This document shows, piece by piece, positions 1 through 64,000 of a stretch of 64,000 nucleotides of DNA. A program made the translations under genes and the position numbers. This stretch comes from Glaciecola sp. Its GTDB lineage: Bacteria > Pseudomonadota > Gammaproteobacteria > Enterobacterales > Alteromonadaceae. The notes below the pieces were generated by a model. The model had not been told where the DNA came from and made no database searches. It saw nothing but the letters and a program-made list of their open reading frames with translations. How positions within the stretch are numbered: position 1 is the first letter of the stretch; each line of letters begins with the position of its first letter. Location of the stretch: NCBI GenBank assembly GCA_029246415.1, contig JAQWNF010000009.1, forward strand, positions 124,001-188,000, in the 5' to 3' direction.

Positions 1-2076
1 CTGGGCCCTGAACATAGTGAGTTCATGCACATGTTTGCTTTGGCAGACCTTTCGGTGCAATGCACATTAGTTCGGAGTTTAAATCGCAAGGCTAGCTGTA
101 TCAAAGTCGAGTCGTTAGCGTATGACGAGATCCCCGATCATGAGGGCGGCGTCGAGCAGTGTTTTGCGTATACTTGGTTTACTTCTATTCCAGAGCATAG
201 CTTGAATGACTGGTTGGTCGGCTTAACCAAGCCCGAATTAGTGACGTTACTGCGCGATTGTAGTTCTGCTAATGTCGTTGCTTCGGCCAACAAAGCGAGC
301 ATGGTTGAATTGGCATTAGCACACTTATCATTCACCAGCGTGCGCAAGCATTCAATATACGAGCGGTATATTTATCGACAAGTGGACGGGGTGTTAGATT
401 ACCTATTGTTTTTGTTTTTTGGCAATGTCGGTAGTCGCTTAAATCAATTTTCGATGCGTGATTTGGGTGTGATGCGCACGGGTAAGCGTGCCGTTCAAGC
501 CAAAGCGCGTTTTAGCTCACGCGATCAGGCTTTGTCTACGTACGTCTACGCGCTTGAGTTGCGCCGTATAAAAAGTGCGCTAAAACATAATGTGCTGTTT
601 GCACCGCGTTGGTTGCTCTTATCTGATTGTCCTGATGCACATGGCGACCTGGCTGAGCAACATCGAGATGAGTATTTATGGTTGTGGGGCAAATACTGTT
701 TACAGGCAGGTGATGATTGGACCGAAGTCGCTAAGATTTTTGCTGCATCGTCGTTACCTCAAGCGCAAGAAAAAGCCATTCGCTTAGCTTATCAACACGG
801 CAATAAGCAAGATGTTCAAGGACAACTTGAAGCAATTATCGATGCACCAGATAACTCTCACATCTTGGCATTTGCAGAAGATTTTTTAGCCCGAAAATAC
901 CATAAAAAGCGAACCAGTGTATTAACTGATATGTTGCGCAACAGCGCTCGGCATTTGATTTTGGATGAAGTGCACAAGCATCGCGTTGAAGCTGCTGCAG
1001 TCGAATACTATCAAGCGCAAGGAATTAAAGCGTTACGTACCGAAAATGAATTATGGCGCAGTGTTTTTGGCTTAGTATTTTGGCCGATATTATTTGCGCC
1101 TGAATTTGCCATAGGGACAGAGTTTGATTGGCGGCCTTACCATGTGCGTCATAATAACTTGTATACTAGTGCTACTGCTCAAGTTGAACAGATACTCAAG
1201 CAATGCGAAACGCGGGCAGGGTTAAAGCAGCATTTAATTAGGCAAGCGACTATACATTACGGCCAACGCAGTGGTATTTTTCGATGGCATAAACAGTTGC
1301 TACAACGTTTGTTATTGTTTGTCGATCATGTCGATGTCAGTGCGTTGATTAGCGTACTTAGAATGATGGCCCAAGATTATTCGGCTTATAGTGATGGCTT
1401 TCCTGATTTGTTAGTGATAACTGATGATGGGGTGCACTTCGAAGAAATTAAAGCTCAAGGTGATAGTGTACGCAAAAATCAATTACTTACTATTACTATG
1501 CTTACTAACGCTGGTATCAAGGTGGGGATCACTACTGTTGAGTGGGGCATTGACCCGATGCAGCCTTATGTTGTCGTGGATATTGAAACCACTGGCGGTC
1601 GTGCAGCTCAACATAAGATCACCGAGATCGGCATGGTAAAAGTCGTAAATGGTGAAATTATCGAAGAATATGAAACCTTACTCAATCCACAGCGCCGTAT
1701 TCCTCGCAATATTACAGCTTTAACTGGGATTGATGATGCAATGGTAGCGGATGCACCAATATTTGCTGAAGTTGCCGATGAAGTCGCGCAATTTACCAAA
1801 GGTTGTGTCTTTGTAGCCCACAATGTAAATTTTGACTATGGATTTATAAAACAAGAGTTTACTCGCATAGAGCGGCGCTTTAGTCGAGCCAAGCTGTGTA
1901 CTGTGAGAGAAATGCGCAAAGCGAAACCGGGCTTAAAATCCTATTCATTAGCAAACTTAACCGCGGCCTTTAACATTGACATGACACGGCATCATCGAGC
2001 GATGTCAGATGCAATTGCAGCTAATGAATTACTCACGATCATTAATAATTATCGCTTGAACAATAAATCCTGTTGA
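1..2076 (+). CDS. FAN1-like VRR-NUC nuclease fused to DEDDh 3'-5' exonuclease (5' end outside window)
   Basis: The frame is open from base 1, and the residues before the first Met (position 25) already fit the family, so the gene starts upstream of the window. The middle resembles bacterial FAN1 proteins. A VRR-NUC (PD-(D/E)XK) core is visible at about codons 455-500 counted from base 25: GFPDLL, then EEIKAQGD, supplying the D and E-x-K residues. From about codon 514 a DnaQ/epsilon-type exonuclease follows: Exo I DIETT, Exo II HNVNFD, Exo III HHRAMSDA, so all DEDDh residues are present. FAN1 enzymes cut branched and 5'-flap DNA and act in crosslink repair; epsilon-like domains degrade 3' ends. 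A combined flap/exonuclease DNA-repair role is inferred. The family call is confident for both domains; the substrate is not known. The gene ends at TGA 2074-2076, inside the next gene's -35 box. Confidence 0.85.
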   Translation: MGPEHSEFMHMFALADLSVQCTLVRSLNRKASCIKVESLAYDEIPDHEGGVEQCFAYTWFTSIPEHSLNDWLVGLTKPELVTLLRDCSSANVVASANKASMVELALAHLSFTSVRKHSIYERYIYRQVDGVLDYLLFLFFGNVGSRLNQFSMRDLGVMRTGKRAVQAKARFSSRDQALSTYVYALELRRIKSALKHNVLFAPRWLLLSDCPDAHGDLAEQHRDEYLWLWGKYCLQAGDDWTEVAKIFAASSLPQAQEKAIRLAYQHGNKQDVQGQLEAIIDAPDNSHILAFAEDFLARKYHKKRTSVLTDMLRNSARHLILDEVHKHRVEAAAVEYYQAQGIKALRTENELWRSVFGLVFWPILFAPEFAIGTEFDWRPYHVRHNNLYTSATAQVEQILKQCETRAGLKQHLIRQATIHYGQRSGIFRWHKQLLQRLLLFVDHVDVSALISVLRMMAQDYSAYSDGFPDLLVITDDGVHFEEIKAQGDSVRKNQLLTITMLTNAGIKVGITTVEWGIDPMQPYVVVDIETTGGRAAQHKITEIGMVKVVNGEIIEEYETLLNPQRRIPRNITALTGIDDAMVADAPIFAEVADEVAQFTKGCVFVAHNVNFDYGFIKQEFTRIERRFSRAKLCTVREMRKAKPGLKSYSLANLTAAFNIDMTRHHRAMSDAIAANELLTIINNYRLNNKSC

Positions 2077-2101
2077 CAGAAATAAACTTTTTATATACTT
2101 A
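2073..2101 (+). promoter_or_regulatory. Sigma-70 promoter for the TIGR03643 gene
   Basis: A perfect -35 TTGACA (2073-2078) is separated by 17 bases from a -10-like TACTTA (2096-2101). The -35 overlaps the stop codon of the upstream nuclease gene. Transcription would begin about 2108, ahead of the small gene at 2145. Confidence 0.5.
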
Positions 2102-2144
2102 GTCGTATTAAGTATTCTTAGTTAATTAACTGCTGAGCTAAAGT

Positions 2145-2486
2145 ATGTTAGACACACCTCGTACGCCGCACCACGAATCGGCAAAACACAATGACATTTT
2201 AACTGATGTTGCGCGTGTTCCTAGAGACAAAATGGATGAAGAAACACGTTCTCGTATTATCGAGATGGCGTGGGAGGACCGCACTCCTTTTGAAGCTATC
2301 CAAGCACTATATGGCTTAAAAGAAGCAGAAGTCATTAAACTGATGCGCGCTAGCATTAAGCGCAAAACGTTTAACAATTGGCGAGCACGAGTTTCAGGGC
2401 GTAAGACTAAGCATGGTGCACTGCGATCCAAGGATGTATCTAGAGGCTATTGTGCGACACAATATAAACCAGTACGAAAGCGTTAG
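2145..2486 (+). CDS. TIGR03643 family protein
   Basis: This 113-residue protein matches the small family TIGR03643, recognisable by the core IIEMAWEDRTPFEAI, followed by a helix-turn-helix-like EVIKLMR segment and the C-terminal WRARVSGRKTKH. The function is unknown; the small basic protein with a predicted helical core could bind nucleic acid, which is inference only. The annotated start (2145) lacks a strong Shine-Dalgarno. An internal ATG at 2232, just before the conserved core, is an alternative start. It appears monocistronic, with its own promoter overlapping the preceding stop codon. Confidence 0.8.
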   Translation: MLDTPRTPHHESAKHNDILTDVARVPRDKMDEETRSRIIEMAWEDRTPFEAIQALYGLKEAEVIKLMRASIKRKTFNNWRARVSGRKTKHGALRSKDVSRGYCATQYKPVRKR

Positions 2487-2590
2487 TATTTTTTTACAGT
2501 GAAAACCCGTTTCATGGTTTATAATTGGATGATTAGTGTCGATACATAATGTAGTCGACTAGATTTTTTTCAAATTAAAGGAATAATTAC

Positions 2591-2935
2591 ATGCCAAACT
2601 CTCACACTTCACATTTGCCATTAGTAACAGAATCCAAAGATGCTAAAAACTCCGCAATGGTAATGTGGTTGACGAGTATTTTCTTTGGGATTTTTTCAGG
2701 GTTGTTATTTTCATTTATGTTACGTAGCGAGCCTTATGTACAGTCTCAAGCAAAAGAGGCGATTAACTGGGGTGTCACTATGTTGGTATTAACCATTGTG
2801 ATATTAATGATTTTTGGTACAGCTGTGTTACCTGTTGTAGTGTTATTAAACATGTTATTTGCGTTAATGGGTGCCATCGCTTCATCCATTGGTGCAAAAT
2901 TTGCTGTTCCTATGACGGTGCGATTACTTAAGTAA
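2591..2935 (+). CDS. DUF4870-like small membrane protein
   Basis: This 114-residue integral membrane protein has about three hydrophobic helices (residues roughly 22-46, 57-75 and 76-100). Between the first two lies a polar segment with SQAKEAINW, resembling the hareAlNf motif of DUF4870/Tic20-like proteins. A good ribosome-binding site (AAAGGAA, 2577-2583) precedes the ATG. The function of the family is not established. It is convergent with the D-lactate dehydrogenase gene; the intergenic gap is 58 bases and contains an inverted repeat (2976-3002). Confidence 0.65.
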   Translation: MPNSHTSHLPLVTESKDAKNSAMVMWLTSIFFGIFSGLLFSFMLRSEPYVQSQAKEAINWGVTMLVLTIVILMIFGTAVLPVVVLLNMLFALMGAIASSIGAKFAVPMTVRLLK

Positions 2936-2993
2936 GCACACACTAACCCCAGCTAAACCAAATTTGGTCATACTAAGCGCTTAATTCAATGAG

Positions 2994-5828
2994 TTAAGCG
3001 CTGACTTCATCAAGCAAACAGAGCAATGACTGATAGTCGATGCCAGAATGCTGTGATAATCCTATTTCGCAAGTTCTAGAGTTACTATATCCAGTTGTAC
3101 AATTTTTAGGTATTTGAGACTTTAACGTTGATAAAGCACTAGCGTTGAGTTCTGGTACTGTCATGCCTTTGTCACCGGCAAATCCACAACACTCGATGCC
3201 TTCTGGCTCGATGACTTCGCCTGCGCAAGCATGCGCAACTTGACGTAAATCATTCGCAATTCCCATTTTTTGACTACTACATGTAATATGCAAAGCAATC
3301 GGCGCTTGAGTTGGTGTGATCGTCAGTTTATCGAGTGCAAATTTAGCCATAAATTGGGTTGTTTCATAAATGGGTAAGGTATGCCCTAATTCTGCCAAGC
3401 GTAACTTACAAGGGCTGGTATCAAACACAATAGGATAAGCCCCATCTTTAGAAATCGCTTTTAACGACGTCAGTAATTCTTGACCTTTTTGCTGTGCTAT
3501 ATCGGCAAAACCTTTCGAATTAAACGGCATACCACAACACAAGCCTTCTACTTTTTCTGGCATAACAATGTCATAACCCGCTTTAGCAAACAATGAGGCG
3601 GCAATTTGAGGGAGACTGCGTTGTTCTGTAGCCTTGGCATCTGCACCCATATTGCGCGTGGCACAACTTGGAAAATAAATGACCTTAGGCCGTTCGGTTC
3701 CAGAAGGCATAAATTGCGGTAATGGTTCTGCGGCTTGAGGGTACCGAGCAAACCATAGTGGTATTTTGTTCCTTGAAAACCGATGCAACATGTCCCCAAC
3801 TTGGTCGGTAGACTCTGGACCTATAATACGACTTATTTTACTGGCAATACCCAAAGTCGTCTTAACGGTTTTTGCTAGCGGAGCAAATTGCTCTGCTGAA
3901 AATTTAGCAATACTGTGACCAAAGCGGGTCGAGGACTGGCCACGAAGCTCTCGAATTAAGTCACCTGTATTGATACCAACAGGGCAGCGTTCGGCACAAA
4001 GACCTGTGGCAGCACAAGTATCAATACCGTAATATTGATAGTCGTGTTTTAGCTGTGCTAGTTCTTGCCGTTGTGCATCAATCAAATAACCCAGATCTTC
4101 TAGTTGTTGAATACGACGCCAAATTGCAATACGTTGGCGCGGGGTAAACGTAAGATCTTTAGAGGGGCATACCGGTTCACAAAATCCACATTCAATGCAC
4201 TTGTCGACAATATCATTGGCTCGCGGTAACGGTTTAAGATGTTTGATATGTGATTGTGGATCATCATTGAGGATCACACCTGGGTTGAGTGTGCCGTATG
4301 GGTCGATGATCTGTTTAATTTGCTGCATGATGTGAAAAGCAGCCGAACCCCACTCTAATTCAACAAACGGAGCCATATTGCGTCCGGTACCATGCTCTGC
4401 TTTTAATGAGCCACCAAATTCGACAGCAACGAGTTGTGCTACATCCTGCATGAAGTGATCATATCTTTGGATTTCTGCTGGGGTATCAAATGCTTGTGTA
4501 AATACAAAGTGCAAGTTACCTGCTAACGCATGACCAAAAATCAGTGCCTCGCTGTAATGATATTTATCAAATAATGCCTGTAAACGCGTCACCCCTTGAT
4601 CCATTTGTTCTAATGGAAAGGATACATCTTCGATAATAACGCTAGTGCCAGTTTCTCGTACTGCACCGACAGCGGGGAAGGTCGCTTTACGGATTGACCA
4701 TAATTGCTGACAAAGCACGGTATCAGTGCTCATCTCAATGGCCTCAATGGGCGAAAAATCAGCAACCAAAGCCGAGACGACTGCCATTTGTTGCTGCAAC
4801 GTGACAGCATCACTCGCGGCGGTTTCAATTAATAAGGCAGTACAGCGTTTATCACGGTCACAAAAGCTATCAGGTAAACCCGGCTTGCCTTTAACCGAAT
4901 CTAATGCCCGTTGGTCTAATAGTTCCACAGCATCCACAGGGGCTTGACGCAATTTATCCACTAACTGACACGCAATTTGCGGCGTATCAAACAAATATAA
5001 GCCGGTGGACCGTTGTTGATGATCAACGACTGTGTTGTAAGTAATATCTGCAATAAAGCCCAATGTGCCTTCTGAGCCCACCATTAAATGTACTAGTATA
5101 TCGAGTGGGTCGCTATAGTCGGTCAAGGCATTGATTGCATAGCCGGTGGTGTTTTTTAGACGGTATTTGTGGGCGATTAACGCACTCAGTTCTGAGTCAC
5201 TGCGCACCGATGCACCTAATTCTTGGATTTGACCAAGTAATTCGCGGTGTGAAGTTTTAAACGCAGCAACACTGTTGGCATCACTAGTATCCACACAGGT
5301 TCCATCCGCTAATACTATCGTCATACCGGCTAGGGTATAAAACGTATTATTGGCTACACCACAGCACATACCTGAAGCGTTATTGGCGGCGATACCACCA
5401 ATTTTACAAGTATTGATAGAAGCGGGGTCAGGGCCAATTTTACGATGATAAGGTGCTAAATATTGATTAGCTTGTGCACCAATTACGCCAGGTTGCAGAC
5501 GGATCTGCTCACCATTGTTAATGATCTCATGCCCGCGCCAATTGCTATCGAGTAATATCAATACTGAATTACTGACCGCCTGGCCTGATAAACTAGTGCC
5601 TGCCGCTCGAAAGGTGACGCTGACGTGATGGCTATGGCTAGCTTTCAAGACAGCCTGCATTTGTTCGATAGAGCTGATTTGTAACACTAGCTGCGGGATC
5701 AATTGATAAAAACTAGCATCAGTACCATACGCACGGCGACGCGATATATCATCAATGATACCTGCCTTAGGTAAAATCGTACGAATAGCTTGGATAAACC
5801 CTTTGGGAATAATCTGCAAAGATGACAT
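2994..5828 (-). CDS. FAD/Fe-S D-lactate dehydrogenase (Dld-II type)
   Basis: This 944-residue respiratory flavoprotein fits the quinone-dependent D-lactate dehydrogenase known as Dld-II in Shewanella. An N-terminal FAD-binding (PCMH) domain spans about residues 30-270 (segments TFRAAGTSLSGQ, GSEGTLGF), followed by the FAD-linked oxidase C-terminal domain (GHALAGNLHF). Next come two ferredoxin-like 4Fe-4S clusters, CIECGFCEPVCP near residue 543 and CAATGLCAERCP near 603, and a cysteine-rich CCG region (CCGMPF about 765, CCGFAG about 880). It would oxidise D-lactate to pyruvate and pass electrons to the quinone pool at the inner membrane. It is divergent from a LysR regulator (171-base gap), which likely controls it. 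The length agrees with Dld-II. Other 2-hydroxyacids remain possible substrates. Confidence 0.85.
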   Translation of the reverse strand: MSSLQIIPKGFIQAIRTILPKAGIIDDISRRRAYGTDASFYQLIPQLVLQISSIEQMQAVLKASHSHHVSVTFRAAGTSLSGQAVSNSVLILLDSNWRGHEIINNGEQIRLQPGVIGAQANQYLAPYHRKIGPDPASINTCKIGGIAANNASGMCCGVANNTFYTLAGMTIVLADGTCVDTSDANSVAAFKTSHRELLGQIQELGASVRSDSELSALIAHKYRLKNTTGYAINALTDYSDPLDILVHLMVGSEGTLGFIADITYNTVVDHQQRSTGLYLFDTPQIACQLVDKLRQAPVDAVELLDQRALDSVKGKPGLPDSFCDRDKRCTALLIETAASDAVTLQQQMAVVSALVADFSPIEAIEMSTDTVLCQQLWSIRKATFPAVGAVRETGTSVIIEDVSFPLEQMDQGVTRLQALFDKYHYSEALIFGHALAGNLHFVFTQAFDTPAEIQRYDHFMQDVAQLVAVEFGGSLKAEHGTGRNMAPFVELEWGSAAFHIMQQIKQIIDPYGTLNPGVILNDDPQSHIKHLKPLPRANDIVDKCIECGFCEPVCPSKDLTFTPRQRIAIWRRIQQLEDLGYLIDAQRQELAQLKHDYQYYGIDTCAATGLCAERCPVGINTGDLIRELRGQSSTRFGHSIAKFSAEQFAPLAKTVKTTLGIASKISRIIGPESTDQVGDMLHRFSRNKIPLWFARYPQAAEPLPQFMPSGTERPKVIYFPSCATRNMGADAKATEQRSLPQIAASLFAKAGYDIVMPEKVEGLCCGMPFNSKGFADIAQQKGQELLTSLKAISKDGAYPIVFDTSPCKLRLAELGHTLPIYETTQFMAKFALDKLTITPTQAPIALHITCSSQKMGIANDLRQVAHACAGEVIEPEGIECCGFAGDKGMTVPELNASALSTLKSQIPKNCTTGYSNSRTCEIGLSQHSGIDYQSLLCLLDEVSA

Positions 5829-5933
5829 GATAGAGCGCTCCTAGATACATAGCTATTGTTAGTATATGTACTTACTTTACGCTTTATTTAGTATAAAAAT
5901 AAGGCTAAAAGCTGAAAAGTACTTTTTCTTTTA

Positions 5934-5961
5934 TTGACATAATATACGATAGTATTATATT
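5934..5961 (+). promoter_or_regulatory. LysR-gene promoter overlapped by an inverted-repeat box
   Basis: A perfect -35 TTGACA (5934-5939) lies 16 bases from a -10 TATATT (5956-5961), 38 bases before the LysR start. The inverted repeat AATATA-N9-TATATT (5941-5961) covers the spacer and -10. This position, between LysR and its divergent target, is typical of LysR-type autoregulatory boxes; the assignment is inference because the arms are AT-only. Confidence 0.45.
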
Positions 5962-5999
5962 GATTATGGAATTAATCACGAAAAAAACTAGGGAGAAGT

Positions 6000-6917
6000 A
6001 TGCTACATGCAAAAGCCGATGATATGTTTTTATTTGTGCAGGTCGTTGATGCAGGATCATTTTCCAAAGTCGCACAACAATTAGAGTTAACTAACTCGGT
6101 CGTCTCAAAGCGCATTGGTCGTTTAGAAGAAGCGTTAAATATGCAGCTGCTATATCGCTCAACACGTAAACTTAGCTTAACCGATGGTGGCAAAACCTTA
6201 TACCACAAGGCTAAAATAGCGAAAGACGCGTTGCAAGAAGCTCACGATGCCGTGTGGGGATACAGTGATTCGATCAGTGGTAAAATTAAAATTACGGTGC
6301 CATCTGTGTCAGCAAGATTAACTTTGACCGATGCGGTGACCGAGTTTTGTCGTCAATACAAAGAAGTTACAGTAGAAATGATGATAGATGATCGATTCAT
6401 TAATATCATTGAAGAAGGGTATGATCTTGCCATTCGAACAGGATACTTAGAAGATTCAAGTTTACTCGCTCGCCGGTTAGTGGATTCTCATTGGGTCATT
6501 GTCGCTACGCCACAATATCTAAAGCAACAAGGCGTACCTGAGAGCAGTAATGAGCTAAAGTTTCATAATTGTTTAACTTACAAATATGACGGCGCTCATC
6601 CTAACCAATGGCAGTTTTACTCGCCGGCGGGTGAGTACTCAGAGACGGTTCAAGGTAATTTTATTGCCAATGATCTCAATGCGTTATATCAAGCTGTGTT
6701 AGGCGGCTTAGGCGTGGCTTATTTACCAAGAGTCTTGGTGTACGAGGATTTACATACTGGTCGACTGCGTGCTTTGTTACCTGAGTTTACAGCAAAAAAA
6801 GTAGGGATTTATGCAGTGTATCCAAAAATGCGGACACCTGATACCAAGCTAAAATTACTTATTGAGCATCTTCGTAAGGCATATGTTGAGAAACAAGAAC
6901 GTTTTAATCAGGCATAA
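6000..6917 (+). CDS. LysR-family transcriptional regulator
   Basis: This 305-residue protein has the LysR layout: an N-terminal winged helix-turn-helix (about residues 5-65, with GSFSKVAQQLELTNSVVSKRI and LSLTDGG) and a periplasmic-binding-like effector domain (about 90-295) with IAIRTG-type and GGLGVAYLP segments. It belongs to the large DsdC/CrgA-like group acting as activators or repressors with a small-molecule inducer. It is transcribed divergently from the D-lactate dehydrogenase gene, so control of D-lactate or related hydroxyacid oxidation is the likely role (inference from position). AGGGAG (5990-5995) is the ribosome-binding site. A strong bidirectional terminator follows. Confidence 0.9.
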   Translation: MLHAKADDMFLFVQVVDAGSFSKVAQQLELTNSVVSKRIGRLEEALNMQLLYRSTRKLSLTDGGKTLYHKAKIAKDALQEAHDAVWGYSDSISGKIKITVPSVSARLTLTDAVTEFCRQYKEVTVEMMIDDRFINIIEEGYDLAIRTGYLEDSSLLARRLVDSHWVIVATPQYLKQQGVPESSNELKFHNCLTYKYDGAHPNQWQFYSPAGEYSETVQGNFIANDLNALYQAVLGGLGVAYLPRVLVYEDLHTGRLRALLPEFTAKKVGIYAVYPKMRTPDTKLKLLIEHLRKAYVEKQERFNQA

Positions 6918-6950
6918 AAAAACTGGAGCAGGTTGGGGCTCCAGTTTTGC
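6917..6950. terminator. Bidirectional terminator between LysR and porin genes
   Basis: An 11-bp perfect stem AAAACTGGAGC / GCTCCAGTTTT (6919-6929 with 6938-6948, 8-base loop) lies between the convergent LysR and porin genes. A runs and T runs flank the GC-rich part on both strands, so it can terminate both transcripts. Confidence 0.85.
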
Positions 6951-6978
6951 TTAATATTATCTGTAAGAATGTTTTAGC

Positions 6979-8034
6979 TTAGAAAGCAAACTGAGCAGAT
7001 AATTGGAAGTATGCAGAACTTAAGTTGATCCCTGCATCTTCAACACTGTATTCACCAAGTTCAACACCATACTTAAGTTTTGGTGTGATGTTAGTTAATA
7101 AGTTAACACCCCAATGTGAGCGGTCATGGTCAGATAAATCTGACTGGCCGTTACCATAAAACACTGTAGAACGTGTATCATCGTTCCAGAAATGACGGTA
7201 AGAAATGGTGTAAGCAATACCACTTTCTACTTCAACTTCATTGGTGTCTGGGTTAGTAGCGATACCTGGAACAACAGTAGTACCAGCATAACGACCAAAC
7301 TCACCTACGTTAAGTTGAACGCGGATATCATCTTTGCCGCTTAGTAAGAACTTACCAGCAATGTTGGCTGCTGCAGCAGTTTCATCAATGCCGTTTTGGT
7401 CTACTTGACGTAATAAACCTGCAACAGAGATTTGACCCCAAGAACCTTTATGATCATAACGACCGATGAAGTCTGGAACAGTTTCTTGAGTTTCATCTGA
7501 GCTGCCAAATGTTTCTGGGTTTTCAACTGCAAATGACCAACCGCCTTTTGAATAACGGATTTGGCTTTGACGGATAAATACTTCACCAACGTGAGCTCCA
7601 CCAAAATCAAGCGTTTCAGCCAGTGCGTGTAATGGCATGAACGTTGACCAAGTTTGACCAATAGTCCATTCTTGATATTTGATAAAGGCATGACGAATAC
7701 GTGGGCTAGTAGAGTTAGAGATAATCTCATTACCACCAGAACCGTAGAAATCTAATTCGATCACACCTGTTACATCATCGTGCTGAACTTTAAACTGTAA
7801 ACGTGACTCTTTTACGTTAAGTTTAGTTTGGGCTGTGTCAACTGCTGCAGGAGCGTTACCGATCCAAAAGTCACGGTAAGATAAGTCACCAGATACATGA
7901 CGAAGGTCAGCTTTAACATAACCACCTAAAGTGACAGTGGTGTCGTCTGTTTTTACTAAAGTCACTGCTGCATTGGCTTGACTAGCAAGTCCAAGTAAAA
8001 CAGCAGATGCTGCTAATTTTGTAATGAATTTCAT
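6979..8034 (-). CDS. DcaP-like outer-membrane porin
   Basis: This 351-residue protein has a clear Sec signal peptide (start MKFITK, cleavage after SQANA near residue 22). The beta-rich body carries hallmarks of DcaP-type trimeric porins: GGYVKADLRH near the mature N-terminus, SRLQFKV, IELDFYG, RIRHAFIKY, GQTWSTFM, LDFGG and a C-terminal aromatic residue (QFAF). An ATG 45 bases upstream is in frame, but 8034 has the signal peptide and AGGAAC spacing, so it was chosen. DcaP porins carry negatively charged organic compounds; uptake of small organic acids is inferred. It may serve the neighbouring D-lactate dehydrogenase, though the link is only by proximity. A terminator-like hairpin lies in its leader. 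Confidence 0.8.
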   Translation of the reverse strand: MKFITKLAASAVLLGLASQANAAVTLVKTDDTTVTLGGYVKADLRHVSGDLSYRDFWIGNAPAAVDTAQTKLNVKESRLQFKVQHDDVTGVIELDFYGSGGNEIISNSTSPRIRHAFIKYQEWTIGQTWSTFMPLHALAETLDFGGAHVGEVFIRQSQIRYSKGGWSFAVENPETFGSSDETQETVPDFIGRYDHKGSWGQISVAGLLRQVDQNGIDETAAAANIAGKFLLSGKDDIRVQLNVGEFGRYAGTTVVPGIATNPDTNEVEVESGIAYTISYRHFWNDDTRSTVFYGNGQSDLSDHDRSHWGVNLLTNITPKLKYGVELGEYSVEDAGINLSSAYFQLSAQFAF

Positions 8035-8061
8035 AATATGTGTGTTCCTGTTCTTGTTTGA

Positions 8062-8097
8062 TAAAAAAACAGGTTGCACATTAGTGTGACTGCAACC
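8062..8097 (-). terminator. Terminator-like hairpin in the porin leader
   Basis: On the minus strand a GGTTGCA / TGCAACC stem (8091-8097 with 8072-8078) is followed within two bases by seven T residues (complement of 8063-8069). It would terminate transcription from the upstream DUF6435-like gene. Because it ends only 28 bases before the porin ATG, it also lies within any porin mRNA leader. Confidence 0.6.
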
Positions 8098-8237
8098 AAA
8101 GATAAATCGAATAAAAGATAAACTCTATTTCCAAAAATAACATAATTGTGATGAATTTGCTGTATTTATAAGCATCTTGTAACTGTACATACAACTCTGC
8201 TTAACACGCTTTACAATATCATCACATTTTGTTTACT

Positions 8238-8414
8238 TTAGCCTTTTTGTTGCTGCAATGTTTCTATTTGAGCCCATAAAGCCTCGGCTTCAGCGGTTAA
8301 CATCGAATATGACTTGATGTCACCTCGACGTTGGGCATGCATTGCATCTTCTAATAATTTGTCGTATTTTTTACGCATTTTTTTGGTTGGATCACTTGAG
8401 AATAAACCGAACAT
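8238..8414 (-). CDS. Small DUF6435-like protein
   Basis: This 58-residue gene begins MFGLFSSDP and contains MHAQRRGDIKSYSMLTAEAE, the pattern of a small gammaproteobacterial family that I recognise as DUF6435. The protein is a charged helical hairpin with no signal peptide or membrane segment. It is preceded by AAGGAA and by a palindrome (CAAATGTA-TTA-TACATTTG, 8433-8451) that embeds a minus-strand TATAAT. The function of the family is unknown. Confidence that it is a real gene rests on the family-like sequence, the ribosome-binding site and the terminator after it. Confidence 0.7.
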   Translation of the reverse strand: MFGLFSSDPTKKMRKKYDKLLEDAMHAQRRGDIKSYSMLTAEAEALWAQIETLQQQKG

Positions 8415-8432
8415 ATCAATTCCTTATTAAGA

Positions 8433-8451
8433 CAAATGTATTATACATTTG
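8433..8451 (-). promoter_or_regulatory. Palindrome over the -10 box of the small gene at 8238-8414
   Basis: The perfect 8-bp inverted repeat CAAATGTA / TACATTTG has a 3-base centre and contains TATAAT on the minus strand (complement of 8440-8445), 25 bases ahead of the ATG. A dyad centred on a -10 box is the usual layout of a repressor site; no regulator can be named and no good -35 is seen. Confidence 0.4.
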
Positions 8452-8536
8452 GGAGAGATAAAACGATCACAAACCCTTGTAATTAAGGGCGTGTGCAGGA
8501 TCTGAACAACTCATTGAATACGCAGTTGGCTTACAT

Positions 8537-11500
8537 TTACGAGTTTTGAGAGATTATGGAGTCTAATTTTTGTTTCTTTGAAAACTGTTTAGGCGTCATT
8601 TTAAAGAGCTTTTTAAAACTTGTACTAAAATAACTTGGTGAAGTGAAACCAGCCTCATACGCTGCAAATGACGCAGGTTTACCGGCTTTTAATAGGTCAG
8701 CAGCAATGTTTAAACGGAAATTACGGATAAACTCACTTGCGCCTATACCCGTTTCATTTTTTAAGCGACGCAGCAATTGACGGTCACTCATGCCCATCAG
8801 GTTGGCAAGATCTTGAACGGTAAAATCTGGCTTATTGTAATGGGCTAGTAAGATGTTATCTAATTGATGAATAAACGTGGATGGACTCATTTGACCTTCA
8901 AAGTTATCTTCGGGCTCCACTGCTGATACTGATGCAAGGTAGCGTCGACGGATAGATTCTTGTTCCGCGATGATATTACGAGTTTTCAAGCGCAGTTCCT
9001 CTTCTTCAAATGGTTTATTAATGTAATCACTTGCCGCTGATGATAATCCTTCAAGGCGTGATGCTTGAGAGCTTTTAGCGGTCAACAAGATCACAGGAAT
9101 ATGATTAGTAATACGGTCACTCTTGAGTGCGTTTAACACTTCAATACCGTCCATTTCAGGCATCATGATGTCACTGATGATTAAATCTGGGAGGAGATCT
9201 TTGGCAATAGTTAGCCCTGCTATAGATGAATTAGCAGTATGGATTTGGTACTCATGTTTAAATAAGTTTTCGAGATACGTTAAGATGTCTTCATTGTCGT
9301 CAATGCATAATATACAAGGTAAATCTTGATCAACGGTATTCAGTTGATATGTTTGATTAAGTGTATTGGGAAATATCACGCTAAAGCGCGAACCCATTTC
9401 TAGTTCCGAGGTTACTTTGATCAGACCATCTGCTTTATCGACTAACTGCTCAACAATGGCTAAGCCGAGGCCTGTTCCATCTTCTATATCTATATGCTCT
9501 GATTGCGAGCGGTAAAAACGATTGAAAATTAATGGGATTTCGTGCTCGGCAATACCGACACCTGTATCAATAACATGGATACTGACAAAGTGCTCATCGG
9601 CTTCTACTTCAACCCGGATCTCGCCGCCTTTTTGCGTATATTTTACGGCGTTGGATAACAAATTAGAAAGTATGGTTTCTAAGTTGTAAAGTGGAATGGT
9701 GACCTTTAATGTTGCGAACTCTGGGTACACAAAAGACAATTGTCGTTGTTCTGTATACGGAGTGAAAATATTGGCAAGTTGTTTAATTACCAGTGATAAG
9801 TCAGTAATGGCTGCACTAGAAGAGGTTTCTGGTAACTTGTCGGATACGGAGAGTTCGAATACTTTTTTGACCAAGGTGTTTAGTCGATCTGCATTGCGCA
9901 CTAAAATGTTAAGCATCGTTTGTGCTTCCGGTTCCATTTTATAATTACGTAGCTGTTGTACCGGCCCTTGGATCAAGGTCAAAGGTGTGCGTAACTCATG
10001 TGAAATCGTTTCGAAAATACTGTCTTTTTCAGCGACGGTTAAAGCTAGCTTTTCAGCTTGTAAACGCGAAATCTCAGTTTGTCGACGTAAATCATCAGTG
10101 CGTTTTTCTACTAAGCGACCGAGTTCTTCAGCAGTGCGTTTAACTTGCCGAGTGCGCAGTGTAACAATGCCAAATACCCCTGCCATAGCAGCAATAACAA
10201 TAGCAATAAAGCCAAATGGAGTGCTATACCAAGGAATTGGGTGCTCTATATGTAACTGCACTGGCGGTGCCATCACATTATCAAAAGCATACATTGGATT
10301 GACGATATTAATGGTCGAGGTACCAGCCTTAGGAGTAAAGACGATCTTGAAATCATTAAATGCCGTCATTCCTGTTTGTGTGAAATATTCAAATGTAGGG
10401 GCTTTGTGCGTACTAAAATTAATGTCACCTAAGTCAATTTGGATCACATCAATTGCTTTATCAAATAACATTGAATCATTGTGAATATTGGTAAAGAGCT
10501 CTTCAGAGCCATCTAGGTACAAGACTTTCATTTGCGCGATTTGCAGTTTTATTTCGGGTTTGACGAGCGCTTTGGGATCTAAGACCGTAATGCCATTGAG
10601 CCCAGAGAAAACATACATACCGCGAATGTTTTTATAGGCAACTCCTGGATTAAACTCTTCTCCTTGCAAGCCATCAGCTTCGGTATACCATGCAAAACGG
10701 GGCGCTTGATTTTGGTATTCAATTAAACCATTTTTCAATGTTGACCAGTGCACGCCGCTTTCTGTCACTAATGTCGCTTGGATGTTCATCGAGGAAATAG
10801 CATCAGGGAAATTTTTGGTTACAAACGTCTTTGCTAAAGGATCGAAAACATGCACACCGTTATTACTTGATAAAACAATATGATTGTCGTGATTAGTCGT
10901 GATGTGATTGACCGTATTAATATTCTGCTCTGCAGAAAAAAGGTAATGATTAAATATCTGCTGTTCAGGCTCAAATAAGTGAAGGCCAACATTTGAAGAT
11001 ATCCATACCTGACCATTAATATTAATCATCTGCCCAAATTGATTAGTCGGCAGATCACTATTTTGTACAGTAAATTGGGTGAAGGACAGATCGGGCAAAT
11101 TAAATAGGGTGATACCATTGCTGCGGTGGGTTAATAATGCTTGTTCATTGTTAATGGATAACCAATCCATTAAATTACCTGCTGGTAAATCTGAATTTTC
11201 AGCTGTGTAAGTGCTAACTACTTTTAATGTGTCGATATCTATCTTGGTGATACCGACTTCATCTAAGGCCCATGCATACTGGTCTTTAATATGAAGTTTG
11301 GTGACTTTTAAGCCAGCTAGTTCTTGGTTGATGACAAAATTAACATAAGTGTCAGGATTATAAACGGAAATTCCATCACTGTTGGATGCCAACCACCCAC
11401 GTTGATATTTATCTACGGCTATCGCGGTTACATCATTGCCGCTAATAGCAGAATCTTGTAACACTGAGTGCTTTAAGTGATAAAGCTTTTCACTACTTGC

Positions 11501-12487
11501 ACGAAAGTGGTTAATTCCACCGCGGTCGGTACCTATCCAAACATCGCCATTAGAAGTGGTATATAGCGCGTTGACGAAGTTCGTCGTGAGTGAATGTGGA
11601 TCTGTAGGGTCAAAGAGTAATGTTTTATTCAATGTGTTGGCTTGCAATAATACTAATCCGCCAGTTTTTAAACCTACCCAAACACGCTGTGAATCGTCGA
11701 CACTAAAGCTACTAACGAAACGATGGCTGAGTGGGTGCTCGGAAGAATCTGGAGAAAACTCTTTAATTAAATTGAGGCTTTGATCAAGGATAAATAAACC
11801 ATGGTTTTGTGTTCCTATATATAACAGATTATTAAAAGACAACACTGTTGTAATATTGATGTCTTCAGGGAAAATGTCTAGACCAATGGCATGTAAGGAT
11901 TCTCGGTCCGTTGATAGTGTATAAAATTCATTATAGCCAATAAAATATTGCGTATCGTTAATTTTGACTAAATCAATCAAAGGCTCTGATGACGGAATAA
12001 ATTGAGGGTTGTTAGAGATAAAATTAGTGTTAAATAAGAAAGCTCCTTGAGAGGTCATAACACTAACAATGTGAGGAGATAACTGACTAATTGCATTCAC
12101 AGATTTGTCGATGGTATTGATATCAGCAAAACCATGAACATAGGTAAAAATTTGTTCATTGGCGAACAAAACATGGATACTGCAATCAAATGTCACCCAT
12201 AAGTTGTCATTGGTATCAACAAATAACTGGGTGACTTTGTTAGTGCGATTTTTTAGACCGTTTGCCGTATCAAACTTTTTGAATGTAACACCATCATAGC
12301 GAACTAACCCATCATCAGTACCAAACCACAAGAAACCTAAACTATCTTGCTCGATAGCATTAATAGTCGAATCAGGTAAGCCATCAGCAATTCCATAATT
12401 GTTGATATGCAAAGAATCACGACTGTGAGCTAACACATCGGTAAAGATAAAAAATAAACATAATAGAGCAACTTGCCAATAACGCAC
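8537..12487 (-). CDS. Hybrid two-component sensor kinase / response regulator with AraC output
   Basis: This is a 1316-residue one-protein two-component system. In order it has: a signal peptide (about 1-20); a long periplasmic beta-propeller region with Reg_prop-type repeats (SLGFLWFGTDDGLVRYDG, RVWVGLKTGGL, DVWIGTDRGGI); a degenerate Y_Y_Y-like region; one membrane helix (about 750-770); a HisKA domain (SHELRTPLT, phospho-His near 829); a HATPase (N box LSNLLSNAVKYT, DTGVGIA, GTGLGLAI); a receiver (CIDDNED, phospho-Asp in ISDIMMPEMDG near 1105); and an AraC helix-turn-helix pair (about 1220-1310). Such proteins usually sense glycan fragments or other nutrients in the periplasm and activate adjacent loci. 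Here the nearest candidate target is the decayed outer-membrane gene downstream of the gap, so the ligand is unknown. Confidence 0.9.
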   Translation of the reverse strand: MRYWQVALLCLFFIFTDVLAHSRDSLHINNYGIADGLPDSTINAIEQDSLGFLWFGTDDGLVRYDGVTFKKFDTANGLKNRTNKVTQLFVDTNDNLWVTFDCSIHVLFANEQIFTYVHGFADINTIDKSVNAISQLSPHIVSVMTSQGAFLFNTNFISNNPQFIPSSEPLIDLVKINDTQYFIGYNEFYTLSTDRESLHAIGLDIFPEDINITTVLSFNNLLYIGTQNHGLFILDQSLNLIKEFSPDSSEHPLSHRFVSSFSVDDSQRVWVGLKTGGLVLLQANTLNKTLLFDPTDPHSLTTNFVNALYTTSNGDVWIGTDRGGINHFRASSEKLYHLKHSVLQDSAISGNDVTAIAVDKYQRGWLASNSDGISVYNPDTYVNFVINQELAGLKVTKLHIKDQYAWALDEVGITKIDIDTLKVVSTYTAENSDLPAGNLMDWLSINNEQALLTHRSNGITLFNLPDLSFTQFTVQNSDLPTNQFGQMININGQVWISSNVGLHLFEPEQQIFNHYLFSAEQNINTVNHITTNHDNHIVLSSNNGVHVFDPLAKTFVTKNFPDAISSMNIQATLVTESGVHWSTLKNGLIEYQNQAPRFAWYTEADGLQGEEFNPGVAYKNIRGMYVFSGLNGITVLDPKALVKPEIKLQIAQMKVLYLDGSEELFTNIHNDSMLFDKAIDVIQIDLGDINFSTHKAPTFEYFTQTGMTAFNDFKIVFTPKAGTSTINIVNPMYAFDNVMAPPVQLHIEHPIPWYSTPFGFIAIVIAAMAGVFGIVTLRTRQVKRTAEELGRLVEKRTDDLRRQTEISRLQAEKLALTVAEKDSIFETISHELRTPLTLIQGPVQQLRNYKMEPEAQTMLNILVRNADRLNTLVKKVFELSVSDKLPETSSSAAITDLSLVIKQLANIFTPYTEQRQLSFVYPEFATLKVTIPLYNLETILSNLLSNAVKYTQKGGEIRVEVEADEHFVSIHVIDTGVGIAEHEIPLIFNRFYRSQSEHIDIEDGTGLGLAIVEQLVDKADGLIKVTSELEMGSRFSVIFPNTLNQTYQLNTVDQDLPCILCIDDNEDILTYLENLFKHEYQIHTANSSIAGLTIAKDLLPDLIISDIMMPEMDGIEVLNALKSDRITNHIPVILLTAKSSQASRLEGLSSAASDYINKPFEEEELRLKTRNIIAEQESIRRRYLASVSAVEPEDNFEGQMSPSTFIHQLDNILLAHYNKPDFTVQDLANLMGMSDRQLLRRLKNETGIGASEFIRNFRLNIAADLLKAGKPASFAAYEAGFTSPSYFSTSFKKLFKMTPKQFSKKQKLDSIISQNS

Positions 12488-12894
12488 TGAAAAACCTTTT
12501 CACTTAATTTACAACAGGCGCTGCCATCATCGGTTTTTCTACAGATAAATCAAGGTTTTTTGCAGGTTGTGGCGATAATGAGCAATAGATTGTCGGTTTT
12601 GTGAAAGTATATTTCAAAAAAAATAGTTATACTTTTTCCAGTGAATTTGATTGATGCAGATTAATTATAATTTACTCTAACACACAGTCACAACAGCGGA
12701 TGTCAATCAACATGGATGTTGCAACCTCAGGGAAATCTAAGTAGACGGAATCTACTTGAAGTGGTTAATTTGGACACACAACATTGACGTTTTGTACATG
12801 GATGTTTTAATAATTAGGGTCAGACCCAAATTATTACTATTATATTCAATCCTCATTTATGAAATAATGTGCGCGGTTTTTTCTGCTGGGCATT
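12488..12894. other. Gene-free stretch between the hybrid sensor and the decayed DUF5916 gene
   Basis: This 407-base gap is AT-rich and carries no convincing gene on either strand. It must hold the sensor promoter (minus strand) and the original promoter of the pseudogene. Two structures stand out: a short hairpin AAGTAGA / TCTACTT at about 12739-12757, and the REP-like palindrome at 12809-12835. A segment GTGGTTAATTTGGACAC nearby (about 12760-12778) resembles an insertion-sequence end, but no transposase or partner end is present. Confidence 0.6.
12809..12835. repeat. REP-like palindrome with GGGTC-A-GACCC core
   Basis: A 27-base dyad: AATAATT-A-GGGTC, central A, GACCC-A-AATTATT, with one A/A mismatch per arm. 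Sequences with a gggtcagaccc core flank REP-associated (Y1/IS200-like) transposases in many gammaproteobacteria as far as I recall. No transposase gene is present here, so this would be a solitary copy. The dyad is seen directly; the REP class is inference. Confidence 0.55.
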
Positions 12895-15175
12895 ATGATG
12901 CAACACTTCTCTGCAACGCTAATTTTATCAATCCTGTTAATATTTTTCTCAACGGCTAGTGCAAATTCTCCAATCTTATTACCCTTTGCGCCAGAGCATC
13001 GCATCGTAATTGACGGCATAATCTCAAAAGATGAATGGCAAGATGCGAAAGTCTTAACCTTACATAATGTGGTTAAACCTTTTGATAATACCCAAGCCCC
13101 TGTTGATACCACCATTTATATGCTTGAATCAGGTGATACTTTATATGCCGCTTTTGTCGCCCATGATCCACACCCTCAAGCAATCCGAGCATCTTATCGC
13201 GATCGAGATCAAATATGGGGTGATGATTTAGCTGGAACGCTATCTGGGAAAGTAAAGGGAAAATTACTGCAAATGGCTATATAGTCGAAATCGCAATACC
13301 ACTGCATATACTAAATTTTGCCGAGCAAGAAGGTGAAAAAACGTGGGGAATAGAGTTTGTGCGTTTTTATCCACGTGAAAATATTTACAGGATTACTCAC
13401 CTGCATAATGATCGGGATAATGCCTGTAATTTGTGTCAACTAGGTAAAGTAAAAGGGTTTGAGCAAGCCACTCAAGGTGAAAATCTAGCAGTGGTTCCTA
13501 CTATTATGGCCGGCCGAACTCGTGAACGCGATATTGAAACCGATCCGCTTGATGCATGGGAGTATCACAGCCAACAAGCACTCGGTCTTGATGTAAAATG
13601 GGGCATAACGCCTGAGATTTCATTGCAAGCTACCTTCAACCCTGACTTTTCACAAGTCGAATCAGATAGCGGGCAATTATCAGTTAATAACACCTTTGCT
13701 TTATTTTTCGCTGAGCGTAGACCGTTTTTTGTCGAAAATGCAGATTACTTTTCTACCAATTACAATTTGGTATATACCCGCAATATCAATGCACCTAATT
13801 ATGGTATTAAACTCACCGGGCGTATTGACCAACATTCGCTAGGCGTATTTTTCGCAGATGATGCGACAACCAATCTATTAATCCCCGGAAATTTAAGTTC
13901 AAGCGTGGTCGAACTCGAGCAAACATGCATAATTTAAGTGCACGCTATCGCTTTGATGTGAACCAAGACTTATCACTAGGCACAATCACAACAATACGCG
14001 AGTCCGATCAATATCATAACTATGTAAATGGTGTAGACGCCAAATATACTCCAACAAATAGTGATGAAATAAAAATACAATGGGTGCATTCACAGACTCA
14101 ATACCCTCGGCAGTTATATCAAGAATTATGTGATGATGATTGCAATCAAGTAAAGGATCTGAATGAAAATGCACTGCGAGTACTAGGTCGTAAAAGCCTC
14201 AGCGGCAATGCGTTTCGAGTTCAATATGCCAGGGATACTGAAGATTATTATCTACGTGCCAACCATTATAGAAACGATGCAAATTTTCGTGCAGATATGG
14301 GCTTCGTGTCACGTGCAGATCGAAACGTTAGTGTATTGGGTGGCGGAGTGATTTGTCGCAATGAAGATCAATGGTTCAATTATATGCGGGTAAGTGGTGA
14401 TTGGGACATACATAAGAACAACGCAGGTGAGCTGATTGAAAAAGAACGCGAAATGTATTTTCGTATCAAAGGAAAATTCAACACATTAATCGATATAGGT
14501 GGTTTGCTCCGCGACCGCGTCGGTATCAGACAAGTTTCGTCCAATTTTGCATCAGACGCAGCACAAGGGATGCTTTCTGACTCGTCACAAATGAATGAGC
14601 CTGACTGGACAGAAACGTTAGACATTAATGCAATGTTAGCGATACAAGATAAAAACCAATTATTCCGTGAAGACTTCAAACGCATTGTATTTGAAACTGA
14701 ACCTTACGGAGTTATTTCCTTGTTTCAGTTTGTTGGGCAAGGCAAACAGATTGATTTTAGTAACAACCGTTTGGGCGATGAGTTCCGCAGTGAAACACGC
14801 ATTGATTATGATTGGGGACGCCATCTTCGTTTTGGCTTAGATTATGAATACGAGAGCTTAGATGCAGATGGTGATTGGGTGTATGTTGCTAAGCTAATTG
14901 ATGCGCGCATGACCTACCAAATTAACGCAAAACAATTTATAAGACTGGTCGTGTCTTTATCTGACGTTGAGCGTAACCAAGCTAATTATATTGATGATGT
15001 TGATGCGGCTTATCAAGACCGAGGAATACAATTGTTGTACTCATATAAAATAAATCCATTGACTAAGTTTTTTGTCGGGTATTCCGATGCTGCATATCGC
15101 AATGACAATGTGACTAACGTTACTGCGAATGAGCAATCCTTGTTTATGAAGTTCAGCTACGCCTGGCAACAATAA
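12895..15175 (+). pseudogene. Decayed DUF5916 outer-membrane protein with CBM9-like N-terminus
   Basis: Three successive open frames make up one broken gene. The first (12895-13284) has a signal peptide and a CBM9/DOMON-like segment (IDGIISKDEWQDA ... RDRDQIWGDDLA). The homologous text resumes in another frame as WNAIWESKGKITANGY...EIAIPL from about 13230, so both the frame and an expected ~35-45 residues are lost at 13229-13231. The second frame (to 13937) has the DUF5916 text LGLDVKWGITPE, NPDFSQVE and ERRPFFVENADYF. A second frameshift near 13915-13930 passes to the third frame (HNLSARYRFDV to WQQ), a beta-barrel-like C-terminus. The intact protein would be an outer-membrane barrel of unknown role. 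A sequencing error could explain the second lesion but not the first. Confidence 0.85.
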
Positions 15176-15178
15176 ACA

Positions 15179-15206
15179 TTGCAAAAGTATGATTATGCTG
15201 TAATAT
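15179..15206 (+). promoter_or_regulatory. Probable rpsF operon promoter
   Basis: TTGCAA (15179-15184) and TAATAT (15201-15206) with 16-base spacing lie about 85 bases before rpsF. Each hexamer matches four of six consensus positions; it is the best candidate in the short gap after the pseudogene. Confidence 0.4.
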
Positions 15207-15216
15207 ACGCGACCCT

Positions 15217-15291
15217 TACAGCCATATTACTCATTCCTTGTCTCCATGCAGTTGGCTGTACTGTCGAGACTACAACCGTAAGGAATTAACG
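15217..15291 (+). promoter_or_regulatory. rpsF mRNA leader, possible S6:S18 binding element
   Basis: An 8-bp stem TACAGCCA / TGGCTGTA (15217-15224 with 15253-15260) is followed by ACCGTAAGGA overlapping the rpsF ribosome-binding site. Bacterial rpsF leaders are known to bind the S6:S18 complex through a structured RNA with an exposed CCG; this leader has a compatible stem and CCG, but I could not match the full consensus. Confidence 0.35.
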
Positions 15292-15687
15292 ATGCGTCAT
15301 TACGAAATCGTATTCATGGTTCACCCTGATCAGAGTGAACAAGTTCCTGGAATGATCGAAAGATATTCTGGAATTCTTACTCAAGATGGTGGTTCAATCA
15401 CTCGTCTTGAAGACTGGGGCCGTCGTCAGTTGGCATACCCAATCGAAAAACTACATAAAGCTCACTATGTTCTTATCAATGCTGAAGCAACACCTGCTGC
15501 AGTTGATGAACTAGAGAACGCTTTCCGTTTCAACGATGTAATTCTTCGTAATTTAGTTATGCGTACTAAAGACGCGGTAACTGAAGCTTCTCCAATGAAG
15601 AAAGAAGAACGTCGTGAAGAACGCCAACCAAAACGTGAAGACGCTGCACCAGCTCCTGCTGCTGAAGCTTCTGACGACCAAGCATAA
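15292..15687 (+). CDS. rpsF: 30S ribosomal protein S6
   Basis: This 131-residue protein begins [15 protein letters not shown], the standard S6 start, and has the GRRQLAYPI and [10 protein letters not shown] core. S6 binds 16S rRNA helices 22/23 with S18 in the platform of the small subunit. The C-terminal 25 residues are a charged, Lys/Glu- then Ala-rich tail, common in gammaproteobacterial S6 and a site of RimK glutamylation in relatives. The start at 15292 was preferred over an in-frame upstream ATG because of AAGGAA at 15280-15285. It leads the rpsF-rpsR-rplI operon; priB, usually between rpsF and rpsR, is absent. Confidence 0.97.
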
Positions 15688-15698
15688 GGAGACGGAAC

Positions 15699-15926
15699 AT
15701 GGCTCGATTTTTTAGACGTCGTAAATTCTGCCGCTTCTCAGCTGAAGGCGTAGTAGAGATTGATTATAAAGATACTGCAACATTACGTAATTATGTCACT
15801 GAAAGTGGCAAAATCGTACCTAGCCGTATCACAGGTACTAGTGCTAAATATCAGCGTCAGTTATCAACTGCTATCAAACGTGCGCGTTTCTTAGCATTGT
15901 TACCTTACACTGACTCACATAAGTAA
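15699..15926 (+). CDS. rpsR: 30S ribosomal protein S18
   Basis: This 75-residue basic protein starts [13 protein letters not shown] and contains [15 protein letters not shown] and the conserved [16 protein letters not shown], which identifies S18. It forms a heterodimer with S6 on the 30S platform. An AAGGAGA ribosome-binding site sits in the 11-base gap after rpsF, so the two partners are translated from neighbouring sites on one message. The length is normal for gammaproteobacteria. Confidence 0.97.
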
Positions 15927-15940
15927 GCTGAGGAATCATA

Positions 15941-16390
15941 ATGAATATCATTTTATTAGATAAAGTCGCTAACTTAGGTGGTTTAGGTGATCAGGTTTCA
16001 GTTAAATCTGGTTATGCACGTAACTTCTTATTCCCACAAGGAAAAGCAGTACCTGCAACTAAATTAAACGTTGAAAAGTTTGAAGCACGTCGTGCTGAAC
16101 TTGAAGCGAAAATTGCTGAAGTACTAAGCGCTGCGCAAGCACGTGCTGACCAATTAACAGCTTTAGAAGCAGTATCTATCGCGGCACCAGCTGGTGACGA
16201 AGGTAAATTATTTGGTTCTATCGGTACACGTGACATCGCTGATGCAGTATCTGCTGCTGGTGTTAAAGTGGCTAAAGCTGAAGTTAAATTACCTACAGGT
16301 ACTTTACGTGACCTTGGCGAGTACGACATTGACGTACAATTACACGCTGAAGTGACTGCAACAGTTAAATTGGTTGTTGTTGCTGAGTAA
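15941..16390 (+). CDS. rplI: 50S ribosomal protein L9
   Basis: This 149-residue protein has the L9 N-terminal RNA-binding domain ([27 protein letters not shown] pattern, GKAVPAT), a long connecting helix (about residues 40-75) and the C-terminal domain ([22 protein letters not shown]). L9 binds 23S rRNA domain V near the L1 stalk and helps keep the reading frame. It is the third gene of the S6 operon, 14 bases after rpsR, and is followed by a strong terminator that separates it from dnaB. Confidence 0.97.
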
Positions 16391-16416
16391 TCTCAACAAT
16401 AATTAGTGAGTTGTAT

Positions 16417-16446
16417 AAAAACATCGCCTCGGCGGTGTTTTTTTTT
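16417..16446 (+). terminator. Terminator of the rpsF-rpsR-rplI operon
   Basis: The hairpin ACATCGCC / GGCGGTGT with a 2-base loop and flanking A/T extensions is followed by nine T residues, a textbook intrinsic terminator 30-55 bases after the rplI stop. Confidence 0.9.
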
Positions 16447-16473
16447 GCTTGTATGGCTAACCTGTATTTTTGA

Positions 16474-16501
16474 TTGAGCATGCCGCGTATTCAAGTATAA
16501 T
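16474..16501 (+). promoter_or_regulatory. dnaB promoter
   Basis: TTGAGC (16474-16479) and a perfect TATAAT (16496-16501) with 16-base spacing lie between the L9 terminator and dnaB. Transcription would begin near 16508, about 25 bases before the ATG at 16533, which argues against the longer in-frame TTG start at 16470. Confidence 0.65.
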
Positions 16502-16532
16502 CAATACCCCATTTTTAGCTTTGGTCGTGGCA

Positions 16533-19445
16533 ATGCAATCGGATAAGAATCGCAATAACAATAAGTACAAAGATAAGTACAATGATGAATCTCTTGAAAA
16601 GCTAAAGATCCCACCACACTCGATTGAAGCTGAGCAATCTGTCATTGGCTCCATGTTGATTGCACCTGATAGCTGGGATAAAGTCGCCGAGATTGTGATT
16701 GAATCAGATTTTTATAATCGATCGCATCAGGTTATTTATCAATCAATTTTAAAACTCCTAGCTAACAACCAACCGGTTGACGTCATTACCACATCTGAAC
16801 ACCTAGAGCAGCATGATATGCTGGATGAGGCTGGTGGATTTGCGTATTTAGCGGAGCTTGCTAAAAATACGCCAAGTGCCGCAAACGTGGTCTCTTATGC
16901 CAAAATTATAAAAGAACGCGCGATTGTCCGTGAACTAATTGGTGTCGCTCATGAAATAGCGGAAGTTGGCTATAACCCTGAAGGTCGTGATAGTGCAGAT
17001 GTACTGGATATGGCGGAAAGTCGGGTTTTTGAAATCGCAGAAAAGCGCACTGGCGAAAATGAAGGCCCACGTAACGTTGAATCGGTGTTGGGTAAAACCA
17101 TCGACCGTCTTGAACAATTGGTCAAAAATAATAAAGCTGTAACGGGTGTATCAACTGGGTTTGTCGATTTAGACAAAAAGACATCAGGAATGCAGCGCAG
17201 TGATTTGATTATCGTGGCAGCTAGGCCCTCGATGGGAAAATGTATAGTCAGTGGCTCTCAATTAGTTGATCCAATGACAGGTGAGATTAATGTCATCGAT
17301 GATTTGGTGGCAGCTAAAGACGCAAACTTAATATCAATTAATAACCAATTTAAACGCGTCATTTCACAAGCTTCTGATTTTGTTGATGATGGTTTGAAAC
17401 CGGTCTTTCGTGTGAGAACAGCATTAGGTAAAACGATTGAGACAACCCTGACGCATCCTTTTTTAACTGGAAAGGGTTGGTTGCCGTTAAGCAACATACG
17501 TGTAGGTGAACAAATCGCGATCCCAAGAAGTTTACCGGTATTTGGGCAAGTCCAACCGCCAGCGCACGAGGTTAAAGCCATTGCCTACATGATCAGTGAT
17601 GGCACGACCCGAAACGCAACACCTGTGTTTACTAATATCAACTCAGCTATCGTCGACGACTTTGTCCACACTATGGAATCGTTTAATGGTGTCTCAGTAA
17701 CAGCAATACCCGCAAAGAACCGTGCCCAAAGTTATCGCATTACTACAAAATCGTCCACGCCAGCTGCGCTACGCAAGCGTTTTGCGACGATCCTTAATAC
17801 TTGCATCAGTAACAGTAAGATTACGGGTCAGTATCTTGCGAATGCTTTATCAATGCGTACTTCGACAGTGAGTACGTGGAGAAATGCACATACTTTACCT
17901 ATGCCACAGACATATGCAGGGTTGTGCGATGTATTAGGCGATGACTTTAAACGTCACACGCAGCCTTTATTTGAGCAAGGTTCTACCAAAATAAACCCAG
18001 TGAAACAGCTATTATTAGAGCATGATATTGATAATAAACTCGCTTATCAAAAAACACTGTCAAACAAAGTTTTTACTTGGGATAAGCCAAGTCTAGCATT
18101 ATTGCTGAACAGAATGTTTGCTTGTGACGGCAGTGTATTTATACAAAATAATGATCAAGTGCGTGTCAGTTATAGCACTGCTAGTCAAGTGCTGGGGCAA
18201 CAGATTCAACATTTGTTGTTGCGCTTTGATATCATTGCCAAGCTCCGCAGTAAAGTATCTACTTATCCCAACTCTCAACCTCAGTACGAAGTTGAAGTGC
18301 TTGATAAACCAAGTATTATTCGTTTTATTGAAGATATAGGTGTGATTGGTAAACAGCAACAATGTGATAGTGCGTTAGCACTGTTAAAAGAGAAGCGTCA
18401 AAAGAGTAATGTTGATAGCTTACCGTTGTCGGTAAACGAATATGTACTGAATTTAAAAGGTGAACGTAGCTGGTCGAATATATTTACTTCTGCTAATCAA
18501 GTTATGCCAACAGGCTTTAATCCGCATTTGCAGGGTGTATCGCAAAGACATTTATCGCGTCAAAGAGCACAATTGTTTGCCGATTTATTTCAAGATCAAT
18601 ATCTGGATGATTTAGCTCATTCCGACGTGTATTGGGATAAAATAAAGTCAATTGAATATCAAGGTTATAAACAAGTGTATGATCTAACTGTTCCTGAATA
18701 TCACAATTTTATTGCGCAGGATATATTTGTTCATAATACGACATTTGCGATGAACCTCGCCGAAAATGCAATGATGCTCGAGGAAAAACCCGTATTAGTG
18801 TTTAGTTTGGAAATGCCATCTGAACAGTTAATGATGCGTATGCTAGCGTCATTAAGTCGTGTTGATCAAACCAAAATACGTACCGCTCAGCTCGATGATG
18901 ATGATTGGGCAAGAATATCGAACACGATGGCGATGCTCAAAGATAAAGATAACTTGTTTATTGATGACTCCTCCGGCCTGACACCAATGGATGTTCGTTC
19001 ACGCGCGCGTAAACTCGCTCGTGATAAAGGCGGCATCAGTATGATCATGATCGATTATTTGCAGCTTATGCGTGTACCGTCATTGAGTGATAACCGAACA
19101 TTAGAGATAGCAGAGATTTCACGCTCACTTAAAGCCTTGGCCAAAGAACTCGAAGTACCAGTTATCGCCTTATCACAGCTTAATCGAAGCTTGGAGCAAC
19201 GTGCAGATAAACGTCCGATTAACTCAGATCTACGTGAATCAGGTTCGATTGAGCAGGATGCCGATTTGATCATGTTTATATATCGAGATGAAGTTTATAA
19301 CGAGAATTCTGAAGACAAAGGCGTGTCAGAAATCATTATCGGTAAACAGCGTAACGGTCCGATTGGTACAAGTAGGCTTGCGTTTCAGGGGCAGTTTTCA
19401 CGCTTTGATAATTACACCGGTCCAGAGCGAGATGATGAGTATTAA
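16533..19445 (+). CDS. dnaB: Replicative DNA helicase DnaB, intein-containing precursor
   Basis: The 970-residue precursor encodes the hexameric replication-fork helicase split by an intein. The N-terminal primase-interacting domain (about 25-130, IPPHSIEAEQSVIGSML) and the start of the RecA-like ATPase run to RPSMGK at residue 236. The intein occupies residues 237-735, and the helicase resumes with TTFAMNLAENA at 736. Walker B (MIMIDYLQLM), the ALAKELEVPVIALSQLNR region and the DADLIMFIYRDEVY arginine-finger region all follow. Removing the intein gives a 471-residue DnaB, the usual length, so the exteins are in frame and complete. Splicing is required for activity because the Walker A Lys and Thr are separated. 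The promoter at 16474-16501 supports the start at 16533. Confidence 0.97.
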   Translation: MQSDKNRNNNKYKDKYNDESLEKLKIPPHSIEAEQSVIGSMLIAPDSWDKVAEIVIESDFYNRSHQVIYQSILKLLANNQPVDVITTSEHLEQHDMLDEAGGFAYLAELAKNTPSAANVVSYAKIIKERAIVRELIGVAHEIAEVGYNPEGRDSADVLDMAESRVFEIAEKRTGENEGPRNVESVLGKTIDRLEQLVKNNKAVTGVSTGFVDLDKKTSGMQRSDLIIVAARPSMGKCIVSGSQLVDPMTGEINVIDDLVAAKDANLISINNQFKRVISQASDFVDDGLKPVFRVRTALGKTIETTLTHPFLTGKGWLPLSNIRVGEQIAIPRSLPVFGQVQPPAHEVKAIAYMISDGTTRNATPVFTNINSAIVDDFVHTMESFNGVSVTAIPAKNRAQSYRITTKSSTPAALRKRFATILNTCISNSKITGQYLANALSMRTSTVSTWRNAHTLPMPQTYAGLCDVLGDDFKRHTQPLFEQGSTKINPVKQLLLEHDIDNKLAYQKTLSNKVFTWDKPSLALLLNRMFACDGSVFIQNNDQVRVSYSTASQVLGQQIQHLLLRFDIIAKLRSKVSTYPNSQPQYEVEVLDKPSIIRFIEDIGVIGKQQQCDSALALLKEKRQKSNVDSLPLSVNEYVLNLKGERSWSNIFTSANQVMPTGFNPHLQGVSQRHLSRQRAQLFADLFQDQYLDDLAHSDVYWDKIKSIEYQGYKQVYDLTVPEYHNFIAQDIFVHNTTFAMNLAENAMMLEEKPVLVFSLEMPSEQLMMRMLASLSRVDQTKIRTAQLDDDDWARISNTMAMLKDKDNLFIDDSSGLTPMDVRSRARKLARDKGGISMIMIDYLQLMRVPSLSDNRTLEIAEISRSLKALAKELEVPVIALSQLNRSLEQRADKRPINSDLRESGSIEQDADLIMFIYRDEVYNENSEDKGVSEIIIGKQRNGPIGTSRLAFQGQFSRFDNYTGPERDDEY
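17241..18737 (+). mobile_element. DnaB intein with LAGLIDADG-like homing endonuclease, P-loop insertion
   Basis: The 499-residue intein begins at Cys (first base 17241) directly after GK of Walker A and ends with VHN (18729-18737) before Thr. Splicing blocks are intact: N-terminal CIVSGSQLV, block B TLTHPFLTGKGW, block F YDLTVPEYHNFIAQ and C-terminal His-Asn with Thr at +1. Two dodecapeptide motifs of a LAGLIDADG endonuclease are visible, AYMISDGTTR (about 17580-17612) and LLNRMFACDGS (about 18100-18134), both keeping the catalytic Asp. Between them is a helix-turn-helix-like segment (about 17815-17953). The element should be self-splicing and possibly mobile; homing activity is inferred from the motifs. 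Confidence 0.95.
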
Positions 19446-19505
19446 GTTTTTGGTTTATCAAAAATGAGCTCATCAGTAATAAATCAGCAATAAAAGCAAA
19501 AACAA

Positions 19506-19545
19506 TAAAAAACCCCAAGATGCAATGCAACCTTGGGGTTTTTCT
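19506..19545. terminator. Bidirectional terminator between dnaB and ompA-like gene
   Basis: The perfect stem AAAACCCCAAG / CTTGGGGTTTT has a loop of about 12 bases and is flanked by A and T runs. It lies between the convergent dnaB and OmpA-like genes and can stop both. Confidence 0.85.
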
Positions 19546-19560
19546 TATTTAATGTATTGC

Positions 19561-20802
19561 TTATTTGGCTTTGCTTTCAACCATTGCTTTTACAACACCG
19601 ATGATACGTCTGTTTTCACGATGTGCAGCAGCGGTATTCGCAGGGTTAAGCGGTTGAGATTCACCATAGCCCATTGTTGTTATGCGTTCAGCTGGTGCGC
19701 CATAACGAGAAACCAATAAGGCTTTAACGGCATCAGCACGTTTTTGCGATAACATTTGGTTATATGCAGCACTGCCAACAATAGAAGTATGGCCTTCAAC
19801 TACACCTGTTGCTTTAGGGTAGCGTTTTAAGAAGTCCGCAAATTCTGCAAATTTCACATCAGCAGGATTTTGAATAACAGAAGAGTTATTGGCAAATAAA
19901 GCTGATAATTTGATTTCAATTTCTTCTTCAACCATCACCGAACAGCCTGATGAATTGACCTTGTCGCCTCTAGGAGTGCTTAAACACAAGTCCATTGAGT
20001 CAGCGATACCATCATTATCGGTATCTTTTACTGCGCAACCATTAGCCGCTACTTTTTGGCCAAACGCGCTGTTTAAACATTGGTCTATGCTATCAGCGAC
20101 GCCGTCACGGTCAGCATCTAAGCTACAGCCACTAGCATTTACAGAAGTGCCAGCAAGTGTATTAGGGCAGTTATCTAAGCTATCAATAATACCATCGCGA
20201 TCAGTATCTTTTTCGCGCATTGCAGGTTCGTAGCTTGGTGCAATTTCACCAAACACATATGCAACACCCAGCTTTAAGCTAAAGTCGTTATAGTGATCAG
20301 AAAAAGTATGGTAGGCAGCAGCTTCAGTAATTAAACGTGTGTTTTCATTTAATGACCAATGTTTACCAATACCGCCAGCAACAGCTAAGTAATCGTCAAA
20401 ATCATCATCGGCGTGTTGTATGCCTGTGAATAAATATGTCTGTAAATCGTCTTGGAAATACAATGCATCGGCAGCAATTTTCTTACCATCTACCGAACCA
20501 ACACCAAAAGTATTGTTATTGGCATCAACATCAGTTTGAGCTGCTTCAACTCGCATTGCCCAACGCGGTGTAAAACGAATACCAAATTCGCCACCAACTG
20601 CCGAGCCATCTTTTAAAAATCCGCCGCCGACTTCATTAGGTTTATCACCGTCTGGATTATAATACTGTCCAAAGACCCCAACCCAATTTTTATAATTGGT
20701 GTTGTCATGGTCACTGTGGTTATCAGCAAAAGAGGGGTTAGCCATTGCGAGGGAAGAAACTGTTGCCGCTGCAACAAGGGTTTTCTTAAACGAAAATGTC
20801 AT
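19561..20802 (-). CDS. OmpA-family outer-membrane protein with thrombospondin type 3 repeats
   Basis: This 413-residue protein has a signal peptide (about 1-26, ending PSFA), an N-terminal eight-stranded barrel-like region (about 35-195), three calcium-binding TSP3 repeats (about 200-290; DTDRDGIIDSLDNCP, DADRDGVADSIDQC, DTDNDGIADSMDLC) and a C-terminal OmpA peptidoglycan-binding domain (about 300-405; VVEGHTSIVGS, LSQKRADAVK, GYGESQP, NRRI). It resembles the OprF/OmpA class that ties the outer membrane to the cell wall. It is probably monocistronic and ends in the terminator shared with dnaB. Paired Cys residues in the TSP3 repeats probably form disulfides. Confidence 0.92.
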   Translation of the reverse strand: MTFSFKKTLVAAATVSSLAMANPSFADNHSDHDNTNYKNWVGVFGQYYNPDGDKPNEVGGGFLKDGSAVGGEFGIRFTPRWAMRVEAAQTDVDANNNTFGVGSVDGKKIAADALYFQDDLQTYLFTGIQHADDDFDDYLAVAGGIGKHWSLNENTRLITEAAAYHTFSDHYNDFSLKLGVAYVFGEIAPSYEPAMREKDTDRDGIIDSLDNCPNTLAGTSVNASGCSLDADRDGVADSIDQCLNSAFGQKVAANGCAVKDTDNDGIADSMDLCLSTPRGDKVNSSGCSVMVEEEIEIKLSALFANNSSVIQNPADVKFAEFADFLKRYPKATGVVEGHTSIVGSAAYNQMLSQKRADAVKALLVSRYGAPAERITTMGYGESQPLNPANTAAAHRENRRIIGVVKAMVESKAK

Positions 20803-20910
20803 GATTACATCCTATGTAATAAAGGTAATAGTTTTCAATAGAATTGTAGAACAGATTGATGAAATGCCTAAATGATTTTAGTTATTTCCTTAAAAATAAT
20901 GGCAAACGAG

Positions 20911-21375
20911 CTATTTATTGAAACAAATCTCGATAAATGCGCGACCGAAGTCACTATCGAATGGCAAAATTACACGTGGTCCGTCAACTTGATGATTGAT
21001 AGTGTGGTTTTTGCCTGTTACCACTGCCGGTGTAGCCATGTTAAATTCATAGCCTTTTTCGGATAATTCACCTTTGGCGCTGCCACAAATCATATTAGTG
21101 ATCTCACCGACCATGTCAGCGACGTCATTATTTAGATCTGACACTGCTTCACCGAGCATCTTTTCCATAACATGTAAGGCTAGGCTTTCTTCAAATGTGA
21201 TAGACAATGACCCTTGAACTTGTGGTCCTACCATACCGATAAGGCCCGATATATCACCGCGGGCTAGCTCGTCGTCTTTTAGTTTAGGTTTGCCTGCACG
21301 TAAGTCAGTTTGTGCCATCATTGATAATGTATTTAATAACCCATTGATAAATGGATTCACAAACTCAACTTTCAT
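20911..21375 (-). CDS. cheX: CheX-like chemotaxis phosphatase
   Basis: This 154-residue protein matches gammaproteobacterial CheX: FVNPFINGLLNTLSMMAQT, GDISGLIGMVGPQ, the active-site helix DMVGEITNMICGSAK (the E-x-x-N pair of CheC/CheX phosphatases is present) and a C-terminal MATPAVVTGKNH. CheX dephosphorylates CheY-P or a related receiver. No other chemotaxis gene lies in the window. It starts 3 bases after the zur stop codon and is probably cotranscribed with it, an unexpected pairing of a metal regulator with a signalling phosphatase. Confidence 0.9.
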   Translation of the reverse strand: MKVEFVNPFINGLLNTLSMMAQTDLRAGKPKLKDDELARGDISGLIGMVGPQVQGSLSITFEESLALHVMEKMLGEAVSDLNNDVADMVGEITNMICGSAKGELSEKGYEFNMATPAVVTGKNHTINHQVDGPRVILPFDSDFGRAFIEICFNK

Positions 21376-21378
21376 TAT

Positions 21379-21828
21379 TTATTCCTTCCCATTATCGTTG
21401 GGTTGGGCACATGCTTTGCATGAACCGTGGGCTTCAATAGTCTGTTGTTTAACAACAAATCCCATTTGCGTAGCTTGTGCTGATAATGCATTGTGAATTG
21501 ATGTTGATTGAATTTCAGCAACATCGCCACATTCGTCACAAATTAAAAATTGTACTGGATGAGCACAACCAAAATGATGACACGCCACAAATGTATTTGT
21601 GGACTCGAGTTTGTGAATCAAACCAAAATCCAACAAAAAGTCGAGTGAACGATAAATGGTTGCTGGTTTAGCGGAGTCATTTGACTTTCGCAACAGATCC
21701 AATAAGTCATATGCACCCATAGGTACTGAATTATTGAGTAATATTCGATACACTTCCTCACGTAGAGGGGTGAATCTAGCGCCGTTGTCTTCACAATGCG
21801 CTTTTGCTTTTGCTATTAATTTATCCAT
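21379..21828 (-). CDS. zur: Zinc uptake regulator, Fur family
   Basis: This 149-residue Fur-family repressor begins MDKLIAKAKAHCEDNGARFTP. It has the winged helix (PATIYRSLDFLLDFGLIHKLES), the ACHHFGCAHPVQFLICDECGD metal and dimerisation region with CxxC, and a second C-terminal CKAC, the Zur rather than Fur pattern. Zur represses zinc importers and zinc-independent ribosomal paralogues. The start at 21828 matches family length; longer in-frame starts add unrelated AT-rich text. A minus-strand TATAAT ends only 9 bases before this ATG and there is no Shine-Dalgarno, suggesting a nearly leaderless message. It is divergent from nudC and followed by cheX. Confidence 0.88.
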   Translation of the reverse strand: MDKLIAKAKAHCEDNGARFTPLREEVYRILLNNSVPMGAYDLLDLLRKSNDSAKPATIYRSLDFLLDFGLIHKLESTNTFVACHHFGCAHPVQFLICDECGDVAEIQSTSIHNALSAQATQMGFVVKQQTIEAHGSCKACAQPNDNGKE

Positions 21829-21837
21829 AATACGAGG

Positions 21838-21866
21838 ATTATATCGGCAAAAGCACAAGTAGTTAA
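21838..21866 (-). promoter_or_regulatory. zur promoter giving a near-leaderless mRNA
   Basis: On the minus strand TTAACT (complement of 21861-21866) and a perfect TATAAT (complement of 21838-21843) have 17-base spacing. The -10 ends 9 bases before the zur ATG, so the predicted transcript has only about 2-4 untranslated bases. Confidence 0.5.
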
Positions 21867-21922
21867 AGGCTAGTTTATGATATTGTGTAAAATATATTTT
21901 TTTTATTGAGTAATGTTTCATT

Positions 21923-22711
21923 ATGCCGCAGATTCATTGGATTATCTTTTCTCAAAATTTATTATGCATTTACCCTCAAGATGACACTTACACTTTACCC
22001 AATTGTATTCAGCATTTGTCACTCACCGAATATGTTAACGACACCGTCATATTGCATGAAGATCCACAGCAAATCGTCAAAATGTTGGATTTACAGCAAG
22101 ACACGCTAAGTGATTCGGAACATCAATTGGTATCGTTGCGAGATGTGATGATGACCGGGATTGATATCGACTTTCAGCATATCGCTCGCGCATGGCAATA
22201 CGCGCAATTTTTACGTACGCATCAATATTGTGGCCAATGCGGGTCAACGACACGCCAAGTACAGTGGGAGATGGCTCGGCATTGCGATGTCTGTCAGCAC
22301 CGTTCTTATCCGCGGGTGTCACCGTGTATTATTGTGGCTATTCATAATGGTAAGCAGATATTGCTTGCTCAAGGTAATCGTCATATATCGCCGCCGATGT
22401 TTTCTACCTTGGCTGGATTTGTTGAAAGTGGTGAATCATTAGAGCAAGCAGTGCATCGTGAAGTAGAAGAAGAAGTCGGTGTGAAATTAAAGAACATTCA
22501 ATACTTTGGTTCACAGGCATGGCCGTTCCCGCATCAACTCATGGTCGGCTTTACTGCGGAATATGCAGGAGGGGAAATTGTGGTAGATGGCAAAGAAATT
22601 CTCGCTGCGGATTGGTTTTCTCCAGATGAATTACCTAATATTCCCAGTTCGGTATCTATCTCTCGCGAACTGATTGATTACACCTGTGACAAACTAAGAC
22701 AAAATTCCTAA
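21923..22711 (+). CDS. nudC: NAD+ diphosphatase / NADH pyrophosphatase NudC
   Basis: This 262-residue Nudix hydrolase cleaves NAD(H) and can remove NAD caps from RNA. A zinc ribbon is visible at about residues 102-128 (YCGQCG and HCDVCQH, four Cys). The Nudix box GFVESGESLEQAVHREVEEEV lies at about 163-185, and the NudC signature SQAWPFPHQLM follows. The N-terminal domain is divergent, as is usual. It is divergent from zur, and hemE starts 58 bases downstream on the same strand. Confidence 0.93.
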   Translation: MPQIHWIIFSQNLLCIYPQDDTYTLPNCIQHLSLTEYVNDTVILHEDPQQIVKMLDLQQDTLSDSEHQLVSLRDVMMTGIDIDFQHIARAWQYAQFLRTHQYCGQCGSTTRQVQWEMARHCDVCQHRSYPRVSPCIIVAIHNGKQILLAQGNRHISPPMFSTLAGFVESGESLEQAVHREVEEEVGVKLKNIQYFGSQAWPFPHQLMVGFTAEYAGGEIVVDGKEILAADWFSPDELPNIPSSVSISRELIDYTCDKLRQNS

Positions 22712-22769
22712 TGCCTGCTGAGCTGCTTTTTGGTAGACTGCGCGCTGATTGAAAAGGATGATATAACCT

Positions 22770-23837
22770 ATGAGTATTCCATTAAAAAATGATCGCTATT
22801 TGCGCGCATTAGCCAAGCAACCTGTCGACGTCACCCCAGTGTGGATGATGCGTCAAGCTGGACGTTACTTACCAGAATATAAAGCCACACGTGCAGAAGC
22901 CGGTGATTTTATGTCGTTATGCAAAAATGCCGAGTTAGCTTGTGAAGTAACTTTGCAGCCGTTACGTCGTTTTGATTTAGATGCGGCGATTTTGTTTTCT
23001 GATATTTTAACGATCCCGGATGCAATGGGCTTGGGGTTATATTTTGAAACGGGTGAAGGTCCACGTTTTGAGCGTCCAATTACTTGTGCCGAACACGTCA
23101 AGCAATTACCACATCCCGATCCTGAAGGGGAATTACAATACGTCATGAATGCGGTGCGTACTATACGCAAAGGCTTAAACGGCGATGTACCGCTAATCGG
23201 TTTTTCGGGTAGTCCTTGGACCCTAGCCACTTATATGGTTGAAGGCGGTTCGAGTAAAGCATTTACTAAAATCAAAAAAATGGCATTTGCAGAGCCACAA
23301 ACTCTACATTTACTATTAGATAAAGTTGCCGATTCTGTTATTTCTTATTTGAATGCACAAATTTTAGCAGGCGCGCAATCCGTCATGATTTTTGATACTT
23401 GGGGTGGGGTGTTATCGCCACGTGATTATCAATTATTCTCATTACAATATATGCATAAAATTGTCGATGGTCTGATCCGTGAAAACGACGGCCGTAAAGT
23501 ACCGGTTACCTTGTTTACTAAAAATGGCGGTATGTGGTTAGAAGCTATTGCTGATACAGGTTGTGATGCGATAGGTCTTGATTGGACGATTGATATAGCG
23601 AATGCTAAAGCACGTGTTGGTGAGCGTGTTGCTTTACAAGGTAATATGGATCCTTCTGTGCTATATGCACCAGCACCGCGTATTGAAGAAGAAGTTCAGC
23701 ACATATTAGCTGGGTTTGGCGAAGGAACCGGTCATGTCTTTAACTTAGGCCATGGTATCCACTTAGATGTGCCACCTGAAAATGCAGGGGTATTTGTCGA
23801 AGCGGTACATAAATATTCAGCGCAATATCACAAATAA
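22770..23837 (+). CDS. hemE: Uroporphyrinogen decarboxylase
   Basis: This 355-residue enzyme converts uroporphyrinogen III to coproporphyrinogen III in haem synthesis. It shows the two family signatures, [15 protein letters not shown] near the N-terminus and [17 protein letters not shown] near residue 145, the catalytic Asp in [14 protein letters not shown], and GLDWTIDI and NLGHGIH near the end. The length is normal. It follows nudC on the same strand and is convergent with queG across a strong terminator. The final haem enzyme, hemH, is also in the window but not linked. Confidence 0.98.
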
Positions 23838-23898
23838 ATGCGTTCTACGTCATTTACGACTAATACATTGTAAATGCTAGGTAAGTGAATAAAGTATA

Positions 23899-23937
23899 TG
23901 AAAAAGGGCTAGGCATCGCGCACTAGCCCTTTTTTTA
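23899..23937. terminator. Bidirectional terminator between hemE and queG
   Basis: The stem AAAAAGGGCTAG / CTAGCCCTTTTT (10-base loop) is followed by T residues on the plus strand and A residues on the other side. The stem overlaps the last codons and stop of queG (TAG, complement of 23909-23911). Confidence 0.85.
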
Positions 23938-25180
23938 TGGAGCGAACTAAACGAGCTTGCTGCCTTGTAGAGGTGGATTGGCCATGAGCCACTAATGCCC
24001 AGCTCAAATGTTCAATAAGCATTATTACATCAGTTAATGATGGGATCTGAGCAAACCCATAGGTAGTACTAACACTTTCTAATAAGTCTATCTGTTCTTG
24101 CGTGCTAGGTTGGTCTAGTGATTCTTTAAGAATATGTAAGTACTTACTTTTAGTGGTAAGGGCAAGTTTAACCTCTGCATCACTAGGCGCATTGCCAAGT
24201 GCAACGGAAATATTGCGTTGCCATTTTACATAGCCAATTCGACGGATAGCAGAACCTTCGGTTTGGCGTAAAAACCTAGCTTCATCCCAACTAAATAAAT
24301 TCACCAAACTATTACCATGTAACGGTTCACGTGCGAAAAAATCGGATTCTTGAGTAATGGGTGCTTCACGGTTGTAAGGACAGACTAACTGGCAATCATC
24401 ACAGCCATAGATGCGATTACCCATTGGCGCGCGAAATTGTTCGGGGATAGCTCCTTGATGCTCTATCGTTAGATATGAAATACATTTGCGCGCATCAACC
24501 ACATAATCCGACACAATTGCCCCTGTAGGACAAATACTTTTGCATGCCGTGCACGTACCGCAATTATCTGGGATCGGAGCATCAATCGGTAACGGTAAAT
24601 TGATTAACAGCTCACCCAAAAATGACCAAGAGCCTGTTTGTGGGTTAATCGTCAGTGAGTGCTTACCAGTAAAACCAATACCAGCTTTTTCCGCTACCGC
24701 GTGTTCTAAAATGGGTGCCGAGTCGACAAATGGACGAAATTGAGTGTCTGTATTACTTGAACCGTCAGCATTGTCAGCATTTTGTGCACAGTAAGTGTTA
24801 ATTTTATCGCCAAGTTGTTTTAGTCGTTTACGCACTAACTTGTGATAATCACGTCCTAAAGCGTAACGGCTGACATAGCCTTTAGTCGGATCTGACAAGT
24901 GTTGTGCAAAGGATGCATCAGGTGGCAGATAATCCATTGATACGCTAATAATTCGTATACTGCCAGGGACTAATTGTGCAGGATCACACCGTAGCATGCC
25001 CCTTTCAGGGAAATACTGCATGTCGCCGTAGTATTGTTTATCAAGCCACGCTTGTAAGTGTTCGCGATGTTGAGATAGATCAACGTCACAGATACCTACG
25101 TGTTGAAACCCTAGCGCTTTTGCCCAAACCTTGATATTTTGGGCTAGCTTATCTAAATCAATCGAATTAATTTGGGACAT
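23909..25180 (-). CDS. queG: Epoxyqueuosine reductase QueG
   Basis: This 423-residue cobalamin-dependent Fe-S enzyme reduces epoxyqueuosine to queuosine at the wobble base of GUN-anticodon tRNAs. Visible features are the N-terminal GFQHVGICDVD, the DSAPILEHAVAEKAGIGFTGKH substrate region, and two 4Fe-4S motifs, CGTCTACKSICPTG (about 212) and CDDCQLVCPYN (about 268), then a HEAT-like C-terminal part. The start at MSQINS (25180) was chosen; an in-frame ATG at 25192 would overlap the divergent nnr start. Its gene order next to nnr is conserved in gammaproteobacteria. Confidence 0.95.
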   Translation of the reverse strand: MSQINSIDLDKLAQNIKVWAKALGFQHVGICDVDLSQHREHLQAWLDKQYYGDMQYFPERGMLRCDPAQLVPGSIRIISVSMDYLPPDASFAQHLSDPTKGYVSRYALGRDYHKLVRKRLKQLGDKINTYCAQNADNADGSSNTDTQFRPFVDSAPILEHAVAEKAGIGFTGKHSLTINPQTGSWSFLGELLINLPLPIDAPIPDNCGTCTACKSICPTGAIVSDYVVDARKCISYLTIEHQGAIPEQFRAPMGNRIYGCDDCQLVCPYNREAPITQESDFFAREPLHGNSLVNLFSWDEARFLRQTEGSAIRRIGYVKWQRNISVALGNAPSDAEVKLALTTKSKYLHILKESLDQPSTQEQIDLLESVSTTYGFAQIPSLTDVIMLIEHLSWALVAHGQSTSTRQQARLVRSIKKGLVRDA

Positions 25181-25184
25181 TTGC

Positions 25185-26690
25185 ATGCACATTGAAGTTG
25201 AAAAAACCTTACCTAGTTTATCACAAAAACTATTTCGCGCGGATCAAGTTCGCAATCATGAAGCTAAAGCGGCCGAGCAAAGTTTTTGTTCTCTTTATGG
25301 CTTAATGCAACGTGCTGGAAAAGCACTCTATGCGCATGCACTGACGTTAGCGCCCAGCGCAGAGCATTTCTTAATATTAGTAGGTAATGGTAATAACGCA
25401 GGAGATGGCTATATCTGTGGCTTGTTAGCATTACAAGCAGGCAAACATGTTACTTTGTGTGCGGTGGCACCAGAGCGTGCCTTATCCGGTGATGCCCAGC
25501 AAGCACAAGCTGCATTCATTGCAGCCGGTGGTGAAGTGGAAGAGTTTACGGCAAACCAATTAAAGCGAAATGACATTGTTATTGATGCATTGTTAGGCAC
25601 CGGAATTAAAGGGGCATTGCGAGCAGAATTTGCTGCCATCATTGATGCGGTAAATAATGCGGAGTTACCGGTGTTAAGTGTCGACGTGCCTTCGGGGATC
25701 AATGCTGATACCGGCGTCAGTTTAGGTCGATGTATTCAAGCTGATATGACGGTGACCTTTGTTGGTATTAAACAAGGACTTGTGACCGCAACGGGTAAGC
25801 AAGCCTCTGGTAAGTTAGTGTTCGAAGATCTTGAAATTGGCTTGGCGTTTTCTGAATTATGTCCAACCAATACTCAACTATTACAGTTAAATCGTTTTAC
25901 GGGCTTGGCGCCGCGCCAGGTCAACAGTCATAAGGGCCGTTTTGGTAGATTGTTATGTGTGGGCGGTAATGCGGGGATGTCTGGTGCGATTCGTCTAGCC
26001 GGTGAAGCTGCATTACGTTCAGGTACAGGCTTAGTTAAAGTGTATGCACATACCGAGTCACGCATTCAGATTTGTGCTGGACGTCCTGAGTTAATGGTAA
26101 TTTGTGATGGGTTACAAGAAGCATTAGATTGGGCTAATTGTGTTGTTATCGGCCCTGGATTAGGCCAAGATCAATGGGCATTAGATACCTTTGCAATGGT
26201 GATCCAACATTGCCATAAACACGATGTGCCGATTGTTATTGATGCTGATGCGCTGAATTTATTACCCAAACATGCAATGGCTTTTACCTCTGACCAATGT
26301 GTCATTACACCGCACAGTGGAGAAGCCGGGCGTTTGTTAGAATCAACTATCGAAGAAGTCGAATCAAACCGTTTTGTGTCCGCGCGCTTGCTCGCGCAAA
26401 AATATAATGCGACCTGCATTTTAAAAGGGGCAGGAACTATTATCGATGATGCGACTCAAACATGGGTGTGCGAGCATGGTAATCCAGGTATGGCGACAGC
26501 GGGCATGGGCGATGTATTGAGTGGTATTGTCGGTGCGATGTTTGCTCAAAGAATGAACAAAACTGATGCTGCGAAGTATTCAGTTTGTATCCATGGTCAC
26601 GCCGCTGATATAATCGCGGCAGAATATGGTGAACGTGGTATGTTGGCAAGTGACTTGTTTCCTCAACTGAGGCGTTTAATTAATCAATAA
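25185..26690 (+). CDS. nnr: Bifunctional NAD(P)H-hydrate repair enzyme
   Basis: This 501-residue protein repairs hydrated NAD(P)H. The N-terminal YjeF epimerase (about 15-220; GNGNNAGDGYICG, DALLGTGIKG, SVDVPSGINADTG) interconverts S and R hydrates. The C-terminal ADP-dependent dehydratase of the ribokinase-like fold (about 235-495; GNAGMSGAIRLAGEAALRSG, VIGPGLGQD, NPGMATAGMGDVLSG) restores NAD(P)H. The start at 25185 fits the family length; an earlier in-frame start lies inside queG. It begins a conserved run nnr-tsaE-amiB-mutL-miaA-hfq-hflX, with a 20-base gap to tsaE. Its ATG is only 4 bases from the divergent queG ATG. Confidence 0.97.
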   Translation: MHIEVEKTLPSLSQKLFRADQVRNHEAKAAEQSFCSLYGLMQRAGKALYAHALTLAPSAEHFLILVGNGNNAGDGYICGLLALQAGKHVTLCAVAPERALSGDAQQAQAAFIAAGGEVEEFTANQLKRNDIVIDALLGTGIKGALRAEFAAIIDAVNNAELPVLSVDVPSGINADTGVSLGRCIQADMTVTFVGIKQGLVTATGKQASGKLVFEDLEIGLAFSELCPTNTQLLQLNRFTGLAPRQVNSHKGRFGRLLCVGGNAGMSGAIRLAGEAALRSGTGLVKVYAHTESRIQICAGRPELMVICDGLQEALDWANCVVIGPGLGQDQWALDTFAMVIQHCHKHDVPIVIDADALNLLPKHAMAFTSDQCVITPHSGEAGRLLESTIEEVESNRFVSARLLAQKYNATCILKGAGTIIDDATQTWVCEHGNPGMATAGMGDVLSGIVGAMFAQRMNKTDAAKYSVCIHGHAADIIAAEYGERGMLASDLFPQLRRLINQ

Positions 26691-26710
26691 ATGGAAAAGA
26701 TCCCCACACA

Positions 26711-27196
26711 ATGCGTATTGAATTTAAGCTTGAAAATGAAGATGCCACTGCACAACTAGCACAGCGAATTGCCGCTGCCTTAGTCGATACTTCATTGCAA
26801 GAACAAGGAATATGTATTTATCTGGAAGGGGATTTAGGTGCAGGTAAAACCACGTTTAGTCGCTATTTATTACAAGCAATGGGCCATTCAGGTTCAGTTA
26901 AAAGTCCTACGTATACACTTGTCGAACCATACGAAATCGGTCCACGACAAGTGTTTCATTTTGATTTATATCGATTAGGGGATCCCTTAGAATTAGAGTA
27001 CATGGGAATTCGCGATTATTTTGTCGGAAATAACCTATGCTTAATTGAATGGCCTAACAAAGGCGAAGGTTGTCTGCCTTCTGCCGATGTACACATCAAT
27101 CTTAGTTCGTTAGCTATGCAATATGACCAGCGAGTTATGGAATGTGTAGCGCTGAGTGAGATTGGGCAGCAGATCCTGAAAAAGGTGCAAGGGTAA
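26711..27196 (+). CDS. tsaE: tRNA threonylcarbamoyladenosine biosynthesis ATPase TsaE
   Basis: This 161-residue P-loop ATPase works with TsaB and TsaD to make t6A37 in ANN-decoding tRNAs. Walker A GDLGAGKTTFSR lies near residue 40, with SPTYTLVEPY, HFDLYRLGDPLELE and LIEWPNKGE following. The length is typical. Its stop codon (27194-27196) abuts the amiB ATG (27197), indicating translational coupling inside the cluster. Confidence 0.97.
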   Translation: MRIEFKLENEDATAQLAQRIAAALVDTSLQEQGICIYLEGDLGAGKTTFSRYLLQAMGHSGSVKSPTYTLVEPYEIGPRQVFHFDLYRLGDPLELEYMGIRDYFVGNNLCLIEWPNKGEGCLPSADVHINLSSLAMQYDQRVMECVALSEIGQQILKKVQG

Positions 27197-28534
27197 ATGT
27201 TAAAGACTCCAGCGTTAATGAAATCATTATTACTGAGCTTTTTTGTTCTTTTTGCAGCGTTCATTGCTGCAGATGTGGTGGCGGCAGGCACGACAATCAA
27301 ACGGGTGCAGGTATCTAATCCTGACTCTGGCGCCCAAGCCATGATCAAACTATCTAAAGCTGCGAAGATCAGCCATTTTACCTTAAAAAATCCTAATCGA
27401 GTGGTGATTGATATCCGTGATGCCAAAGGCACTGCGGATTATCGAGCCAAATCAGTCGATGAGTTAATCCAGCGTGTGCGTAATTCCAAACCGAAAACAA
27501 CTAACGATACGCGATTTGTGTTTGAGGTGGCTGAGCTACTCGATTATGAAGTGACCATGGTCACGCAAAAAGACGGTCCGTACTTATTAGTGAAGTTCGA
27601 CGACCCACAGCCTCAGTCTTTGACTATGATCACTGGGCGTCAATCTGAACGCGATGACGACATTATTATTGCCCTTGATGCCGGTCATGGTGGACGTGAT
27701 CCTGGTTCAGTAGGCCCTAAAGGCACATACGAAAAACATATTACTTTGGCGATTGCTAAGAAATTACAAACTCGTATTAATGCTGAAAAAGGTATGCGAG
27801 CTGTGCTAACCCGTGAAGGCGATTATTATATTTCTCCGTCACAGCGTCCCTTGATGGCGCGTGAGAAAAAAGCAGATTTACTTATTTCGATTCATGCCGA
27901 CGCGTTTCATACACCGCAACCACGTGGCGCCTCGGTCTGGACCATCAATGAGCGTCGCTCTAATACCGAGTTTGCTCGCTTGTTAGAAAACAAATCCCGT
28001 CAATCAGAGCTTCTCAGTGGTGCAAGTACTGTTATTGCTGAAAGTGACGATGATTTAGGCTTTGTGCGCACGATTTTAGATATGACCAAAGAAGGAGCAC
28101 GTAAGAGTAGTTATGAGGCTAGTGACTATATTATTAAAGAGTTGAAGAAAGTCACTAAAATGCATAAAAAAGAACGTCAGTATGCATCATTAGCGGTGTT
28201 AACTGCCCAAGATATCCCTTCTATTTTGGTCGAAGTAGGGTTTATATCGAATCCGACCGAAGAAAAAAATCTCAATTGGTCTAAGTATCGTCAACGTCTA
28301 GCTGATGCCATTTTTGTTGGGGTAGAAAAATATTTTAAAATTTATCCACCTAACGGTACGTTATGGTCGCGCCTCGATCAAAAAACAGATATTCAGCATG
28401 TTGTTAAATCTGGCGAGTCGCTGTTTAAAATTGCGCGCCGCTATGATACCAGTATAGAGCAAATCAAACGGGTAAATAAGTTAACCAAAAACTCACTTAA
28501 GGTGAATCAAAAACTTGTCATTCCACGGGGTTAA
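27197..28534 (+). CDS. amiB: N-acetylmuramoyl-L-alanine amidase AmiB
   Basis: This 445-residue periplasmic cell-separation amidase cuts peptide stems from septal peptidoglycan. It has a signal peptide (about 1-30, ending VVAAG), an AMIN septal-targeting domain (about 33-130), an Amidase_3 catalytic domain (about 150-375; [40 protein letters not shown] with the zinc His/Glu residues) and one C-terminal LysM (about 400-443; [16 protein letters not shown]). In relatives EnvC/NlpD-type factors activate it by displacing an inhibitory helix. It is coupled to tsaE (0-base gap) and followed 5 bases later by mutL. Confidence 0.96.
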
Positions 28535-28539
28535 CGACG

Positions 28540-30336
28540 TTGAGTATTCAAATATTATCAGCGCAACTTGCTAACCAAATTGCCGCTGGTGAAGTAGTTG
28601 AGCGACCTGCATCTATTGTCAAAGAGTTGGTCGAAAACAGCATAGATGCTGGTGCCACTAAAATTGATATTAGTATCGAACAAGGCGGTCAAAAACGCAT
28701 TACGATCACCGATAATGGTAGTGGGATAGTGCAAGACGAATTAGCCTTGGCATTATCTCGACACGCAACAAGCAAAATCACCTCAATTGAAGATCTGGCA
28801 CAAATTGCGAGTCTCGGGTTTCGAGGTGAAGCATTAGCGAGTATTAGTTCTGTCGCACGTCTGACACTGACTTCAAAGCCTGCCGCTCAGTCAGAAGCAT
28901 GGCAAGTGCATTGTGAAGGCCGTGATATGGATGTGATTATGAATCCTGCGGCACATCCTGACGGAAGCACGGTTGACGTGGTCGATTTATTTTTTAATAC
29001 ACCTGCTAGGCGTAAATTTCTAAAAACCCATAAAACTGAATTTTCACATATTGATGAGTTAATTAAGCGCATGGCCTTGTCACATCATGAAGTGGCATTC
29101 AAATTAACTCACAATGGTAAAACCATTCGTCAATTACCTGTGCAAACTATCGAAAAACGCATCGACGCAATCTGTGGCAAAGGCTTTATTGCTGATTGTG
29201 TTGCGGTGGAGCGAGAGTATCAAGGAATAAAAGTCTGCGCATGGTTGACTAAACCTATGGTACATCGCACTCAAAATGACGCGCAATACACTTTTGTGAA
29301 TGGCCGCATGATGCGAGATAAGCTAATCAATCACGCAGTCAGACAAGCCTATGAAGGATTAATAGACAGTCAATATTATCCTGGCTATGTATTATTTATC
29401 GACGTGCCTTTTACTGATGTTGATGTCAATGTGCATCCTGCCAAACACGAAGTACGCTTTGTGAATAGTCGTGTGGTGCATGATTTTTTATATCAATCTT
29501 TGGTCGATGTGCTCAATCGCTCCTTTACCGATAACCCGGTGGTTAATTATGATGAACTGACCGTTGAACATGATTATATTCAACCCTTAGCACGGCATAC
29601 TGAAACTGCATCCCAATCCTATTCTACGCCCCAGTCTTCTTCTGGATCTACTCGTGCAAACATCGCTAGTGCAAGCACATATCACACACCGCGAGGTCAG
29701 GGGGCTGGTGTCGCAAAGCAGGCAATCGCCAATTACGAATCGTTAATCCAGCCGCTAAGTGTACAAGGCAGTGCCAATCAAGTATCTGAGCAAGCTGGCA
29801 CTATGCAGACACAGGTCTTAGTGCTCGCGCATCCGCACAACGATTATGATCTGTTAATTCAAACTGATACTTTACTACTATGCGATTCACAATGTATCGT
29901 TGCAAAATACTTACATCAGCAAATGAATGCTTCTGAAACACAGCAGCCTTTGCTGTTGCCCATTGCCAGTACGGTACAAGTTTCTGCGGAGGATCACGCT
30001 GAGTTAATTACGCAATTTACGCAATCTCAATTATTAGTAGAGCATCATATTGCGGGTAATCACGCGCAGAAATGGTTGTTAAAAAAGGTACCGAGTTTGT
30101 TGCGTTCTCTTCCTTGGAGCAGGTTGTTTGTAGATATGTTAGAGGCTGCGCCCTTCAATACTCAAGATGTGTTTGAGCAACTCACATTGAGCTTATCTAA
30201 TATCGATTCACAGTACCCTTCTGTTCGCGCATTAGCTGTGCACTGGTTTATTGGTTTAACTAGTCAACAACAGCGGCATATCGTTGCTGAGCATACTCAA
30301 CCAGCACAGTTACAACTGTGCATCAAGGATAGCTAA
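28540..30336 (+). CDS. mutL: DNA mismatch repair protein MutL
   Basis: This 598-residue GHKL ATPase couples MutS to MutH/UvrD in mismatch repair. The ATPase motifs are complete: [34 protein letters not shown] and [11 protein letters not shown] variable Ser/Thr/Gln-rich linker covers about 335-410, and the C-terminal dimerisation domain lacks the metal-binding endonuclease motif, which suggests a methyl-directed system with MutH elsewhere. Translation starts at TTG 28540, the only start that places the conserved [17 protein letters not shown] at the N-terminus. It is coupled to miaA (stop at 30334-30336, ATG at 30337). Confidence 0.97.
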
Positions 30337-31278
30337 ATGTATCAAGTTGCAAGTACCGAGGACTTAGCACAAGTCGTGTTTATTATGGGGCCTACCGCTT
30401 CGGGTAAAACGTCATTAGCGCTTGAGCTAGCTAAACATGTGGACTGTGAAATTATCAGTGTAGATTCGGCGCTGATCTACCAATCTATGGATATAGGTAC
30501 GGCAAAACCGACAAGCGAAGAACTGGCGCAAGTACCGCATCATTTAATTGATATTATAGACCCCGCTATGTCGTATTCCGTATCGCAGTTTCGTACTGAC
30601 GCTGAGCGTTTGATTGCTGACATATTGTCTCGCAACAAGATCCCGGTATTAGTAGGTGGCACTATGATGTATTACAACGCATTGGTTAAAGGGTTATCTA
30701 CTTTACCTGCGAGTAATGCATGTGTGCGTGCAGAAATCGAAGAGCAAGGGATGGAAAAGGGCTGGTCACATATGCACGCTCAGTTAGCGTTGGTCGATCC
30801 TGTATGTGCTGCGCGAATTCATCCTAATGATCCGCAGCGCATAACACGTGCCCTAGAAGTGTTTCAATTGAGTGGCAGACCGTTATCGGAGTTACAACAA
30901 GAGTCTAGTGGCCCGATACCCTACCGAGTAGCTCAATTTGCAATTGCTCCGGAGGAGCGCAGTGTGTTGCATGAACGAATCGCGATGCGATTTGAACAAA
31001 TGATAGCGCAAGGTTTTGAGAGTGAAGTACAAGAATTGAAAGATCGAGGCGATTTATTCGAAGATTTACCCGCTATCCGCTGCGTGGGATATCGGCAAAT
31101 GTGGCAATATTTATCTGGTCAGCTGAGTCATGCTGAGATGGTCGAACGTGGGGTTATCGCCACTAGACAACTAGCAAAGCGGCAGATTACCTGGCTTCGA
31201 GGCTGGGATGATGTTATTTGGTTAGATACGTTTGCTACCGATAACGTATATCATATACTAAAGTTGCTTAATAAATAA
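30337..31278 (+). CDS. miaA: tRNA dimethylallyltransferase MiaA
   Basis: This 313-residue enzyme transfers a dimethylallyl group to A37 of tRNAs reading UNN codons. Walker [13 protein letters not shown] and the conserved [17 protein letters not shown] follow each other near the N-terminus, then [21 protein letters not shown] and [12 protein letters not shown]. The ATG abuts the mutL stop. hfq follows after 91 bases, the same order as in Escherichia coli. Confidence 0.97.
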
Positions 31279-31333
31279 TCACTGATTACTCTATACAGTT
31301 TGCACTTATTTGTGTATTCTAAAACGGCTATAA

Positions 31334-31612
<279 letters not shown>

Positions 31613-31647
31613 ATCCATTTAAGTGACTCATTTGAAGATAGTTTCAC

Positions 31648-32955
31648 TTGTTTGACCGTTACGCAGCTGGTGAACTGGCGATCCTAGTTCATGTCGACTT
31701 TGCGGACGACTCAACCAAAGAAGATATACACGAATTACAGATGTTGGTCTCGTCTGCTGGAGTAACAGCAGCTGAGGTCATCACTGGTTCTCGTGCAGCC
31801 CCACATCCTAAATACTTTGTTGGTTCTGGTAAAGCAGAAGAAATTGCAGCAGCCGTAAAAGCCTTCGAAGCTAATGTGATTATTTTTAATCATGCGCTTT
31901 CTCCTTCACAAGAACGTAATCTAGAAGCATTGTGCGAATGTCGAGTTATCGATCGCACTGGCCTGATTTTAGATATCTTTGCCCAACGAGCGCGTACCCA
32001 TGAAGGTAAACTGCAGGTTGAACTCGCTCAATTGCGACATATCGCAACACGATTAATTCGCGGTTGGACACACTTAGAGCGCCAAAAAGGCGGAATAGGC
32101 TTACGCGGACCGGGCGAGACGCAACTAGAAAGTGACCGCCGGTTGTTGCGCGCGCGGATTAAGACCATTTTGAAACGTCTTGAAAAAGTGCAAAAACAAC
32201 GTGAACAAGGTCGCCGAGCGCGCAAGCGTAATGAGATCCCGACTTTATCGTTAGTTGGCTATACAAATGCAGGTAAATCGACGTTATTCAATACGATTAC
32301 TGATGCAAATGTATATGCAGCCGATCAGTTGTTTGCCACGTTAGATCCCACACTTAGAAAAATCCAATTAGCAGATGTTGGTACAGCCATTTTAGCCGAC
32401 ACAGTAGGTTTCATTCGACATTTACCTCATGATTTAGTCGCCGCATTTAAAGCGACGCTACAAGAAACCCAAGAGGCGGATTTATTGCTTCATGTGGTGG
32501 ATTATGCGGATGACCAATACAGTGAAAATATGGGACAGGTCAACGATGTCTTAACTGAGATCGATGCCGATGAGATCCCGCAATTAATTATTTGTAACAA
32601 AATAGATCGTTTAGAAGGTATTACACCTCGCATCGACTATGATGAAGAAGGACGACCACTGCGTGTGTGGGTTTCTGCACAGCAAGGTTTAGGGGTTGAT
32701 TTATTACAAAAAGCCCTTACTGAATGTTTAGCACAGACGATGAAAATACAAACCTTGAATATCCCGCCGAGTGACGGCAGAATAAGAGGGGTATTGTATG
32801 ACCATAACTGTATTACAAATGAGCATTACGACGATCAAGGTAACTGGATTGTGTCCATACGCTTACCTTTGACCGTATGGAATCAGCTTGATAAACGTTA
32901 TGACGGCGCGTTTTCGCAATGCGATGTGCCAAATATTGAAGAAAATAACAGATAA
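31648..32955 (+). CDS. hflX: Ribosome-associated GTPase HflX
   Basis: This 435-residue GTPase splits stalled or stressed ribosomes. The N-terminal HflX domain (RYAAGELAILVHVDF, GSRAAPHPKYFVGSGKAEE) is followed by a coiled linker (KTILKRLEKVQKQREQ) and a G domain: GYTNAGKSTLFN, DTVGFIRHLPHDLVAAF and NKID. The start is TTG at 31648, the only start giving the conserved MFDRYxAGE N-terminus. A possible weak stem pairs AAGTGA (31621) with TCACTT around the TTG. It is part of the hfq-hflX-hflK-hflC order. Confidence 0.96.
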   Translation: MFDRYAAGELAILVHVDFADDSTKEDIHELQMLVSSAGVTAAEVITGSRAAPHPKYFVGSGKAEEIAAAVKAFEANVIIFNHALSPSQERNLEALCECRVIDRTGLILDIFAQRARTHEGKLQVELAQLRHIATRLIRGWTHLERQKGGIGLRGPGETQLESDRRLLRARIKTILKRLEKVQKQREQGRRARKRNEIPTLSLVGYTNAGKSTLFNTITDANVYAADQLFATLDPTLRKIQLADVGTAILADTVGFIRHLPHDLVAAFKATLQETQEADLLLHVVDYADDQYSENMGQVNDVLTEIDADEIPQLIICNKIDRLEGITPRIDYDEEGRPLRVWVSAQQGLGVDLLQKALTECLAQTMKIQTLNIPPSDGRIRGVLYDHNCITNEHYDDQGNWIVSIRLPLTVWNQLDKRYDGAFSQCDVPNIEENNR

Positions 32956-33019
32956 AAAAGACTTTTTGCGCTTTTATATCGTATAGATAATGAATTTATA
33001 AATTGAACGGAGTGTAAAC

Positions 33020-34195
33020 ATGGCTTGGAATGAGCCCGGTGGTAATAATAACGACCCGTGGAAAAACAAAGGTGGCCGTGATCAAGGTCCCCCTGATTTA
33101 GATGATGTATTCAAAAATTTATTCGGTAAATTTTCTAAATCTGGTGGTGGCAATGGTGGCAGTAATGGCAGTTCATCTTCTAATTTAGGTGGGATCGGCT
33201 TATCACTCATTATCGGTATTATGGTAATTGTGTGGGTAATCAGCGGTTTCTATACTATCCGTGAAGCTGAGCGTGGTGTAGTTTTGCGTTTTGGTGAGTT
33301 TAACAAGCTTGTCGAACCGGGTTTACAATGGAAACCTACGTTTATTGACCAAGTCACTCCAATTGATGTGCAGTCTATTCGCGATCAATCTTCTGCTGGC
33401 TCGATGCTAACACAAGACGAAAACGTAGTACGCGTACAAATGGAAATGCAATATCGAGTGGTTGACCCTAAGAAATTTATTTTCTCGGTAGTCAACCCTG
33501 AGCAAAGTTTATCGCAAGCGTTAGATAGTGCTATCCGCTATGTTGTTGGCCATTCACGAATGGATGATGTACTAACATCTGGCCGTGAAGTTGCACGTCA
33601 GCAAGTGTGGGAAGAACTACAACAAATTATTGAACCATACGATATGGGGGTTTCCATTATCGATATGAACTTCAAGGACGCACGTCCACCAGAAGAAGTA
33701 AAAGACGCGTTTGATGATGCTATTGCAGCGCAAGAAGATGAAATTCGTTTCATTCGTGAAGCAGAAGCCTATGCACGAGAAATTGAACCGCGTGCACGTG
33801 GACAAGTTAACCGTATGAACGAAGAGTCGACAGCTTACAAGCAACGAGTCACACTTGAAGCACAAGGTGAAGTAGCACGCTTTGAAGAGTTATTGCCACA
33901 ATATGAAAGTGCGCCTGAAGTAACCCGTCAACGTATCTACTTAGAAACGATGGAAGAGTTATTCAGCAATACTAGTAAAATTATGGTTGATAACGAAAAT
34001 GGTGGCGGCAGCATGATGTATTTACCATTAGATAAAATAATGGAACGCCAAAATACTAATTCGAATATGTCGTTGCCTACGAATGCAACGCAGAACGCAC
34101 TAGACGGCTTAAGAAATGCAGCCACACCAGATGCCAACGGTAATTCTCGACCAACTAGTAATATCCGTAGCTCAAACTCAAGAACAGGGAGATAA
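33020..34195 (+). CDS. hflK: FtsH modulator HflK
   Basis: This 391-residue SPFH/band-7 inner-membrane protein forms with HflC a cage around FtsH and limits its proteolysis of membrane proteins. The N-terminus is Gly/Asn-rich (MAWNEPGGNNNDPW), one membrane helix lies at about residues 57-78, and the SPFH domain follows (ERGVVLRFGEF, GLQWKPTFIDQVTPI). A long Glu/Arg-rich helix spans about 230-300. The C-terminus is polar and low-complexity. AACGGAGTG precedes the ATG. The stop is directly followed by hflC. Confidence 0.96.
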   Translation: MAWNEPGGNNNDPWKNKGGRDQGPPDLDDVFKNLFGKFSKSGGGNGGSNGSSSSNLGGIGLSLIIGIMVIVWVISGFYTIREAERGVVLRFGEFNKLVEPGLQWKPTFIDQVTPIDVQSIRDQSSAGSMLTQDENVVRVQMEMQYRVVDPKKFIFSVVNPEQSLSQALDSAIRYVVGHSRMDDVLTSGREVARQQVWEELQQIIEPYDMGVSIIDMNFKDARPPEEVKDAFDDAIAAQEDEIRFIREAEAYAREIEPRARGQVNRMNEESTAYKQRVTLEAQGEVARFEELLPQYESAPEVTRQRIYLETMEELFSNTSKIMVDNENGGGSMMYLPLDKIMERQNTNSNMSLPTNATQNALDGLRNAATPDANGNSRPTSNIRSSNSRTGR

Positions 34196-34198
34196 GTG

Positions 34199-35086
34199 AT
34201 GAAAAATATAATTGTAGCTATTCTCGTTATTCTTGGTGTTCTAGCCTCGGGTTCATTGTTTGTAGTTAAAGAAGGTACTCGTGCGATTGTTATCCAATTT
34301 GGTAAAGTCCAAAAAGATAGCGGTACAGATATCACTAAAGTGTTTGCTCCTGGCTTGTACTTTAAAGTGCCTTTTATTGATACCGTTCGTCATTTGGACG
34401 CACGTGTGCAAACATTAGATGATGCGCCTGATCGTTTTGTGACTTCTGAGAAAAAAGATTTAATTGTTGATTCTTATGTTAAATGGCGCATTGATGATTT
34501 TGAACGTTATTACCTTTCTACTGGTGGTAACCGTTTACAAGCTGAAGCGTTATTGAAGCAGAAAGTTAACAACGGCCTACGTTCTGAGTTTGGTACTCGT
34601 ACCATCCCTCAAATAGTGTCTGGCGAGCGTTCAGAGTTAATGAACGAAGCGATGGAACAAGCTTCAGAAAGTTCGGATGAGCTTGGTATTGAGATTGTTG
34701 ATGTGCGTGTTAAACAAATTAACTTGCCATTAGAAGTCTCTAACTCAATCTTTCAACGCATGCGTGCGGAGCGTGCTGCAGTCGCTCGTGAACACCGTTC
34801 AGAAGGTCAAGAACAAGCTGATATTATTCGCGCAGAAATTGATGCACGCGTAACCATTATGCTTGCTGATGCTGAGCGTAAAGCACGTCAGATGCGTGGT
34901 CAAGGTGACGCGGAAGCGGCATCTATTTATGCAAATACTTACTCAAAAAATCCTGAGTTTTACAGCTTTTTACGCTCTATGGATGCATACCGTAGCAGCT
35001 TTAACTCTAAACAGGATGTATTGATTGTTGACCCAAGTTCTGATTTCTTTAATTACTTGAACAATCAAAACGGGATTAGAAAATAA
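34199..35086 (+). CDS. hflC: FtsH modulator HflC
   Basis: This 295-residue partner of HflK has an N-terminal membrane helix (about 4-22), the SPFH domain (FVVKEGTRAIVIQFGKVQK, PGLYFKVPFIDTV, VDSYVKWRI) and a helical C-terminal half (RAERAAVAREHRSEG, RQMRGQGDAEAA). A GTG codon immediately ahead (34196) could also start translation, giving one more residue; ATG 34199 was chosen for fit to relatives. The gene closes the conserved cluster and a strong hairpin follows. Confidence 0.96.
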   Translation: MKNIIVAILVILGVLASGSLFVVKEGTRAIVIQFGKVQKDSGTDITKVFAPGLYFKVPFIDTVRHLDARVQTLDDAPDRFVTSEKKDLIVDSYVKWRIDDFERYYLSTGGNRLQAEALLKQKVNNGLRSEFGTRTIPQIVSGERSELMNEAMEQASESSDELGIEIVDVRVKQINLPLEVSNSIFQRMRAERAAVAREHRSEGQEQADIIRAEIDARVTIMLADAERKARQMRGQGDAEAASIYANTYSKNPEFYSFLRSMDAYRSSFNSKQDVLIVDPSSDFFNYLNNQNGIRK

Positions 35087-35124
35087 GAGATAATTTTCTA
35101 TAAGAATCTCAGCAACACCTTAAC

Positions 35125-35166
35125 CAAACCCCTTTAATGAGTGATTATTAAAGGGGTTTGTGCTAT
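35125..35166 (+). terminator. Hairpin after hflC
   Basis: A perfect 14-bp stem CAAACCCCTTTAAT / ATTAAAGGGGTTTG (35125-35138 with 35147-35160, 8-base loop) lies 38 bases after the hflC stop. The U-tract after it is weak, so it may be a terminator or an mRNA-stabilising hairpin. Confidence 0.65.
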
Positions 35167-35201
35167 GTTTAGTGTAAAATAATAAGAGGAATAAAAGCAT
35201 C

Positions 35202-36809
35202 ATGGCTGAAAATTCACAGATAACGACACCAAACTCATCGCCATCACAACCGCCACAATCAGGTTGGTTCGCCCGTTTTCTAAATGGTGTAGAATTTTTA
35301 GGTAACTTATTACCACACCCTGTCACTCTATTCGCAATTTTATCTATTTTTATTGTACTGTTGAGTGGCCTCTTAGGCATGTTTGATATTGCGGTTGTTG
35401 ATCCCCGTCCCGAAGGCGCCAAAGGTCGTGAAGCAGACGGCATGATTGAAGTCATATCGCTAATGAGTGCAGACGGTTTACAAAAAATTGTCACTGGTTT
35501 GGTAACTAATTTTACTGGGTTTGCCCCATTAGGCACTGTATTGGTTGCTTTGTTAGGTGTGTCAGTTGCTGAACACAGTGGCTTATTATCAACCATCCTG
35601 CGTTCATTAGTACTCAATGCACCGCGTCAAATGGTGACGTTTATCATTGTGTTTGCAGGGATCATTTCTAATACGGCATCAGAGTTAGGCTATGTGGTAT
35701 TAATTCCACTTGCTGCCATGATATTTCATTCTTTAGGTCGCCATCCTCTAGCCGGTTTAGCGGCTGCTTTTGCTGGCGTATCAGCGGGATATTCAGCCAA
35801 TCTATTACTCGGTACGCTGGATCCATTGTTAGCAGGTATTACTACTCCAGCGGCACAGATGATTGCCCCAGATTATGTAGTAGGACCTGAATCTAACTAT
35901 TATTTGATGTTTGTCAGTACGTTCATCGTCGCGGCAATGGGTTATGCGGTAACTGAATACATCGTAGAACCACGCTTGGGCAAATATAATCCATCAGACG
36001 CACCAGAAACTCTAGAACAGCCTGCATTAGAAGCGCCCACAGACAAAGAGCGCCATGCTATGAAAATGGCTGGATTGTCATTTTTGGTATTAGCAGGGAT
36101 CTTAGCATTAACAATTGTGCCAGAATGGGGCATTTTGCGACACCCTGAAACCAATGCTGTGACTGGTTCGCCATTTTTAAAAGGGATAGTGGCATTTATC
36201 TTTATCACGTTTGCCATTCCCGGATTTGTTTACGGTAAGTATGCAGGTACAATGCACAATGATCGTGATGTGATTGATGCCATGGCAAAAAGTATGAGTA
36301 CGATGGGGTTGTATATCACGTTGGTATTTTTTGCGGCGCAATTTGTAGCGTTTTTCAAATGGACGAATCTTGGCACTGTACTGGCGGTGAAAGGCGCGGC
36401 TGCAATCCAAGCGGTTGGCTTTGATGGTCCAGAAATCTTTATTTTGTTTATATTAATGTGTGGCGTAGTCAACTTGTCACTTGGTAGTGCATCGGCGCAA
36501 TGGGCTGTTACTGCTCCTATTTTTGTACCTATGTTAATGCTCGTTGGCTATTCTCCAGAAGTGATCCAGGCTGCGTATCGTATCGGTGATTCAGTCACCA
36601 ATGTCATTTCACCGATGATGAGTTACTTTGGTTTGATCCTCGCAATGGCGGTGAAATATAAAAAAGATACCGGTATGGGCACTATGATAGCGATGATGTT
36701 GCCATATTCAATGGTATTTATTGTTGGTTGGACGCTTTTGTTTTATGTGTGGGTATTTGCATTAGGTCTACCTGTTGGATTTGGCTCACCGACTTATTAC
36801 GTGCCATAA
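35202..36809 (+). CDS. AbgT-family p-aminobenzoyl-glutamate / antimetabolite transporter
   Basis: This 535-residue polytopic membrane protein has about eleven to twelve hydrophobic segments and AbgT-family text: NGVEFLGNLLPHPVTLFAI near the N-terminus, SNTASELGYVVLIPLAA, the re-entrant SAGYSANLLLGTLDPLLAG, NLSLGSASAQWAVTAPIFVPM and GDSVTNVISPMMSYFG. AbgT proteins import p-aminobenzoyl-glutamate in E. coli, while others export sulfonamides; substrate cannot be told from sequence. It has its own ribosome-binding site (AGAGGAA) after the hflC hairpin and no linked peptidase genes, so it seems monocistronic. Confidence 0.92.
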   Translation: MAENSQITTPNSSPSQPPQSGWFARFLNGVEFLGNLLPHPVTLFAILSIFIVLLSGLLGMFDIAVVDPRPEGAKGREADGMIEVISLMSADGLQKIVTGLVTNFTGFAPLGTVLVALLGVSVAEHSGLLSTILRSLVLNAPRQMVTFIIVFAGIISNTASELGYVVLIPLAAMIFHSLGRHPLAGLAAAFAGVSAGYSANLLLGTLDPLLAGITTPAAQMIAPDYVVGPESNYYLMFVSTFIVAAMGYAVTEYIVEPRLGKYNPSDAPETLEQPALEAPTDKERHAMKMAGLSFLVLAGILALTIVPEWGILRHPETNAVTGSPFLKGIVAFIFITFAIPGFVYGKYAGTMHNDRDVIDAMAKSMSTMGLYITLVFFAAQFVAFFKWTNLGTVLAVKGAAAIQAVGFDGPEIFILFILMCGVVNLSLGSASAQWAVTAPIFVPMLMLVGYSPEVIQAAYRIGDSVTNVISPMMSYFGLILAMAVKYKKDTGMGTMIAMMLPYSMVFIVGWTLLFYVWVFALGLPVGFGSPTYYVP

Positions 36810-36960
36810 GGCGCGTAATTAAGCCCATATAACTGACGAACTACGTACCTAGATACGGTCCCAATAAAAACGAGTCCAAATAAAACTAGGCTAAAACGCC
36901 ATGTATTACGTATTACAAACATTCAGACTAATTAGCATAGCATTGTGAGATATTTGATTT

Positions 36961-38040
36961 ATGAAGTACACGTCCAACTCGGTGTTTACCCATTCACAAA
37001 AAGATAAAATTGGCATACTCATCAGTAATTTAGGTACGCCAGAAGCACCTACTAAACAAGCACTTAAACCGTATTTAAAACAGTTTTTGTCAGATCCTCG
37101 CGTTGTTGAAGTACCCAAATTGATATGGTGGTGCATTTTAAACCTAATTATTTTGCAATTTCGCCCCAAGCGCTCTGCTGAAGCCTATGCCACTGTATGG
37201 ACTGACGAAGGCTCTCCTTTATTAACACATACCAAAAATCAAGCCAAGGCATTGCAAGCAAAGTTTGATGCACATATCCCAGGTAAATATATTGTTGGTT
37301 ATGCGATGCGCTATGGTCAACCTAGCGTTGAAAACGCAATGAATGAGTTATTAGAACAAGGCGCCAGAAAAGTAGTCGTGCTGCCTTTGTACCCGCAATA
37401 TTGTGCGTCTACTAGTGGTTCAACCTTTGATGCGCTGGCAAATGATTTTACTAAACGTCGTTGGTTGCCTGATTTACGTTTTATTTCGCATTATCACGAT
37501 GATACTCGTTATATCGATTGTTTAGCGGAGAGTATCAAAGCACATTGGACTGAACATGGTCGCACCGACAAACTGATATTTTCCTATCATGGGATCCCTA
37601 AGCGCTATCTAATGAACGGCGACCCTTATCACTGCGAATGTTATAAGACGACGCGTTTAGTTGCCGAAGCTTTAGGCTTAGGTAAGGATGAATATATGAC
37701 GACTTTCCAATCGCGTTTTGGGCGAGAAGAATGGCTTACTCCCTATACGGATGAAACATTAAAAGCCTTGCCAGCTAAAGGGGTTCATTCATTGCAAGTT
37801 ATATGCCCTGGTTTTAGCTCGGATTGTCTGGAAACAATCGAGGAAATCGGTGAAGAAAACCGTGAATATTTCATGGAGAATGGCGGTAAAGAGTATCAAT
37901 ATATTCCATGCCTCAACTCTGATGATGCACACATTGAAATGTTATTTAACTTGCTTCAAGATAATCTACGAGGTTGGGATGTGGAGCAAGATATGACGGT
38001 GCGTGCAGCTCAAGCCGCACAGTTAAATGCACCCGTGTAA
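36961..38040 (+). CDS. hemH: Ferrochelatase
   Basis: This 359-residue enzyme inserts Fe2+ into protoporphyrin IX at the end of haem synthesis. Family hallmarks are ILISNLGTPEAPT at about residue 19, SDPRVVEVPKLIWW, the metal-site SYHGIPKRY and the Glu-rich FQSRFGREEWLTPYTDETL segment, then CPGFSSDCLETIEEI. The length is slightly above the usual 320-340 because of short N- and C-terminal extensions. It is followed 20 bases later by a DUF4112 gene on the same strand. Confidence 0.97.
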   Translation: MKYTSNSVFTHSQKDKIGILISNLGTPEAPTKQALKPYLKQFLSDPRVVEVPKLIWWCILNLIILQFRPKRSAEAYATVWTDEGSPLLTHTKNQAKALQAKFDAHIPGKYIVGYAMRYGQPSVENAMNELLEQGARKVVVLPLYPQYCASTSGSTFDALANDFTKRRWLPDLRFISHYHDDTRYIDCLAESIKAHWTEHGRTDKLIFSYHGIPKRYLMNGDPYHCECYKTTRLVAEALGLGKDEYMTTFQSRFGREEWLTPYTDETLKALPAKGVHSLQVICPGFSSDCLETIEEIGEENREYFMENGGKEYQYIPCLNSDDAHIEMLFNLLQDNLRGWDVEQDMTVRAAQAAQLNAPV

Positions 38041-38060
38041 GCCCGTTTAAAGGAATAATC

Positions 38061-38456
38061 ATGCAAGCCCCTAAGGAACTCAAACAAGCTCAAGATATTG
38101 CCAATTTATTAGATATGGCAGTCAAGATCCCATTTATTGGGGTCAGAGTCGGATTAGATTTTTTGATTGGGTTAATACCCATCTTAGGGGACGTCGCGAT
38201 GTTGTTAGCCAGTTTGCGCATCATGCAATTGGCTAAGAAAATGCAAGTACCAACAGATATCCGAAGACTCATGCTACGCAATGCACTGCTAGATTATGGC
38301 CTTGGTTTTATCCCAATTATTGGGGATATCGTCGATTTGTTTTATAAAGCAAACGTCAAAAATGTGCGATTGATGGAGCGTTGGTGGATCACCGAGAACA
38401 AAGGTGCGGTAGATGCACGCACCCAAGCTCTGTTGGCTGATTGGAAGGCAGACTAG
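38061..38456 (+). CDS. DUF4112 small membrane protein
   Basis: This 131-residue protein carries two copies of the DUF4112 motif, FLIGLIPILGDVAMLLASL and LGFIPIIGDIVDLFYKAN, each forming a hydrophobic hairpin. The repeated IPxxGD pattern makes the family call firm; the function is unknown. AAAGGAA precedes ATG 38061; a longer in-frame reading upstream overlaps hemH in another frame and was discarded. Its stop overlaps the stop of the convergent DUF2237 gene through a shared CTAG. Confidence 0.85.
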   Translation: MQAPKELKQAQDIANLLDMAVKIPFIGVRVGLDFLIGLIPILGDVAMLLASLRIMQLAKKMQVPTDIRRLMLRNALLDYGLGFIPIIGDIVDLFYKANVKNVRLMERWWITENKGAVDARTQALLADWKAD

Positions 38457-38815
38457 TTAGTCGTGTAACTGTGTGCTTTTAGTCTCTCTAAGGTAATTAC
38501 CGATAATGCTGCCTCTGATGTCGCCTCTAATATCACTGGCGGGGCAATACCTGCTTGGTCTGCTTGAGCCCAACGCACTGCACACAAACACCATTTATCA
38601 CCAGCTACCAAACCTTTAAATTGATAAGCGGGGTTAGGGGTGATTAAATCATTGCCAATCCGCTGCTGCATTAATAAAAACTCGTCAGTCATGATTGCGC
38701 ATACTGAGTGATTTCCTCGGTCAGAAGCAATAACACTACACAAACCATCACGTTGAAAACCCGTACCAGCACAACATGGTAATAACGCTTCACCTAACAC
38801 ATTCAACTCTGGCAT
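38453..38815 (-). CDS. DUF2237 family protein
   Basis: This 120-residue soluble protein matches DUF2237: NVLGEALLPCCAGTGFQRDGLC at the N-terminus and a central GDKWCLCAVRWAQADQAG, with conserved cysteines. Members are small, cysteine-containing proteins of unknown function, common in proteobacteria and cyanobacteria. It has its own ribosome-binding site (AAGGAA, minus strand) and is convergent with the DUF4112 gene; the two stop codons share the palindrome CTAG at 38453-38456. Confidence 0.88.
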   Translation of the reverse strand: MPELNVLGEALLPCCAGTGFQRDGLCSVIASDRGNHSVCAIMTDEFLLMQQRIGNDLITPNPAYQFKGLVAGDKWCLCAVRWAQADQAGIAPPVILEATSEAALSVITLERLKAHSYTTN

Positions 38816-38919
38816 AGTGATTCCTTTAAATTTATGAAATTAACACGCAATCTATATAACGTATTGTTACGTATAAAGTTCAATAGCTCAACCATATACC
38901 TATTTTCACCGAGAATAAC

Positions 38920-39723
38920 ATGTTAGATAAAAGTCAATTAAGTAGGAAGATCAGTTCAACGCTCAACCCTCAAGAAGTAGCCAAGTTTGATAGTTTGGCT
39001 GAGCAATGGTGGGATCCAATTGGAAAATATGGTCAGGCGATCGCGTTCAATCATGCTCGATTGGCGTATTTTACCACCAAGATCGCAGGGCATTTTGAGA
39101 TTGATTTACGCTTTACTCCTGAGCCTAATGCTAATTTATGGCAACTTTATGATCTTGGTACTCCATTAGAAGGGTTATCAGTACTCGATGTAGGGTGTGG
39201 TGGAGGATTAGTGTCAGAGCCTCTAGCCCGACTTGGTGCACGAGTCACAGGTATCGACGCTTCAGCGATGAGCATTCAAGTTGCTATGCGTCATGCAACT
39301 AACACGGGGGCGACGGTCGATTATCAACATGTGTTAGCGGAAGAAATAGTAGCATCTGGCCAACAATTCGATGTCGTTATAAATGCTGAGGTAGTGGAGC
39401 ATGTGGATGATCAAGCTGCGCTGATTGCTCAATGTGCACAGCTTGTAAAACCTGGAGGGATGCTAATTTTGGCTACCTTAAATCGTACCTTTACCGCTTA
39501 TGTGTTGGCGATTGTAGGGGCAGAATACGTCATGAGGTATTTACCTGTTGGAACTCATAGTTGGCGTAAATTCGTCAAACCCAGTGAATTGGTGACATGG
39601 ACCCAAGCTGCTAATTGTCACCTAATTGATGAGACTGGTATGAAGTTTAATATTTTCAACAAACAGTGGCGCTATACTGATAATATGGAGATCAATTATG
39701 TACAGTGCTTTACCAAGGAATAG
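38920..39723 (+). CDS. ubiG: Ubiquinone biosynthesis O-methyltransferase UbiG
   Basis: This 267-residue class I SAM methyltransferase performs both O-methylations of the ubiquinone ring. Visible are the N-terminal EVAKFDSLAEQWWDP, SAM motif I VLDVGCGGGLVSEPLARLGA, VTGIDAS, AEVVEHV, LVKPGG and the C-terminal membrane-association segment (TLNRTFTAYVLAIVGAEYV, LPVGTHSW). The wording around motif I and the extra segment between residues 45 and 80 resemble alphaproteobacterial and mitochondrial UbiG/Coq3 more than enterobacterial UbiG. It is followed 4 bases later by a glutathione transferase. Confidence 0.92.
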   Translation: MLDKSQLSRKISSTLNPQEVAKFDSLAEQWWDPIGKYGQAIAFNHARLAYFTTKIAGHFEIDLRFTPEPNANLWQLYDLGTPLEGLSVLDVGCGGGLVSEPLARLGARVTGIDASAMSIQVAMRHATNTGATVDYQHVLAEEIVASGQQFDVVINAEVVEHVDDQAALIAQCAQLVKPGGMLILATLNRTFTAYVLAIVGAEYVMRYLPVGTHSWRKFVKPSELVTWTQAANCHLIDETGMKFNIFNKQWRYTDNMEINYVQCFTKE

Positions 39724-39727
39724 GGCG

Positions 39728-40339
39728 ATGAAAATATATGATACGAAAACAGCACCGAGCCCTAGACGGGTAAGAATGTTTTTAGCAGAGAAAGGTATCG
39801 AGATTGAATATGTGCAAATTGATATTGTCGGTGGTGAAAACTTATCACCTTCGATTAAAGCGAAAAACCCATTAGGCAAAGTCCCCATTTTAGAATTGGA
39901 TGATGGTACTTGTATTAGTGAAGCCAACGCAATTTGTCAGTATTTTGAAGCATTACAGCCAGAGCCCTCATTATATGGTCGCGATCCGCTAAGCAAGGGG
40001 ATTATTGCGCAGTGGCAACAACGCGCAGAGTTGTATTTGTTTATGCAGGTAGGGATGTGTTTTCAACATACCACAGGGTATTTTAAAGATAGGATGCATC
40101 CGATACCTGAGTTTGGCAAAGAGGCGGGGATTAATGCGCAGAAATTTATGCACTTGTTAGATCAACATCTAGCAGATAACCATTATCTAGCAGGTGGGCA
40201 ATTCAGTATCGCTGACATTACTGCATTTACTGCGATTGATTTTGCCCGCGTGGTAAAAATTAGAATCTTACCCGAGCAGGTCAATTTACAGCGCTGGTAT
40301 GATGAAATGAAGCAACGGCCTAGTACTCAGACCGATTAA
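39728..40339 (+). CDS. Glutathione S-transferase family protein
   Basis: This 203-residue protein has a thioredoxin-like N-terminal domain (MKIYDTKTAPSPRRVRMFLAEKGIEIE; PLGKVPILELDDG with cis-Pro; SEANAICQYFE) and an all-helical C-terminal domain (FSIADITAFTAIDFA). Catalytic Ser/Tyr identity is uncertain; SPRR fits Ser-type or GstA-like classes. The start at 39728 was preferred over an upstream ATG inside ubiG. It likely forms an operon with ubiG. Its last 20 bases overlap the convergent membrane-protein gene. Confidence 0.9.
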   Translation: MKIYDTKTAPSPRRVRMFLAEKGIEIEYVQIDIVGGENLSPSIKAKNPLGKVPILELDDGTCISEANAICQYFEALQPEPSLYGRDPLSKGIIAQWQQRAELYLFMQVGMCFQHTTGYFKDRMHPIPEFGKEAGINAQKFMHLLDQHLADNHYLAGGQFSIADITAFTAIDFARVVKIRILPEQVNLQRWYDEMKQRPSTQTD

Positions 40340-41162
40340 CTTCATATATTGACTTAGGTAACGTCAGAGCAAATGCAGTCATGACTAGCATGAGTTGGAA
40401 ATACACTGATTGAATAATGATTTTGTAGCTTACAAGCTCTGTACCTTGAACCCACATACTTAATGATACATGAAATACTGCAATTGCTAAAATGAGCATG
40501 TTGATATGTATGGCGCGTTTTTTTAATGCGAAACGATACTCTGGTTGTTCGATGGAATACGTTTTATTGTCTTTATACATCGCTATAATAATCATCATAA
40601 AAAGTACGTCTAATGCAATCAATCCGAATATATTTCCCAAACCAGCAAAGCCTACAAAAGGGTGCTGAACGAAATACAGGACAGTTGCAACATATACTAG
40701 ATTCCCTGTGATAATCAACAGTAAATAGGGCGTTGATATATAATCTTTCCATGTGCGTACTTTTAATGAAGCGCTGCGTTTACTGCCAGCATATTTCTTG
40801 AAAATATAAAAAATCTTCCGATGAATGAATGTCATATAAATTACTGGGATCATGGAAAGTAGGTATATCAGCATCAAACCACTTTGATCATCCCAATTTA
40901 ATAATTCTTTTTGGTGTGTGATTGCGTGACCTACTATCACACTCACTAGGGATAAAATGACGATGACTACCGTCCAATAGTTTTTTTTGGATGTGATTAA
41001 AACCTTTTCCACATCGGGTTTAGCGTTTGGGTATCGCACTAGCCCGTAATGATTAGCGATGTTGACTAGTTTTTTAATACTCAATAGTGGAACTAACACT
41101 AACGTTATGAATACTTGCAATATCATGATCATATAATTAGATTGCATTAGCCAGTCAGACAT
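40320..41162 (-). CDS. Unrecognised seven-helix membrane protein downstream of a GntR regulator
   Basis: I do not recognise the family. The 280-residue protein has seven clear hydrophobic segments, about residues 8-28, 60-80, 95-115, 148-170, 178-200, 214-233 and 245-266, joined by basic loops (KKLVNIAN, KKYAGSKRSASLKVRTWKDY). There is no signal peptide, ATPase motif or metal site. It starts 3 bases after the gntR stop, so the two are surely cotranscribed and the regulator probably controls it by acting on the tandem operators upstream. A role as a transporter, enzyme or sensor in the membrane cannot be decided. Its 3' end overlaps the convergent GST gene by 20 bases. Confidence 0.75.
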   Translation of the reverse strand: MSDWLMQSNYMIMILQVFITLVLVPLLSIKKLVNIANHYGLVRYPNAKPDVEKVLITSKKNYWTVVIVILSLVSVIVGHAITHQKELLNWDDQSGLMLIYLLSMIPVIYMTFIHRKIFYIFKKYAGSKRSASLKVRTWKDYISTPYLLLIITGNLVYVATVLYFVQHPFVGFAGLGNIFGLIALDVLFMMIIIAMYKDNKTYSIEQPEYRFALKKRAIHINMLILAIAVFHVSLSMWVQGTELVSYKIIIQSVYFQLMLVMTAFALTLPKSIYEVNRSEY

Positions 41163-41165
41163 AAT

Positions 41166-41579
41166 TTATTCCTTAGTTTGTTTGGTTATGTTCGACGAAG
41201 TCGAATGTGTTTTAGATGATAGGGTTTGCTGAAAGGCAATTCTTATTTCTGAGTCGGTTGCCCCTGCATGTCGATATCTAGCAATATCTTGAGCAATAAC
41301 GTCATGCAACCATTTATTGATATCAGCTTGCAGGTTGTCTAGTGCTGCAGCATGCACAAAAGAACCGCGAAAAGCTCTAGATTCAATGACACTATCGCGT
41401 TCTAACAATCGATAAGCTTTTGCTACCGTCTTTGCATTGATATCTAAATCAGCCGCTAATTGTCTAATCGAAGGTAATGCATCACCAGGTACTAGTTTTT
41501 TGTGCTGGATAGCCAACTTTATTTGGGCCATTAACTGATTGAATAGTGGTTCTGCAGATTGGAGATCTATGGTAATCAT
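41166..41579 (-). CDS. Short GntR-family regulator (YtrA type)
   Basis: This 137-residue protein consists of the GntR winged helix (about 1-70; AEPLFNQLMAQIKLAI, PGDALPSIRQLAADLDINAKTVAKAYRLLE, SRAFRGSFV) and a short helical tail (about 75-115), which places it in the YtrA subfamily, whose members lack a large effector domain. YtrA regulators usually repress their own operon encoding membrane or ABC proteins. The start MITIDLQ (41579) was chosen; the longer in-frame start falls inside the operator. Two operators of identical design cover its promoter, pointing to autoregulation. Confidence 0.9.
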   Translation of the reverse strand: MITIDLQSAEPLFNQLMAQIKLAIQHKKLVPGDALPSIRQLAADLDINAKTVAKAYRLLERDSVIESRAFRGSFVHAAALDNLQADINKWLHDVIAQDIARYRHAGATDSEIRIAFQQTLSSKTHSTSSNITKQTKE

Positions 41580-41587
41580 CTTGTGCT

Positions 41588-41611
41588 TGTACCATCTGGG
41601 AAGATGGTACA
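41588..41611. promoter_or_regulatory. Proximal GntR operator, TGTACC-N12-GGTACA
   Basis: TGTACC (41588-41593) and GGTACA (41606-41611) flank 12 bases. The dyad is perfect over 12 bp per arm when extended (CTTGTACCATCT / AGATGGTACAAG, 41586-41613). It lies between the -10 box and the gntR ATG, over the predicted transcription start. Operator function is inferred from symmetry and position. Confidence 0.75.
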
Positions 41612-41640
41612 AGTAAATACTAAGTGTACCCCTATGTCAA
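41612..41640 (-). promoter_or_regulatory. gntR operon promoter
   Basis: On the minus strand a perfect -35 TTGACA (complement of 41635-41640) is separated by 17 bases from TTTACT (complement of 41612-41617). The -35 lies inside the distal operator and the start site inside the proximal one. Confidence 0.65.
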
Positions 41641-41648
41641 GGGGTACA
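41625..41648. promoter_or_regulatory. Distal GntR operator, TGTACC-N12-GGTACA
   Basis: TGTACC (41625-41630) and GGTACA (41643-41648) with exactly 12 bases between; the dyad extends to TGTACCCC / GGGGTACA. Centre-to-centre distance to the proximal site is 37 bp, about three and a half helical turns. It contains the -35 box of the gntR promoter. Confidence 0.75.
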
Positions 41649-41662
41649 TGGGTGATTGTTTA

Positions 41663-42559
41663 TTAATCGCGCCAGCGTTTGTTGATATCGTCGTAGGCAT
41701 CAATACGACGATCACGAAAATATGGCCAAATTCGTTTGATATCTTCGGTGCGTTGTAAATCAAGATCGACGATTAAATTTTCAGCCTTGTCAGTCGAGGC
41801 TTGAGCTAATAATTCACCTTGAGGGCCTGCCACAAAGCTAGTGCCCCAAAATTCAATCCCTTCATTACCTGTGGGTGATAATTCAAACCCAGTACGATTC
41901 GCTACTACAACTGGCACCGAATTAGCTACCGCGTGACTGCGTTGAATTATCTGCCATGCATCACGTTGGCGAGCTTGCTCTTCAGGTGTATCGTTGCGAT
42001 CCCAGCCAATTGCAGTTGGGTAAAATAATATTTCCGCGCCTGCCATTGCCATTAAGCGTGCAGCTTCTGGATACCATTGATCCCAACACACTAGGACACC
42101 GAGTTTACCAATAGATGTCTCAATCGGAGTGAAACCTAGATCACCAGGGGTAAAGTAGAATTTTTCATAAAAACCAGGATCATCAGGAATATGCATTTTG
42201 CGATATATCCCTGCAATATCTGCGCTACAGTCATATACAACCGCTGTGTTGTGATATAAACCGGCAGCACGTTTTTCAAACATAGACGTGATCAGTACTA
42301 TATTTAACTCAGCAGCTAACGCCCCAAAGAATCTATGACCCTCACCTTCAATAGGCTCTGCTAAATCAAACACATCGACATCTTCGGTTTGACAAAAATA
42401 TAGGGTACTGTGAAGTTCTTGTAACAATACACAGCGACAACCGTCTTGTGCTAACTGACGAATTTGCGTGGCGCTCTCTTGCCAATTTTTTTGTTTGTCG
42501 TTACCTGAAATAGCTTGTTGGACAACGCCAACTCTGACTAATGGTTTTGCTGATTGCAT
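41663..42559 (-). CDS. aguB: N-carbamoylputrescine amidase
   Basis: This 298-residue nitrilase-superfamily enzyme hydrolyses N-carbamoylputrescine to putrescine. The Glu-Lys-Cys triad is visible in LLQELHSTLYFC, YRKMHIPDDPGFYEKFYF and VLVCWDQWYPEAARLMA, the last being characteristic of AguB. The C-terminal PYFRDRRIDAYDDINKRW is also typical. It lies 93 bases downstream of aguA on the same strand, so the pair completes the agmatine-to-putrescine route. Confidence 0.96.
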   Translation of the reverse strand: MQSAKPLVRVGVVQQAISGNDKQKNWQESATQIRQLAQDGCRCVLLQELHSTLYFCQTEDVDVFDLAEPIEGEGHRFFGALAAELNIVLITSMFEKRAAGLYHNTAVVYDCSADIAGIYRKMHIPDDPGFYEKFYFTPGDLGFTPIETSIGKLGVLVCWDQWYPEAARLMAMAGAEILFYPTAIGWDRNDTPEEQARQRDAWQIIQRSHAVANSVPVVVANRTGFELSPTGNEGIEFWGTSFVAGPQGELLAQASTDKAENLIVDLDLQRTEDIKRIWPYFRDRRIDAYDDINKRWRD

Positions 42560-42652
42560 AGTAAGTTCTCAATGCTGTCGAAAATGTAGTGGATAGTGTT
42601 AGTAGATTGACTACATATACACTCATCAACATGTTATGTGAATAAAAATAAG

Positions 42653-43732
42653 TTATGCGGTCACAACTGTGACTTGCTCTAGTGCTTGTGCGATCCATTC
42701 GGGCTTGATTACGCCTTGTGGCACTTGCATGGTAATGCAATGCAACGAGCCATACTGACGGATCAAAGTCGCACAATTCACTGGGATAATCTGATGGTGC
42801 GGATAAGCCTGCGTCAATACGCTCAACGCCTCTTCATCTTCTGCAACACCATAAATAGGTGCTAAGATCAGATCATTAAAAATCAAAAAGTTGGCATAGG
42901 ATGCGGGCAAGCGTTCAGTACCTGCGCCAATATTATCGACATCTTCTACACCATCCATAATATGTGGTAAAGGTAGAGAGAATAAAGTATGCGCAGGGAA
43001 AGCTTGCTGTAATTCTTTGGCCATCGCCTCTAATCCTGCAAAGTGAGGATCAGTGGGACGGTTGTTCGCCCCTTGATACACAATCCCTTGATGCAAGGTA
43101 AATCTAGCTAAGGTATCAATATGACCATCGGTATCATCGTTTTCTAAGTGACCATGTTGCAATATCGTCGATTGTTGTGCGCCAAGGGTGCGACTAAACA
43201 TAGCGTGATAATCTTGCTCAGTGAGCTGCGGGTTACGCTGAGGGTGAAGTAAACATTGTGCCGTCGACAGTAAATGACCATTGCCATCAATTTCTAAAGC
43301 GCCGCCTTCGACAAATTCTGGGTAACTGATGAGAGGTTGAGTTAACAACGGGGCTAAGTATCGGCGATTGACCTGGGTATCCAAATCGGCAGCGTATTTT
43401 TCAGCCCAGCCGTTAAATTCAAATTCAATGGGCTGGACCTGTCCGTCATGTTCAACAGTCAAAAATCCATAATCACGGACCCAAGTATCATTAAACTGAG
43501 CAGGGACAATCAACACCCCAGTAAAGCCATGTAGTCGTTGTTGCACATCAGCAATATCTTCGTCTACGACTAGTAACACGACTGCGCCTGAAGATTGAGA
43601 AATATGGGTAATAATATCCAGATACACACAACGGGTGTCTTGTAACCATGGCGCCCAATCAGTTTGTTGATGTGGCCAAGCTAAAATAACAGCTTCTTGG
43701 GTTACCCATTCGGGTAATAATTGATAAGTCAT
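42653..43732 (-). CDS. aguA: Agmatine deiminase
   Basis: This 359-residue guanidino-group-modifying enzyme converts agmatine to N-carbamoylputrescine. Family segments include HQQTDWAPWLQD, NDTWVRDYGFL, FNGWAEKYAADLD, EGGALEIDGNGHLLSTAQCLL, HGHLENDDTDGHIDTLARF and the catalytic-Cys region YGSLHCITMQVP; the usual GGG before HCIT is here YGS. It is in the order folM-aguA-aguB on the minus strand, 28 bases after folM. Confidence 0.95.
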   Translation of the reverse strand: MTYQLLPEWVTQEAVILAWPHQQTDWAPWLQDTRCVYLDIITHISQSSGAVVLLVVDEDIADVQQRLHGFTGVLIVPAQFNDTWVRDYGFLTVEHDGQVQPIEFEFNGWAEKYAADLDTQVNRRYLAPLLTQPLISYPEFVEGGALEIDGNGHLLSTAQCLLHPQRNPQLTEQDYHAMFSRTLGAQQSTILQHGHLENDDTDGHIDTLARFTLHQGIVYQGANNRPTDPHFAGLEAMAKELQQAFPAHTLFSLPLPHIMDGVEDVDNIGAGTERLPASYANFLIFNDLILAPIYGVAEDEEALSVLTQAYPHHQIIPVNCATLIRQYGSLHCITMQVPQGVIKPEWIAQALEQVTVVTA

Positions 43733-43760
43733 AAGTGTATTTCTTATTTCAACGCGTTGG

Positions 43761-44468
43761 TTATTTTAAATGTCTGCCGCCGTCTAAATGCATAGTCTGG
43801 CCGGTGACAAAGTCACAGTCGAACAAATAATTCATCGCCTTAACGGCTTCTTGAGCGCCGGGGCAAATTTGTAATAACGACTTTTGTAATGATTTGGCTT
43901 TATATGCATCCGAATCATGTTCATTAAACATTAATAACGCTGGTGCAATACTATTTACCTTAACATCAGGCGCTAATAGGGTCGCAAAAGACAGCGTAAG
44001 ATTATGTAATGCAGCTTTACTTGCAGCATACGCAATATGTTTTTTACTGCCTGTATCCTGCACATAATCAGTCATGTGGATAATATCAGCGACACCATCA
44101 AAAGCGAGTAATTTTTGTTGTAACGCGAGGTTTATTTCATAAGGTGCTTGGGCGTGGACTTGCATCATTTTTTGCATTAATTGTGCGTAATTATCAGTTC
44201 CTGCTTCTTTATCCCAGTCAGAAGCATTATGAATAATTGCACGTAACGCGTCATAGTCAGTATTGATCAGTTGACATAAACGTGTAATGTCATCTGCTTG
44301 AGCAAAGTCACATTGGATCATACGCGCACCTTGAGCGGCGAGTAAATCCACTTGAGGTTTATGCGTCCGATAGGTAATGATAAGTGTCTCGCCTTGTGCA
44401 ATCAATGCTTCGGCCATGGCTAAGCCGAGTCGTTGTGCTCCACCGGTAATTAGTATTGCTGCGCTCAA
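43761..44468 (-). CDS. folM: Dihydromonapterin reductase FolM
   Basis: This 235-residue short-chain dehydrogenase has the cofactor motif TGGAQRLGLAMAEAL at the N-terminus, NAS in IIHNASDW, catalytic YAASKAAL and VNSIAPALL. The TGGAQRLG form and the divergent position next to folE identify FolM, which makes tetrahydromonapterin and has weak dihydrofolate reductase activity. A generic pteridine or short-chain reductase is the alternative. The 170-base gap to folE holds both promoters. Confidence 0.88.
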   Translation of the reverse strand: MSAAILITGGAQRLGLAMAEALIAQGETLIITYRTHKPQVDLLAAQGARMIQCDFAQADDITRLCQLINTDYDALRAIIHNASDWDKEAGTDNYAQLMQKMMQVHAQAPYEINLALQQKLLAFDGVADIIHMTDYVQDTGSKKHIAYAASKAALHNLTLSFATLLAPDVKVNSIAPALLMFNEHDSDAYKAKSLQKSLLQICPGAQEAVKAMNYLFDCDFVTGQTMHLDGGRHLK

Positions 44469-44638
44469 AATGGTATCCTTATACAGAAATAAGAGTAAAA
44501 TATGGTTCTAAAAACAGAAGATTATTAGTAGTTTACCTAATTAAAAAGACTAACGCGTTAAATTATATAGATTTTTTTAATCCTAAATCGGATGTTGTAC
44601 CGTATATAATCACACACTTTAAAATGATGGATTGACTT

Positions 44639-45325
44639 ATGTTAGCAAAAGAAGCAGTTATCGTGCGCACCGCCTTGGAGCCTGCGATCACCAAAGAAGC
44701 TGCGCTTGTTCGTACTGCCCTCATTCAGCAAGGGCTTGAAACCCCAATGAAAGAAAACGGCTTAACGGACGATGAAAAACGCAGTAAGATCCAACGCGCG
44801 ATGAATGACGTAATGGATGCACTCGGTTTGGATTTGGACGATGATAGCCTGTGCGATACTCCACGCCGCATTGCTAAGATGTATGTCGATGAGATTTTTT
44901 CGGGTTTAGATTATCGTAAATTTCCTAAAATCACCCAAATCGAAAACAAAATGAAGATTGAACAACCCGTTCAAGTATCAGATGTTTCGTTGACGAGTAC
45001 GTGCGAGCACCATTTTGTTACTATTGATGGCACTGCTTCCGTTTCTTATATTCCAAAACAAACAGTCATTGGTTTGTCCAAAATCAATCGCTTGGTTGCG
45101 TTTTTTGCGCAGCGCCCGCAAGTGCAAGAGCGTTTAACGCAACAGATTATGGTGGCGTTACAAGCATTGACTGGCACCGAAGATGTTGCGGTTAGTATTA
45201 ATGCGACGCATTATTGTGTCAAAGCTCGCGGTATTCGTGATAGTAAGTCATACACTAAAACTTCGTCACTAGGTGGTGTGTTTAGTCGTGACGCTGATAT
45301 GCGTAAAGAGTTTTTCGCACAGTAA
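44639..45325 (+). CDS. folE: GTP cyclohydrolase I
   Basis: This 228-residue enzyme makes dihydroneopterin triphosphate, the first step to folate and monapterin. The core matches E. coli closely: [35 protein letters not shown] (zinc Cys and His), [24 protein letters not shown] and [13 protein letters not shown]. The N-terminus carries a 15-residue tandem repeat ([15 protein letters not shown] then [15 protein letters not shown]) not expected in the family. It is divergent from folM and followed by a strong terminator. Confidence 0.97.
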
Positions 45326-45342
45326 TTATTTCACTTATTCTG

Positions 45343-45376
45343 AGCCCAAGTGATTATTGTTACTTGGGCTTTTTTA
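45343..45376 (+). terminator. folE terminator
   Basis: The stem AGCCCAAGT / ACTTGGGCT (45343-45351 with 45362-45370, 10-base loop) is followed by a run of T residues, 18 bases after the folE stop. Confidence 0.85.
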
Positions 45377-45434
45377 TTTGTGCCTACATTGCACGTTTAA
45401 TTGTAATTTGAGTACACTCATAAAGGAACTATGT

Positions 45435-45971
45435 ATGACCATTCGCTTTATCAAAACCCTATCTTTGTGCAGCGTGCTTAGTGCGCTATTCATCTTAAGC
45501 GCTTGTACTAGTATTCCGCCAGGCGTAACTCCAGTGAGTGATTTTGATAAATCACGCTATTTGGGAACTTGGTATGAAATAGCACGTTTAGACCATCCTT
45601 TTGAACGTGGGCTAGAGCAAATTTCCGCAACTTATTCGGTACGTGATGATGGTGGCATCGATGTGCTCAATCAAGGCTTCGAAGTGGCTAGCGGAGAGTG
45701 GAGTACAGCAAATGGTAAAGCCTATTTTGTGGGAGATGATACGGTAGGGCATTTGAAAGTATCTTTCTTTGGCCCTTTTTATGCCAGCTATGTGATTGCA
45801 CAGTTAGACGAGGACTATCAGTATGCGCTAGTGACTGGACCCGATACGGATTACTTGTGGATCTTATCCCGCAACAAGGTTCTTGATCCTAGCATTATTG
45901 ACAAACTACTCAATTTCGCAGAAAGTAAAGGCTACGATACTGGCGCGATGATCTATGTAAAGCATGATTAA
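45435..45971 (+). CDS. blc: Outer-membrane lipocalin lipoprotein (Blc-like)
   Basis: This 178-residue lipoprotein has a signal peptide with lipobox LSAC (acylated Cys near residue 24) and the bacterial lipocalin motifs FDKSRYLGTWYEIARLDHPFERG, ISATYSV, and the C-terminal YQYALVTGPDTDYLWILSR. Blc-type lipocalins sit in the outer membrane and bind lysophospholipids or fatty acids. The start at 45435 is set by AAAGGAAC at 45422-45429; the longer in-frame ORF runs back through the folE terminator. Confidence 0.92.
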   Translation: MTIRFIKTLSLCSVLSALFILSACTSIPPGVTPVSDFDKSRYLGTWYEIARLDHPFERGLEQISATYSVRDDGGIDVLNQGFEVASGEWSTANGKAYFVGDDTVGHLKVSFFGPFYASYVIAQLDEDYQYALVTGPDTDYLWILSRNKVLDPSIIDKLLNFAESKGYDTGAMIYVKHD

Positions 45972-46068
45972 TTTTTAATGTGTGTAATAATTTCAACACA
46001 ATAAAGGTCTACTATAATATAGCGAGTAGCGGCAAGCCAATGAACAAAAATAAGGATTTTTTGAAGTA

Positions 46069-46575
46069 ATGCTTAGTAGTCATAGTGAAGTGATCGATCA
46101 ATCTATCGTGTTATTACAGTCGTTAAACGACTATGAATATCAAGACGTCTGTCTGCCTTTGTTTAGTGTTTCTATTGGTCAGCATATGCGTCATATCGTT
46201 GATCATTTTTCCAGTCTGATGCGGGGTATGGATAGCCAACATGTCGATTACAATTATCGTTCTCGTCAAAGTGATACTGAAACGTCATTACTGATTGCAA
46301 TTAGTCAGTTACAACAAATCAAAGCTTGGGTGCTCTGTTTGACAGAGGCACAGCTTGATAAACCCTTAAACGTCATTAGTGATATCAATGTCCAGTCTAG
46401 CCATCCTGGCACGGTACAATCTTCCATTGCTCGCGAACTAGTATTTTGCGTGTCGCATGCGATTCATCACTATGCACTAGTTAAAATCATTCGCCAACTG
46501 CAAGGCGCCCAAGTCGATGTGAACTTTGGTGTCGCACCCGCCACAATAGCTTATCAACAGTCATTACAAAACTAA
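46069..46575 (+). CDS. DinB-like four-helix protein
   Basis: This 168-residue protein resembles DinB/YfiT-like metal-binding four-helix bundles. Putative metal His residues appear in SIGQHMRHIVDHF (about 36-48) and CVSHAIHHYALVKI (about 127-140). The family includes thiol-dependent transferases, but substrate and role here are unknown. No operon partner is evident; the gaps on both sides are about 100 bases. Confidence 0.7.
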   Translation: MLSSHSEVIDQSIVLLQSLNDYEYQDVCLPLFSVSIGQHMRHIVDHFSSLMRGMDSQHVDYNYRSRQSDTETSLLIAISQLQQIKAWVLCLTEAQLDKPLNVISDINVQSSHPGTVQSSIARELVFCVSHAIHHYALVKIIRQLQGAQVDVNFGVAPATIAYQQSLQN

Positions 46576-46674
46576 TCCTGAATCGCCCATTAACCATTCC
46601 TTGATTGCTGTGATATAATCCTTGTTTATTTTGTGGGTATGCTTTGCCCATCTTTTTATGAGTGAAACCTCAAC

Positions 46675-47238
46675 ATGTCTTTAGAAAAACATCTTCTTGA
46701 ACGCGCTAATCATCAATGTGAATTATGCACGGCAACTGATCGCCTAACCCCTTATGCCATTGAATATTCGCCCGACACCACTGCAAATTGCGCGGTTTTA
46801 TTATGTGGTAATTGCCATGACCAAATCGAAGGTGAAGTAGAGTTAGATATAAATCATTGGCGTTGTCTTAACGATAGTATGTGGTCGCAAACATCTGCGG
46901 TACAAGTGATGGCGTATCGTATGCTGGGTCGAGTGAGTAGTGAGAGCTGGGCGCAAGATAGTATGGATATGCTGTATCTTGAAGATGAAGTTAAGCAGTG
47001 GGCTGAAGCGGGCATGGTAAGTAATGACGAACCTACCCTAGATGTGAATGGTGTGGCATTAAAAGCGGGCGATAGTGTCACTATTATCAAAGATCTCGAT
47101 GTAAAAGGTGCAGGCTTCACTGCTAAGCGCGGTACACCAGTTCGCAATATCGGCTTATCAGACAATCCTTTGCATATCGAAGGTAGAGTAAATGGTCAAC
47201 GTATTGTGATCATTGCCGCATATACTAAAAAGAATTAA
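46675..47238 (+). CDS. PhnA/YjdM-like zinc-ribbon protein
   Basis: This 187-residue protein has an N-terminal zinc ribbon (CELCTATDRL and CAVLLCGNCHDQI) and a C-terminal PhnA domain (about 115-185; DSVTIIKDLDVKGAGFTAKRGTPVRNI, IEGRVNGQRIVI). The family was named for phosphonate utilisation but is not a phosphonoacetate hydrolase in most bacteria, and no phn genes are nearby. The function is therefore left open. It stands alone between the DinB-like and DUF2780 genes. Confidence 0.85.
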   Translation: MSLEKHLLERANHQCELCTATDRLTPYAIEYSPDTTANCAVLLCGNCHDQIEGEVELDINHWRCLNDSMWSQTSAVQVMAYRMLGRVSSESWAQDSMDMLYLEDEVKQWAEAGMVSNDEPTLDVNGVALKAGDSVTIIKDLDVKGAGFTAKRGTPVRNIGLSDNPLHIEGRVNGQRIVIIAAYTKKN

Positions 47239-47318
47239 TCTTTCATAAAATAATCCTACAACTGGTAGTTTTTCATCTATAGTTCGTCTGAATGATTAAT
47301 TTTTAAAGGACTATTATC

Positions 47319-47900
47319 ATGAAAATACTACCTATTGTTGTCGTATCTTGCACACTGCTTTGCACCTCATTTTATAGCTCACATACACACGCTGAGGGCT
47401 GGTGGGATAGCGTTAAGAATATGTTAGGTATGGGCTCTGAATCCGCACCGACACAAGTCACAGATGTAAAGCAAATGGCTACGGATGCACTTCCTTCAGC
47501 CGCAGGTCTACTGTCATCTTTAACAGATAATCTTGGCGTGTCCACCGAACAAGCTTCTGGTGGAATGGGCGCGATTTTAAATTATGCGAAACAAAATATC
47601 TCGAGTGAAAAGTTCTCGCAACTTTCTACTGCAATCCCAGGTGTCGATAGCTTACTTAGTGCTGTTCCAGCGGTAGCGACAGTATCCGAAGGTGGTCTAG
47701 GTGGCTTAATGAATAAAGCCGCAGAGTATAGTGACTCGATAAAAAGCATCAATGATCTTAAAAATCAGTTTGACTCATTGGGTTTAGACAGTGGCATGGT
47801 CATGAAGTACGTAGCACAAGCTCAGCAGTACTTGGATACGCCGCAAGGGCAAGAAGCAAAAACGATGTTAACTGACGCATTTTCAAAGTGGGTTGGTTAA
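47319..47900 (+). CDS. DUF2780 secreted protein
   Basis: This 193-residue exported protein has a signal peptide (about 1-25, ending HTHA) and matches DUF2780 (VcgC/VcgE-like): GWWDSVKNMLGMG, LLSSLTDNLGVSTEQASGGMGAIL and GLDSGMVMKYVAQAQQYL. Proteins of this family are periplasmic or outer-membrane associated and of unknown function. AAAGGA precedes the ATG. It is convergent with the ornithine-lipid synthase, with 40 bases between stops. Confidence 0.83.
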   Translation: MKILPIVVVSCTLLCTSFYSSHTHAEGWWDSVKNMLGMGSESAPTQVTDVKQMATDALPSAAGLLSSLTDNLGVSTEQASGGMGAILNYAKQNISSEKFSQLSTAIPGVDSLLSAVPAVATVSEGGLGGLMNKAAEYSDSIKSINDLKNQFDSLGLDSGMVMKYVAQAQQYLDTPQGQEAKTMLTDAFSKWVG

Positions 47901-47940
47901 AAGAGGGGGGGCTAAACACCCCATTACTGACATCGAATAG

Positions 47941-49680
47941 TTAAAGTGTACGACCTAAAAAGCGTTTCTGCATTCTTGCAGGAACGTTTTCCATATTCAC
48001 ACTTAATAATAATCCCGGCGTATGATTAAAACTGGTATCAATCCCTAACGCATGAAAATCAGCACCGAGTTTTTGGTATTGTTTAGCGAGCACGGGTAAA
48101 TCCTTTCCATCTGGCTCGATTGCATGCAAGTAAGTGTTTACATACTTGTTTAATCCACTTTGCACAGTACTGGCTTGCGATAATGCAAAAGCGGCTAATT
48201 GTGGATGCAAATCAAGTTCAAAATGATGACGTGGCTGCACATGCTCTGGTGCATTGACTAACCCCTTTTCAATAATACTCACGCTTTGCGGAGCATATAG
48301 TTTACTGATAGAGACAGTACCATACAGAATACGATATTGCGGAAACGCGTTCATGAACTCGCCAATACCACGCCACAACATAAACAATCCCTGTGGGGAA
48401 CGTTGATACTTAGGGATAATGAACGACCGTCCCATTTCCAAACAAGGTTGTCGTTGGTTAATAAACTCAGGAGCAAACTCAAACATGTTATGTAAATATA
48501 ATCCGTCCAAACCATCTGCTGCGATGAGCTCATCCGTGCGACCCATACGATACGCACCTATTATATGTGGTAATTCTTGTGTATCTTCAGGAGTTCTTAC
48601 TACATAGAGGTGAGTATAAGTCGCATCAAAGTCATCCGTATCTCGCTGTGCGCCTGAACCTTCATTATGCATTCTAAACACGAGCTCACGTAAGCGTGCA
48701 ATTTCATCTACTATTGCGGGTGTTTGGGCTTGCATCGACCAGTACACAGCAAACTCGCCAACAGTCACTAAGCATTGCTGTGCAGGTAAATCGGATAATT
48801 CTTGGAGTAAGGTTGTGACTTCAATTTCTGGTGCAAGAGGTGCCATGGAGGATGCAGGCGCATCTGCAGGCCAAGTGTAATGCCATCGACTATCCACTGC
48901 ATAACTCAAACTGCGGGCAAAATCAGCGCCAGTTTGTGCCGGTAAATGATTAGGTAAAGTAATGCATTGGGTGTGATCAATATGGATAGAGCGATGTTGA
49001 TTGGCTAGCAGCTCGCGAGCTAACAGCAGCATGCGTAAACGATAATAAATACGTCCTAAAGTATAAAAGAACGGACGATTAAATCCTTGGACAAACACCC
49101 CTACAAATTTACCGTCGGCGTCTTTGCTAAGGCGATAGACCAGTTTGTTCCATTGGTGTTCAACGATATCTTGATGGACTGTTTGGTAATATGACACCCT
49201 TCCTGCAGGAAAAATAAGTAATGGATGCCCAGCTTTAACATGAGCAATGGCTTGACGAATACTCGGCGCGTTTTTCGGATCATTCGGTGATAGGGGGTTG
49301 GTAAAGATAAAAAAGTCTTCAAGCTCTTTGAATACCTTCAAGCCATAGTTAGCAAAGACTTTAATATCAGGGCGTTTTTTGCTAATAGTACGGGCAAGGA
49401 TGAGTCCTTCAATGCCGCCAAAAGGGTGATTACTGGCAATCACAACTGGGCCTGTTTCAGGAATTTGGGCTAGTAGCGAGTCTTCGTTACTGACTGTAAT
49501 ATTCTGAATGGTAAGTAATTTGTCGACAAAGGCTTCTTTGGATAATCCTTGCATCTGATGTGTTTGATACAAGGTGTTCATTTTACTAATGCCTAAAAGG
49601 TGATCTACGATAGGTAAAAGTATTCGCTGAAATAAGTTTGGCTGAGGGAAAAAATTAAGCAGACTGATTTTCGCTGACAT
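47941..49680 (-). CDS. olsF: Bifunctional ornithine-lipid synthase, OlsF-like
   Basis: This 579-residue protein combines an N-terminal lysophospholipid-type acyltransferase (about 60-280; catalytic SNHPFGGIEG with H-x4-D variant, and FPAGRVS) with a C-terminal GNAT/OlsB-like N-acyltransferase (about 300-500; LRELVFR, GAYRMG, EMGRSFI, YRILYGTVSISKLY). This layout is that of OlsF of Serratia proteamaculans, which makes ornithine lipids alone by N- then O-acylation. Ornithine lipids replace phospholipids under phosphate limitation. The domains are clear; the amino-acid headgroup is inferred. Confidence 0.85.
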   Translation of the reverse strand: MSAKISLLNFFPQPNLFQRILLPIVDHLLGISKMNTLYQTHQMQGLSKEAFVDKLLTIQNITVSNEDSLLAQIPETGPVVIASNHPFGGIEGLILARTISKKRPDIKVFANYGLKVFKELEDFFIFTNPLSPNDPKNAPSIRQAIAHVKAGHPLLIFPAGRVSYYQTVHQDIVEHQWNKLVYRLSKDADGKFVGVFVQGFNRPFFYTLGRIYYRLRMLLLARELLANQHRSIHIDHTQCITLPNHLPAQTGADFARSLSYAVDSRWHYTWPADAPASSMAPLAPEIEVTTLLQELSDLPAQQCLVTVGEFAVYWSMQAQTPAIVDEIARLRELVFRMHNEGSGAQRDTDDFDATYTHLYVVRTPEDTQELPHIIGAYRMGRTDELIAADGLDGLYLHNMFEFAPEFINQRQPCLEMGRSFIIPKYQRSPQGLFMLWRGIGEFMNAFPQYRILYGTVSISKLYAPQSVSIIEKGLVNAPEHVQPRHHFELDLHPQLAAFALSQASTVQSGLNKYVNTYLHAIEPDGKDLPVLAKQYQKLGADFHALGIDTSFNHTPGLLLSVNMENVPARMQKRFLGRTL

Positions 49681-49863
49681 GCAACTGAACTTCCTGTGTC
49701 AAATATGCGTTGGAGATAATAAACCTGCTCTACCATAAAGCATATCTATTTAGATTGGCAACCCTTGAGTCGTGATCATTGCGTAATAATTAATGAAATC
49801 AGGGGCAAATTTGCTGTGATTAAGGCATAATATAGTCGATTAATTTACCGAGAGTGACTCAAC

Positions 49864-50895
49864 ATGCAAACCCTAACATTAACCACCCCTGATGATTGGC
49901 ATTTACATTTTCGTGATGGCGAGATGCTATCCGAGACCGTTCCTGCAACAGCACGTTGTTTCCGTCGGGCGATTGCAATGCCTAATTTAGTCCCTCCGGT
50001 CACGACAACCGAACAAGCGATAGCTTATCGTGAGCGTATTTTAGCGCACGCGACTGATTTTCCAGACTTTGAACCATTGGTCACATTATTTTTAACTAAC
50101 ACCACGAGTGCAGAAGATATTCGCCAAGCGAAAGCTGCTGGTGTGGTTGCCGCTAAATTATATCCTGCCGGTGCCACCACCAATTCTGATGCGGCTGTAA
50201 AAGGGGTAGAAGCCTTGTATCCGATCTTTGAGGTGATGCAAGAAGTAGGTATGTTGTTATTGATTCATGGTGAAGTAACCCAAGCGCAAATTGATATCTT
50301 TGACCGCGAAGCAGAGTTCATCGAGCAGCATTTACAGCACATTGTGGCAGCGTTTCCAGGCTTAAAGATTGTCTTTGAGCATATTACGACCAAAGATGCG
50401 GTCGATTTTGTATTGGCAGCTTCTGAAAATGTGGCAGCGACTATCACACCCCAACATCTGTTATTAAACCGTAATGACTTATTAGTTGGTGGGGTAAAAC
50501 CGCATAATTATTGTTTACCTGTGCTAAAACGTAACACGCATCAACAAGCATTGCGTGCGGTGGTTGCCTCTGGTTCGTCTAAGTTTTTCTTAGGAACGGA
50601 TTCGGCGCCACACGAAAAACATAAAAAAGAATCGGCCTGCGGGTGTGCCGGTTGTTATAGCGCATGGAGTGCGATTGAATTGTATGCCCAAGTATTTGAC
50701 GAGTTGGGTGCATTAGATAAATTAGAAGGCTTTGCCTCTCAATTTGGCCCTGACTTTTATGGGTTACCAAGAAATACAACTACGATTACTTTGCAACGCC
50801 AAGAATGGACTATTCCAGAGCAAATCGCACTGTCAACTGGGGATGATATTGTCCCATTTTTCGCCGGACAGGCGATAGCGTGGCAACTAGTATAA
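49864..50895 (+). CDS. pyrC: Dihydroorotase
   Basis: This 343-residue zinc amidohydrolase closes carbamoyl-aspartate to dihydroorotate in pyrimidine synthesis. Metal-site motifs are [11 protein letters not shown] near the N-terminus, [14 protein letters not shown] (carboxylated Lys), LIHGEV, FEHITT and LGTDSAPH. The length and sequence are those of the gammaproteobacterial PyrC type. Its TAA overlaps the dbpA ATG (TAATG, 50893-50897), implying translational coupling. Confidence 0.98.
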
Positions 50896-52268
50896 TGACT
50901 GATTTTACAACTTTTAATTTACGCCCTGAGCTGATCCAATCAGTAACAGAGCTTGGCTATACACAACTGACTGACATACAAACGGCGACATTGCCGGTGG
51001 TGTTATCAGGTGAAGACGTCTTAGCACAAGCCAAAACGGGTAGTGGTAAAACCGCTGCATTCGGCTTGGGGATCTTACAAAGTTTAGATGAAAAGCGTAC
51101 CTATACGCATGCGTTAGTGCTCTGTCCGACTAGAGAGTTAGCAGATCAGGTTGCTGAGCAATTGCGTTTATTAGCCCGCCGCATGGATAACGTAAAGATC
51201 ACTACCTTGTGTGGTGGTATTCCAATGAATGGTCAGATCGCGACGCTACGCCATCCACCACACATTATTGTAGGTACACCTGGCCGCGTAATGGATCACA
51301 TGCTCAATCATCGTGTCAAATTACACAATCTAAAACAATTCGTGCTTGATGAAGCCGATCGCATGTTAGATATGGGCTTTTATGATGAGCTGGAAGTCAT
51401 TTTTAAACACTTACCTAAAGTGCGTCAAACATTAATGTTTTCTGCGACATACCCAGATACGATTGCGCAGATCTCTGATGTTGTGCAAAAAGCACCGCAG
51501 CGAATTGAAACCCAATCTCTGCATAGTGATACTAAGATCCAACAGATTGCCTATAAAGTATCTGATGAGCACCGCGATCAAGCTGTTGCGGCGATTATTA
51601 CGCATTATCAGGCCAAGGCCGCGATTGTGTTTTGTCACACCAAAATTCAAACGTTTGAGCTGACTGAGTATTTACAACAAAAAGATATCTCAGCCGTTGC
51701 CCTAAATGGTGATTTGGAACAACGCGAGCGTACTCAAGTCTTAACGCGTTTTGCCCATAAATCAGCCTTGGTATTGGTTGCAACAGATGTTGCTGCACGT
51801 GGACTAGACATTGATGCGGTCGATTTGGTCATCAACTATACGGTAAGTGACGAGCCAGATGTATATGTACATCGGATTGGTCGTACTGGTCGAGCGGATG
51901 CCGAGGGGTTAGCCGTGACATTGGTAAGTGATAATGAAATGTCTGCATTACGCGACATCGAAGCCCATGCACAAGTCGTGCTTAAACCTAAAGGGATCGA
52001 AAGCGTTCGTTTTCACGCTAACCGAATTATTCAACCTGAATATGTAACTTTAAGCATTGATGGTGGTAAACGCCAAAAGCTGCGTCCTGGTGATATCTTA
52101 GGTTCATTAACCAAAGAAGCCGGTATTGATGGCGACGATATTGGTAAGATTAATGTCACCAATCAAGTCTCGTTTATTGCAGTGAAGTTACGTAGCGTAA
52201 AACGTGCAATGGCACAATTTCGCGAAGGCAAGATTAAAGGCAAGAAATTTAGAGCAAGGCGCTGCTAG
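50895..52268 (+). CDS. dbpA: ATP-dependent RNA helicase DbpA
   Basis: This 457-residue DEAD-box helicase acts in 50S assembly near 23S helix 92. Motifs in order: Q motif (TDIQ), AKTGSGKTAAF, PTRELADQ, GTPGR, DEAD in VLDEADRMLDMG, SAT, VATDVAARGLDID and HRIGRTGR. The C-terminal RNA-binding domain (about 385-457, KLRPGDILGSLTKEAGIDG, IGKINV) identifies DbpA. The start was placed at 50895 (MTDFTTFNL), overlapping the pyrC stop; an earlier in-frame codon lies within pyrC. Confidence 0.95.
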   Translation: MTDFTTFNLRPELIQSVTELGYTQLTDIQTATLPVVLSGEDVLAQAKTGSGKTAAFGLGILQSLDEKRTYTHALVLCPTRELADQVAEQLRLLARRMDNVKITTLCGGIPMNGQIATLRHPPHIIVGTPGRVMDHMLNHRVKLHNLKQFVLDEADRMLDMGFYDELEVIFKHLPKVRQTLMFSATYPDTIAQISDVVQKAPQRIETQSLHSDTKIQQIAYKVSDEHRDQAVAAIITHYQAKAAIVFCHTKIQTFELTEYLQQKDISAVALNGDLEQRERTQVLTRFAHKSALVLVATDVAARGLDIDAVDLVINYTVSDEPDVYVHRIGRTGRADAEGLAVTLVSDNEMSALRDIEAHAQVVLKPKGIESVRFHANRIIQPEYVTLSIDGGKRQKLRPGDILGSLTKEAGIDGDDIGKINVTNQVSFIAVKLRSVKRAMAQFREGKIKGKKFRARRC

Positions 52269-52337
52269 GTACTTTGTTTTGCAATATGGGTTATAGTGAA
52301 TTATTGTTTGGAGATAGAATAATAACAAGGACACACT

Positions 52338-52751
52338 ATGACCCCTACACACATTGTTTTTTTACATTACATTGTCCTAATTTTAGTTAGTTTATTAGCC
52401 CTAGCGGGTTATCGAACTTATCTGGGATTGACTGGCCACAATAAAAACTTAAAATTTGCTGCAGACGGTTCTGATGTGCCTGCTTTTGGATACCGTTTAA
52501 CTCGGGTACACGCTAATGCCGTTGAGTGTTTTCCGTTTATTGGTGGCCTGTTAATTTATGCTATCGCAACAGACGCTACAGATATTACCAACGGATTAGC
52601 TTATGTGCTGTTTGCAGCGCGGCTAGCACAATCCATAATTTTGCTCATTTCAACTAGCCCATTGGCTATCCAATTGCGTTTTATTGCCTTTTTAGTCCAG
52701 TTTGGGATTTGTTGTTATTGGGCTGTCATGTTTATGTTACCGTTAATGTAA
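52338..52751 (+). CDS. MAPEG-family membrane protein
   Basis: This 137-residue protein has four hydrophobic helices and the MAPEG signature region, RLTRVHANAVECFPFIGGLLIYA (about 50-72) and ARLAQSI. The family includes membrane glutathione transferases and related proteins; the bacterial members are mostly uncharacterised. It is followed 12 bases later by an RraA-like gene with AAAGGA, so the two are probably cotranscribed. Confidence 0.85.
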   Translation: MTPTHIVFLHYIVLILVSLLALAGYRTYLGLTGHNKNLKFAADGSDVPAFGYRLTRVHANAVECFPFIGGLLIYAIATDATDITNGLAYVLFAARLAQSIILLISTSPLAIQLRFIAFLVQFGICCYWAVMFMLPLM

Positions 52752-52763
52752 AAGGACTAATTT

Positions 52764-53384
52764 ATGACTGATTCATATTATGCAGAGTACGTAAGCATAT
52801 CCACATGTGACTTAGCTGATGCATTACCACGTTCACAATTTATGGATTATCGTATACATCCATTGTGGGCAAATATGCCGCGTGTTGCTGGACGCGCCTA
52901 TACCGTAAAATGTGCGCCGGGCGACCACCTAATGGTGCATAAAGCGATTTATGATGCCCAGCCGGGTGATATCCTAGTGGTTGAAGCGGATGATCAATAT
53001 GCGGTCAGTGGCGGAAATGTGTGTGCGATTGCAAAACAAAACGGCATTGCAGGATTTATTGTTGATGGTGTAGTGCGCGATATCGATGAAGTCCAAGCAC
53101 TACAATTTCCTATTCATGCGTTAGGCGTCTGTCCTAAACCGGGCGCTAAAAAAGTATTAACTGAAGATTTACTCATAGTGAATGTTGGCGGTGTGGTGGT
53201 GCAGGCAGGGGATATTATTGTTGCGGATAATGATGGGGTGGCAGTTATCCCTGCAGACCAAGCATCACAGGCACTCGCTATTGCCCAAGCCCGTCATGCA
53301 AAAGATGCTTCTCAGACTTTATCTCAATGGCGTCAAACTCATCATGACAATGTACAAGCAATCATACACAACCTCACAAAATAA
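52764..53384 (+). CDS. RraA-like protein / HMG-type aldolase family
   Basis: This 206-residue protein has the RraA/class II aldolase-like fold motifs CDLADALPR, GRAYTVKCAPGDHLMVHKAIYDAQPGDILVVEA and IVDGVVRDIDE (the Arg-Asp that in 4-hydroxy-4-methyl-2-oxoglutarate aldolases binds substrate and metal). It is longer than RraA of E. coli (161) and has the aldolase-type C-terminal ADNDGVAVIPA. Pyruvate-type aldolase or oxaloacetate decarboxylase activity is more likely than RNase E inhibition, but this is inference. Confidence 0.82.
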   Translation: MTDSYYAEYVSISTCDLADALPRSQFMDYRIHPLWANMPRVAGRAYTVKCAPGDHLMVHKAIYDAQPGDILVVEADDQYAVSGGNVCAIAKQNGIAGFIVDGVVRDIDEVQALQFPIHALGVCPKPGAKKVLTEDLLIVNVGGVVVQAGDIIVADNDGVAVIPADQASQALAIAQARHAKDASQTLSQWRQTHHDNVQAIIHNLTK

Positions 53385-53423
53385 CCCGTCACTAACATAG
53401 CGCTTTTAGGCGATTTGCATTAT

Positions 53424-53462
53424 CCTTGTCGGCTTTATTTTTCTGTAATATTACCGACAAGG
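53424..53462 (+). promoter_or_regulatory. Inverted repeat sequestering the ABC transporter ribosome-binding site
   Basis: CCTTGTCGG (53424-53432) pairs perfectly with CCGACAAGG (53454-53462) across a 21-base loop. The right arm contains AAGG, 7 bases before the ATG at 53470, so the stem would hide the Shine-Dalgarno. No U-tract follows, so it is not a terminator. Confidence 0.5.
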
Positions 53463-53469
53463 TTACTGC

Positions 53470-55311
53470 ATGTTCGCTTGGTTCGAAAGCCTGATCACCC
53501 CTTTTCCCGATACTAAATTAAGCCAACCTCCTAAAGGAGTCTTGGCGTTTTGTCTGCATTACTCTAAAGGTATTTGGCCTGTTCTGTGTTGTGTCTCTTT
53601 ACTCGCAGCGTGTATTGCTATGCTAGAAGTGTCTTTGTTTGGTTACATGGGGCAGTTAGTCGATTGGTTTTCAACCCGTGATCCGGAAACATTTATCACT
53701 GAAGAACAAACTAGTTTGATCATGATGGGCGTAGTGCTGGTCGTTATTTTACCCATTTTAGTTGTTACCCAATCATTTTTAACGCACCAAGCGCTATTGG
53801 GAAATTATCCCATGCGTATTCGTTGGATGGCACATCAATACATATTGAGTCAATCGCTCTCATATTTCCAAGATGAATTTGCCGGACGAGTCGCCACTAA
53901 AATCATGCAAACGGCGTTAGCGGTGCGTGAAACAGTGATGAAGCTGTTAGATTTAATGGTGTATATCAGTGTGTACTTCATCAGTATCGTAGTAATGGTG
54001 TTTGCTACAGATCCTATGCTTGCGTTGCCATTTGTAATTTGGTTAGTCGTCTATGTCACCATCCTCAGGGCAATTTTACCTAAGCTCAAGCGCGTCTCCA
54101 AAAATCAAGCCGATGCACGCTCGATTATGACAGGTAGAATTATTGATAGTTATACCAATATCATGACGGTGAAGTTATTTTCGCATTCAGCACGTGAGGC
54201 CACTTATGCCAAAGAAGGCATGGATGGGTTTTTACAAACGGTTCATCCACAAATGCGTTTGGTGACAGTGTTATATGGCTGCGTGTGGTTTTCAAACGCA
54301 TTGTTAGTGCTATCGGTAACGGCATTAGCGATTAGTTTATGGACGGATAGTTTGGTCAGTGGCGGGGCGTTAGCCATTACCGTCAGCTTAGCGTTGCGTT
54401 TAAATGGCATGTCGCAGTGGATCATGTGGGAAGTGTCTTCTATTTTTGAAAATATAGGCACCGTGCAAGATGGGATCAATTCATTATCTGTACCGATTGC
54501 TATCCAAGATCACAGTAACGCCGAGCAATTAACAATTAGTGGTGGTGCGATTGCTATCAATCAAGTTGATTTTGCTTATCAGACACATACGGGGAAGGCT
54601 GTAGATGTGTTTCACGCATTAAACTTACATATCAAAGCGGGAGAAAAAGTGGGCTTAGTAGGGCGCTCAGGCTCGGGTAAGTCGACGCTAGTTAATTTGC
54701 TAATGCGCTTTTATGATGTGCAATCAGGTTCAATTAGTATCGATGGACAAGCGATCACAAAAGTACAACAGGAAAGCCTCCGTGCACATATATCCATGGT
54801 GACACAAGATACCTCATTAATGCATCGTTCAGTGCGTGAGAACATTTTGTATGGACGCAGTGATGCGACTGAGGATGAAATGATTGCTGCGGCAAAACAA
54901 GCCGAAGCCTATGAATTTATTCAGCAGTTGTCTGATTCAAAAGGGCGCACTGGCTTTGATGCTCATGTTGGTGAGCGCGGCGTAAAGCTCTCAGGTGGAC
55001 AACGGCAGCGTATTGCCATCGCACGTGTCATGCTCAAAGACGCGCCTATCTTGATCTTAGATGAGGCAACATCTGCATTGGATTCTGAAGTTGAGGCTGC
55101 GATTCAACAATGTTTAGATAAAGTGATGCAAAACAAAACGGTATTGGCTATTGCCCATCGATTATCTACTATTGCACAGATGGATAGGTTGATCGTATTA
55201 GATGAAGGGAAAATTGTTGAATCCGGTACGCACCATGAGCTATTACAACAAGATGGAATTTATGCAAAATTATGGTCACATCAAACTGGTGGCTTTATAG
55301 GGCTTGATTAA
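53470..55311 (+). CDS. ABC exporter, fused permease and ATPase
   Basis: This 613-residue half-transporter has a six-helix type I exporter membrane domain (about 30-340) and a nucleotide-binding domain (about 365-600): Walker A GLVGRSGSGKSTL, Q loop VTQDTSLMHRSVRENILYG, signature LSGGQRQRIAIA, Walker B ILILDEATSALD and H loop AIAHRLSTI. It lacks an N-terminal C39 peptidase domain, so it is not a double-glycine bacteriocin processor. Its closest general type is the lipid/drug exporter group; the substrate is unknown. A hairpin may mask its ribosome-binding site. Confidence 0.9.
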   Translation: MFAWFESLITPFPDTKLSQPPKGVLAFCLHYSKGIWPVLCCVSLLAACIAMLEVSLFGYMGQLVDWFSTRDPETFITEEQTSLIMMGVVLVVILPILVVTQSFLTHQALLGNYPMRIRWMAHQYILSQSLSYFQDEFAGRVATKIMQTALAVRETVMKLLDLMVYISVYFISIVVMVFATDPMLALPFVIWLVVYVTILRAILPKLKRVSKNQADARSIMTGRIIDSYTNIMTVKLFSHSAREATYAKEGMDGFLQTVHPQMRLVTVLYGCVWFSNALLVLSVTALAISLWTDSLVSGGALAITVSLALRLNGMSQWIMWEVSSIFENIGTVQDGINSLSVPIAIQDHSNAEQLTISGGAIAINQVDFAYQTHTGKAVDVFHALNLHIKAGEKVGLVGRSGSGKSTLVNLLMRFYDVQSGSISIDGQAITKVQQESLRAHISMVTQDTSLMHRSVRENILYGRSDATEDEMIAAAKQAEAYEFIQQLSDSKGRTGFDAHVGERGVKLSGGQRQRIAIARVMLKDAPILILDEATSALDSEVEAAIQQCLDKVMQNKTVLAIAHRLSTIAQMDRLIVLDEGKIVESGTHHELLQQDGIYAKLWSHQTGGFIGLD

Positions 55312-55331
55312 CTGGCTAACGTGGGTATAAT
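55304..55331 (+). promoter_or_regulatory. Promoter of the tRNA-Trp-secE-nusG unit
   Basis: TTGATT (55304-55309), a 16-base spacer and perfect TATAAT (55326-55331). The -35 overlaps the last codons of the ABC exporter gene. The start would be near 55338, about 100 bases ahead of the tRNA. Confidence 0.6.
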
Positions 55332-55438
55332 ACGCATCCCTTCATTGTACTCCCTTATTAATTTTTTTCAGGCAGCACAATCGAAGTGTATGTAAAATTT
55401 GTTGATTGGTAGCGAATATAGATTCGGTATCACACTGC

Positions 55439-55515
55439 AGGGGCGTAGTTCCAATTGGTAGAACAGCGGTCTCCAAAACCGATGGTTGGGGGTTCGAATC
55501 CCTCCGCCCCTGCCA
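55439..55515 (+). tRNA. trpT: tRNA-Trp (CCA anticodon)
   Basis: The acceptor stem AGGGGCG / CGCCCCT (55439-55445 with 55505-55511) is complete, followed by discriminator G and an encoded CCA. The anticodon arm carries CTCCAAA, anticodon CCA for Trp, and the T loop has GTTCGAATC. It closely resembles E. coli tRNA-Trp and is placed directly before secE, probably in one transcript. Confidence 0.97.
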
Positions 55516-55570
55516 CTTTATAAGCGATGATTGCACAATTGCAATTACGCATTTTAGCTAGGACAAAGCA

Positions 55571-55951
55571 ATGAGTGAAAAAGTAGAAGTACAGTCAAGT
55601 GGCGGTTTTGATACCGTAAAGTGGTTACTAGTGATTGTCTTGTTCAGCGGTTTAGTTGCAGCGAACTATCATTATGAAGAAGTCTCTGTGTTGTACCGTG
55701 CGTTAGGTGCAGTAGCAGTATTAGTTGTGTCGGGCTTTATCGCGGCATCAACTAACAAAGGCACACGCTTTTTGACATTTGCTAAAGATTCACGCACAGA
55801 AGTACGTAAAGTTGTTTGGCCTAACCGCCAAGAAGCAACACAAACAACATTAATCGTGTTAGCCGCTACGTTGGTTATGGCATTATTATTATGGGGCTTA
55901 GACGGCATATTAGTGCGTTTAGTTGGCTTCGTCACTGGCATAGGGTTTTAA
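55571..55951 (+). CDS. secE: Protein translocase subunit SecE
   Basis: This 126-residue membrane protein stabilises SecY in the translocon. It has three hydrophobic helices (about 15-33, 42-60 and 95-118), as in enteric SecE, and the conserved amphipathic segment [30 protein letters not shown] precedes the ATG. It lies 56 bases after the tRNA and 2 bases before nusG. Confidence 0.97.
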
Positions 55952-55953
55952 TT

Positions 55954-56487
55954 ATGAGCAAACGTTGGTACGTAGTACAAGCATTTTCTGGCTATGAAGG
56001 CCGTGTTCAAAAAACATTACTTGAACATATTAAAACCAATGGAATGGAAGAGCACTTTGGAGAGATCCTTGTGCCGACCGAAGAAGTTGTTGAGATGCGC
56101 GCAGGTCAAAAACGCAAATCTGAGCGTAAATTCTTTCCAGGTTATGTGCTAGTTAACATGGATATGAACGAAGATTCATGGCACTTAGTGAAATCTGTAC
56201 CACGTGTATTGGGTTTCATTGGTGGTACATCAGATCGTCCAATGCCAATCTCACAAAAAGAAGCGGATGCTATCTTAAATCGTCTTGAAGAAAACGTGGA
56301 TAGTCCTAAGCCTAAGACATTGTTTGAACCTGGTGAAGTGGTACGTGTTACCGAAGGTCCATTTGCAGACTTCGATGGTACTGTAGAAGAAGTCGATTAC
56401 GAGAAGAGCCGCATCAAAGTCTCGGTGCTTATTTTCGGCCGTTCTACCCCAGTTGAACTTGAATTTGGTCAAGTCGAAAAGAACTAA
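55954..56487 (+). CDS. nusG: Transcription termination/antitermination protein NusG
   Basis: This 177-residue factor binds RNA polymerase through its NGN domain (about 1-115; [46 protein letters not shown]) and Rho or S10 through its KOW domain (about 125-177; [25 protein letters not shown]). The start at 55954 was chosen over an in-frame earlier one that overlaps secE. It is followed by a terminator and then an inserted bacteriocin-like cassette, rather than directly by rplK. Confidence 0.98.
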
Positions 56488-56515
56488 TCCTTTAGTTTTT
56501 ACGATATGAAATATG

Positions 56516-56547
56516 AAGCCCAATGCAGTGATGTGTTGGGTTTTTTT
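56516..56547 (+). terminator. Terminator after nusG
   Basis: AAGCCCAA / TTGGGTTT (56516-56523 with 56536-56543, one G-U pair, 12-base loop) ends in seven T residues, 29 bases after the nusG stop. It isolates secE-nusG from the downstream cassette. Confidence 0.8.
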
Positions 56548-56656
56548 GTATATAAAGAAAATAACAAAGCAACAATTCAGTGCTACAGTACAGTGATAAT
56601 GCAAGTTTAAATATTCTATGATGGATTTTCAATAAATCATAATTCAAGGAAATATA

Positions 56657-56926
56657 ATGAAAGAATTGAACAATGAAGAGTTAATGGACGTGCATGGTGG
56701 TATTGGTATCGTAGGAGCTGGATTTGGTGGTGTCTTAGGAGGCATATCTTATTTAGGTAATGCAGCAACTAGTGGTAGTTTTAGTTGGGGAGGATTCGGT
56801 TCTGCTGTAGGAGTGGGAGCGATTTCTGGTGCAGTAGGTGGACCAGTAGGTAGTTCAATTGTCAAATATGGTCTTAGTAAGGTAAGTTTTTACGGAGGAG
56901 CCGCACAAGGTTTAATAAATGATTAA
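56657..56926 (+). CDS. Double-glycine leader bacteriocin/microcin-like precursor
   Basis: This 89-residue protein has a classic double-glycine leader: MKELNNEELMDVHGG, with the spaced hydrophobic/acidic pattern EL...EL..V.GG and predicted cleavage after residue 15. The remaining 74 residues are Gly/Ala/Ser-rich and hydrophobic with many GxxxG-type spacings and no Cys, like pore-forming class II bacteriocins and microcin V-type peptides. AAGGAAA precedes the ATG. The gene overlaps a small membrane-protein gene by 8 bases. No peptidase-containing exporter is in the window. I do not recognise a named family beyond the leader; toxin function is inferred. Confidence 0.8.
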   Translation: MKELNNEELMDVHGGIGIVGAGFGGVLGGISYLGNAATSGSFSWGGFGSAVGVGAISGAVGGPVGSSIVKYGLSKVSFYGGAAQGLIND

Positions 56927-57200
56927 TTCATTACCAATATATAAAATAAGTATCCCATTATTGATGATCGCAATAATAATTTTAATTATGGGGCCTGAGC
57001 AAATTATTGTAACTATGACATACAGTCTTATCATAGTAAATGTAGGGAACTTGGTATTGTACCCTGTCACACAATCATATAGTGCGATTAAGTCAACGCA
57101 ATGGGAAAGTCGTATTCGAACTCATTGGATAAAGCACCAACTGGTGATTTGGCTAGCACTAAGTATTATAATTAATGTGTTAATAGCTTTGTTTAGATAA
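56919..57200 (+). CDS. Small membrane protein, candidate immunity protein
   Basis: This 93-residue protein has three hydrophobic segments (about 8-27, 29-50 and 73-92) and a basic loop near residues 58-72 (SRIRTHWIKHQ). It starts inside the last codons of the bacteriocin-like gene (ATG 56919, upstream stop 56924-56926), so translation should be coupled. Size, topology and position match immunity proteins of microcin V-like systems. The coding sequence is much richer in A+T and ATA/ATT codons than its ribosomal neighbours, suggesting transfer. No homologous family is recognised. Confidence 0.72.
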   Translation: MINSLPIYKISIPLLMIAIIILIMGPEQIIVTMTYSLIIVNVGNLVLYPVTQSYSAIKSTQWESRIRTHWIKHQLVIWLALSIIINVLIALFR

Positions 57201-57208
57201 ACTTATTT

Positions 57209-57249
57209 TGCGCTGCTTGCGCTAGATGTATTATAGCGTAAGCAACGCA
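57209..57249. repeat. Imperfect hairpin at the end of the bacteriocin-like cassette
   Basis: A 16-bp stem (57209-57224 with 57234-57249; one mismatch and one G-U) around a 9-base loop begins 8 bases after the membrane-protein stop. No U-tract follows on either strand. It may be a cassette-end structure, an RNA processing or stabilising hairpin, or a REP-like element. Confidence 0.5.
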
Positions 57250-57282
57250 CGCCCAGATTATTAATGACTGGTACATTAATAT

Positions 57283-57311
57283 TTGACACATCCGTCAAAA
57301 ACGCATATAAT
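57283..57311 (+). promoter_or_regulatory. Perfect-consensus promoter for rplKAJL-rpoB
   Basis: TTGACA (57283-57288), exactly 17 bases, TATAAT (57306-57311), followed by a CG-rich discriminator (CCGCATCCC) typical of stringently controlled ribosomal promoters. It lies downstream of the bacteriocin-like cassette, so the cassette does not interrupt L11 operon expression. Confidence 0.9.
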
Positions 57312-57329
57312 CCGCATCCCTTTATTTGC

Positions 57330-57401
57330 GTGGGGAGCCGTAGATTTGAGTATTCTCAATACTTAATAGGCGCACAACCCACAAACTGAGAGTATATAAA
57401 A
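57330..57401 (+). promoter_or_regulatory. rplK leader, possible L1 autoregulatory site
   Basis: GTGGG (57330-57334) can pair with CCCAC (57378-57382), enclosing GGGAGCC, an AGTATT / AATACT stem (57349-57354 with 57358-57363) and a GGCGCAC bulge, an arrangement like known L1 targets in rplK leaders. Assignment is by position and partial resemblance. Confidence 0.4.
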
Positions 57402-57830
57402 ATGGCGAAGAAAGTCACTGGCTTAATTAAGCTACAAGTTGCAGCTGGCGCTGCAAACCCAAGTCCACCAGTTGGTCCTGCATTAGGTCAACACGGTGTA
57501 AATATCATGGAATTCTGTAAAGCGTTTAACGCAAAAACAGATTCTCTTGAAAAAGGCGCTCCGGTACCTGTAGAAATTACAGTATACGAAGATCGTTCTT
57601 TTACCTTTGTTACTAAAACTCCTCCTGCGTCTTTCTTACTTAAGAAAGCTGCTGGTATCAAGAGTGGTTCTGGTCGTCCAAATACTGAAAAAGTCGGTAC
57701 TGTGACACGCGCTCAATTAGAAGAGATCGCAAAAACTAAAGAACCAGACTTAACTGCTGCAAGTCTTGATGCAGCTGTAAATACCATCGCGGGTTCTGCT
57801 CGTAGTATGGGTTTGAACGTAGAGGGTTAA
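57402..57830 (+). CDS. rplK: 50S ribosomal protein L11
   Basis: This 142-residue protein forms the base of the GTPase-associated centre on 23S rRNA. It shows [36 protein letters not shown] and the C-terminal [17 protein letters not shown] and [12 protein letters not shown]. The length and sequence are standard. It is followed after 4 bases by rplA. Confidence 0.98.
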
Positions 57831-57834
57831 TGAC

Positions 57835-58536
57835 ATGGCTAAACTAACTAAGCGCATGAAAGCGATTCGCGAGAAAGTTGAAGCGAACAAAGAATACGAA
57901 ATCAATGAAGCCGTTGCTTTATTGAAAGAACTTGCGACTGCTAAATTTGCAGAAAGCATCGACGTTGCAGTTAATCTTGGTATTGATGCACGTAAATCTG
58001 ACCAAAACGTTCGTGGTGCAACTGTACTACCTAACGGTACTGGTAAAGACGTACGCGTTGCAGTATTTACTCAAGGTGCAAACGTTGAAGCAGCTAAAGA
58101 AGCAGGTGCTGACATCGTAGGTATGGAAGACCTTGCTGACTTAGTCAAAAAAGGCGAAATGAACTTTGACGTAGTTGTTGCTTCTCCTGATGCAATGCGC
58201 GTTGTTGGTCAATTAGGTCAAATCTTAGGTCCACGTGGACTAATGCCTAACCCTAAGACTGGCACAGTTACTCCAGACGTAGCGACAGCAGTTAAAAACG
58301 CTAAATCTGGTCAGGTGCAGTATCGTAACGATAAGAATGGTATCATTCACGCATCAATCGGTAAGATTGCTTTTGAAGCAAGCCATATCGAAGAAAATTT
58401 AAATGCATTGCTAGAAGCATTGAAGAAAGCGAAGCCTTCTTCTGCTAAAGGCGTATTCATTAAGAAAGTTAGCTTATCAACTACTATGGGTGCAGGTATC
58501 TCTGTAGACCAAAGTTCTTTGGTAGCTAAAGCGTAA
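57835..58536 (+). CDS. rplA: 50S ribosomal protein L1
   Basis: This 233-residue protein builds the L1 stalk and controls E-site tRNA release; free L1 represses the rplK-rplA message. Landmarks: the basic N-terminus [51 protein letters not shown], and C-terminal [20 protein letters not shown]. It is close behind rplK and followed by the 309-base L10 leader region. Confidence 0.98.
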
Positions 58537-58621
58537 TTTTCTACCCATAACGTAGTTTTTACGTTATGTCTCTTCAAGGTTATGGGTTGGAGCTTATTGT
58601 ACATACGTGTATGACATTAAG

Positions 58622-58716
58622 TTCCCGTCCAAGACCGTAGGTGAGTGTTGGTGATAGAGGTAAGAGAACTATCACTTTTAACAGCACTCTTAATGTAACA
58701 GCCTACGCAGACGGTG
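58622..58716 (+). promoter_or_regulatory. L10 leader, autoregulatory mRNA element of rplJL
   Basis: CCGTCCAAGACCGTAGG (58625-58641) pairs with CCTACGCAGACGG (58702-58714), enclosing a hairpin GTGATAG / CTATCAC (58651-58657 with 58669-58675). The AAGACCGTAGG...CCTACGCAGACGG framework matches the known L10 leader, which binds the L10(L12) complex and shuts off rplJ translation. The rest of the 309-base gap (58537-58845) holds no gene. Confidence 0.85.
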
Positions 58717-58845
58717 GTACGGACTCAGACTCTCTGGGGTTATCGGACACCGTAGAGCGGTAAGTACAATAATGTATTTATCAATCTGTGAACCCTGATG
58801 GCGTAAGCTAGCTTACAAAGTCAGATTAAAAAGAAGGTGAACGCA

Positions 58846-59364
58846 GTGGCACTAGGCTTAGCAGCAAAAAAAGAGATCGTAGCGGAAATTTCCGATGTCG
58901 CATCTCAAGCTCTATCCGTTGCCGTCGCAGAATACCGTGGGATGGAAGTAGGCGAACTAACTGCTCTTCGTAATCAAGCTCGTGAACAAGGTGTTTACTT
59001 AAAAGTAATTCGTAATACCCTTGCTAAACGTGCTCTAGAAGACAGCAAATTTGCAGACATCAACAGTGCTTTAACTGGTCCTTTAATTTATGGTTTCTCT
59101 ATCGAAGCACCAGGTGGTGCAGCTCGTCTTTTTAAAGACTTCGCTAAAGACAACAAGAAATTAAATGTAACAGCGTTATCGATTGGTAGCGGTCTATTGG
59201 GTCCTGAGAAATTGGACGCAGTGGCTTCATTACCTACTCGCGACGAAGCATTGGCGAAACTACTTGCTACCTTCAAAGCACCTATTGGGAAATTCGTTCA
59301 AACTATCAACGAAGTGCCTAGTAAATTTGTGCGTGTATTGGCGGCGATCAAAGACGAAAAATAA
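58846..59364 (+). CDS. rplJ: 50S ribosomal protein L10
   Basis: This 172-residue protein anchors L7/L12 dimers on the ribosome stalk. It starts at GTG 58846 giving [19 protein letters not shown], matching family N-termini; an in-frame GTG nine bases earlier (58837) overlaps the AGAAGGTG ribosome-binding site and was rejected. [17 protein letters not shown] and [14 protein letters not shown] follow, with the L12-binding helix at the C-terminus. It is controlled by the leader upstream. Confidence 0.97.
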
Positions 59365-59420
59365 TTTTTCGTTTTTGGCAAACTATTTTAAATTAACAAT
59401 AACTCCAGGAGTTTAGAGAA

Positions 59421-59789
59421 ATGGCTCTAACTAAAGATGATATCTTAAACGCAATTGCTGAAATGCCAGTAATGGAATTAGTTGAACTAATCGAAGCAGC
59501 AGAAGAAAAGTTCAATGTAACAGCAACTGCAGCAGTAGCAGCAGTAGCAGCTGGTCCAGCAGCAGCTGTTGAAGAAAAAACTGAATTTGACGTTGTACTT
59601 ACTAGCTTCGGTGCTAATAAAGTTGCAGTAATCAAAGCAGTACGTGCAGCAACTGGCCTAGGCCTTAAAGAAGCTAAAGAAGTAGTTGAATCTGCTCCTA
59701 AAGCTATCAAAGAAGCTGTATCTAAAGAAGAAGCTGAAGAGTTGAAAGCAACTCTTACTGAAGCTGGCGCTGAAGTTGAAGTTAAGTAA
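59421..59789 (+). CDS. rplL: 50S ribosomal protein L7/L12
   Basis: This 122-residue acidic stalk protein recruits translation GTPases. The N-terminal dimerisation helices ([31 protein letters not shown]) lead to an Ala-rich hinge (about 35-52) and the C-terminal domain ([37 protein letters not shown] pattern). AGGAG precedes the ATG. It follows rplJ by 56 bases and ends before a strong attenuator. Confidence 0.98.
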
Positions 59790-59820
59790 TTACTTGTAAT
59801 TGCTTAATGCCAGAAATGGC

Positions 59821-59854
59821 AAAAGCAGGTGACTTTTTGGTCACCTGCTTTTTT
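59821..59854 (+). terminator. Intrinsic terminator / attenuator between rplL and rpoB
   Basis: A 13-bp perfect stem AAAAGCAGGTGAC / GTCACCTGCTTTT (59821-59833 with 59840-59852, 6-base loop) runs into a T tract. In enteric bacteria a hairpin in this place partially terminates so that rpoBC is expressed less than rplJL; full termination would leave rpoB dependent on the promoter at 59875. Confidence 0.88.
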
Positions 59855-59874
59855 GCGCTATAGACAATTAAGAA

Positions 59875-59903
59875 TTTACTAACCGCTTATCTTAGTCTAT
59901 AAA
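59875..59903 (+). promoter_or_regulatory. Possible rpoB-proximal promoter
   Basis: TTTACT (59875-59880), 17-base spacer, TATAAA (59898-59903), just after the attenuator and about 115 bases before rpoB. The match to consensus is moderate. The remaining 59904-60020 holds no convincing gene. Confidence 0.4.
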
Positions 59904-60020
59904 AGTGCATCACCTGATTAGTAACATAGTCGCAAAGGTGGAAAAAATCAAAGCGGACTGGGAGTTTGTTGCTAATACATTAGCAGCAGGTCGGGTCAAA
60001 AATCACTAGTTGAGGAACCC

Positions 60021-63000
60021 ATGGTTTACTCGTACAGCGAAAAAAAACGTATCCGTAAGGATTTTGGCAAACGCCCTCAGGTATTGGAAATTCCATACCT
60101 CCTATCAATTCAATTGGACTCGTTCAAGAAGTTCATCGATGTCAATGGCGACAAAGATAACGGCTTAGAAGCGGCGTTCGGTTCAGTGTTCCCGATCAAA
60201 AGTTATTCTGGGAATTCAGAGCTACAGTATGTGAGCTACCGCTTAGGTGAGCCGATGTTTGACGTTCGTGAATGTCAAATTCGAAGCGTCACTTATTCTG
60301 CGCCTCTACGTGTCAAACTACGCTTAGTATTGTTTGATAAAGAAGCCGCACCAGGTACTGTTAAAGACATTAAAGAACAAGAAGTGTATATGGGCGAAAT
60401 CCCATTAATGACAGACAATGGTACTTTTGTTATCAACGGCACCGAGCGTGTTATTGTCTCTCAACTCCACCGTTCACCCGGTGTGTTCTTTGATCATGAT
60501 AAAGGCAAAACTCACTCATCCGGTAAAGTGTTGTATAACGCACGCGTTATCCCTTACCGTGGTTCATGGTTAGACTTTGAATTCGATCCAAAAGATAATT
60601 TATTTGTTCGTATAGATAGACGACGTAAACTTCCAGCGTCTATTATTTTACGTGCATTAGAATATTCAACAGAAGAAATTCTAGCGATGTTCTTCGAAAA
60701 CGTGCAAATACGTTTTGAAGAAGACAAAACATTTATGTCTGTTGTGCCAGATCGCCTTCGCGGTGAGACTGCACAGTTTGACATACTAGATGCTGAAGGC
60801 AATGTTTTAGTAGAGCATGGTCGTCGTATTTCAGCTCGTCATACTCGCTCTTTAGAAAAAGCGAATATCACAGAGTTAGAAGTACCAGCTGAATACATCT
60901 TAGGCCGTGTCATTTCCAACAATATCATCGATGAATCTACCGGTGAAGTTGTTGCCAATGCCAATGATGAATTAACCTTAGATCTAATCGAAAAAATAAA
61001 AGAAGCTAATATTGCAGAGTTTAATACTCTTTATATTAACGAACTAGATCATGGTGCATACATCTCTACCACTTTACGCGTTGATTCAACTAATGACCGT
61101 TTAGAAGCATTAGTTGAAATTTATCGAATGATGCGTCCAGGCGAGCCGCCGACAAAAGATGCGGCTGAAGCATTATTTGAAAATTTATTCTTCGCAGAAG
61201 AGCGTTATGATTTATCGACTGTTGGTCGTATGAAGTTTAATAAACGTTTAGGTCGTGATGAAATCACAGGTCCTGGTATCTTAAGTAAAGAAGATATCGT
61301 GTCTGTTATGCGTCAGTTAATTACGATACGTGATGGTAAAGACGAAGTGGATGATATTGACCACTTAGGAAACCGTCGTATTCGTAGTGTTGGTGAAATG
61401 GCTGAAAACCAATTCCGTGTTGGTCTTGTACGTGTAGAACGTGCTGTTAAAGAACGTCTAAGTTTAGGCGATCTAGATAACGTAATGCCACAGGATTTGA
61501 TTAATGCGAAGCCTATTTCAGCAGCTGTTAAAGAGTTCTTTGGTTCAAGCCAATTATCTCAGTTTATGGATCAAAACAATCCATTATCTGAAGTAACTCA
61601 CAAACGCCGTATTTCAGCTTTAGGCCCAGGTGGTCTTACACGTGAACGCGCAGGCTTTGAAGTACGAGATGTACATCCGACGCATTATGGTCGTGTATGT
61701 CCAATCGAAACGCCAGAAGGCCCGAACATCGGTCTAATTAACTCACTATCGTCTTTTGCACGTACCAATGATTACGGTTTCCTAGAAACTCCATATCGTC
61801 GTGTTGTTGATGGTGTAGTGACTGAAGAGATTGATTTCTTATCAGCTATTGAAGAAGGTCAATTCGCGATTGCACAAGCAAACGTTGAAATAAATGACGC
61901 GCAGCAACTAGTAGATGAATTGATCCCTTGTCGTTACCGTGGTGAAACGACGTTAATGCTTAAATCTGATATCAAGTATATGGACGTGTCGTCTCAACAG
62001 ATCGTATCTGTTGCAGCGTCAATCATCCCATTCCTTGAACACGATGATGCTAACCGTGCATTGATGGGTGCAAACATGCAACGTCAAGCTGTTCCAACGT
62101 TAAAGGCTGATAAGCCATTAGTTGGTACAGGTATGGAAAGAGTTGTCGCGGTAGATTCAGGTGTAACTGTTGTCGCTAAACGTGGCGGTACGGTCGATTA
62201 TGTTGATGCATCACGTATCGTGATCAAAGTGAACGAAGCAGAAATGACTGCGGGTGAAGCTGGCATCGATATCTACAACTTGACTAAATATACACGCTCT
62301 AACCAGAACACGTGTATCAACCAAAAACCAACCTGTAATGTCGGTGATCCGATTGTAACAGGCGATGTGCTAGCTGATGGTCCTTCAACGGATCTTGGTG
62401 ACTTAGCACTAGGGCAAAATATGCGTATCGCATTTATGCCTTGGAATGGTTACAACTTTGAGGATTCAATCCTTATTTCTGAGCGTGTTGCGGAAGAAGA
62501 TCGCTTTACGACTATCCACATTCAAGAATTAAGCTGTGTTGCTCGTGATACTAAGCTTGGTCCTGAAGAGATTTCAGCTGATATTCCAAATGTAGGTGAA
62601 TCTGCATTAGGTAAACTAGATGAATCTGGTGTGGTATATATCGGTGCCGAAGTTAAAGGCGGCGATATCTTAGTAGGTAAAGTCACCCCTAAAGGTGAAA
62701 CGCAACTTACTCCAGAAGAAAAACTATTAAGAGCAATCTTCGGTGAAAAAGCCTCGGATGTTAAAGATACTTCTCTACGTGTACCAAACAGTGTACGTGG
62801 AACAGTTATTGACGTTCAGGTCTTTACTCGTGACGGTGTTGAAAAAGACGCGCGTGCGAAAGAAATCGAAGCAATGCAATTACGTGAAGTCAAAAAAGAC
62901 TTATCTGATGAGCTAGCTATCTTAGAAGATGGTATTTTCGCTCGCGCTCGCAACTTGTTATTAAACAACGGCGTAGCAGAAGAGAAGTTAAACAGTACAG

Positions 63001-64000
63001 CACGTGATACATGGTTTGATATTGCATTAAAAGACGATGATGCGGCAGCTGACTTCGAACAGATTATTGAACAACATGCTGAAGTAAAAGCAACGTTTGA
63101 TAAGAAGTTAGAAATTAAACGTCAGAAAATTATCCAAGGTGATGATTTACAACCAGGCGTATTAAAAGTCGTAAAAGTTTACTTAGCAGTTAAACGTCAT
63201 ATCCAACCAGGTGATAAAATGGCTGGTCGTCACGGTAACAAAGGTGTTATCTCGACTATCCAACCGGTTGAAGATATGCCATATGATGAAAACGGCACGC
63301 CGGTAGACATCGTATTAAACCCGCTAGGTGTACCATCGCGTATGAACATCGGTCAGATCCTTGAGACTCACTTAGGCATGGCTGCCCATGGTTTAGGTGT
63401 GAAGATTGACCGTATGATTAAAGAACAGGAAGAAGTGTATAAACTTCGTAGCTTCTTGAACGAGGTATATAACCTTGGAACAAGTCGTCAAGAAGTAGAC
63501 ATTAATAGCTTCACTGATCACGAAATACGTCGTCTTGCAGAAAACTTACGTAAAGGTGTACCTGTTGCAACACCAGTATTTGATGGTGCTACTGAAGCAG
63601 AAATCAAAGAAATGTTGTTGTTAGCTGATATTCCAGAAAGCGGTCAAATTACATTATTTGACGGTCGTACTGGTCGTGCCTTCGAACGTCCTGTAACAGT
63701 AGGTTACATGTACATGCTGAAACTGAATCACTTAGTTGATGATAAAATGCATGCACGTTCTACTGGTTCTTACTCTCTAGTTACGCAGCAACCATTGGGC
63801 GGTAAAGCTCAGTTTGGTGGCCAGCGCTTCGGTGAGATGGAAGTCTGGGCATTAGAAGCATATGGTGCAGCGTATACGCTACAAGAAATGCTTACTGTTA
63901 AATCTGATGATGTTAACGGCCGTACTAAGATGTATAAAAACATCGTTGACGGCGACCATAGAATGGAGCCAGGCATGCCTGAGTCATTCAACGTATTGTT
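60021..64000 (+). CDS. rpoB: DNA-directed RNA polymerase subunit beta (3' end outside window)
   Basis: The frame starting [30 protein letters not shown] is open from 60021 to the window end: 1326 codons plus two bases. The last residues, [11 protein letters not shown], align with E. coli beta about 16 residues before its end at 1342, so the gene is essentially the same length and only the tail is missing. Hallmarks include the rifampicin pocket ([31 protein letters not shown] pattern, about residues 510-540) with wild-type-like Ser, His and Arg residues, [10 protein letters not shown], and [15 protein letters not shown]-like text. AGTTGAGGAACCC precedes the ATG. It is the catalytic core subunit of RNA polymerase. 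Confidence 0.98.

What the first reader, a model, noticed from the sequence alone, without database searches (positions are those of the whole stretch)
56548..57282. Bacteriocin-like cassette inserted between nusG and rplK
Seen: an 89-residue peptide with a textbook double-glycine leader overlaps by 8 bases a 93-residue three-helix membrane protein. The pair lies between the nusG terminator and a perfect rplK promoter, inside the secE-nusG-rplKAJL-rpoBC region that is normally contiguous. Known: class II bacteriocins and microcin V-type systems encode such precursor/immunity pairs, usually with a peptidase-ABC exporter and HlyD-type protein. Inference: a horizontally acquired two-gene microcin module has used a spot where insertion does no harm, and relies on an exporter elsewhere. 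The combination of orphan export and essential-operon location seems previously undescribed.
Basis: partly seen in the sequence, partly recalled or inferred. Interest (0 to 1): 0.87.

Follow-up and report, generated by a model that had tools for sequence, protein, structure and literature searches.

The report
Microcin-type cassette in nusG-rplK gap
A marine bacterium carries a small gene for a probable secreted toxin and its likely protection gene between two essential genes, with the probable export machine encoded elsewhere in the genome, and the same gap holds other inserts in a number of related bacteria.

Summary
Observation confirmed. An 89-aa double-glycine-leader peptide (56657-56926) overlaps by 8 bases a 93-aa three-helix protein (56919-57200), between the nusG terminator and a 12/12 rplK promoter. 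Sequence supports a microcin-type bacteriocin/immunity pair; nothing was assayed. The pair occurs in 7 of 10 genomes of the genus (Glaciecola/Opacimonas), with the 8-base overlap in all 7; G000 versus G002 shows purifying selection. At four other loci a homologue lies between HlyD and C39-peptidase ABC exporter genes. In this genome the only C39 exporter found is on another contig, in a neighbourhood shared by the genus. The 'normally contiguous' premise needs correcting: in 109 Alteromonadaceae genomes with nusG and rplK on one contig, the gap is >=800 bp in 22 (14 genera), whereas the rplK-rplJ distance stays within 916-1,089 bp in 110 of 110. In the genus the gap holds the pair (2 genomes), a remnant (1), another two-ORF insert (1) or nothing (4); one genome is unclear and one was not seen. 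Two other genera carry different GG-leader peptides in the same gap. Best reading: a movable cargo cassette served by a distant exporter, in a permissive slot; a new variant of a known kind.

The parts
56515..56547 (+). nusG intrinsic terminator and T run; left edge of the slot
   Evidence: stem 56515-56544; by eye, homology with G004 ends right after the T run
56593..56622 (+). candidate weak promoter of the cassette (9 of 12 bases)
   Evidence: 8 promoter-like sites in the region against 3.9 +/- 2.2 in shuffles; not evidence of function
56657..56926 (+). GG-leader peptide precursor, 89 aa: 15-aa leader, 74-aa glycine-rich, cysteine-free mature part (6.8 kDa, pI 8.4)
56919..57200 (+). putative immunity protein, 93 aa, three hydrophobic helices; 8-base overlap with the precursor gene
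57198..57282 (+). right flank of the slot: by eye, homology with G004, which holds another insert, begins at the partner gene's stop codon; imperfect hairpin
57283..57311 (+). rplK promoter, TTGACA-17-TATAAT

Best explanation
A two-gene cargo cassette of a microcin-type (unmodified, double-glycine-leader) bacteriocin. The precursor is cut after Gly15 and exported by the C39-peptidase ABC transporter and HlyD-type protein encoded at the genus-wide exporter locus (G000:C43), through TolC. The 74-residue glycine-rich peptide then acts on the membrane of related competitors, and the translationally coupled three-helix protein protects the producer. The cassette is not tied to its exporter: it is found at several sites in the genus, here in the nusG-rplK gap, which tolerates insertions because nusG ends with its own terminator and rplK starts with its own strong promoter. 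Shown: anatomy, conservation, selection between two species, homologues inside exporter loci, exporter and TolC elsewhere in this genome, variability of the gap. Inferred: expression, processing, export by that exporter, killing, immunity, and why the gap is tolerant.
For: Leader positions and glycine richness (criteria in PMC11494933, passages). TIGR03949 over cut-off. Peptide in 7 of 10 genus genomes at four kinds of site; in all 7 a start codon (ATG in 5, GTG in 2) lies 8 bases before the peptide's end. A 51% paralogue in G001:C165 and relatives in G127, G174 and G194 lie between HlyD and C39-ABC genes, with small hydrophobic ORFs. C39 domain in 10 of 10 genus genomes; the own copy has C39, ABC and HlyD domains and candidate catalytic Cys29, His105 and Asp125 plus ABC motifs; TolC. 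dN/dS below 1 for both genes between G000 and G002. Gap >=800 bp in 22 of 109 genomes, control distance 916-1,089 bp in 110 of 110.
Against: No activity, expression or processing data. Outside the G000/G002 pair the partner protein is far less conserved (21-24%) than the peptide (63-70%), which is odd for a specific toxin/immunity couple. No solved-structure match for either protein; no Pfam family over cut-off. The G003 copy lacks a long internal stretch of the peptide and G005 keeps only a remnant. Cargo of the C43 exporter is not demonstrated, and C39 domains are common in the family (71 of 118), so co-occurrence alone is weak. In G194 the linked C39-ABC frame is split into two ORFs.
Confidence: 0.72

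Rival explanations
1. The exported GG peptide is a signal or surface peptide rather than a toxin, and the membrane protein is its receptor or anchor.
For: GG leaders and C39 exporters also serve signals (PMC7018657, abstract in the listing). The genus has other orphan GG peptides, for example beside sucD in G000, G002, G006 and G009. The peptide is better conserved than the partner.
Against: Long glycine-rich hydrophobic mature part; small three-helix partner with an 8-base overlap, like the overlapping genes of the tested McbC/McbI bacteriocin/immunity pair (PMC2761928, passages); the immediate neighbours are nusG and rplK, with no regulator or kinase ORF beside the pair.
Confidence: 0.13
2. 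A decaying relic: the cassette landed here, is silent, and is being lost.
For: Remnant in G005, shortened copy in G003, different insert in G004; only a weak candidate promoter.
Against: Both frames are intact in G000 and G002, with dN/dS 0.10-0.18 and 0.33-0.41; the upstream AAGGA and the overlap are kept.
Confidence: 0.1
3. An internal toxin-antitoxin pair that is never exported; the GG leader is a coincidence.
For: Small overlapping pair found at several sites.
Against: All three leader positions fit, such ORFs are rare in control DNA (1 in 400 kb), and homologues sit inside exporter loci.
Confidence: 0.05

Closest known systems
Class II microcins (microcin V group; criteria from passages of PMC9746304 and PMC11494933)
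   Same: 15-aa GG leader with hydrophobic -4/-7/-12, glycine-rich core, small membrane partner, C39-ABC, HlyD-type protein and TolC in the genome
   Different: Exporter genes are not nearby; glycine share of the precursor (27%) is just above the published 12-26%; host outside the enteric bacteria that gave the ten verified ones; activity unknown
Moraxella catarrhalis McbC/McbI (PMC2761928, passages)
   Same: GG-leader bacteriocin whose 3' end is overlapped by a small immunity gene
   Different: mcbC and mcbI lie directly downstream of their exporter genes; no sequence comparison was made here
TIGR03949, class IIb bacteriocin, lactobin A/cerein 7B family
   Same: P0001 scores over the curated cut-off
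   Different: Only residues 2-33 match, about half of them leader; no second GG peptide in the cassette; Gram-negative host
Streptococcal bacteriocins served by a distant exporter (recalled, not looked up)
   Same: Cargo genes away from one peptidase-ABC exporter
   Different: Gram-positive, no HlyD/TolC route, not in a ribosomal-protein gene gap

Membership tests
Class II microcin | Double-glycine leader with hydrophobic residues at -4, -7, -12 | tested here: met
   V12, L9, L4 of MKELNNEELMDVHGG (criterion)
Class II microcin | Glycine-rich peptide (published range 12-26%) | tested here: met
   27.0% of the precursor, 29.7% of the mature part: glycine-rich, slightly above the published range
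Class II microcin | Adjacent small membrane immunity protein | tested here: inconclusive
   93 aa, three hydrophobic segments, three helices; immunity itself untested
Class II microcin | C39-peptidase ABC exporter with Cys/His/Asp, HlyD-type protein and TolC in the genome | tested here: met
   G000:C43; candidate Cys29, His105, Asp125 by motif; TolC G000:C38
Class II microcin | Exporter genes near the precursor gene | tested here: not met
   The only C39 match is on another contig; met at four homologous loci. Hence filed as 'works like a microcin', not as a proven member
Class II microcin | Antibacterial activity of the mature peptide | not testable with these tools
   no assay possible
Class II microcin | Sequence similarity to the ten verified microcins | not tested
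   their sequences were not at hand; only Pfam and NCBIfam were scanned
TIGR03949 class IIb bacteriocin | Curated score cut-off | tested here: met
   22.7 vs 21.5 bits, residues 2-33
TIGR03949 class IIb bacteriocin | Two-peptide system (recalled definition of class IIb) | tested here: not met
   one GG-leader peptide in the cassette

The most novel reading that the evidence does not exclude
The nusG-rplK gap is a cargo slot in Alteromonadaceae that is filled again and again, among other things by cassettes of exported GG-leader peptides with a membrane partner. A fixed exporter elsewhere serves several scattered cargo loci: a hub-and-cargo design in which toxin/immunity cassettes can be exchanged without moving the exporter. 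The place beside constantly active ribosomal genes may give growth-linked dosage. In this genus the slot is swapped between the nusG terminator and the last stop codon.
Probability: 0.22. Interest if true: 0.68.

Novelty: new variant of a known kind. Interest (0 to 1): 0.52.

Why it matters
Published advice is to look for such bacteriocins close to exporter genes (PMC11494933, passage), so cassettes like this would be missed; here the exporter and its likely cargos lie apart in most genomes of a genus. It also shows that a gap inside a widely conserved gene neighbourhood is recurrently enlarged in one family, which gives a direct place to look for exchangeable competition genes.

Tried and rejected
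Plasmid, phage and viral-contig searches for the peptide: no match. Solved structures: no match for either profile. Pfam: nothing over cut-off for either protein. TIGR01847 leader profile in the genus: insensitive; it did not list the finding's own peptide and gave one other weak place in G000. tRNA-linked integration: no tRNA in 5 of 7 contexts scanned; the only tRNA in the other two is tRNA-Trp upstream of secE. Conserved housekeeping locus: rejected, the gap is empty in 4 of 9 genus genomes with nusG. 'All large gaps are mobile islands': not supported, several (G019, G091, G124) hold ordinary chromosomal-looking genes; the gap proteins were not run against family libraries, except those of G004. 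The A1 matches in G073, G103, G281 and G285:C52, inside frames of over 200 aa, were not counted as relatives of the pair. The GG enrichment of gaps depends on the scan rule: under the first rule gaps gave 1 hit in 105 kb, and loci fetched because they carry GG peptides gave 16 in 244 kb, some of them looking like chance; the second rule gave 3 against 1 in 400 kb. A fold search with the pLDDT-69 model was not run.

Full report
What is there. The peptide has a 15-residue leader ending in GG with Val, Leu, Leu at -4, -7 and -12, and a 74-residue mature part with 29.7% glycine, no cysteine and pI 8.4, with many small-xxx-small motifs. NCBIfam TIGR03949 is over its cut-off on residues 2-33; Pfam gives nothing over cut-off for either protein. 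The partner has three hydrophobic segments and an AlphaFold model of three helices at mean pLDDT 69.

Relatives in the genus. Records found by name are Glaciecola sp. and Opacimonas viscosa; the window's own record is unnamed. Of 60 genomes searched with the single peptide, 9 match at E<=0.01: 7 of the 10 genus genomes, and 2 weak ones outside (E 0.004 and 0.0095). With the profile A1, G004 also has a distant GG-leader relative with a 107-aa neighbour. The 7 copies sit at four kinds of site: nusG-rplK (G000, G002); before an amidohydrolase-like gene (G003, G009); a place that G006 and G008 share, judging by two common downstream ORFs, in G006 about 400 bp after a phage-type integrase; and G001:C243. 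In all 7 a start codon for the partner (ATG in 5, GTG in 2) lies 8 bases before the peptide's end. The G003 peptide lacks a long internal stretch. Apart from the G000/G002 pair (89% and 81%), the peptide is 63-70% identical to ours and the partner only 21-24%, which I cannot explain. Between G000 and G002 dN/dS (NG86) is 0.054/0.547 for the peptide and 0.104/0.317 for the partner; YN00 gives 0.065/0.359 and 0.107/0.264.

The exporter. A C39 domain over the family cut-off is present in 10 of 10 genus genomes. In G000 the only one is on C43, beside an HlyD-type gene, with candidate catalytic Cys29, His105 and Asp125 found by motif (the script printed Cys as 30, recounted here as 29). TolC is on C38. 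Genes I recognise by sequence as folD and/or trigger factor flank the exporter in 8 genomes; in the other two (G004, G008) the contigs of 4.2 and 3.9 kb hold the exporter alone. In G003, G007 and G009 a 57-aa GG peptide and a CAAX-protease-like gene (Pfam for G003 only) lie between HlyD and ABC. In the 20 kb of C43 fetched, no GG peptide was seen. G000 does have a second orphan GG peptide next to sucD (gene by recognition), with counterparts at that place in G002, G006 and G009; by direct search only G002 (65%) and weakly G006 (E 0.03) match it, while the G009 one came from the leader profile. G001:C165 has a 51% relative of our peptide right after HlyD, then four further GG peptides and other ORFs, then C39-ABC. 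G127 and G194 have HlyD, homologue, small hydrophobic ORF, C39-ABC, the last split into two ORFs in G194; in G174 another GG peptide stands between HlyD and the homologue. G096, of another genus, has the peptide with an 80-aa ORF and no exporter in the 16 kb fetched, its C39 domains being on other contigs, so the orphan state is not limited to this genus. With A1, 21 of 295 family genomes match at E<=0.001 in 11 of 52 genera; some weak ones are probably chance. C39 domains occur in 71 of 118 family genomes.

The slot. In the genus, nusG was found in 9 of 10 genomes (not in G006). Downstream lies the pair in G000 and G002, a stretch matching the last 22 codons of the partner gene in G005, another insert in G004, and nothing (206-323 bp) in G001, G003, G008 and G009. 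In G007 the sequence turns to sugar-nucleotide-like genes and the contig ends without rplK being seen. G004's insert holds two ORFs (139 and 386 aa) with no Pfam match at E<=0.01. By eye, G004 and G000 share the left flank up to the terminator T run and the right flank from the partner's stop codon onward, so the slot runs from about 56548 to about 57198.

In a family sample of 118 genomes, 109 have nusG and rplK on one contig and strand; 7 lack both matches, 1 lacks nusG, 1 has them on different contigs. The gap is 230 bp at the median and >=800 bp in 22 of 109, in 14 genera, up to 22 kb. The control distance from rplK to rplJ is 916-1,089 bp in 110 of 110; it spans rplA and holds less intergenic DNA. 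Fisher p is 7e-8, ignoring relatedness. The large gaps hold mixed genes, some of which look like plain rearrangements. Of the 21 large gaps other than ours, two carry GG-leader ORFs on the opposite strand: G130 (two peptides of 52 and 55 aa plus a hydrophobic ORF) and G136 (64 aa plus a 130-aa hydrophobic ORF). Both genomes have a C39 exporter. The final scan gives 3 hits in about 84 kb of gap DNA and 1 in 400 kb of control DNA from 16 family genomes; P of two or more gaps by chance is about 0.02. But the rule was loosened after a first pass that saw one of the three, so this is a lead, not proof.

Literature. Passages of PMC9746304 and PMC11494933 define class II microcins by leader, immunity protein, C39-ABC, HlyD-type protein and TolC, with glycine richness and nearness to the exporter in the second. 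The first also reports that only 81.9% of E. coli microcin hits had a C39-ABC found in the assembly, so hits without a visible exporter are known. PMC2761928 (passages) shows an overlapping bacteriocin/immunity pair with tested immunity. PMC9514032 (passages) lists rplK-nusG as a common cassette (553 genomes). In the listings of searches I saw no report of bacteriocin genes in this gap, or of the gap as an insertion slot; each listing shows only the best papers, and the library is open-access only.

Verdict. Bacteriocin/immunity cassette with a distant exporter: likely (0.72), unproven by experiment. The location is a recurrent slot rather than a one-off.

Noticed in passing
L092:5709-5942 (G000:C31); counterparts in G002, G006, G009: A second orphan GG-leader peptide (77 aa) lies beside sucD on the opposite strand; its counterparts share a short L-x-AP-x-P stretch after the GG. 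A likely second cargo of the same exporter.
   Followed up: partly
L055:3125-4745 (G004): A different two-ORF insert in the same nusG-rplK slot. A TCTTC tandem repeat (5.2 copies) follows an ATG upstream of the first ORF; in this assembly that ATG is not in frame with it, as in repeat-switched genes.
   Followed up: partly
L095:863-1221 and L100:797-1438: Different GG-leader peptide ORFs on the opposite strand of the nusG-rplK gap in two other genera.
   Followed up: partly
L096, L097, L099: Three genomes of one genus (g3) share a 166-169 aa secreted fasciclin-like protein (by recognition, no family search) in the nusG-rplK gap.
   Followed up: no
L013:1056-6151 (G001:C165): An exporter locus with five GG-leader peptide ORFs between HlyD and C39-ABC.
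   Followed up: partly
L048:5952-9311 (G005:C63): HlyD-type and C39-ABC parts read as one 1,119-aa frame in this assembly: a fusion or a sequence error.
   Followed up: no
L046, L050, L052: In three genus genomes a 57-aa GG peptide and a 227-aa CAAX-protease-like membrane protein sit between HlyD and C39-ABC.
   Followed up: no
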